Origin: a virus | DNA length: 28,065 nucleotides | Virus record (IMG/VR): IMGVR_UViG_3300008448_000474 | Location: 1 to 28,065 of that record | Strand: one strand, 5' to 3' | In this document: positions 1 through 28,065 of the stretch, in pieces | Position numbering within the stretch: the first letter of the stretch is position 1 | How the letters are laid out: each line of letters starts with the position of its first letter | Translations under genes and position numbers: made by a program | The notes under the pieces: generated by a model | The model's database searches: none | What the model saw: only the letters and a program-made list of their open reading frames with translations | What the model was told of the DNA's origin: nothing

Positions 1-1
1 T

Positions 2-541
2 TTTGAACAATGGGACTATCGATTTCTACAACTAGCTGAAACAGTAGCTACGTGGTCTAAAGATCCATCCACAAAAGTAGGAAGTGTCATTGTTGATTCA
101 AAACGAAGAGTTATTGGACTAGGCTATAACGGATTTCCAAGAAGGATTCAAGATTTAGAAGAGCGATATAGCAACCGCGAAACAAAGTTAAAATTAGTTT
201 GTCATGCAGAACGAAACGCACTGGATAATACACCTATATCTGTGGAAGGGTCTACTTTGTATGCAACACTCTTTCCGTGCAACGAATGTTGTAAAAGTAT
301 TATCCAACGAGGTGTTGCTAAAGTAGTAACATTTGTTCCTCCCCCAGAAAAAAGACTGTTGTTTAATTATGACATTTCGTATATAATGTTAAAAGAGGCT
401 GGTGTTGAACTTTACCAGTATTCAAGATCTAGTTATGAAAGGTGGTTAAATGGTGATATGGTCAAAGGACAATCTGAAAGACAAGCTGGAGAACTCAATC
501 TGCAAAATCAAGTTCACGAAGCAGGATGGTACGGTTCGTGA
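2..541 (+). CDS. cd: dCMP deaminase, 5'-truncated by window edge
   Basis: The open frame enters from the left edge and encodes a zinc-dependent deoxycytidylate deaminase, which converts dCMP to dUMP and feeds phage dTMP synthesis. The N-terminal part shows the substrate-loop region typical of the family (DPSTKVGSVIVD, then GYNGFPR). The zinc site is complete: CHAE supplies His and the catalytic Glu, and PCNECC supplies two Cys ligands. An internal ATG at 242 opens a shorter frame, but it lies after the CHAE motif and cannot be the start. Only the first residues are missing. The 3' end overlaps the next gene by about 90 bases. T4 has a homologous gene (cd), and marine T4-like phages commonly carry it. 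The family call is secure; only the true start is unknown. Confidence 0.93.
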   Translation, partial: FEQWDYRFLQLAETVATWSKDPSTKVGSVIVDSKRRVIGLGYNGFPRRIQDLEERYSNRETKLKLVCHAERNALDNTPISVEGSTLYATLFPCNECCKSIIQRGVAKVVTFVPPPEKRLLFNYDISYIMLKEAGVELYQYSRSSYERWLNGDMVKGQSERQAGELNLQNQVHEAGWYGS

Positions 542-701
542 GATGTTATGCACATTGAAGTCTGATGTAGCTATCCCACACGAGAAGAAAACAGATCGTG
601 TCAAAGTAGTATCGGAAGATGTACTTGCAGTTTGGGACTGTGAAAAAAACGCTTGGCGTTCTTTTCGATATGATAGTATAATTGAAGCTCAAGTTATTTG
701 A
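450..701 (+). CDS. DUF2693-like small SH3-barrel-type protein
   Basis: The product has 83 residues with the signature KFTKQDGTVREMLCTLK near the N terminus and VWDCEKNAWRSFRYDSI near the C terminus. These I recognise from memory as the DUF2693 family (SH3-like beta barrel), common in T4-like phages; its function is unknown. The ATG at 450 is preceded by AAAGGTGG at a good distance, so a real start inside the dCMP deaminase gene is plausible despite an overlap of 92 bases in another frame. A short basic helix precedes the barrel. Nothing indicates a catalytic site. Confidence 0.8.
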   Translation: MVIWSKDNLKDKLENSICKIKFTKQDGTVREMLCTLKSDVAIPHEKKTDRVKVVSEDVLAVWDCEKNAWRSFRYDSIIEAQVI

Positions 702-710
702 GGAGATATT

Positions 711-932
711 ATGTACCAGCGTAAAGCTAACATGAAACCAGCAGCACTGAGTGATGACGTTCGAGTATCGCTTGGTTCTTTGATGGAGTTTATTCTTAGT
801 TGTGAACTTGCACTGAAAGCAAGGGGTGAAGAAGATGAAGCGTTTCGGTTTGAGTGTATCAGAGAGTATCTGAAGAACGACTACACCCCATCTAAGGGAT
901 TGCATTTCAAGCCAGGGGTGATTGGATTATAA
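711..932 (+). CDS. small hypothetical protein
   Basis: This 73-residue acidic, mostly helical product is not recognised. The start is supported by GAGGAGAT just upstream of ATG 711 and by the 9-base gap to the previous gene. It has a central helix rich in Leu and Glu (SLMEFILSCELALKARGEED), no signal peptide and no obvious motif. The stop codon TAA is embedded in the late-promoter box TATAAATA at 928-935, so the gene end and the next transcription unit share bases. Confidence 0.65.
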   Translation: MYQRKANMKPAALSDDVRVSLGSLMEFILSCELALKARGEEDEAFRFECIREYLKNDYTPSKGLHFKPGVIGL

Positions 933-935
933 ATA
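928..935 (+). promoter_or_regulatory. T4-type late promoter TATAAATA (phoH leader)
   Basis: Exact match to the T4 late promoter box, overlapping the stop codon of the upstream gene. No -35 like sequence sits 17 bases upstream (TTTCAA only), as expected for a sliding-clamp dependent late promoter. Transcription would begin near 941 and run into the hairpin at 991-1019 before phoH. Confidence 0.65.
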
Positions 936-944
936 CTCAAAAAC

Positions 945-1005
945 GAGGGGTATGAATGAAACACAAAGCATATCGTTAGCAGTAGGGGAAGGGGCACATA
1001 GCTGA
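945..1005 (+). promoter_or_regulatory. candidate leader-peptide/attenuator ahead of phoH
   Basis: Downstream of the late promoter, GAGGGG at 945-950 precedes two overlapping short frames. ATG 952 encodes 17 residues and stops at TGA 1003-1005, inside the loop of the 991-1019 hairpin. ATG 956 encodes 7 residues and stops at 977-979, just before the hairpin. A ribosome translating the first frame would cover the 5' arm of the hairpin. This is the geometry of a translation-coupled attenuator, inferred only from layout. Confidence 0.3.
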
Positions 1006-1028
1006 GAGGCATGTGCCCCTTTTGTTTT
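991..1028 (+). terminator. rho-independent terminator before phoH
   Basis: Nine-base perfect stem (GGGGCACAT pairing with ATGTGCCCC), an 11-base loop and a T-rich tail TTTTGTTTTT. It lies between the late promoter at 928 and the phoH start, so it must be read through for expression from that promoter. Confidence 0.85.
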
Positions 1029-1051
1029 TAATCAACCAAGAAGGATGGCGC

Positions 1052-1795
1052 ATGAAACAAAAAGCAAGAATTGCCGAAGCCTCAGTACATCAATTTCCTA
1101 ATCAATCTAACCGCAAACTCAAACTCAAATTAGACGACTTACAAGTTTTTGATCCTCTCACCAAAAACCAATCTAAGTTTTACGATCTCTACAAACATGG
1201 GGCAGAAGCAATAATGTTACACGGGGCAGCAGGCACTGGTAAAACATTTATTGCACTTTACAAAGCATTAGAGGAGGTAATGGATAGGAGTAATCCCTAT
1301 CAGAAAGTAGTAATAGTAAGATCTGTAGTTCCTTCAAGAGAAATTGGTCACTTACCCGGAGACGAGAAAGAAAAGACCGATGTTTATCTAGCACCTTACA
1401 AAGCCATCTGTAAGGATTTGTTCAACAGCGACCAAGCATACGAAAGGTTAGTAGAGCAGAAAAATATCGAGTTCATGATCACATCGTTTGTACGCGGCAT
1501 TACAATTGACAATGCTATCATCATTGTTGATGAGTGCCAGAACATGAACTTCCAAGAGCTTAGTTCAATCATGACTAGAATAGGAGAGAACTGTAAAATT
1601 ATTTTCTGTGGAGACTTCAAACAAACTGATCTTAACAAGAAGAATGATCAGTCTGGTCTCAAACAATTTGTTGAGATCACAAACCTTATGCCCTCATTCA
1701 AATCTGTGGAGTTTGGAATTGAGGATATCGTCAGAAGTAGTATCGTAAAGGAATTCATTGTAGCAAATCTTCATATCCACGTAGAAAAAACTTGA
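1052..1795 (+). CDS. phoH: PhoH-like ATPase
   Basis: A 247-residue PhoH-family P-loop ATPase. Walker A is GAAGTGKT (about residues 58-65) and Walker B is IIIVDECQN (about 156-164); the RSVVPSREIGHLPGD segment is typical of the family. PhoH proteins are widespread in marine phages. They are proposed to act in RNA metabolism or phosphate stress, but the phage role is unproven. An in-frame ATG at 1013 lies inside the terminator stem. ATG 1052 is chosen because AAGGA precedes it at a normal distance. The gene follows a leader with a candidate attenuator. Its TGA stop lies inside the TTGACT box of the hsp20 promoter. Confidence 0.93.
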   Translation: MKQKARIAEASVHQFPNQSNRKLKLKLDDLQVFDPLTKNQSKFYDLYKHGAEAIMLHGAAGTGKTFIALYKALEEVMDRSNPYQKVVIVRSVVPSREIGHLPGDEKEKTDVYLAPYKAICKDLFNSDQAYERLVEQKNIEFMITSFVRGITIDNAIIIVDECQNMNFQELSSIMTRIGENCKIIFCGDFKQTDLNKKNDQSGLKQFVEITNLMPSFKSVEFGIEDIVRSSIVKEFIVANLHIHVEKT

Positions 1796-1822
1796 CTTTC
1801 TTTAGGAGAAGATGTATAAATA
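1792..1822 (+). promoter_or_regulatory. combined sigma70-like and late promoter for hsp20
   Basis: TTGACT (1792-1797), a 17-base spacer and TATAAA (1815-1820) form a good host-type promoter. The -10 box is also the start of a perfect late box TATAAATA (1815-1822). The same bases could therefore serve early and late transcription. The -35 box contains the phoH stop codon TGA. Confidence 0.7.
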
Positions 1823-1824
1823 GG

Positions 1825-1849
1825 GATGCGTTGCCGAAAGGGACGCATC
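1825..1849 (+). other. 5' leader hairpin upstream of hsp20
   Basis: GATGCGT pairs with ACGCATC around an 11-base loop, followed by TTTATT. For read-through from phoH it could be a weak terminator. For transcripts started at the 1792-1822 promoter it would lie at the very 5' end, where it may act as a stability element. Confidence 0.5.
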
Positions 1850-1879
1850 TTTATTAACCTTGCTTAATAGGAGGTCACT

Positions 1880-2395
1880 ATGACTAACCTCGTTGATGCT
1901 ATTGCTAACACTTTTGCTTTCGGACCTGGATTCAAGTACGGAGTAAAAGACATCGATAAATTCTTTGTTGGATTTGATGACCAGTTTAACAAATTGGCAA
2001 AACTACATGATGAAGTAACAAAGAACATTCCAAACTACCCTCCCTACAACATCAGAAAAGTAAACGATAACAAGTACACTATTGAACTTGCGGTCGCAGG
2101 CTTCGCAAAGCAGGATGTTGACATTGAGTTTGTCGATAACAAGTTAATTGTTTCCGGCAAGGCTTCGGATGATTCTGACAATGATACTTTCTTGTGGAAA
2201 GGAATTGCTAACAGAGCATTCACTCGTACTTTTGTTCTTAACGACCAAGTTGAGATTCAAAATGCCGAGATGTTGAATGGTATGTTAAAGATTTTCCTTG
2301 AGCGTATTATTCCTGAACATAAGAAGCCAAAGAAAATTGAGATTGATGAAAAAACTCCAAAAGAAGAAAAGAAAGAACTTTTGACGGAGGACTAA
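1880..2395 (+). CDS. hsp20: Hsp20/alpha-crystallin small heat-shock protein
   Basis: A 171-residue small heat-shock protein, an ATP-independent holdase chaperone of the IbpA type. The alpha-crystallin domain spans about residues 50-145. It includes YTIELAVAGFAKQDVDIEF and the conserved GxLxIxLxR strand as NGMLKIFLER, followed by a Lys/Glu-rich tail with an I-P motif. Start ATG 1880 is preceded by a strong AGGAGG. Hsp20 genes are common in T4-like cyanophages and some pelagiphages, with presumed roles in virion assembly or stress. It has its own combined promoter and a 5' hairpin. The stop overlaps a possible microgene by one base. Confidence 0.93.
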   Translation: MTNLVDAIANTFAFGPGFKYGVKDIDKFFVGFDDQFNKLAKLHDEVTKNIPNYPPYNIRKVNDNKYTIELAVAGFAKQDVDIEFVDNKLIVSGKASDDSDNDTFLWKGIANRAFTRTFVLNDQVEIQNAEMLNGMLKIFLERIIPEHKKPKKIEIDEKTPKEEKKELLTED

Positions 2396-2454
2396 TGATT
2401 GAGAATGTGAGAAACATCATCGAAGTGACGAAGAAATATCTCAAACTTAAATAA
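2395..2454 (+). CDS. possible 19-residue microprotein after hsp20
   Basis: ATG 2395 shares its first base with the hsp20 stop (TAATG). GGAGG lies just upstream at 2386-2390, and the frame closes at TAA 2452-2454 immediately before a GC-rich hairpin. The product is a basic amphipathic helix (MIENVRNIIEVTKKYLKLK). Coding is supported only by the ribosome site, the overlap and the position before the hairpin. It may be a chance frame. Confidence 0.35.
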   Translation: MIENVRNIIEVTKKYLKLK

Positions 2455-2460
2455 TGAACG

Positions 2461-2479
2461 AGGGGGCTTTGCCCCCTTC
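2461..2479 (+). terminator. GC-rich hairpin, likely terminator of hsp20 unit
   Basis: AGGGGGC pairs perfectly with GCCCCCT around a 3-base loop. The T tract that follows is very short (TTCA), so termination strength is uncertain. It closes the hsp20 unit. Confidence 0.6.
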
Positions 2480-2490
2480 AAGGATACCAA

Positions 2491-2799
2491 ATGACAGTTA
2501 AAATTTTAAAGATGGTCACAGGTGAAGAACTCATCGGTGAATTGGAGTTGGTTAAGAAAAGCGATCACCACAATGATTATAAGTTAAAGAATGTTGGAAT
2601 GGTCCAGATGGTACCAACTCAAACAGGAGTTGGATTGTCTCTCTATCCATTTGCACCATACACTGAAGAGGACACGTATTACTTTAAGCATGATCATGTG
2701 ATGACAACTATGACACCAGGTACAGAGCTACTCAACAACTACAACAGAGTCTTTGGTTCAGGTATTCAGCTTGTAGAAAAGTCTAATATTATTGCTTGA
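2491..2799 (+). CDS. conserved phage protein, Sm/Hfq-like fold suspected
   Basis: The 102-residue product begins MTVKILKMVTGEELIGELE and has a beta-rich pattern ending in ELLNNYNRVFGSG. I recognise this arrangement from T4-like marine phages as a conserved protein of unknown function. The N-terminal 'I-x-T-G-E-E-x-I-G' followed by short strands resembles an Sm-like barrel, which is inference. AGGA precedes the ATG. The gene ends at a TGA embedded in the -35 box of the gp43 promoter. It has no membrane segment or catalytic motif. Confidence 0.7.
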   Translation: MTVKILKMVTGEELIGELELVKKSDHHNDYKLKNVGMVQMVPTQTGVGLSLYPFAPYTEEDTYYFKHDHVMTTMTPGTELLNNYNRVFGSGIQLVEKSNIIA

Positions 2800-2824
2800 C
2801 ATTGATAATGAAACATAGTATCAT
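2796..2824 (+). promoter_or_regulatory. sigma70-like promoter for DNA polymerase
   Basis: A perfect TTGACA (2796-2801), a 17-base spacer and TATCAT (2819-2824). It starts transcription about 14 bases ahead of the gp43 ATG. The -35 contains the TGA stop of the preceding gene. Consistent with early expression by host RNA polymerase. Confidence 0.8.
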
Positions 2825-2844
2825 GTTTTTTTACATGAGGTGAT

Positions 2845-5373
2845 ATGCGTTTCTATACTAATGTCCATGTTCAGGGTGACTCTGCTTACGTTCGCGGTTA
2901 CGATAACGGTGAGCGTGTTGAACAAAAGATTCCTTTCTCTCCATACTTGTTTGTAGGATCTGACTTACCATCAGAGTATAAAACTTTGGAAGGTAAGAAT
3001 GTTAAGAAGATCGAGTTCAATACAGTCAAAGAAGCAAGAGAGTTTCTGAGGAAGTATGATGACGTAGATGGGTTCACTATCTACGGAAACAGTTCATTCA
3101 ACTATCAATCAATCTACGACAACTATCGTGGTGAGATAGAATATAATGTTGACGATATATCGGTTGTGTCTATTGACATCGAGACCTCTACACAGTACGG
3201 CTTTCCTAATATCCAGACAGCTGATAAAGAGGTGATCACCCTCTCAATGAGAAAGAAGGGTAAGGCTCTTGTATTTGGAACCAGAGATTACACTCCTAAG
3301 ACAAAAGATGTTCTTTACATCAAGTGTAAGAATGAAGTAGATCTACTCAACAAGTTTCTAGAAGCATGGAACTCATCCAAGTGGAAACCAGATGTCATTA
3401 CTGGTTGGAACATTGAGTACTTCGACATTCCTTATCTGTACAATCGTATATCTCGTATACTTGGTGAGAAGGAAGCAAAGCGACTGTCACCTTGGAAGAT
3501 AGTACAACAAAGAGCAATCACTAAAGAAGAGAATAGTCCTATCATTTTTGACTTGATTGGAATATCAACTCTTGACTATCTTGCTCTCTATAAGAAGTTC
3601 TCATACACACCACAGGAAAGTTACAAGCTAGATCACATAGCTGAGTATGAGTTGAAAGAAAAGAAGCTCGATTACTCTGAGTATGAGTCGATGCATGAGT
3701 TCTATGTCAAGGACTTTGAAAAGTTTATTGACTATAACATCCATGACGTTGTTCTTGTTGACAAGCTAGAAGAGAAGCTAAAGTTCATTGAGCAGGTATT
3801 TGCCATTGCATATGATGCTAAGGTAAACTACGTAGACACATTCACTACAGTTCGTATTTGGGATATCATCATTACAAACTATCTGATGGATAGGAATATT
3901 ATTGTTCCTCATCACAAACAGTCTGTAATGAGTATGCGTGAACAAGAAGATAGAAGGCTAGGTCCTATTGTTGGTGCATACGTAAAAGATCCACAAGTGG
4001 GAATGCATAACTGGGTTTGCTCGTTTGACTTGAACAGCCTGTATCCACATTTGATTATGCAGTACAACATCAGTCCTGAAACATACAGAGGTATGATACC
4101 TGATATGTCAATTGAGAGACTTGTTGATAATCAGAGAGGTGAAGAACTATCTTCTGAACTGGCACGCTCGAATAGTACAATGACTCCAAACGGAGCTATC
4201 TTTGATAAAGACTTCAAAGGATTCCTACCTACGTTGATGGAGACAATGTACAATGATAGATCGATGTGGAAGCAGAAGATGTTGGCTGCCAAGAAGAAAT
4301 ATCAAGAGAACCCAACACGTGAACTCGAGAATGAGATAGCAAGATGTCACAATATGCAGATGGCAAAGAAGATTCAATTGAACTCTGCTTATGGTGCTCT
4401 TGGTAATGTTTACTTCAGATGGTATCAGCGTAACCTTGCTGAAGCAATCACTATGTCTGGCCAGCTTTCTATTCGCTGGATGGAGAAGTACATCAACCAG
4501 TATTTGAACAACTTGTTCAAAACCAATAAAGAAGATTATGTGATCGCTTGTGATACAGACTCAATGTACATTCGACTCGAGCGATTAGTTGACAAGTTCT
4601 TCAAGGATAAGCCAGATCCAGAAAGGATTGTTACGTTCCTAGATGCTGTGTGTGAAAAACAACTTCAACCATTTATCGATAGTACGTTCAATGACCTCGG
4701 AGAGTATATGAACGTCAAAGAACAGAAGATGGTGATGAAGCGTGAAGCAATTGCTAATAAAGGAATATGGACTGGTAAGAAGCACTACATTCTCAATGTG
4801 TTCAATAACGAAGGTGTTCAGTACAAAGAGCCAGTATTGAAGATGCAAGGAATTGAAGCTGTTCGTTCTTCTACACCAGCTGCATGTAGGAAGAACATTA
4901 AGAAAGCTCTTAGTGTTATCATGAACGAAGGTCAAGAAGCAATCATCAAGTTCATAAACGACTTTAAGTTTGAGTTCATGTCATTACCATTTGAGGAAGT
5001 TGCATTTCCAAGAGGTGTCAAAGATCTCAAAAGATATTCTGACTCAGCCACCATATACATGAAGGCTACACCTATTCACGTGAAGGGTTCGCTCATCTAT
5101 AATCACTTGCTGAGTGAGCATAAACTGGAAAATAAATATCAATTTATTAGAGATGGTGACAAGATCAAGTTCACGTATCTCAAACTTCCCAACCCTGCTC
5201 GTGACTCAGTCATATCGTGTCCTGGTGAATTACCAAAGCAGCTACGACTTGAAGGATATATTGATTATGATACACAGTTTGAGAAAGCATTCCTTCAACC
5301 AATCAAATCGATCCTGGATTGCATAGGATGGAAGACTGAACGAAAAGCAACCCTCGAACATTTTTTTGAATAG
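2845..5373 (+). CDS. 43: DNA polymerase, T4 gp43-like (family B)
   Basis: An 842-residue replicative polymerase with proofreading exonuclease, complete in one frame. Exo I is SIDIETS (D111, E113), Exo II GWNIEYFD (187-194) and Exo III YNIHD (297-301). Polymerase motif A is FDLNSLYP (394-401), motif B KIQLNSAYGALGN (509-521) and motif C ACDTDSMYI with D570 and D572. The C terminus KATLEHFFE fits the clamp-binding peptide by which T4 gp43 docks on gp45. GAGGTG precedes ATG 2845. It heads a replication cluster with uvsX and gp41 and has its own sigma70-like promoter. All catalytic acids are present, and no intein or split was seen. Confidence 0.98.
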   Translation: MRFYTNVHVQGDSAYVRGYDNGERVEQKIPFSPYLFVGSDLPSEYKTLEGKNVKKIEFNTVKEAREFLRKYDDVDGFTIYGNSSFNYQSIYDNYRGEIEYNVDDISVVSIDIETSTQYGFPNIQTADKEVITLSMRKKGKALVFGTRDYTPKTKDVLYIKCKNEVDLLNKFLEAWNSSKWKPDVITGWNIEYFDIPYLYNRISRILGEKEAKRLSPWKIVQQRAITKEENSPIIFDLIGISTLDYLALYKKFSYTPQESYKLDHIAEYELKEKKLDYSEYESMHEFYVKDFEKFIDYNIHDVVLVDKLEEKLKFIEQVFAIAYDAKVNYVDTFTTVRIWDIIITNYLMDRNIIVPHHKQSVMSMREQEDRRLGPIVGAYVKDPQVGMHNWVCSFDLNSLYPHLIMQYNISPETYRGMIPDMSIERLVDNQRGEELSSELARSNSTMTPNGAIFDKDFKGFLPTLMETMYNDRSMWKQKMLAAKKKYQENPTRELENEIARCHNMQMAKKIQLNSAYGALGNVYFRWYQRNLAEAITMSGQLSIRWMEKYINQYLNNLFKTNKEDYVIACDTDSMYIRLERLVDKFFKDKPDPERIVTFLDAVCEKQLQPFIDSTFNDLGEYMNVKEQKMVMKREAIANKGIWTGKKHYILNVFNNEGVQYKEPVLKMQGIEAVRSSTPAACRKNIKKALSVIMNEGQEAIIKFINDFKFEFMSLPFEEVAFPRGVKDLKRYSDSATIYMKATPIHVKGSLIYNHLLSEHKLENKYQFIRDGDKIKFTYLKLPNPARDSVISCPGELPKQLRLEGYIDYDTQFEKAFLQPIKSILDCIGWKTERKATLEHFFE

Positions 5374-5381
5374 GAAATCAG

Positions 5382-5684
5382 ATGAGCAAATTTGTAATTG
5401 ATCTTGAAGACGCTAATGAAGACTTTGGTTTTTCTGCAGTCAGCGAAGATGAACTCAAATCACTTGAGCGTCAGCTCCAACAGCAGGTCGAACAAAAAGA
5501 ACAAGAATTATCGTTGACTTCTAAAACGTATAAAGAGAAACTAGAGGCTCTTTATAAACTGATTATGCCATTGCTAATGAATCTTCAGAAGGACAGTGAC
5601 AAGGAATACATTTACTGGCCAGATAGGACAAAGAAAATGACTACGTTCATTGCAAGGGTCAATAAACTTGTAAACGATGATTAA
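5382..5684 (+). CDS. conserved coiled-coil protein between gp43 and uvsX
   Basis: The 100-residue acidic product has a coiled-coil segment (about residues 22-55, Gln/Glu/Leu-rich heptads) and a C-terminal block KEYIYWPDRTKKM. I recall that block as strongly conserved among T4-like cyanophages. Function is unknown. The gene lies 8 bases after gp43 and overlaps the next gene by 8 bases, so it is co-transcribed with replication genes and may assist them. That role is inference from position. Confidence 0.8.
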   Translation: MSKFVIDLEDANEDFGFSAVSEDELKSLERQLQQQVEQKEQELSLTSKTYKEKLEALYKLIMPLLMNLQKDSDKEYIYWPDRTKKMTTFIARVNKLVNDD

Positions 5685-6582
5685 TTATCTTGCACTTATT
5701 GTTGCTATTGTATTATCTTCTGTTGCGGCCTACTTTTCTATATTAGGGTTAGCAGCTATCTTTGCTGCTTCGTTTTGGCCAATTGTTATTATGGGAGCTT
5801 CGCTCGAAGCTGCTAAAGTAGTAGCTGCATCATGGGCATTTCGCAATTGGAGAATCGCTCCTGTGTGGATCAAGTATTATCTTGCCATTGCAGTTGTAAT
5901 CTTAATGGTTATTACTTCGATGGGTACGTTTGGATACTTGTCAAAGGCTCATATTGAACAAACATCACCAACAGCTGATATTGCAGCTCAGGTTGCTGTC
6001 TATGATGAGAAGATAAAGGGGTTAAATGATACCATCAATTCAAACCGCACGCTTCTTAAACAATTTGATGAGGCAGTGGACAATGTCATGGCACGATCAA
6101 CCGATGCGAGGGGTGCCGAGAGATCTCTTCAAATCCGTAAAGCCCAACAGAAAGATCGTGACAAAATACTACAAGACATTCAGAACCTCCAAAAAGAGGT
6201 TGCTACTCTCAACAAGGAAAGAGCTCCATTGGTGTCACAGGTCAAAAAGGTTGAAGCAGAAGTTGGGCCACTCAAGTATATTGCCGAGTTATTTTTTGAT
6301 CATGCGGATGCAACTCTGTTGGAAAAGACAGTACGATGGGTTATAATAATGATTGTGGCTGTATTTGATCCTCTTGCTGTACTGTTGCTAATTGCTGCTA
6401 ACCTAGGTATAGTACGCCAAGATCGTACTAAGAAGGCTAAACTTACTCGACTCGAGAACATGGCAGAAGAACAAAAAGATCTTGCTGCTGAGCGTAGACT
6501 TAAGAAACTAATTGATCTTGTTGGTAAGGATGGCAAGAAGAAGATTACAATTGACAAGAACCAGATAAGGAAAATGAAATGA
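5677..6582 (+). CDS. four-helix membrane protein with long coiled coil
   Basis: The 301-residue product has three hydrophobic segments near the N terminus (about residues 5-25, 27-48 and 65-87). A long charged coiled coil follows (about 100-200), then a fourth membrane segment (about 220-243) and a basic Lys-rich tail. I recognise no enzyme motif. It sits between gp43 and uvsX with overlaps on both sides (8 bases before, ATGA after). This order is seen in marine T4-like phages. The topology suggests a coiled coil exposed on one face of the inner membrane and a basic cytoplasmic tail, perhaps linking replication to the membrane. Function is unknown. Confidence 0.8.
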   Translation: MINYLALIVAIVLSSVAAYFSILGLAAIFAASFWPIVIMGASLEAAKVVAASWAFRNWRIAPVWIKYYLAIAVVILMVITSMGTFGYLSKAHIEQTSPTADIAAQVAVYDEKIKGLNDTINSNRTLLKQFDEAVDNVMARSTDARGAERSLQIRKAQQKDRDKILQDIQNLQKEVATLNKERAPLVSQVKKVEAEVGPLKYIAELFFDHADATLLEKTVRWVIIMIVAVFDPLAVLLLIAANLGIVRQDRTKKAKLTRLENMAEEQKDLAAERRLKKLIDLVGKDGKKKITIDKNQIRKMK

Positions 6583-7589
6583 GCTTTTTGAAAAATCTTA
6601 TTAAGGAAATGGATGATGAGGATACTTACTTGGCCAGTGACGGCGGTGGCAGTGCTGAGTTTTCTGGTTGTATTGATACTGGCAGCTATGTTCTCAACGC
6701 TCTTCTCTCTGGTAGCCTCTATGGCGGCGTACCTGATAACAAGATTACTGCTTTTGCAGGAGAGTCCGCTACTGGTAAAACTTTCTTCGTACTTGGTATC
6801 GTTAGAGCCTTCCTTGACAAGAACCCAACAGGAGCAGTCGTCTACTATGACACCGAGGCAGCCGTCACAAAGGCAATGATGGAGTCTAGAGGTATTGATA
6901 CATCAAGAGTAATCATAGCAGAACCAGATACAATTCAGAAATTCAAAACACATGCACTAAAGATGCTTGATGCTTACGAGAAGCAACAAGACCGTCCACC
7001 AATGATGTTTGTACTAGACAGTCTTGGTCTTCTATCCACAAACAAAGAGATGGAAGATTCATTAGATGGTAAAGATGTTCGTGACATGACCAAAGCTCAA
7101 GTTATCAAAGCAGCGTTTCGTGTCCTTACTTTGAAGTTGGCAAAGGTCAAAGTACCAATGCTTGTTACTAACCATGTTTATGAGGTGGTGGGATCTTATG
7201 TACCTACGAAAGAGCTTGGAGGAGGAACTGGACTCAAGTACGCAGCTAGCACTATTGCTATGCTCTCCAAAAAGAAAGAAAAGGATGCTGATGGAGATGT
7301 CATCGGAAGCCAAATCAAAATTAAGACATACAAATCAAGGCTCTCAAAAGAAAACCAAGAAGCAACGGTGCTACTTACTTTCGACAAGGGCTTAGACAGA
7401 CACTTCGGTCTTCTTGATCTTGCAGAAGAAGCAGAGTTATTCAAAAAGGTTGGTAATAGATATGAACTACCCGATGGTCGCAAAGTTTATGGTAAGGAAA
7501 TAATTAACAACCCAGATAAATTTTTTGATGATACCTACATGCAACAGTTAGAACTTTTTGCCAAAAGGAAATTCAGTTATGGAAGTTGA
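6579..7589 (+). CDS. uvsX: UvsX, RecA-like recombinase
   Basis: A 336-residue strand-exchange ATPase of the T4 UvsX type, which assembles on single-stranded DNA for recombination-dependent replication and repair. Walker A is GESATGKT (61-68). DTEAA (91-95) carries the catalytic Glu after the second strand, and Walker B is MFVLDSLG (143-150). GGGTGLKYAASTI corresponds to the loop 2/core region. The start overlaps the previous stop as ATGA. The next gene starts inside its last codons. Confidence 0.96.
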   Translation: MSFLKNLIKEMDDEDTYLASDGGGSAEFSGCIDTGSYVLNALLSGSLYGGVPDNKITAFAGESATGKTFFVLGIVRAFLDKNPTGAVVYYDTEAAVTKAMMESRGIDTSRVIIAEPDTIQKFKTHALKMLDAYEKQQDRPPMMFVLDSLGLLSTNKEMEDSLDGKDVRDMTKAQVIKAAFRVLTLKLAKVKVPMLVTNHVYEVVGSYVPTKELGGGTGLKYAASTIAMLSKKKEKDADGDVIGSQIKIKTYKSRLSKENQEATVLLTFDKGLDRHFGLLDLAEEAELFKKVGNRYELPDGRKVYGKEIINNPDKFFDDTYMQQLELFAKRKFSYGS

Positions 7590-8256
7590 TACAAGCCCAC
7601 TTAGTGACGACGTTAATGTTGTTAATTTATTCCCTACTCCACTTTACGTTTCCGATAGATTTGAAAAAATCAAAGAAGTAGTAGATATTGCAGAAGGATA
7701 TAATAAATCAACAATTAACCCATTTGATCCGACAGCTTCTTTAAGATCAGATGATACTTTTGTTTTAAAAAATCCTGAGCTGAAAGATCTCAGAGATTTC
7801 ATACAAAAAACCATAGACATATATGCGTATTCTATTTTAGACATAGACACATCGTTGCGTTTTTATATAACTCAATCATGGTTCATATACAGTGAAATAG
7901 GAAAAGCATTGCCTCCTTGTCACTATCCCAACTGCGCATTTTCTGGATTAATGCTACTTAGCGAATACTCAGAAAACATACAAATTGCAAAGCCACTCAC
8001 GCTCTCTCCGACACCTGGATTGATTCAGTTTGAATTAGATTACAAACGTATCAATCATTACAATGCAGGACAAGTAAACATGCGCGTTCCTCCAGGTAAA
8101 GTTTTATTGACTACTCCTGCTACATCATTTTGTTTGCAACCTCACAGCAGAGTTGATTACAAGAGAACATTTGTTGTTTTTAATGTATTTTTCGAGGGTA
8201 CATTGGGCAACGATCTCGACAGATTCAATTATCTATCTCTAGTTGGAAATCATTAA
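7579..8256 (+). CDS. diverged 2OG-Fe(II) oxygenase-like protein
   Basis: The 225-residue product opens with NLFPTPLYVSDRF and contains TQSWFIYSEIGK (98-109), YPNCAFSGLMLL and a C-terminal LQPHSRVDYKRTFVVFNVF. This order matches the TIGR02466/2OG-FeII_Oxy_5 type oxygenases seen in marine phages, where the middle block is usually His-rich (HxHxHPNSxxSG) and the end is PHxV...R.sisFN. Here the block is PPCHYPNCAFSG, with only H115, while H189 and R196 are kept. The usual upstream iron ligands therefore appear changed and activity is doubtful. The start is ATG 7579 with AAGGAA upstream; the longer TTG frame from 7558 is less likely. Confidence 0.65.
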   Translation: MEVDTSPLSDDVNVVNLFPTPLYVSDRFEKIKEVVDIAEGYNKSTINPFDPTASLRSDDTFVLKNPELKDLRDFIQKTIDIYAYSILDIDTSLRFYITQSWFIYSEIGKALPPCHYPNCAFSGLMLLSEYSENIQIAKPLTLSPTPGLIQFELDYKRINHYNAGQVNMRVPPGKVLLTTPATSFCLQPHSRVDYKRTFVVFNVFFEGTLGNDLDRFNYLSLVGNH

Positions 8257-9644
8257 TGATAGAGAAACTCATACTTTCTAATTTGCTATGCAATGAGGAA
8301 TTTGGCCGCAAGGCCATTCCTTTTTTGAAGTCTGAATATTTTCAGGATAGATCATTACGTGCTCTGTTTGATACGATTGATGTATTTGTAAAGCAGTATA
8401 ATAAGTTTCCAACAAAAGATGCTCTCACTATTGAATTGGATAATGATAAGACGATTGCAGCTTATTTCAATGAGGTAGTTGATGTAGTAACGCAGTTGGA
8501 TGATCAACCAGTAAGTAACATTGAATGGTTGTTAGATCAGACTGAAAGGTTCTGTCAAGATAAAGCATTGTACAATGCTATCATGAAGTCCATTCAGATT
8601 ATTGAAAATGACAAAGAAAAATTAAGTAAAGGATCAATACCACAGATACTGTCAGAAGCTCTGTCTGTGTCATTCGACTCACACATAGGACATGACTTTT
8701 TAGAAGACTCAGATGCAAGATACGATTTCTATCATAAGAAAGAAAAGAAAATACCTTTCGACCTTGACTACCTTAATAAAATCACAAAAGGTGGTCTACC
8801 CAATAAAACTCTCAATGTTGTACTTGCTGGTACTGGTGTTGGTAAGTCTCTCTTCATGTGCCATTGTGCAGCAGCTAACCTTTCCAAAGGTAATAATGTC
8901 CTTTACGTGACGATGGAGATGTCAGAAGAAAGGATTGCTGAAAGAATCGATGCAAACCTACTTAACGTCACTGTCGATGAGCTCACTATGCTACCCAAGG
9001 ATGCGTATGAGAAAAAGATTGAGCGTGTACGCCAGAAGACTAATTCAAAGTTAATAATTAAAGAGTACCCTACAGCATCAGCTGGTGCAGGTCACTTCAG
9101 GCATCTTCTTAACGAATTGAAATTGAAAAGGAACTTTCGTCCAGACATTATCTACGTTGACTACTTAAACATTTGTGTTTCTTCGAGACTCAAATATGGT
9201 GCAAATGTAAATAGTTATACATACATCAAAGCTATTGCTGAGGAGCTGAGAGGACTTGCTGTAGAGTTTGACTTGCCTATTGTTACTGCAACTCAGACTA
9301 CTAGAAGTGGGTTCACAAGCAGTGATATTGGATTAGAAGATACGAGTGAGTCGTTTGGTTTGCCAGCCACTGCAGACTTCATGTTTGCTCTGATTAGTTC
9401 AGAGGAGCTGCAGGATCTTAATCAGATGATGGTAAAACAGCTAAAGAATAGATATAGTGATCCAGGAGCCAATAGAAGATTTGTGATTGGCGTTGACAGA
9501 TCGAAGATGAGGCTGTATGATGTCGAACAGAACGCTCAGGAAGATGTCGTTGATGATACTCCTGTATTTGATAAATCAGAAACCGGCGTCAGACTGAAGT
9601 CTGAAAAGGGCAAATTCAAAGATGTTTTTAACACGTTTAGCTAA
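8256..9644 (+). CDS. 41: replicative DNA helicase, T4 gp41-like (DnaB family)
   Basis: A 462-residue RecA-fold helicase. The N-terminal helical domain occupies about residues 1-165. Walker A is AGTGVGKS (191-198), followed by YVTMEMSEERIAERI. Walker B is IIYVDYLNI, and TATQTTR is the motif H3-type sensor. These are standard features of phage T4 gp41 and DnaB helicases, which unwind the fork and partner with gp61 primase. The start shares a base with the preceding stop (TAATG). The gp61-like gene lies far downstream at the right edge under its own promoter. Confidence 0.96.
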   Translation: MIEKLILSNLLCNEEFGRKAIPFLKSEYFQDRSLRALFDTIDVFVKQYNKFPTKDALTIELDNDKTIAAYFNEVVDVVTQLDDQPVSNIEWLLDQTERFCQDKALYNAIMKSIQIIENDKEKLSKGSIPQILSEALSVSFDSHIGHDFLEDSDARYDFYHKKEKKIPFDLDYLNKITKGGLPNKTLNVVLAGTGVGKSLFMCHCAAANLSKGNNVLYVTMEMSEERIAERIDANLLNVTVDELTMLPKDAYEKKIERVRQKTNSKLIIKEYPTASAGAGHFRHLLNELKLKRNFRPDIIYVDYLNICVSSRLKYGANVNSYTYIKAIAEELRGLAVEFDLPIVTATQTTRSGFTSSDIGLEDTSESFGLPATADFMFALISSEELQDLNQMMVKQLKNRYSDPGANRRFVIGVDRSKMRLYDVEQNAQEDVVDDTPVFDKSETGVRLKSEKGKFKDVFNTFS

Positions 9645-9813
9645 CCTACTATCTGGAATATTTTTATTTTGGTTGGTATTTACTTTATCAGCTATAGTTA
9701 TAACAACTCAGACGTTGTTTTTCTATCTTGGAACAATGTTTGATCTTCCTATGGAAGTTATATTAGCAATTAGAGGATCAGATGAAGATACAGACGAGAG
9801 GTTTCAAGAATAA
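9622..9813 (+). CDS. small single-pass membrane protein
   Basis: The 63-residue frame overlaps gp41 by 23 bases and the next gene by 32 bases. It has a long hydrophobic stretch (about residues 10-38) and an acidic tail (GSDEDTDERF). AAAAGGG lies 11 bases before the ATG, a weak but usable site. It fills what would otherwise be a 137-base gap, which supports coding. Function is unknown; it could be a leaky chance frame. Confidence 0.5.
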   Translation: MFLTRLANLLSGIFLFWLVFTLSAIVITTQTLFFYLGTMFDLPMEVILAIRGSDEDTDERFQE

Positions 9814-10270
9814 GATATTAATTAATTATGTTCGTAGCGCAACAAAGTTCTTTGTAGATCAACTTATACCTCCTAAGCTATCTGAGAAGTTAGATCTTAG
9901 AGTGGTACTTCGTAAGGTTTCAGATGCAGATGGCAAGTGTTTAAAAGAAGAAAAGTACAAGTACTTCATAGAGCTTGATAAAGACCTGTCATTCGAATCA
10001 TTGCTTCTTACCTTGGCACATGAAATAGTTCATGTAAAACAATATGTTACAATGGAACTCAAGATGTGGAACATTCAAGGAAAGGATGTTGATGTCTGGA
10101 GAGGTAGACGCTTTCGCAACTTAGATTATGAACAGCAACCATGGGAATTGGAGGCAAATGATTTGGAAGAGGGATTGTATCAAAACTTCATTTTTTATAG
10201 TCTACTTGGCGGAACTTCACTGTTCGACCACATAAATACCCTAGGAACTATGCGCGTTTCCAACGGTTGA
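9782..10270 (+). CDS. putative zinc metallopeptidase (HExxH), cytoplasmic
   Basis: The 162-residue product carries the zinc signature HEIVH (H80, E81, H84) in LLLTLAHEIVHVKQY. A downstream WELEAND provides a candidate third ligand (E122 or E124). The spacing and the Glu-Ala after the site suggest a gluzincin-type or SprT/ImmA-like fold, which is inference. No signal peptide is present. ATG 9782 has GAGG just upstream. The stop codon lies in the next promoter's TTGACC. A second HExxH gene follows directly but shares no obvious sequence beyond the site. Confidence 0.7.
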   Translation: MKIQTRGFKNKILINYVRSATKFFVDQLIPPKLSEKLDLRVVLRKVSDADGKCLKEEKYKYFIELDKDLSFESLLLTLAHEIVHVKQYVTMELKMWNIQGKDVDVWRGRRFRNLDYEQQPWELEANDLEEGLYQNFIFYSLLGGTSLFDHINTLGTMRVSNG

Positions 10271-10295
10271 CCTTTTTACCAAAAATTTGTATAAT
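10267..10295 (+). promoter_or_regulatory. strong sigma70-like promoter for exported peptidase
   Basis: TTGACC (10267-10272), a 17-base spacer and a perfect TATAAT (10290-10295). The TGA of the -35 box is the stop codon of the preceding gene. It lies about 30 bases ahead of ATG 10325. Confidence 0.8.
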
Positions 10296-10324
10296 GATAA
10301 TGTGACCAATGCAGAGTTACTATT

Positions 10325-10822
10325 ATGTTAAGAATCATTATACTTTTTGTAATATGCTTTGTTATGTACGACATGGCTCGTGTAGAGCCTATGCCGCAAT
10401 CCGTTGCAAGGACGGAGCTATCTAAGCAGGACCCAACGATGGTGCAGCTTTTTGGGCAAGCCAAAAAGTTAATGAATTACAAAGGTGATCTTGCTATGCC
10501 CAGGGTAATTCCTGCTACTCTAGATGAGATGCAGGAGCTTATGTGCCCTGGCGAAGAGTGTAACGTATCTGGTGTATATTTCTCCAATAAGATATATTAC
10601 CTCAAAGGTATGGATCTCAACGATCCTATCAACAGGTCTATCCTCGTACATGAGTTCATTCACCACATCCAAAGAGACATTCATGGTGATACTACTGACT
10701 GCGAGAGGTGGTACTCTAACGAGCATGAAGCATACTCAAAACAGAAGCAGTATCTCATGAAAAAAGGAATCAATACATCTTTCATGAATAGATACGCAGA
10801 AGTGCTAAAGTGTCCATCTTAA
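10325..10822 (+). CDS. exported or membrane-anchored putative metallopeptidase
   Basis: The 165-residue product starts with a hydrophobic signal or anchor (about residues 3-16, MLRIIILFVICFVMY). It has a zinc signature HEFIH (H109, E110, H113) in SILVHEFIHHIQ and an EHEAY block (133-137) offering the third ligand. Four cysteines outside the N-terminal hydrophobic segment (74, 79, 126, 163) could form disulfides, fitting a periplasmic location. It probably acts on a protein or peptide in the envelope, but the substrate cannot be read from sequence. It is transcribed from its own strong sigma70-like promoter, suggesting early expression unlike the late block that follows. The weak ribosome site leaves the start slightly uncertain. 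Confidence 0.7.
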   Translation: MLRIIILFVICFVMYDMARVEPMPQSVARTELSKQDPTMVQLFGQAKKLMNYKGDLAMPRVIPATLDEMQELMCPGEECNVSGVYFSNKIYYLKGMDLNDPINRSILVHEFIHHIQRDIHGDTTDCERWYSNEHEAYSKQKQYLMKKGINTSFMNRYAEVLKCPS

Positions 10823-10825
10823 ATT

Positions 10826-10833
10826 TATAAATA
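10826..10833 (+). promoter_or_regulatory. T4-type late promoter TATAAATA
   Basis: Perfect late box three bases after the previous stop codon, with no -35 like sequence. It lies 33 bases before the first gene of the packaged-protein block. Confidence 0.75.
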
Positions 10834-10865
10834 TACCATACGGATTTCACCTGAAGGAGAAAGTA

Positions 10866-11213
10866 ATGTCAATTAAGAAATATTCAGAATATATTACTCT
10901 GCATGAACAAAAGTCTAAAACAATTGGATTAAGATCTATTGTTGAAGCTAAAGACGAGGTATATGGTCCTGATTACGATGCTGGAAGAGTGAGTAAGAAG
11001 TTCGATGCCGCTTTAGAGCATATCAAATCTCAAAAATACAAAGTGAATCATGATGGTGGTGGAGACGAGGATACCGTGGATCACGAGAAACCAGACGTAA
11101 CACTTCACTATGCATATGGAGACGATGAACCTAGTTCATACACACTTCATCACGATGGAGCAGCTGCTAAGGATAAGGTTTTAAAAATTAAACATCTCAA
11201 AGCTAAAGACTAA
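10866..11213 (+). CDS. hypothetical protein with capsid-targeting-like N terminus
   Basis: A 115-residue product starting MSIKKYSEYITLHEQ. The [L/I]-x-E tripeptide LHE at residues 12-14 resembles the T4 internal-protein targeting sequence cut by gp21. The rest is hydrophilic and rich in Asp, His and Lys (GGGDEDTVDHEKPD, YTLHHDG), with no recognised fold. AAGGAGA gives an excellent ribosome site. It is the only gene between a late promoter and a perfect UUCG-loop terminator, so it forms a monocistronic late unit. Packaging in the head is inference. Confidence 0.7.
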   Translation: MSIKKYSEYITLHEQKSKTIGLRSIVEAKDEVYGPDYDAGRVSKKFDAALEHIKSQKYKVNHDGGGDEDTVDHEKPDVTLHYAYGDDEPSSYTLHHDGAAAKDKVLKIKHLKAKD

Positions 11214-11230
11214 TACAAATCACTCCAAAC

Positions 11231-11254
11231 AAACCCACTTCGGTGGGTTTTTTT
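11231..11254 (+). terminator. rho-independent terminator with UUCG loop
   Basis: AAACCCAC pairs with GTGGGTTT around a TTCG tetraloop, and the T run continues to 11254. A textbook intrinsic terminator closing the preceding single-gene late unit. Confidence 0.93.
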
Positions 11255-11258
11255 ATGA

Positions 11259-11266
11259 TATAAATA
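11259..11266 (+). promoter_or_regulatory. T4-type late promoter TATAAATA
   Basis: Perfect late box immediately after the terminator and 24 bases ahead of ATG 11291. It resets transcription for the long block from 11.3 kb on. Confidence 0.78.
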
Positions 11267-11290
11267 CAGGATAACACTCCGGAGTATGTA

Positions 11291-12295
11291 ATGAAATTAT
11301 TTTCAAATTTTTTGATAGAACAGGTAGCGATCAAGGCTTCCGGTATGAGTGCTGCTCGTCACACGAGCCAATACATCACCCCATACCTACCTGGTGGTAG
11401 CAAGCATTCAGAAGGTAGTCATGAAATGGCTAGCAACCACGGTGACTTGGCAGCTGGCCAAAAAGTAACTATTCATGGACATGAAGTAAAGCAAGATTCT
11501 AAAGGTAGAGATGTTCACCATGCAATTGTTCAAGCTGTTGGTTCAAAACAAAAACATTCAATACCTACAAACAAGTTATTCAAACCGGCAGCGTCAGCTC
11601 GAAAGAACAAAGGCTTAGAGCAAGAAAGTCAGTTATCTGAACATCTTAACAAACATGGTTTGATGAAGGGTAAAGGTGCTGGTTTCACTGGTGATAATGA
11701 CTTCCATTTAATTGATAAACGCGGTGCTAGAGAGAAAAAGATTGGTGGTACTGAAGGTGCTAAGGATGCGATACAAGGTGAGCATAAGTCTGATATTAAA
11801 TCTACTGCTTTTGGCCAAATTACTCTTTCAAGACATCCAAAAACTGGAAACTGGCACATTGACGAAAAGGCTCGTGCGAAGAGACCTGAGTTTGCAGAGC
11901 ATGTTGAAAGAGCAACGGTTACACACGGTGGTGTAAAAAAAAGATTGTTGGATCATTTGAATAAAAAAGAACCTCCTGGAACATCTAACAAAAGCGGATT
12001 CAATTCAGACACTACTGACGCTCGGCCTGCTCATGCTTATATGCGTGATCACGGTGTTGATGTTGCTCATATTGATACACATGGTACATATAGGGCTGGT
12101 GCAGGTGAGTACAAAGACACTCACAAACTAGGACTTCCTGTATTGTTTGGACAGGGTCGTTTTCGTGTTAGACAAAAAACAGACAATCCAAACAAGCGTA
12201 CTGTTCAGTTCTCTCTCACCAAGCTCGATAAATCACACACCAATATTGGTACCGATGAAGGTGCAGAGAAAATGAAGAAAGTGCTAGGACACTAA
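11291..12295 (+). CDS. putative PD-(D/E)XK-type nuclease with capsid-targeting-like N terminus
   Basis: A 334-residue basic, His-rich protein. The start MKLFSNFLIEQ has LIE at 8-10, the position of the gp21 cleavage motif in T4 internal proteins. Residues 53-98 look like a small beta barrel. The core shows E117 in a helix (QLSEHLNKHG), D137 in GDNDFHLID, then GEHK (E164-x-K166) and FGQITL (174-179). This order of acid, acid and E-x-K fits a PD-(D/E)XK nuclease fold, but that is my inference from pattern. I recall related proteins annotated hypothetical in T4-like cyanophages. CGGAG precedes the ATG, and the gene follows a terminator and a late promoter. Confidence 0.6.
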   Translation: MKLFSNFLIEQVAIKASGMSAARHTSQYITPYLPGGSKHSEGSHEMASNHGDLAAGQKVTIHGHEVKQDSKGRDVHHAIVQAVGSKQKHSIPTNKLFKPAASARKNKGLEQESQLSEHLNKHGLMKGKGAGFTGDNDFHLIDKRGAREKKIGGTEGAKDAIQGEHKSDIKSTAFGQITLSRHPKTGNWHIDEKARAKRPEFAEHVERATVTHGGVKKRLLDHLNKKEPPGTSNKSGFNSDTTDARPAHAYMRDHGVDVAHIDTHGTYRAGAGEYKDTHKLGLPVLFGQGRFRVRQKTDNPNKRTVQFSLTKLDKSHTNIGTDEGAEKMKKVLGH

Positions 12296-12297
12296 TA

Positions 12298-13464
12298 ATG
12301 CGTCATATATTCCTATTACTAAAAGAAGCAGTTGCCAGTGAAGAAAAGCTAACACACCTCGAGCACGCAGAAGATCATCCTATCAATGCTGGTGTAGAAG
12401 GATTCAAACATTCTGTTAACACACTCAATGCTGTTCACAAGACATTGACTGGTCAAAAGGGCGGTGCATCACTTATGACCAAGTATGATGGAAGTCCAAG
12501 TATTGTATTTGGTCATCATCCTCAAACAGGTAAGTTCTTTGTAGCATCTAAGTCTGCCTTCAACAAGAACCCCAAGATTAACTATACCGATGAAGACATT
12601 GATGAGAACCACGGACATGCTCCTGGTTTAGTTTCTAAGTTAAAGACTGCATTAGCTCATCTTCCAAAAGTTACTCCTCAGAAGGGAGTGTTTCAAGGTG
12701 ATGTTATGCATACACCAGAGGATGTTGAAGAGAGGGGTGGTAAGGTTCACTTTAAACCAAACTTAATTAAGTATTCCACACCATCAAAGTCAGCTGAAGG
12801 TAAGAGTATTAAGAATTCAAAGATTGGTGTATATGTTCATACTGGATATGAAGGTAAGGATGTTGGTTCCATGAAAGCCAACTACACTCCAGACCTTTCT
12901 GGTTTTGCTAGTCACGATAGTGTTCATCTGATGAAGTATGGATACGATACAAAGAATTCAAACTATGATCAAGACAGTCAGAAGCAATTCAGCAGACACA
13001 TGGAAGATGCCATGGATGTTGGTAAAGGATTGAAGAAACAACACTATGCTGTATTAGAACCTCACACCGATCATGTCAAGACTTACATTAATAAGACAGT
13101 GAGAGAAGATACTAAGCCATCAGCTGAAGGGTTATACAGTCATATTCAAGCTGCCCATGAAAAAGCAATTGCTGGTGTGAAAACAGAAAAGGCAAAGTCT
13201 CAGAAAACAGCACAGATGAATACTGATCTTGCGCATATCAGATCCAATCACGAGACAATTAATAACATATTTCAGATGCATCACCATCTCCAAAAAGCTA
13301 AAGATGTTTTAGTCAATGCTATGTCACATGGCCAAGACTTTGAGCATCATATTGGAGACACCAAGACAAAGCCTGAAGGATTTGTTGCTGTGGTAAATAA
13401 TAGACCAACAAAATTAGTTGACAGAAACGAGTTTAGTAAACAAAACTTCTTAGCAAGACAATAG
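12298..13464 (+). CDS. KxDG ligase/nucleotidyltransferase-like protein (DUF6267-like)
   Basis: A 388-residue protein with N terminus MRHIFLLLKEA (LKE at 8-10), again targeting-like. The core carries KYDGSPSIVFG with K62-x-D-G65, the nucleotide-binding lysine motif I of ATP-dependent DNA and RNA ligases. Further ligase-like segments are FQGDVM (132-137), KPNLIKYSTP (153-162) and SKIGVYVHTGY (174-184). It resembles proteins of T4-like cyanophages that I recall as DUF6267. A covalent nucleotidyl transfer activity is a reasonable guess, but the acceptor is unknown. The C-terminal 200 residues are helical and His/Lys-rich. It follows the nuclease-like gene by two bases, so the two are likely made together. 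Confidence 0.65.
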   Translation: MRHIFLLLKEAVASEEKLTHLEHAEDHPINAGVEGFKHSVNTLNAVHKTLTGQKGGASLMTKYDGSPSIVFGHHPQTGKFFVASKSAFNKNPKINYTDEDIDENHGHAPGLVSKLKTALAHLPKVTPQKGVFQGDVMHTPEDVEERGGKVHFKPNLIKYSTPSKSAEGKSIKNSKIGVYVHTGYEGKDVGSMKANYTPDLSGFASHDSVHLMKYGYDTKNSNYDQDSQKQFSRHMEDAMDVGKGLKKQHYAVLEPHTDHVKTYINKTVREDTKPSAEGLYSHIQAAHEKAIAGVKTEKAKSQKTAQMNTDLAHIRSNHETINNIFQMHHHLQKAKDVLVNAMSHGQDFEHHIGDTKTKPEGFVAVVNNRPTKLVDRNEFSKQNFLARQ

Positions 13465-13473
13465 CGAGGATTT

Positions 13474-14052
13474 ATGAATGAGAATGTGGTGTATAACATT
13501 GGTGCAGGTGGTATAAGTGTCAGAGATCAAAGTGATTTGTTCAATGATGGGTGGAAAGAATACACTGTAGATGTTGCTGAGTGTAATCCAGATATTGTCT
13601 CAGATATAGTTGGATTGCCAGGAATAGAGGATGAGTCAGTTGATTGTGTCTGGGCATCTCATGTTGTTGAGCATGTTTACTGGCATGAGTTACCTGATGT
13701 ATTCAATGCTATTGTTAGAGTATTGAAGCCAAATGGATTTGCATTTGTTATGGTTCCAAACTTAGCTGCAATAGCAGATGCAATTAAGTTTAACTTGATA
13801 CGACCAATGTATGAATCACCAGCTGGACCTGTTGCTGCTATTGATATGATTTATGGTCATAGAGCACAGATTACAAGCAACAAACATATGCAACACAAGA
13901 CTGGGTTCACTCCTCAGTCAATGGCTACAATACTTAATGATCTTAAGATTGAAGCCGTCTGCTCAGAAAACAATTTTGAAATTATAACTATAATATATAA
14001 AGAAACCTTTCCAGAGTTCATAAATGATCCGGAGTTTAAAGTAAGAAAATGA
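13474..14052 (+). CDS. class I SAM-dependent methyltransferase
   Basis: A 192-residue methyltransferase. Motif I is YNIGAGG (7-13), an acidic residue ends strand 2 (VDVAE, about 32-36), and motif IV is VWASHVVEHVYWHE. VLKPNGFAFVMVPNL is the usual post-motif strand. The pattern matches type-11/type-23 methyltransferases acting on small molecules or sugars, so the substrate is open. It has no targeting-like N terminus, unlike its neighbours. GAGGA precedes ATG 13474, and the end overlaps the next gene as ATGA. Confidence 0.85.
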   Translation: MNENVVYNIGAGGISVRDQSDLFNDGWKEYTVDVAECNPDIVSDIVGLPGIEDESVDCVWASHVVEHVYWHELPDVFNAIVRVLKPNGFAFVMVPNLAAIADAIKFNLIRPMYESPAGPVAAIDMIYGHRAQITSNKHMQHKTGFTPQSMATILNDLKIEAVCSENNFEIITIIYKETFPEFINDPEFKVRK

Positions 14053-14654
14053 AAAAATTCAAAGACTTTTTAACAGAAGCCAAAGATAGAACCGAGGTTC
14101 TATTGTTTGGAAGAATGAATCCAATCACAAGTGGCCACGAAGAAAACGTTGTCAATGCTCATAAAATTGCTATGAAGCATAAAGGATCTCTTCGTATTGT
14201 TGGAAGCCACAGCCACGATCCAGAAAAGAACCCCCTGTCTCCTGAACAAAAACAGAGACATATGCAACGTGCCTTTGGTCATCTGAGTAACACTATGGTG
14301 ACAACAAGTTCCAAAGAGCAACCAACAATCATGCATCACGCTGCAGCTGCGCATGCTTCTGGTGCTTCTCATTTAGTGATTGCTGGTGGTAGTGATAGAG
14401 CAGAAGAATATAAAACCCTTTTAAATAAGTATAACGGTGTTAAAAGTAAGCATGGTTATTATAATTTTAAGAGTATTTCTGTAGAGAATACTGGTGCAAG
14501 GAAAGCTGGAATCAGTGGTACAGATATGAGAAAACATGCTGCAAGTGGAAATTATAATCAGTTCAAATCTAATCTTCCTTCTAAGCTAAAAAGTAATCCC
14601 ACTCATGCTAAGGAAATTTATAATGATGTAAGAAAAGGAATGAACAGTGAGTAA
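14049..14654 (+). CDS. nucleotidylyltransferase with capsid-targeting-like N terminus
   Basis: A 201-residue protein starting MKKFKDFLTEA, with LTE at residues 8-10 in exact register with T4 internal protein III. The catalytic domain begins right after it: LLFGRMNPITSGHEENV holds the [H/T]xGH nucleotide-binding motif (T27-S-G-H30), and ISGTDMR (155-161) corresponds to the ISSTxxR motif. This places it in the cytidylyltransferase-like superfamily (NMN adenylyltransferase, PPAT, CTP:glycerol-3-phosphate types). The exact substrate cannot be decided. If gp21 cuts after E10, the mature enzyme is intact, which suggests a packaged, active enzyme. It overlaps both neighbours. Confidence 0.82.
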   Translation: MKKFKDFLTEAKDRTEVLLFGRMNPITSGHEENVVNAHKIAMKHKGSLRIVGSHSHDPEKNPLSPEQKQRHMQRAFGHLSNTMVTTSSKEQPTIMHHAAAAHASGASHLVIAGGSDRAEEYKTLLNKYNGVKSKHGYYNFKSISVENTGARKAGISGTDMRKHAASGNYNQFKSNLPSKLKSNPTHAKEIYNDVRKGMNSE

Positions 14655-15285
14655 TGTTGTTGACGTGAGCTTCAAAACAATTCCAATAGAAGTTGATGGT
14701 ATAAGTGATTGGCCTTGGCCTTCTAAAGACACTGAACTTTGGTATGGTAATACCTATGATTGGGATCAACTAAAAGGTGGCATAAAGACGTATTGTAAAA
14801 AGTTTGATGTTGCAATCCAAGCAGGGGGTGCATGTGGAATGTATCCTAGACTACTTGCTAATTTCTTTGGCCATGTGTATACTTTTGAGCCTGAACCAGT
14901 TAATTTTCACTGCTTAGTTAATAACTGTAGATTACATACGATCACAAAGATCAACGGTGCTCTAGGTGATACTAACATGTTCGTGTCTGTTGATCATGGA
15001 GGTTTTGAAAATGCTGGAGTCCATAGAGTATCCAGACACGAAAAGAATTGTATACCAGTTTTTACAATTGATCAGTTTAACTATGAAGAAGTCGACCTTA
15101 TCCAATTGGATTGCGAAGGATATGAAGAGAATGTAGTTAGAGGTGCTGAAAAGACTATAGAAAAATTCAAACCAGTTATTACATTAGAAACAGTCACGCC
15201 ACACACAAGATCATATCTAGAAAATTTGGGTTATAAGGATATGGGTAGATATGGACATTGTGATACATTGTTTGCAGTTGAATAA
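14647..15285 (+). CDS. FkbM-family methyltransferase
   Basis: A 212-residue SAM methyltransferase. VAIQAGGACGMYPRLLANFF is motif I, VYTFEPEPVNF is the FEP motif characteristic of FkbM enzymes, and VDLIQLDCEGYEENVVRGA is the classic LDxEGxE block. FkbM enzymes O-methylate sugars or small molecules. In marine phages they are often suspected in host-surface or virion glycan modification, but the substrate is unknown. The start is GTG 14647 with AAAAGGAA at ideal distance and an 8-base overlap with the preceding gene; no in-frame ATG fits. No targeting sequence is present. Confidence 0.9.
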   Translation: MSNVVDVSFKTIPIEVDGISDWPWPSKDTELWYGNTYDWDQLKGGIKTYCKKFDVAIQAGGACGMYPRLLANFFGHVYTFEPEPVNFHCLVNNCRLHTITKINGALGDTNMFVSVDHGGFENAGVHRVSRHEKNCIPVFTIDQFNYEEVDLIQLDCEGYEENVVRGAEKTIEKFKPVITLETVTPHTRSYLENLGYKDMGRYGHCDTLFAVE

Positions 15286-15287
15286 AA

Positions 15288-15295
15288 TATAAATA
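15288..15295 (+). promoter_or_regulatory. T4-type late promoter TATAAATA
   Basis: Perfect late box three bases after the FkbM stop codon, 40 bases before ATG 15336. Probably drives the long run of overlapping genes from 15.3 to 22.2 kb. Confidence 0.76.
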
Positions 15296-15335
15296 ACACT
15301 AGTTGCAGTAAGGCTTAGGTAAACCTGCGGAAAAT

Positions 15336-16916
15336 ATGGAAAAGAAAAAATCTAAAAAACAGGCACAGAGTGCTGCCCTCATTACTGGTAATCCAAATGA
15401 CAAAATCGTCATTGAACCACCAGAACAACAGAAAGTTGTCCAAACAGAAGCCGTCAAAAAGGCTATCTCATATCTTAAATCAAAGACCCAAAAGGGTGAG
15501 TTTGAGTACATTGCTCCTTCAGAAAAGAAAGAAGTTGAGCAAAGTGCTATCGAACCTCAAGCCAAAAAATTCAGAGACATTGCATTCCGTAAAGTAGTTG
15601 TAGAGGCTGGCACTGTTGCCAAGATCGCTACATCTCCTATTAGAGCAACAGGTATGGTTGCGAAGGGTGCAATCGGTACAGGTAAATTCATCAATCAAAT
15701 AGCCACGCCTGCTGGTATTTCCGCAGCCGCTGTAGCTACAGCTAATGCAATGGCAAATGTTGCTACTTCTTCAACCTCTAATGTCAAAACTCCAGACATA
15801 AAAGATATTAGCAAAGAGCGTGTAGCTCAGATGAAAATTGGCACAGAAAAAGCCAAAGAAGATCTAAAACAGAAGCAGCTGCAGACAAAGTTAATGACTT
15901 CATCTATCAAAGCTAAGCCAGCTGCTAACACTGCTCCTATGAAGATGAAAGAGTGGAAAATTCATTCCTATCTTTCTAACAGAGCTATTGAGTCAGGTAT
16001 TCCAGAAGAGATTATCTTTGAGGTGTTCAATCGTGGCATAGTATCGTGGACAGATGAAGCCAAGCAAACTGCTGAGCAAGTAGCTGTGCAACGTGTTAAC
16101 TCCTTCATTGCTAAGGGTAAAACCTACAATGAGGATGACAGTGATTTAGCAGAAGAGCGTCCAGGACTATGGGCTAATATTCACGCCAAGCGTAAGCGTA
16201 TCGAAGCAGGGTCTGGTGAAAGAATGAGAAAGCCAGGATCAAAAGGTGCTCCTACAAAACAGAACTTTGTAGATGCTGCAGAAGAGACTGTTAAAAAAAC
16301 ACCACATGAGAAATTCAAAGCTGGTTTAAAGAAAGCTGGTTATGATCCTGATGCAGGTGCAAAGAGACTGTTAGATCTTATTGCAAAGCAAAAGAAAGAA
16401 CGTGAAGAGCGTGAATCTAAAGCACGTGATGCAGGCATATCTGAAGAGGGCGATTATCCTCATGTTGGAGTTGGTTCAAGTAAAAACATGCAAATGGCAA
16501 GAGATATTGCAAGAATGAAGGCAACATCTTCTATGATGAAATCAATTCACGGTGATAGTTTTCAGGATAAACCTATGCCTGATTATGAAGAAGATAAACT
16601 AGATCTAAAACCTGATGATAAGGGCAATTACGTTGCTACTGTACGTATGCGTCAAAAAAATCCTGTTGTTAAGGAAGAAAATATCGACGAAAGTTTTGTA
16701 ATTGATCGAGCTGCTGGTTACAGTACAACATACACTGCAGGTGATCTAGGAATCAAAATTCAAGGTGGATTCGCACTGCACCCTTCAGTAACTGAAGAAG
16801 GTGGAGCTGGTGATGAAGGTACAGATAAATTAGTTAAGAAATATATGAAAGATACTCCACTAGAATCTTTCAGTAGAATGATCAGAGCCAGAAGAAAGGC
16901 TAACACTCAATGCTAA
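15336..16916 (+). CDS. large low-complexity virion-associated protein (hypothetical)
   Basis: A 526-residue Lys/Ala/Glu-rich protein. It has a basic start (MEKKKSKK), an Ala-rich weakly hydrophobic stretch (about 90-145) and a conserved module around residues 275-305 with GLWANIHAKRKRIEAGSGER and RKPGSKGAPT. I recognise that module from several proteins of T4-like marine phages. Near the C terminus ENIDESF contains an I-D-E tripeptide (16683-16691), a possible gp21 cut before a conserved segment. Unlike its neighbours it lacks a targeting-like N terminus. GCGGAAAA is only a weak ribosome site. Function is unknown; it is probably a head-associated or scaffold-like component. Confidence 0.65.
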   Translation: MEKKKSKKQAQSAALITGNPNDKIVIEPPEQQKVVQTEAVKKAISYLKSKTQKGEFEYIAPSEKKEVEQSAIEPQAKKFRDIAFRKVVVEAGTVAKIATSPIRATGMVAKGAIGTGKFINQIATPAGISAAAVATANAMANVATSSTSNVKTPDIKDISKERVAQMKIGTEKAKEDLKQKQLQTKLMTSSIKAKPAANTAPMKMKEWKIHSYLSNRAIESGIPEEIIFEVFNRGIVSWTDEAKQTAEQVAVQRVNSFIAKGKTYNEDDSDLAEERPGLWANIHAKRKRIEAGSGERMRKPGSKGAPTKQNFVDAAEETVKKTPHEKFKAGLKKAGYDPDAGAKRLLDLIAKQKKEREERESKARDAGISEEGDYPHVGVGSSKNMQMARDIARMKATSSMMKSIHGDSFQDKPMPDYEEDKLDLKPDDKGNYVATVRMRQKNPVVKEENIDESFVIDRAAGYSTTYTAGDLGIKIQGGFALHPSVTEEGGAGDEGTDKLVKKYMKDTPLESFSRMIRARRKANTQC

Positions 16917-17422
16917 AATTTAAAGATCACATTACGGAAAAAAGAAATCTTACTGTCAAGGCATATAGAAACAAGTCTGGATCGTTTGCTAATCTATACT
17001 CTATAGATCAAGATACGATGAGAAAGTTGAAGTCTCCTAAGTCCGCTAGTATGTTTTACAGACAAACTCAAGCGTCGAGATTTGGTAGACGTACTAACCT
17101 TTTCAGAATGAGAAAAGAAGACAAGCAATTGATTCTAAACAAATTAATTGAGCTGCAAGAGATTTGGGATAGTACTTTGTCCGAGGCAGAATATCAAGGA
17201 CGAGATGTTCCTCTCAACAAACCAATGGCTGGTGACGTAAAAAAGTCTAAAGTATTTGTTAAGAACGAACAAGGTAATGTAGTCAAAGTAAATTTTGGTG
17301 ACAAGAATATGACTATCAAAAAGAATATTCCTGCGCGCCGTAGAAGTTTTAGAGCAAGACATAATTGCGATACTCCAGGACCAAAGACAAAAGCAAGATA
17401 TTGGAGTTGCAAAGCATGGTAA
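16910..17422 (+). CDS. conserved T4-like phage protein, RARHNCD...KARYWSCKAW C terminus
   Basis: A 170-residue, very basic protein. The N terminus MLKFKDHITEK has ITE at residues 8-10, targeting-like. The C-terminal third contains RDVPLNKPMAGDVKKSK, KVNFGDKNMTIKK, RRRSFRARHNCD and TKARYWSCKAW. I recall this block as highly conserved in T4-like cyanophages and pelagiphages, with unknown function. Two Cys (HNCD, WSCK) and many Arg/Lys suggest nucleic-acid contact, as expected for a DNA-packed internal protein; this is inference. It overlaps the preceding gene by 7 bases and the next by 7. Confidence 0.78.
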   Translation: MLKFKDHITEKRNLTVKAYRNKSGSFANLYSIDQDTMRKLKSPKSASMFYRQTQASRFGRRTNLFRMRKEDKQLILNKLIELQEIWDSTLSEAEYQGRDVPLNKPMAGDVKKSKVFVKNEQGNVVKVNFGDKNMTIKKNIPARRRSFRARHNCDTPGPKTKARYWSCKAW

Positions 17423-17844
17423 AGAGATATATTAGTTTTTTATCTGAAGCTAAAAATACTTGTCCAAGGGCTACTTACGATATTCATGTTAATCTAGAAA
17501 ATCGTCAGCATGCAATTGACGAGTATGGTTACGGTCCAATGAATCCTTCTGATCCATCTGAGAGTTTCTGGGATAAAAAAGCTAAGCTGTGGGGTATTGC
17601 TGTCGAAGAAGTTAAGTCTGCAAGATGCGGTAATTGTGCTGCTTTTGTCATCACTGAAGATATGAAGAAGTGTATTATTGATGGAAGAAAAGATAAAGAA
17701 GATGATAATGAAAAAGATCACTTTGATATTTCAGTAGAAAAAGCTAATCTAGGGTATTGTAATATTTTTCATTTCAAGTGCGCAGGAGACAGAACCTGCG
17801 ATGCTTGGTTAACTGGTGGTCCTGTTGATGATAAGGATTTATAA
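17416..17844 (+). CDS. HiPIP-like cysteine protein with capsid-targeting-like N terminus
   Basis: A 142-residue protein starting MVKRYISFLSEA, LSE at 9-11. The C-terminal part has ARCGNCAAF (C71, C74), GYC (C115) and RTCDAW (C128). Two further Cys (86, 122) lie between. The order C-x2-C ... G-x-C ... C-x2-W resembles high-potential iron-sulfur proteins, although the gap between the second and third Cys is much longer than usual (40 residues against about 14). It could instead bind zinc. ATG 17416 is preferred over the longer TTG frame because it places the targeting-like sequence at the N terminus and overlaps the previous stop by only 7 bases. It shares a base with the Dps-like gene that follows. 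Confidence 0.68.
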   Translation: MVKRYISFLSEAKNTCPRATYDIHVNLENRQHAIDEYGYGPMNPSDPSESFWDKKAKLWGIAVEEVKSARCGNCAAFVITEDMKKCIIDGRKDKEDDNEKDHFDISVEKANLGYCNIFHFKCAGDRTCDAWLTGGPVDDKDL

Positions 17845-18287
17845 TGGAACAGTTGATTGAACAGATGAAGGTTGTACTAGCTGATACGTTTGCTATGTAT
17901 TTGAAAGCTCATAACTTTCATTGGAATGTAGAGGGACCTAGTTTCCCACAGTACCATGATTTTCTTGGTGATCTTTATGAAGAGTTGCATGGTGCAGTAG
18001 ATCCAATTGCAGAGCATATTAGAGCTTTGGATGCATATGCTCCTGGATCATTAACAAGATTCAGAGAGTTATCTACAATAAAGGATAGCATGACTCCCCC
18101 GCCTCCAATGCAAATGATGATGGAGTTGTTAGGAGACAATGAAACAGTGATGGCGTCATTAATGACAGCATTCAAGTTATCTGAGAATACTCCAGAGATT
18201 GGCTTAGCTAATTTCATACAAGATAGATACGATATTCACAAGAAGCATGCATGGATGTTACGTTCAATTATTAAGAACAAGCAATGA
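17844..18287 (+). CDS. Dps/ferritin-like protein
   Basis: A 147-residue four-helix protein of the Dps type. The ferroxidase region is clear: AHNFHWNVEGPSFPQYHDFL with H26 and H38, then VDPIAEHIRALD with D53 and E57. In the E. coli Dps numbering these match H51, H63, D78 and E82. The fifth ligand position (D67) falls on Gly42, with Asp43 next to it. The Lys-rich N-terminal DNA-binding tail of E. coli Dps is absent, as the protein begins directly in helix A. Likely roles are iron or peroxide handling. It overlaps the HiPIP-like gene before it (TAATG) and the next gene (ATGA). No targeting-like N terminus. Confidence 0.85.
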   Translation: MEQLIEQMKVVLADTFAMYLKAHNFHWNVEGPSFPQYHDFLGDLYEELHGAVDPIAEHIRALDAYAPGSLTRFRELSTIKDSMTPPPPMQMMMELLGDNETVMASLMTAFKLSENTPEIGLANFIQDRYDIHKKHAWMLRSIIKNKQ

Positions 18288-18889
18288 AAAAATATAGATC
18301 GATCACAAATAGAGTAAGAGATGTACTCGTGAAAAACAGAGTACAAGAAATGAAGATGCCTCCTGGAGAGAAGTATGGCAGGGATAGTATCGAGAAAGAT
18401 CAGAGTGATCAAATCGTTGCTGGTACTTACAAAACAAAACATTTCGAAATGTGCCCAAGAGCTCAGAAGCTATTTGTGTCTCTAGAAAAGATTCATCATA
18501 ATCCCGACATAGCTGAGAAGTCTGCTATTCTTCATGATAAGTTATTTTGGTTAGAGAAGCAAGTTATTTCCCATCAGAGAAGTACTGCTGATGATACTAA
18601 GGAAGCGGAAGACTTAGTGAAAAGAATTGAGAAGTTGGCTCCTGACATGGGAGTAGAAGGTAAGACTGGTTACTTGAAAGATCATATTGCTAAGATTAAA
18701 TCGTTTGAGCAAGAAGATAAAAATGTATTTGATGATCCAATAGATAAGAATGAAATCACAAAGAGATTCACATCTCCTCCTTCTTATATGACAAAAGAGC
18801 CTGAGGACAGAGATATAGATAACACCAAGTTCTTTATCTCGAGAAGTATTAAAGGTCAGAGAAAACTAAAAATTATAGACGCGGACTAA
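18284..18889 (+). CDS. hypothetical charged protein of the packaged-protein block
   Basis: A 201-residue helical protein rich in Lys, Asp and Glu. It opens MKKYRSITNRVRD, similar in composition to neighbouring targeting sequences but without [L/I]-x-E in the first 15 residues. A helical segment around 65-130 (FVSLEKIHHNPDIAEKS onward) is followed by an acidic tail. I do not recognise it. It starts four bases inside the Dps-like gene and ends one base before the next ATG, so it belongs to the same late operon. Function is unknown. Confidence 0.65.
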   Translation: MKKYRSITNRVRDVLVKNRVQEMKMPPGEKYGRDSIEKDQSDQIVAGTYKTKHFEMCPRAQKLFVSLEKIHHNPDIAEKSAILHDKLFWLEKQVISHQRSTADDTKEAEDLVKRIEKLAPDMGVEGKTGYLKDHIAKIKSFEQEDKNVFDDPIDKNEITKRFTSPPSYMTKEPEDRDIDNTKFFISRSIKGQRKLKIIDAD

Positions 18890-18890
18890 G

Positions 18891-21095
18891 ATGAAAAATA
18901 TCTACGAAACTATTAAAGGAATTATGGCTGATTCTTTGAATGAGAGAGCTCCTCCTCCAATTAATTATAAAGCTAAATCTACAACTACTACTAGAGCAGT
19001 AACTACCGCTGCTCCATCTAGTACTCCTACTAGCAGTGCTGTGACTACTACTTCTCAGACTAACGCTCCTTCTACAAGAACCTCTAGTACAGCGGTCACT
19101 ACAAAACCAGCTACCCCTGTTTCTGCTCCAGAACCAGCAGCACAACCTCAGAAAAGTAATTTCAAATTTCGAGGTAGAAACTTAGGTATATCAGATGTCA
19201 AACCAACATCATCAGTGGGAGCTGCTGCAAGAAACATAGCAAGTAAAGCTATTAGTGCAGTTGGAACAGTAGCAAGGATTGCTAGAGGAGGTAGTGTACT
19301 CGCTGCATTAGAACCTTCTGAATTAGCTAGTGGAGAACTGCCAGATGAAAAAAGAGCAGAGCTAGAAAAAGGTGGTATTCCCAAAGGCCCAGATGGTAAG
19401 CCACTGACTAAGCCTTCACCATATACTGAGCCAAAACCAGAACCGCAGACACAGCCAAAACCTAAGCCTGAAGCTAAGCCTCAACCTCAACCAGCTAAAG
19501 TTCGTACAAAACCAACAACTATTGTAGATCCAAAGCCAAGAACCCAGTCGACTCCAAGTGGAAACAAACCACCTGTAAGTGGAGGTGAGCCTCCAGTAGA
19601 AAAACAAGCATCACCTGCTGGTGAAGGTCCCAATAGAAGAAATGTCCCTCCTTTTGTTCCAATCGATCAAAATAAAAAAGATGATACCAAACCACAGGCG
19701 GCGGTTCCTAATTCAGACAATATTAAACCTCAGCAAGCAGCTAAACCTCCTGCTTCGAATGAACCAAATGCTGTTGATAAAAAGCCTGAAGATGATTGGG
19801 TACCTTCTAGAAGAGCTTCGGATAGACCAGCACCACCTCCTCCTCCATCAGCAGAAGCTCCTAAAGCTGAACCAAAAACTGCAAAACCAGATTGGTTTGT
19901 TCGTACTCCAGGATCTCCAACAAAGAGTGGTGAAGCTGGCTATTTGACTACAAAGGATAAAAAGGGAGAAGTTTATCCAGGAACAGATATTCCTAGATCA
20001 GCTGTTATGTCAGGTTCAGGTGCTGCTGAAAGAGCAGCGCAACTCAGAGGCCACTCTGTTGACAAATATGAGGTTGGAATGACAGGACCTAGATACCAGC
20101 ATAAAGGTAAGTGGTACAGTGCAGATCCAACTGATGCTGAAATGGAACAAAAAAAGAAATCTCAAACTACCAAAGAGGAAACACAGATGTCAATTAACAA
20201 GCGCTATGGTGTATCAGACGAACTTTATTCTTCAGTGATGGAAGTATTGGCTAAGCACAAAGGTACTCCACCAAGACACGAAAAAGAAAGAAAACTTGCT
20301 GCTATGCACGGTGATCCAAATACGATTACTCACGGTGATGTTCTCAAAGCACGTGGTGTCAAGATGAAAGAAGAGACTAAGCAAGTCGATGAAATGTCGT
20401 CTAAAATGAAAATGAAACTAGGTCTTTATGGTAAGAAAAAGAAGACCAATGAAGAAGCAGAGTCAATTCAAGAAAAGAATACTGATACTCCAGGCAACAG
20501 CTATGAGCACCAGTGTGCTATTCATGTGAAGAACGAAGAGTGGGGTGTTGGCCGTACAATTACAACCCAACACGCTGATCCAGATGAGAACGGCAACATT
20601 GCATGGTATGATGTTATGTTTGAGCATGGTATTGAGAAGTATGTTCCAACGGACGAGTTAGAGATCCTTGTTTCTGAGTCGCACATGCACTCAATGAAGA
20701 AAAAGAAAAAAGTAACTGAAGCAACTGGTGAAGAAAGAGATTCCGCTGCTCGAAGAGAAAATGATAGGTATGATAATGCTAGGAATTATCAAGGTAGAAA
20801 CGCTCGCGGTGATGTAATTAGACAGGGTGATTATGGTGATGCGATTGTAAAATCTAATCCAAATCCTCCTTCAATGATGGACAGAATTAAGGGCAAGCTT
20901 GGTCTTCCAAACAATGCCAGAGATGCTCTAGGAGATCCACTGTACAAGAGTTCAAGGCCAAATGCTGGTGGTGGAAGTGGAGGCGAGTCTGGATCTTCTC
21001 GTGACATGGATCTGGGTGCAGATTTAGATCCTAAAAGAATGATGCAAAAAAACAAAAAAGTAACTGAAGCTGTTCATACGAGGGAAGAGAGATGA
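18891..21095 (+). CDS. large mosaic low-complexity protein with conserved C-terminal domain
   Basis: A 734-residue protein. The N terminus MKNIYETIKGIMADSLNERA has LNE at 16-18, targeting-like. A Ser/Thr/Pro-rich stretch follows (about 25-75), then an Ala-rich segment (100-145) and a long Pro/Lys-rich region (160-330). A module around 355-410 includes GYLTTKDKKGEVYPGT. A conserved domain lies at about 535-605, with EWGVGRTITTQHADP and WYDVMFEHGIEKYVP, which I recall from other marine T4-like phages. An S-I-Q-E site (20466-20474) sits just before it, and KKVTEA occurs twice. It is probably a head-packed or head-lining protein processed by the prohead protease. Function is unknown. Confidence 0.68.
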   Translation: MKNIYETIKGIMADSLNERAPPPINYKAKSTTTTRAVTTAAPSSTPTSSAVTTTSQTNAPSTRTSSTAVTTKPATPVSAPEPAAQPQKSNFKFRGRNLGISDVKPTSSVGAAARNIASKAISAVGTVARIARGGSVLAALEPSELASGELPDEKRAELEKGGIPKGPDGKPLTKPSPYTEPKPEPQTQPKPKPEAKPQPQPAKVRTKPTTIVDPKPRTQSTPSGNKPPVSGGEPPVEKQASPAGEGPNRRNVPPFVPIDQNKKDDTKPQAAVPNSDNIKPQQAAKPPASNEPNAVDKKPEDDWVPSRRASDRPAPPPPPSAEAPKAEPKTAKPDWFVRTPGSPTKSGEAGYLTTKDKKGEVYPGTDIPRSAVMSGSGAAERAAQLRGHSVDKYEVGMTGPRYQHKGKWYSADPTDAEMEQKKKSQTTKEETQMSINKRYGVSDELYSSVMEVLAKHKGTPPRHEKERKLAAMHGDPNTITHGDVLKARGVKMKEETKQVDEMSSKMKMKLGLYGKKKKTNEEAESIQEKNTDTPGNSYEHQCAIHVKNEEWGVGRTITTQHADPDENGNIAWYDVMFEHGIEKYVPTDELEILVSESHMHSMKKKKKVTEATGEERDSAARRENDRYDNARNYQGRNARGDVIRQGDYGDAIVKSNPNPPSMMDRIKGKLGLPNNARDALGDPLYKSSRPNAGGGSGGESGSSRDMDLGADLDPKRMMQKNKKVTEAVHTREER
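20706..20722 (+). repeat. 17-base direct repeat, copy 1 (encodes KKVTEA)
   Basis: AAAAAAGTAACTGAAGC occurs here and again at 21054-21070 in the same frame. The second copy lies 348 bases on, an exact number of codons, consistent with duplication of a module boundary. Confidence 0.6.
21054..21070 (+). repeat. 17-base direct repeat, copy 2 (encodes KKVTEA)
   Basis: Second identical copy of AAAAAAGTAACTGAAGC, close to the 3' end of the 734-residue gene. Confidence 0.6.
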
Positions 21096-21946
21096 AGACT
21101 CTTAAGCAAATTATAGAAGGAATAGTAGTTTCTGCTGACTTCAAAATGAGTAAGTCTGGTAGAAAGTATAAAGCTCATAGAAGAGAGATGGGTCAACCTA
21201 CAGCCATGGATATTGCCAGAGGTATGAGAAAAGGTCCCATGACTGATGCGATGGAAGGCACCATGAGAGATGGTAAGTATGTTGATGATGCCCCGCGTCC
21301 TGGTACCAATGAGGTGCCAGTACCTGATGAAGGATACAGACCTCCTAAGAGCAAAAAGAAACCACCTGTCAAGTCTATTGACAATGGTGAAGAAGATATG
21401 AGAGAAGATGTGGAACAGGTTGATGAGCTGAGTTATGGTACATTACGTAGCTATACTGACAAAGCCAAAGCTGAGAATCTTCCTGGAAAAGGCGGTAACA
21501 GAGGCGTTGCTTTGTTAACTCCTGGTACCAGAGACAAGGGTGTTCATAAAGCCGTCGACAGAATGAAGAAGATGAAATCCAATGAAGAAGTTGAGATAGA
21601 CGAAGCACGTGGACGTCCAGCTAGCGCTGCAACTCTTGCAAAGCGTGCCGCAGCTGCCAAACCACGTGACGACGATGACGATAGCGATCACTACGATGCA
21701 GATAGTGGTGTAGAAGCAGATCAACACATTCATGTTCAGTTGAAGAAAGCTGTTGATTCAACTATGAAACCATATGAAGTGTCATTTAAGAATGGAAAGA
21801 AGCATACTGTTTCATCCCATGTAGCTAAAAACCTACTTGATGCAACAGAAAGATTGAAGCCTGAGCACAGAAAAAACGTACATGATGAGATTCATAAATC
21901 TTATGATAGCTTGCTAGCTGTCCATAAAATGATAGTAGGAAAGTAA
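21092..21946 (+). CDS. hypothetical packaged-type protein with QVDEL module
   Basis: A 284-residue hydrophilic protein starting MKTLKQIIEGIV, with IIE at 7-9, targeting-like. It contains SKSGRKYKAHR near the start, a DVEQVDELSYGTLRSYTDKA module typical of head-associated proteins in marine T4-like phages, and then EVEIDEARGRP, whose I-D-E (21596-21604) is another gp21-type tripeptide. A short acidic run (DDDDDSD) precedes a C-terminal helical domain (about 210-284, HIHVQLKKAVDS onward). It overlaps the previous gene as ATGA. A function beyond probable head association cannot be assigned. Confidence 0.68.
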   Translation: MKTLKQIIEGIVVSADFKMSKSGRKYKAHRREMGQPTAMDIARGMRKGPMTDAMEGTMRDGKYVDDAPRPGTNEVPVPDEGYRPPKSKKKPPVKSIDNGEEDMREDVEQVDELSYGTLRSYTDKAKAENLPGKGGNRGVALLTPGTRDKGVHKAVDRMKKMKSNEEVEIDEARGRPASAATLAKRAAAAKPRDDDDDSDHYDADSGVEADQHIHVQLKKAVDSTMKPYEVSFKNGKKHTVSSHVAKNLLDATERLKPEHRKNVHDEIHKSYDSLLAVHKMIVGK

Positions 21947-22167
21947 TGCCAATCATCATTAAGGGACAGATATTATCTGCAGATGAAATTAACAAAGTAG
22001 CTTTTGACAGGGCTTCAGATTCAGACTTTGCGAATCTTCGTAAAGCAGCTGAAGCCAAGGCTACTCAAGAAGCAGTTGTTTATGAGAAGAGAAAGAAAGA
22101 TGATAGGTTAATTTCATACAAGGATTCTGTGTTTATTTCTGATATGATACAATCTTCTAAAGAATAA
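21946..22167 (+). CDS. small hypothetical protein
   Basis: A 73-residue helical, charged protein. The start shares a base with the preceding stop (TAATG), and AGGAAAG lies upstream. The N terminus MPIIIKGQILSADEINKVAF is unlike the targeting sequences. I do not recognise the family. It is the last gene of the packaged-protein operon; its stop codon lies inside the AATAAATA late box at 22163-22170. Confidence 0.65.
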   Translation: MPIIIKGQILSADEINKVAFDRASDSDFANLRKAAEAKATQEAVVYEKRKKDDRLISYKDSVFISDMIQSSKE

Positions 22168-22170
22168 ATA
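22163..22170 (+). promoter_or_regulatory. late promoter of the NATAAATA type (AATAAATA)
   Basis: Seven of eight bases match the T4 late box. The box overlaps the stop of the upstream gene and lies 31 bases before a structural gene with a strong AAGGAG site. Marine T4-like phages tolerate any base at the first position. Confidence 0.55.
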
Positions 22171-22201
22171 AAAGGTAGGATTTTTTTCAAGGAGTAAGAA
22201 A

Positions 22202-23047
22202 ATGCCATTATGGGGAAACGTAGACCGTGCAAATAACGCTGTTATTTCTGCTGCGGCTCAATTTAATAAAACACCAAATACATCTAACAGAGACTCTCTG
22301 TACGGTAATAACACCGCTGATGCTTTCACCAGTCGTGAAATTATCGGAATGTATGGGGTAGACACAACAGAAGTTGGTGTATCTGGTGGTCCTCTGGTTA
22401 ACATTGTTGTTACCAGTCCTGGATCAGGGTATTCAGCTAATACTACTGTCACTGTAGGTGGAAACGGTACAGCCAATGCTACATCTAATGCATCAGGAAG
22501 AATCAGTTCTGTCAATATTTCTGACAATGGTTCTGGATATACGGCTAATCCAACAGTAACTATTGCAGCACCTTCTGCTCAAACATTTGCTGGTAACACC
22601 ACAGCTGTTGAAGTTGGAAATACAACTAATACAGGTTGGATTTCACTTGGATCAAACAGAGCATTTTTTGTTAATAACGACATTGTTACATACCTTGTTG
22701 CAGCATCAAATACTGCTCTTGGTGGTCTAACTAACAATGTTTCTTACTATGTAAGTACTATTAACTCAACAGCATTACAATTGAAGGTATCTCCTGGAGC
22801 TACTTCAGCTGTCAATATCTCTTCCGTTCCAACAAGTGCTCAGGCTGGTCATTCATTGACTGGTGAAACAGCAACTGCTGTAGCATCTATTGGTGGTGGT
22901 GAGAACAAAGGTATTGCACACGCAGGATGGGTAATTAGAACAGAAGGAACTGGTGGCCGTGCTGGTCGTGTACAGTATGAAACACTAGTCGCTATGGGCT
23001 CAATGACAAGTGACGGTTCGGATGACAATCCGCTACCTGACGCATAA
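22202..23047 (+). CDS. virion structural protein with GSGY repeats
   Basis: A 281-residue beta-rich protein. The opening MPLWGNVDRANN and the ending GWVIRTEGTGGRAGRVQYE with LVAMGSM are features I recall from virion structural proteins of T4-like cyanophages. Between them are two related units, VTSPGSGYSANTTVTVGGNG and ISDNGSGYTANPTVTIAAP, each a putative beta repeat. Composition is Asn/Thr/Ser/Gly-rich with almost no Lys, unlike the genes before it, as expected for an exposed virion protein. CAAGGAG precedes the ATG. It overlaps the next gene by one base. Confidence 0.8.
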   Translation: MPLWGNVDRANNAVISAAAQFNKTPNTSNRDSLYGNNTADAFTSREIIGMYGVDTTEVGVSGGPLVNIVVTSPGSGYSANTTVTVGGNGTANATSNASGRISSVNISDNGSGYTANPTVTIAAPSAQTFAGNTTAVEVGNTTNTGWISLGSNRAFFVNNDIVTYLVAASNTALGGLTNNVSYYVSTINSTALQLKVSPGATSAVNISSVPTSAQAGHSLTGETATAVASIGGGENKGIAHAGWVIRTEGTGGRAGRVQYETLVAMGSMTSDGSDDNPLPDA

Positions 23048-23331
23048 TGAGTGATCGTTCTAAAAAGGTAACGGAGCTGACAGCTTTGACAGCTCCGGTA
23101 GGAGATGATCTCCTATTAATTATTGACGACGTTGCTGGGACACCTGTAACAAAGAAAGTCACTCTGACTAATTTGTTAGGTAACTCAGCAGCGAATGTCG
23201 TGATTCATAATTCGACCCCAGCAAACAGTACTATTACTGTGAAGAAGGGTACGTTGATGTTTGACAGTACATATTTGTACATAGCTACAGCAAACAATCA
23301 GCTAAAGAGGATTTTACTAACAGCGTTCTGA
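23047..23331 (+). CDS. small structural protein, tail-fibre-type N-terminal motif
   Basis: A 94-residue protein with KKVTELTALTAPVGDDLLLI followed by DDVAGTPVTKKVTL. Such a segment is often seen at the start of phage tail fibre or decoration proteins in marine T4-like phages. The C-terminal part (GTLMFDSTYLYIATANNQLK) resembles a short beta unit. It may be a free-standing version of a fibre attachment module. It overlaps the previous gene as TAATG. Exact location on the virion is unknown. Confidence 0.7.
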   Translation: MSDRSKKVTELTALTAPVGDDLLLIIDDVAGTPVTKKVTLTNLLGNSAANVVIHNSTPANSTITVKKGTLMFDSTYLYIATANNQLKRILLTAF

Positions 23332-23332
23332 T

Positions 23333-23740
23333 ATGCCTATTGATGATTTGAATGAAGGTAACGCATTAATATACGCTGCAAAGCATTATGACAATCCTCA
23401 TTTTTTTGATACAATCGAATTCTATGAAGATTTAAGTAGGTTCAAGTATTTAAAAAAGTTGTTTAGTAGGTATGAAGAAACAGGTGAGATAAACGAGAGA
23501 TTGGTTCTCAATCACCTTATTGTCATTTATAATGTGTTTGGCGTAGAAGCTGCTACAAAATTATTGTTTTTGAAAATGAGTAATTATGGTAGCTACATGA
23601 AACCATTCTTGATCCTTCTTAATTTTCTTCCCGATACAATTCATGGTGTTGCAGGTAGAAATATTAAAACATCAGATATAGTTATGGATCAAAAGATTGT
23701 TCAGAAATTAAGGAAGATCAATGAAACAAATCAAGAATAA
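23333..23740 (+). CDS. conserved T4-like phage protein (DUF7207-like, tentative)
   Basis: A 135-residue helical protein. NALIYAAKHYDNPHF, EFYEDLSRFKYLKKLF and LVLNHLIVIYNVFGVEAA are blocks I associate with a conserved family of marine T4-like phages. No catalytic motif is seen and function is unknown. The ribosome site is weak, so translation may depend on coupling to the gene just upstream. The next small gene starts within its last codons. Confidence 0.7.
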   Translation: MPIDDLNEGNALIYAAKHYDNPHFFDTIEFYEDLSRFKYLKKLFSRYEETGEINERLVLNHLIVIYNVFGVEAATKLLFLKMSNYGSYMKPFLILLNFLPDTIHGVAGRNIKTSDIVMDQKIVQKLRKINETNQE

Positions 23741-23897
23741 ACCCATCAAAGAAATGTTTGGTATCGCTGGATTGAACTCCGGCGATACTCAGCCTGCTCC
23801 TGCTAATAGCACTCAGAATGTTGATAAATTTGATCCTCTCCTTCCCAGAATCAAAAGAATCTTAAGAAGAAAGAAGGTGAATAATGTGGCTAGTTGA
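23721..23897 (+). CDS. small basic protein, 58 residues
   Basis: The frame from ATG 23721 to TGA 23895-23897 encodes 58 residues and is preceded by AAGGA at a good distance. It overlaps the previous gene by 20 bases and the next by 14, and it fills what would otherwise be a 143-base gap; all of this supports coding. The product starts MKQIKNKPIKEMF (I-K-E at 9-11, reminiscent of targeting sequences). It has a Pro/Asn/Ser-rich middle and ends with a strongly basic helix (PRIKRILRRKK). Function is unknown. Confidence 0.65.
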   Translation: MKQIKNKPIKEMFGIAGLNSGDTQPAPANSTQNVDKFDPLLPRIKRILRRKKVNNVAS

Positions 23898-24330
23898 TTT
23901 CTTACCTAAGTGGTTCTTTTTTGCAACTTTTGTAATCAGCCTTGCGGTTCTATGCGCAAGCTTCATCCTATCAATTCTACCTTTCTTTAAGCAGTATGTG
24001 CTTCCTGCAAGACTGGTTGCCACTGTCGTATTAGTTGGTTCTACATGGTTCCTAGGTGGCCATGCTAATGAGGATAAGTGGTTACAGAGAGTAGCTGAGC
24101 TAGAAGCTAAGATCAAAGAATCAGAAGAAAAATCTAAAGAAGTTAATAAAGAGATCGTAACCAAGGTGGTCACTAAAACAAAAGTGATTAAAGAACAAGC
24201 CAAAGAACGAATTGCTTATATCGACAGAGAGATAGTCAAATACGATACTAAGTTTCTTCCAGGTGGTGAGTGCGAGATTCCAAAAGATTTTATTGGTGTG
24301 ATTAACAAAGCAGCGGAGCCTGTAAAATGA
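23884..24330 (+). CDS. putative inner-membrane spanin subunit (Rz-like)
   Basis: A 148-residue protein with two hydrophobic segments (about residues 9-33 and 40-57). A long charged coiled-coil region follows (about 66-118, EAKIKESEEKSKEVNKE), then a C-terminal globular tail with one Cys. Directly after it, overlapping by 4 bases, comes a small lipoprotein. This is the classic layout of an i-spanin/o-spanin pair that fuses inner and outer membranes at lysis. Classical i-spanins have a single membrane segment, so the second one is unusual and the topology needs testing. The call rests on context and architecture. Confidence 0.65.
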   Translation: MWLVDFLPKWFFFATFVISLAVLCASFILSILPFFKQYVLPARLVATVVLVGSTWFLGGHANEDKWLQRVAELEAKIKESEEKSKEVNKEIVTKVVTKTKVIKEQAKERIAYIDREIVKYDTKFLPGGECEIPKDFIGVINKAAEPVK

Positions 24331-24587
24331 AATATTTGATTCCAATATTATTACTTGCTGGATGTTCTTCTACTCCAGTTCCAGTTAAAAGATCATTTCC
24401 AGATGCACCTGAACCATTGATGGAAAAATGTCTTCCGCTTGTATCACTACAGGAAGACGCAAAAATCAGTGATATTGCCAAGAATGTATCATATAACTAT
24501 TCTTTGTACCATGAGTGCTCTGTGAAAGTAGAGGCTTGGCAAGAATGGTATACGAGCCAGAAGAAGATCTTTGATGAGGTCAAGTAA
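24327..24587 (+). CDS. putative outer-membrane spanin lipoprotein (Rz1-like)
   Basis: An 86-residue protein with a short signal peptide and lipobox LLAGC, lipidated Cys13. A Pro-rich stretch follows (SSTPVPVKRSFPDAPEP), typical of o-spanins, then a helical C terminus. The start overlaps the upstream coiled-coil membrane gene as ATGA, and the stop overlaps the next start as TAATG. It would sit on the inner leaflet of the outer membrane and bind the i-spanin through the periplasm. The o-spanin role is inferred from size, lipobox, proline content and gene order. Confidence 0.7.
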   Translation: MKYLIPILLLAGCSSTPVPVKRSFPDAPEPLMEKCLPLVSLQEDAKISDIAKNVSYNYSLYHECSVKVEAWQEWYTSQKKIFDEVK

Positions 24588-25894
24588 TGGCTCAGTTCAG
24601 AACTGATCAAAATAAATTAGACTTCTCAAACAACAAAACACGATATGAAGTGTTCATGTTATCTGATAGGTTGACTCCATCTGGTAATCTTACAGATGCA
24701 TTTGGTCGCCTAAGAATATCTCAACCCTTCACTCTTTTTGATAGCAGCCACAGATTTGCTGATAATGGACTCTGGTCAACTTCCAATACAGCAGGTGGCA
24801 CATATGCTTTTGTCACCAATCAATCAACAATTGATATGACTGTTGATACAACAGCAGATGCTGAAGTAATAAGAGAAACGACCAAAGTATTCTCATACCA
24901 GCCTGGTAAGTCTCTATTAATTATGAACACGTTTGCAATGAGTACCCCCAAGGCTAATTTAAGGCAGCGGGTTGGTTATTTTGGTGCACAGAATGGTGTA
25001 TATTTAGAAAACGATGGTACAACGAACTATCTAGTACTTAGAAGTTACACGACAGGGGTGGTTGTTGAGACTCGTGCAGCACAGACAGACTGGAACATTG
25101 ATAAATTTGATGGTACCGGATACTCAGGTCAAGGATCAGAACCAGCTCATACAACAGGCCTTGATGTTTCAAAAACTAACATCCTTTGGTTTGATATAGA
25201 GTGGCTAGGCGTTGGTGATGTTAGATGTGGTTTCGTGGTTGATGGAAGATTCGTTACTGCCCATGTGTTTCATAACGATAACAGGAACACAATTCCTTAT
25301 ATGACTACAGCATCGTTACCTTTGAGATATGAGATAAAGAACATAGGAACTACTGCCAGCTCAAGTACTCTGAAACAAATATGTTCTACTGTAATTTCTG
25401 AAGGTGGATATGAATTGAGAGGCGCTCAACAAGGTGTAGGAAATGTAGTGACATCACCTGTTGATATTACCACTGCAGGAACATATTACACACTTATTTC
25501 TCTCAGATTGAAATCAGCTCGTCTTGATGCAATAGCAGTTCTGACCGCTATATCTCTTTTAGCTGTTACAAATAACGCTGTGGTGAATTGGCAGATGAGA
25601 TCTAATGGAACAACAACAGGAGGAACCTGGGTTAGTGCAGGTGCTGATTCTTCTGTTGAGTATAAATTAGATGGTGGAACTATTACTGGGGGCCGTATCT
25701 TAGCACAAGGTTATACAACAGCATCAACTCAAAGCTCTATCCCAGTAGATATTCTTAGAGAAGCACTTTTTAAGTTTCAACTAGAAAGAAATGGAATAAC
25801 TGGCACTCCATTCGAATTAACATTATGTGCAACCAGTGATATTAACGGTACGGATGTACATGCTGCATTGGACTGGGAAGAGATAACAAGATAA
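24587..25894 (+). CDS. virion structural protein (tail fibre-associated type)
   Basis: A 435-residue beta-rich protein. Blocks include MLSDRLTPSGNLTDAFGRLR, then VGYFGAQNGVYLEND, GVGDVRCGFVVDGRF and LPLRYEIKN. I recall this set from structural proteins of T4-like cyanophages. The N-terminal part may form the attachment domain and the C-terminal 150 residues a separate beta domain. No catalytic motif is seen. It lies between spanin genes and the endolysin, so structural and lysis genes are interleaved. Its TAA stop is part of the GATAAATA late box for the endolysin. Confidence 0.78.
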   Translation: MAQFRTDQNKLDFSNNKTRYEVFMLSDRLTPSGNLTDAFGRLRISQPFTLFDSSHRFADNGLWSTSNTAGGTYAFVTNQSTIDMTVDTTADAEVIRETTKVFSYQPGKSLLIMNTFAMSTPKANLRQRVGYFGAQNGVYLENDGTTNYLVLRSYTTGVVVETRAAQTDWNIDKFDGTGYSGQGSEPAHTTGLDVSKTNILWFDIEWLGVGDVRCGFVVDGRFVTAHVFHNDNRNTIPYMTTASLPLRYEIKNIGTTASSSTLKQICSTVISEGGYELRGAQQGVGNVVTSPVDITTAGTYYTLISLRLKSARLDAIAVLTAISLLAVTNNAVVNWQMRSNGTTTGGTWVSAGADSSVEYKLDGGTITGGRILAQGYTTASTQSSIPVDILREALFKFQLERNGITGTPFELTLCATSDINGTDVHAALDWEEITR

Positions 25895-25897
25895 ATA
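25890..25897 (+). promoter_or_regulatory. late promoter of the NATAAATA type (GATAAATA)
   Basis: Seven of eight bases match the T4 late box, and it overlaps the stop of the preceding gene. It is 60 bases ahead of the endolysin ATG. A TATAAT at 25938-25943 also lies in this gap, but the sequence 17 bases upstream (TTACCC) is a poor -35. Confidence 0.55.
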
Positions 25898-25957
25898 AAA
25901 GGCTCTATATTATGTTACCCGTGATTTGCCACCAAACTATAATAAAAAAGGTGAAAC

Positions 25958-26611
25958 ATGAATGTAACGAAACAACAACTCAGGGAATTGCTCCCTAAAA
26001 ATCCTTACGTGGACTACTGGTATGATGCTCTGTTTGGGCCTCAGCAAGAGCTAGGTGGTTCTTCTCTTCTAGATGAGTATGAAATCAATACGCCAAAGCG
26101 TATTGCTGCATTCATTGCTCAGTGTGCTCATGAATCTGGTGGATTCATGGTTTTGAAAGAGAACTTGAACTACAAAGCACCATCTCTTCGTAAACTATTT
26201 TCGAAGTACTTTCCTAATGACGAGTTAGCAGTTCAGTATGCTTCCAAGCCAAACAAACAGGAAGCTATTGCTAACAGAATCTACGCAAGCCGTATGGGCA
26301 ATGGTGATGAACGTAGTGGGGATGGGTTCAGATACTGTGGACGTGGATTAATTCAGCTGACTGGCAAATCTAACTATCAAAACTTTGCAGATAGTCTACA
26401 AATGCGTGTAGAAGATGTACCAGCTTACCTTGCAACATTTGAAGGTGCAGCTCAAAGTGCATGTTGGTTCTGGGAAACCAACAACCTTAACAAAGAAGCA
26501 GATGCAGGTGATATCAAAACAATGACCAGAAAAATTAATGGTGGATTCATTGGATTGGAAGACAGGATCAAACATTATGAGCATGCACTTCACGTTTTAG
26601 GAGCTCACTAA
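25958..26611 (+). CDS. endolysin, glycoside hydrolase family 19
   Basis: A 217-residue single-domain GH19 (chitinase-class) muramidase or endolysin that cuts peptidoglycan glycan chains for lysis. The catalytic Glu is in AHESGGF (E59), the second acid is E68 in LKENLNY, and FRYCGRGLIQLTG (about 124-136) is the substrate-binding signature. No signal peptide is visible, so release to the periplasm needs a holin. AAGGTG precedes the ATG, and a late promoter lies upstream. It overlaps the next lipoprotein gene by one base. Confidence 0.94.
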   Translation: MNVTKQQLRELLPKNPYVDYWYDALFGPQQELGGSSLLDEYEINTPKRIAAFIAQCAHESGGFMVLKENLNYKAPSLRKLFSKYFPNDELAVQYASKPNKQEAIANRIYASRMGNGDERSGDGFRYCGRGLIQLTGKSNYQNFADSLQMRVEDVPAYLATFEGAAQSACWFWETNNLNKEADAGDIKTMTRKINGGFIGLEDRIKHYEHALHVLGAH

Positions 26612-26841
26612 TGAAATATCTACCCCTACTAATGCTTGTAGCGTTGATGGGATGTGAAGAGCGCTACAGATATCCATGTCAAGATCCAAGTAACTGGCAA
26701 GAAGAGCAATGTAAGAAACCAATTTGCAGTGCAAATGGAACTTGCCCAGAAGATCTCACCCCATATGAAAAAGAAAAGGTTGGAGGCACGACAGGAAATC
26801 CAAATCTACAGCCTGCACCCAGTAAAGGAGATTGTAAATGA
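26611..26841 (+). CDS. small Cys-rich lipoprotein
   Basis: A 76-residue protein with signal peptide MKYLPLLMLVALMGC and lipidated Cys15. The mature part is hydrophilic with five more Cys (CQD, QCK, ICS, TCP, DCK). This suggests a disulfide-stabilised periplasmic protein. It follows the endolysin (TAATG) and overlaps the next membrane gene by 4 bases. It could be a second o-spanin-like or a superinfection-exclusion lipoprotein; neither is shown by the sequence. Confidence 0.68.
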   Translation: MKYLPLLMLVALMGCEERYRYPCQDPSNWQEEQCKKPICSANGTCPEDLTPYEKEKVGGTTGNPNLQPAPSKGDCK

Positions 26842-27275
26842 TTAAGCAACTATGGTCAGAAGAGAAATACACTACAGAAGAACTCAATGCTAGATTAAAG
26901 TTCTTTATTGGTATCATTCTAGGATTAACACTATTTGGTATTGTGTTTGTTGTGCTGTACAGTCTAATTTTTGTAACACAGCCAATGAATGGAATGAGTC
27001 CTGTTGATAACAAGTTCTTTGAATTAATTATTCCAGTGGCAACATTCTTAACTGGTACTCTATCTGGTATTATGTTAGCAGGTGATGATAAGGATTTGAG
27101 AGCGAAGGCATTGGAAGCAGCTAACAAGCCACCTCCACCAAGTGCTCCACCACCAGCACCAGTTCCAGTAACAAGAACTATCACTGAAACTACATATGCA
27201 GGTGCTCCACCATCAGTATCAGCAGGGTTTGGCGGTAAGTTAGCTCCTCCACCAGCTCCAGAACCTGAGATTTGA
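26838..27275 (+). CDS. two-helix membrane protein with Pro-rich tail
   Basis: A 145-residue protein with membrane segments at about residues 22-46 and 63-83. A charged linker follows (GDDKDLRAKAL), then a Pro/Ala-rich tail of about 45 residues (PPPPSAPPPAP). The N terminus is cytoplasmic by charge. It is unrecognised at family level, but similar proteins appear beside endolysins in T4-like marine phages as I recall. A holin or holin-associated role is plausible and inferred only from place and topology. Confidence 0.65.
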   Translation: MIKQLWSEEKYTTEELNARLKFFIGIILGLTLFGIVFVVLYSLIFVTQPMNGMSPVDNKFFELIIPVATFLTGTLSGIMLAGDDKDLRAKALEAANKPPPPSAPPPAPVPVTRTITETTYAGAPPSVSAGFGGKLAPPPAPEPEI

Positions 27276-27499
27276 TGGGTATATTGATTAGAATGCTCTC
27301 AGGTGAGGGCGAGCATAATCCAAGCAGTAAGCGAGTGATCACTTTCCTCGCTTTCCTGCTTGTTGCGGTTGGATATATAGCAGAGATGTTCTTTGAAAAG
27401 AAAGTTAATCCTCAAACCTTTGAGATGATGATGTATATTGTACTTGGGGGATTGGGATTCACAACAGCAGAAAAATTTACTAACAAGGAAAAGAAATGA
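27275..27499 (+). CDS. putative holin-like membrane protein
   Basis: A 74-residue protein with two membrane segments (about residues 21-38 and 48-64), a charged N terminus and a Lys-rich C terminus. The size, two helices and charge pattern fit class II holins, which permeabilise the inner membrane and release the endolysin. ATG 27275 is chosen over the TTG three bases earlier; it shares a base with the preceding stop. The next gene overlaps as ATGA. The holin role is an inference. Confidence 0.6.
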   Translation: MGILIRMLSGEGEHNPSSKRVITFLAFLLVAVGYIAEMFFEKKVNPQTFEMMMYIVLGGLGFTTAEKFTNKEKK

Positions 27500-27699
27500 A
27501 AAAGGAAATTATATTTGTGTCTATGATTCTTGCTCTTCTTTTCGTACCACTATCCAAAGCAGCATTTGCTGGTGGCGAAATGAAGGAAGTATGCCGCAAA
27601 GAAACAAAGAACGGTAAAGAGATTGAAGTGTGCAAGAAGATTAAAGTACACAAGAAACTAGAAGGTACCGCCGTTCCTGAGAAGGCTCCTAAGAAATAA
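27496..27699 (+). CDS. small secreted Lys-rich protein
   Basis: A 67-residue protein with a clear signal peptide (hydrophobic 7-22, predicted cleavage after AFA at about residue 25). The mature part has two Cys separated by a short charged stretch (VCRKETKNG then EVCKKIKVHKKLEG). The mature peptide would be about 42 residues, basic and probably disulfide-bonded. I recall similar small secreted proteins in the lysis region of marine T4-like phages, with no known function. AAGGAAA precedes the ATG. Confidence 0.68.
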   Translation: MKKEIIFVSMILALLFVPLSKAAFAGGEMKEVCRKETKNGKEIEVCKKIKVHKKLEGTAVPEKAPKK

Positions 27700-27700
27700 G

Positions 27701-27952
27701 ATGTCAATGGAACTTTTTGACACACAATCAAGGATAGCTATTTTGGAACACGAAGTAAAAAACGTCTCTGAGATGATGAAAGAGCTTCGTAAGGAGCAAA
27801 AAGAACAACACGAAGCAATGATGAAGAGAATTGATTCTATTGATCATAGAATTGCAGTTCTAGAAAAATGGCGCTTCATGTTGATTGGTGGTTCGCTCGT
27901 GGTCGGCTACCTAGTAGCCCAGCTTGTTCAACTTGCAAAAGTACTGAGTTGA
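27701..27952 (+). CDS. XhlA-like coiled-coil protein with C-terminal membrane anchor
   Basis: An 83-residue protein. Residues 8-55 form a long heptad-type coiled coil (ILEHEVKNVSEMMKELRKEQ onward), and about 58-79 form one membrane segment (FMLIGGSLVVGYLVAQLV). This matches the phage hemolysin XhlA architecture, often found with holins and endolysins. A lysis-helper role is likely from context. An alternative start two codons in (ATG 27707) is possible. Its TGA stop lies in the -35 box of the gp61 promoter. Confidence 0.7.
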   Translation: MSMELFDTQSRIAILEHEVKNVSEMMKELRKEQKEQHEAMMKRIDSIDHRIAVLEKWRFMLIGGSLVVGYLVAQLVQLAKVLS

Positions 27953-27977
27953 CTTATCAATAGGTTGCATATATAAT
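27949..27977 (+). promoter_or_regulatory. sigma70-like promoter for gp61-like gene
   Basis: TTGACT (27949-27954), a 17-base spacer and a perfect TATAAT (27972-27977), about 24 bases before ATG 28001. The TGA of the -35 is the stop of the upstream gene. Confidence 0.8.
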
Positions 27978-28000
27978 CTCCTTGCTATTTGAGGGAATAT

Positions 28001-28065
28001 ATGCAGCCAATTGATTACAAATACATAGGTCTAATTTCATCACACCTACCACTCTTTACAAGAAA
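28001..28065 (+). CDS. 61: DNA primase gp61-like, N terminus only
   Basis: Only the first 21 codons lie in the window. The start MQPIDYKYIGLISSHLP resembles the N terminus of T4-like marine phage primases that I recall, which usually continue into a zinc-ribbon. A sigma70-like promoter and GAGGGA lie upstream. Partner of the gp41 helicase at 8256. The call rests on a short segment. Confidence 0.55.
   Translation, partial: MQPIDYKYIGLISSHLPLFTR

Follow-up and report, generated by a model that had tools for sequence, protein, structure and literature searches.

A gene block in an uncultured T4-like aquatic virus whose products carry T4-type capsid-targeting tags: a probable, mainly enzymatic head cargo

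T4-type internal proteins that bear a capsid-targeting sequence (CTS) begin with a propeptide, about 10-19 residues long, whose last residues are [L/I]-x-E. One of them, T4 IPI, is an anti-defence factor. To our knowledge, ejection into the host with the DNA is known only for the T4 IPs and Alt. The genetics of IPIII assign its positions 4 and 7 to targeting and positions 8 and 10 to processing, and IPIII also affects head shape in T4 (PMC9026906). In cyanophages, T4-GC190 was identified in S-SM1 virions by mass spectrometry, and was reportedly encoded but undetected in an earlier proteome of S-PM2 (PMC3037559). An NMNAT was detected in S-SCSM1 virions by published mass spectrometry.

Here, we analysed a stretch of 28,065 nucleotides (the window) from a T4-like water virus that has not been cultured; this fragment contains no head genes. 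Because no near DNA match to the window was found among annotated phages, related loci were sought by protein. A first-pass annotation had proposed that at least eight of twelve genes at 10866-21946 begin with a T4-type capsid-targeting sequence ending in [L/I]-x-E, and that their products are packed in the head. All eight N-termini (genes at 10866, 11291, 12298, 14049, 16910, 17416, 18891 and 21092) were as it described, and Glu is residue 10 in exactly four of them (11291, 12298, 14049 and 16910), but the interval contains 13 genes rather than twelve (14 by the caller used in the analysis, which includes a gene at 21946). The locus sits behind a gp41-type helicase gene and adjoins replication genes. 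In our best overall explanation, the phage is T4-like (Kyanoviridae-type) and the locus very probably its block of cargo genes.

All features described below lie on the + strand. Five predicted cargo proteins carry a clear tag: a 334 aa protein (11291..12295; MKLFSNFLIE, 11291-11320, E10) in which the tag is followed by a domain with a PD-(D/E)XK nuclease signature; a 388 aa DUF6267 protein (12298..13464; MRHIFLLLKE, 12298-12327, E10) with a covalent-nucleotidyltransferase-like domain; a 201 aa cytidylyltransferase or NMNAT-like protein (14049..14654) whose tag MKKFKDFLTE (14049-14078, E10) abuts the catalytic FGRMNPITSGHE; and proteins of 170 aa (16910..17422; MLKFKDHITE, 16910-16939, E10) and 142 aa (17416..17844; MVKRYISFLSE, 17416-17448, E11). 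Three further products have tag variants. The first, of 115 aa (10866..11213), starts with MSIKKYSEYITLHE (codons 10866-10907, E14), and this N-terminus is its best conserved part in relatives; the product had no Pfam or PHROG match. The other two are disordered proteins with weak variants, a Lys/Pro-rich one of 734 aa (MKNIYETIKGIMADSLNE, 18891-18944, E18; gene 18891..21095) and one of 284 aa (MKTLKQIIE, 21092-21118, E9; gene 21092..21946). Although individually weak, the tags at 10866, 18891 and 21092 are kept in relatives as variants (MSIEKYSQFISLHE, MKKIYESAKEILSE and MKTLKQIQEG).

A clear tag is missing in five of the 13 block genes, namely those for a methyltransferase (13474..14052), an FkbM-type methyltransferase (14647..15285), a ferritin/Dps-like protein (17844..18287), a 526 aa multi-domain Lys-rich protein (15336..16916) and a 201 aa protein (18284..18889) whose relatives have MKKYVTLENRIRDIVRKSRKGLFE. 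The multi-domain protein contains a GLWANIHAKRKR domain at 16158-16298, with LAE just before it; elsewhere, this domain is found directly behind a tag (MKTFKNFILEA-GPGLWANIRAKK). The protein at 16910 contains an internal site, LSE followed by AEYQGRD (17177-17185), at which the relatives' proteins begin with a tag of their own (MLSFLEYIAE followed by AEYQGRD).

The locus had also been described as late-promoter driven, which was supported in part. The T4-type late promoter -10 element TATAAATA occurs in exact form at 10826..10833, 11259..11266 and 15288..15295, about 25-45 bases ahead of the start codons of the genes at 10866, 11291 and 15336. In the whole window, five exact copies are on the + strand and none on the - strand, versus 1.8 expected.

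The background survey proposed with the first-pass annotation was run on 1,557 genes of seven T4-like genomes. In its loose form ([LI]xE with Glu at 8-18), the eight-gene motif is enriched in the locus (8/14 genes, p=1.4e-4), but it also occurs in 203/1557 background genes. Because of this 13% rate, about two of the eight matches are expected by chance, and the loose motif was dropped as evidence by itself. A strict tag was defined as M.{1,3}[FYWIL]..[FYWHIL][LI].E, with a hydrophobic residue at 4, an aromatic or hydrophobic one at 7, L/I at 8 and Glu at 10. Only five of the eight genes meet it (11291, 12298, 14049, 16910 and 17416), and here the enrichment holds: 5/14 locus genes versus 12/1557 in the background (0.8%, p=1.5e-7), with a mean of 0.04 strict matches in residue-shuffled N-termini. 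The syntenic loci of relatives gave 13/66 (p=9e-13). Run on T4, the same expression matched IPII, IPIII, gp24, 61.1 and a few others. Its specificity is imperfect, since UvsX in the window begins MSFLKNLIKE; UvsX was set aside as a likely false positive and not counted as cargo. In IMG/VR, one tag pattern gave more than 120 matches and its letter-swapped control one. Among the IMG/VR matches listed, 233 of 237 were located at ORF starts, and about 49 unrelated families started with the tag.

DUF6267 gave the clearest view of the tag. The protein at 12298 matches this family (PF19782, phrog_455) over its full length (E=7.7e-98), and 71 of 79 homologues are tagged; untagged members occur in several cyanophages, including S-SM1 and S-CREM2. 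Entropy was calculated on 38 unique N-termini selected without regard to the tag. It was low at positions 4 (F/I), 7 (F/L/Y), 8 (L) and 10 (E, 32/38), and reached approximately 3 bits at positions 2, 3, 5, 6 and 9. The low-entropy positions are those mapped genetically in IPIII, for targeting (4 and 7) and for processing (8 and 10), which bears out the likeness to the IPIII tag noted at first. The prohead protease gp21 (PF03420) was found in G001, the closest large relative (84% identity in DUF6267), and also in the IMG/VR record G003, Melnitz, S-SCSM1 and S-CREM2. The gp23 cleavage site, checked in G001 and Melnitz, reads TLTE and FLSE, respectively, and FLTE in T4. Melnitz, a Methylophilales phage (MZ577098), carries the same locus; its tagged products at 82, 12203, 13281, 14914 and 21306 are predicted to be in the virion.

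Behind the tag, the AlphaFold model of the DUF6267 protein (pLDDT 89) falls below a pLDDT of 50 only at residues 1-18. Pfam gives no function for DUF6267, and the family was absent from the literature searched. The protein contains KxDG at 62-65 (motif I), EGxV at 360-363 (motif IV) and K372 (the motif V Lys); K62, D64, G65, E360, G361, V363 and K372 are invariant across 32 DUF6267 sequences. The best Foldseek matches were all ligases (7sxe, 6p0a, 1xdn, 1b04 and 4xrp), with E values of 0.2 or worse, and a PDB sequence search with the family profile found nothing. Thus, DUF6267 is described here as a ligase-like covalent nucleotidyltransferase on its motifs, with fold matches that are consistent but not significant and a reaction that is inferred.

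The cytidylyltransferase at 14049 matches phrog_3041 (E=1.7e-43) and has (H/T)xGH in GRMNPITSGHE; against PF01467 it scored 17.1 bits, under the 21-bit cut-off. An untagged cytidylyltransferase is encoded in G003. The protein at 11291 displays E112, D137 and E164-x-K166 in an element order (a-b-b-b-a-b) that fits the PD-(D/E)XK core. E112, E164 and K166 are invariant over 24 sequences of its family, and D137 over 11. In its AF2 model, pLDDT is below 50 at residues 1-10 and in one loop. Foldseek with this model did not confirm a nuclease fold and returned only a chromo-barrel match, probably to the N-terminal domain; a PDB sequence search with the profile found nothing. The reading as a putative PD-(D/E)XK-like nuclease is therefore based on motifs and element order, the reaction being inferred. 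A weak PHROG match to a minor tail protein (E=0.055) was set aside.

These bodies bear on the possibility that the tagged proteins are packed and processed for head assembly only (core filling, size control or DNA condensation), like IPIII, with enzyme domains that are inactive in the new host. The disordered Lys-rich proteins do resemble core or DNA-condensing proteins, and the influence of IPIII on head shape offers a precedent (PMC9026906). However, the catalytic motifs are retained in the tagged enzymes (KxDG and EGxV in DUF6267, TxGH in the cytidylyltransferase), and the approximately 49 unrelated bodies found behind the tag among the matches listed do not suggest a single structural role. 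We consider a purely structural function unlikely.

Head packing is supported by published virion proteomics of relatives. A tagged orthologue of the cytidylyltransferase was found in virions of S-SM1 (T4-GC190, MKKFSAFLNEA), S-SCSM1 (the NMNAT, MKSFLQFLKEA) and S-CREM2, where tagged virion proteins also include a SAM hydrolase, a kinase and gp13 (PMC10665884). In the S-SCSM1 syntenic block, 7/9 genes encode virion proteins, several with N-termini that have only a loose [LM]xE. In S-CREM2, gp154 starts with the tag MKNFSSFLTE. Two of the six strict matches in this phage (gp37 and gp175) were undetected in virions. By proteome, tag and detection were associated in S-CREM2 (p=0.03) and in S-CREM2 and S-SCSM1 together (p=0.004); the significance is only moderate because few genes are tagged. 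This evidence comes from relatives only, there being no virion data for the phage studied here. With counterparts found in virions of three cultured relatives, it is probable that these viruses send a mixed set of proteins along with their DNA.

The same proteins might instead act late in the infected cell and merely co-purify, with the N-terminal helix put to another use, such as forming oligomers or contacting the replication machinery. The UvsX N-terminus and the adjacent replication genes would fit, and the S-SCSM1 authors allow that CsCl-purified particles may hold contaminants. Yet the conserved positions exactly match those of IPIII targeting and cleavage, cytidylyltransferases recur in the virion proteomes of independent phages, and replication proteins and untagged DUF6267 were not detected in S-CREM2 virions (PMC10665884). 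Co-purification thus appears quite improbable. That the pattern reflects chance or the composition of Lys-rich amphipathic N-termini is hardly credible: the 13% background applies to the loose motif, and the shuffled N-termini and the letter-swapped control contradict chance for the five strict tags, although not for 18891 and 21092.

Altogether, we favour with good confidence a T4 internal-protein system with mainly enzyme cargo. The proposal starts from the observed tag, its statistics, the conservation of its functional positions, gp21 in a near relative and virion detection of tagged orthologues; cleavage, position in the head, injection and enzymatic reactions are inferred. The locus products would be made late, and the tag would dock each onto the prohead scaffolding core via positions 4 and 7. 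Cleavage behind [L/I]-x-Glu (positions 8 and 10) would then fall to a gp21-type prohead protease, and the mature protein would stay in the head alongside the DNA. When a host is infected, the cargo (a cytidylyltransferase/NMNAT-like protein, ligase-like DUF6267, a putative PD-(D/E)XK-like nuclease and disordered Lys-rich proteins) may be carried into the cell together with the genome and be active ahead of phage gene expression. T4 already provides the mechanism; what looks new is the enzyme cargo and how broad it is.

In its broadest form, which we put forward with only slight preference, the T4 tag would be a general cargo system of T4-like viruses of aquatic bacteria. Dozens of unrelated families (nucleotidyltransferases, ligase-like and nuclease-like enzymes, SAM hydrolase, kinases, acetyltransferases, HNH proteins and cell-wall enzymes) would travel in the head and reach the host as a first strike on its defence and metabolism, and the tag alone would find phage effectors in metagenomes. 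A recurrent oddity of cyanophage virions (NMNAT/cytidylyltransferase, SAM hydrolase, kinase) is linked by the tag to the best-studied phage protein-packing signal. A ten-residue pattern thereby becomes a marker with which injected phage proteins can be searched for in a very abundant virus group. Anti-defence factors such as IPI belong to this class of proteins, and the idea is directly testable in cultured phages.

Compared with T4 IPI, IPII, IPIII and Alt (PMC9026906, PMC3012670), the locus shares an N-terminal tag of 10 residues whose functional positions coincide, the presence of gp21 in related genomes, a variety of bodies behind one common tag and a T4-like phage background. It differs in that the bodies are unrelated to these proteins, mostly enzymes, and grouped in a single block in aquatic Kyanoviridae-type phages. 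DUF6267 (PF19782) is here both tagged and ligase-like. SPN3US-type ejection proteins, to judge from the available part of the report (PMC5694885), are likewise numerous and varied, are packaged together with the DNA and are processed by a prohead protease, but they belong to a jumbo phage group. The cyanophage virion NMNAT/cytidylyltransferase (T4-GC190; S-SM1, S-SCSM1, S-CREM2 and S-CBWM1) is an orthologous enzyme found in virions, and the gene neighbourhood in the window resembles those of S-SM1 and S-SCSM1. Its packing route is not explained in the accessible parts of those studies; a T4-type tag offers a mechanism for it and leads one to expect more cargo.

The 28 kb fragment, taken from an IMG/VR virus record, carries genes for PolB, UvsX, a gp41-type helicase, Hsp20 and a PhoH-like protein, and therefore belongs to a T4-like phage. 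The eight N-termini quoted by the first-pass annotation as T4-type capsid-targeting sequences (CTS) in the block at 10866-21946 were all read at the predicted starts, with Glu at residue 10 in four of them; the block, however, contains 13 genes rather than 12. Background frequencies were taken from genes called in seven T4-like genomes (G001, the closest large relative; G003, another IMG/VR record; Methylophilales phage Melnitz; T4; HTVC008M; Syn9; P-SSM4), excluding syntenic loci. A loose tag ([LI]xE, Glu at 8-18) proved common, occurring in 13% of 1,557 background genes versus 8/14 in the locus (p=1.4e-4), so that about two of the eight are expected by chance. The proposed enrichment held for the strict T4 form (M.{1,3}[FYWIL]..[FYWHIL][LI].E), found in 5/14 locus genes versus 0.77% of background genes (p=1.5e-7). 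Syntenic loci of relatives displayed it in 13/66 (p=9e-13), and residue-shuffling of each N-terminus left a mean of 0.04 strict matches. Because it picked IPII, IPIII, gp24 and 61.1 in T4, along with a few others, the strict form behaves as a detector of substrates of the prohead protease gp21 that also yields some false positives. The window's UvsX (6579-7589) is likely one of these: its start, MSFLKNLIKE, fits the pattern, but a recombinase is not expected in the head. UvsX begins identically in G001 and with MANFLKQIIKE in HTVC008M. The 54-residue T4 61.1 (L105 18966-19130) starts with a good match, MKTFKEFIKED, and is possibly, on this sequence alone, an unrecognised internal protein.

Genetics of T4 IPIII assigned residues 4 and 7 to targeting and 8 and 10 to processing (PMC9026906). 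N-termini of the DUF6267 protein, encoded at 12298, were collected from IMG/VR loci by the body of the protein, without using the tag. The 38 unique N-termini were constrained at 4 (F/I), 7 (F/L/Y), 8 (L) and 10 (E), and variable at 2, 3, 5, 6 and 9 (about 3 bits). The tag was present in 71/79 homologues, with strongly differing letters (MTAFKNFLTE, MRHIFTLLRE, MLSFSTYLVE, MIKFQFYLKE). AlphaFold modelled the body of the DUF6267 protein with high confidence and scored residues 1-18 below 50; the 11291 protein fell below 50 at residues 1-10 and in one loop. In both models, the folded body is predicted to begin directly after the tag. A gp21 gene was found in G001, and the LxE of the gp21 cleavage site in the T4 major head protein gp23 (FLTE) is kept in G001 (TLTE) and Melnitz (FLSE).

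Virion proteomes of three cultured relatives, published independently of the tag idea, were compared with these predictions. In S-SM1, purified virions contained the cytidylyltransferase T4-GC190 (Sullivan et al. 2010, PMC3037559), which starts with MKKFSAFLNEA and whose gene, flanked by gp41 and gp61, occupies the syntenic position. The NMNAT of S-SCSM1, reported as a virion protein (PMC9602691), carries the sole strict tag of that genome, MKSFLQFLKEA. In the genome record of S-SCSM1, the virion-protein annotation is attached to seven of the nine genes in the block (ORF89-97); outside this block and those for head and tail, only RegA has it. S-CREM2 virions contained gp6 SAM hydrolase (MKDFDSFLEE), gp13 (MKDLHSFLTE), gp14 kinase (VKRFDAFLTE) and gp154 cytidylyltransferase (MKNFSSFLTE), according to PMC10665884 (Table 3); the DUF6267 protein (gp87), untagged in this phage, was not detected. 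In all, 5/7 strictly tagged products of S-SCSM1 and S-CREM2 together were detected (p=0.004). The S-CREM2 virion protein gp12, annotated Cas9 (L342 7704-10313, minus strand), has a tag-like LRFASFMAEA at residues 17-26 (LRFASFMAEAAV at 17-28); either its N-terminus is extended or the start was assigned wrongly.

The 14049 product is cytidylyltransferase/NMNAT-like (phrog_3041, E=1.7e-43), its tag immediately preceding the catalytic FGRMNPITSGHE. In the 12298 product KxDG, EGxV and a late Lys are invariant, the motif combination that characterises covalent nucleotidyltransferases (the ligase superfamily); ligases were the nearest PDB folds, without significance. The 11291 product combines an a-b-b-b-a-b core with the residues E112, D137 and ExK, a PD-(D/E)XK signature, but a fold search with its model did not confirm a PD-(D/E)XK nuclease. 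Between DUF6267 and the cytidylyltransferase, some relatives encode a HAD-type phosphatase (MKRFSQFIAEA-VQKKALHVFDIDDTL; weak HAD-family Pfam matches). Relatives of 16910 start with MLSFLEYIAE|AEYQGRD; in the window a new tagged N-terminal part is present and LSE|AEYQGRD is retained internally, as if gp21 would cut between domains, which illustrates how cargo is built up. The methyltransferases and the Dps/ferritin-like protein, whose gene (17844-18287) sits inside the block, lack the tag, as do their homologues where found. Disordered proteins (18891-21946) repeat acidic motifs (KQVDEMSS, EQVDELSYGTLRSYTDKA, EVEIDEARG), all of which contain a possible [LIV]xE site; akin EEVELDE stretches occur in block proteins of Melnitz and S-SCSM1. 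Outside the block, preceding the DNA polymerase, Melnitz encodes a RimK-like ATP-grasp enzyme with a tagged start, MTQKFSQFITEE (L084 82-1131). G003 encodes at 16439 (also L049, L065) an untagged 1057 aa cytidylyltransferase polyprotein (MKPVAITFGRMNPPT...), whose final domain is a separate tagged protein in G001.

Across IMG/VR, DNA patterns for MKxFxxF[LI]xEA and MKTFxxFIxEA each gave >120 matches, versus 33 and 1 for controls with Phe and Leu/Ile codons swapped. Among the matches listed, 233/237 in fetched loci lay at ORF starts, and the 190 complete tagged proteins formed 49 families without detectable similarity behind the tag. Pfam identified a few (cytidylyltransferase, DUF6267, DUF6321, lytic transglycosylase-type barrel, GNAT acetyltransferase; one weak M78 peptidase match); by eye, others resemble HAD phosphatases, HNH proteins, a P-loop kinase and ADP-ribosyltransferase-like proteins. 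One of the latter, without Pfam match, and a GNAT-type acetyltransferase are encoded by adjacent tagged genes on one contig (L167 3736-4529). Some hits of the swapped control were genuine gene starts with a variant sequence (MKSFKDMFSEAKV, MKTFSELFSEAKG; L269-L301), which may represent an alternative tag carrying Phe at position 8. Among the larger tag-carrying contigs, gp23 was found in 4/12 tested; the other eight may be fragments.

Most likely, block genes would be expressed late, from TATAAATA shortly upstream of 10866, 11291 and 15336; the tag would dock each product to the prohead core, gp21 would cut after its Glu, and the product would be co-packed with DNA and released into the next host. 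Sequence and orthologue proteomics support the first half of this scheme; the second is drawn from T4 biology. By inference, ligase-like, nuclease-like and NMNAT-like enzymes arriving first would fit a role in controlling NAD and in repairing nucleic acids or evading defence. The mechanism itself is known from the T4 CTS, which a review has already suggested as a general protein-loading route of T4-like phages (PMC9026906). Since this review alone pairs 'capsid targeting sequence' with 'cyanophage' within the literature searched, both the extension of the CTS to enzyme families such as these and the count of families appear new.
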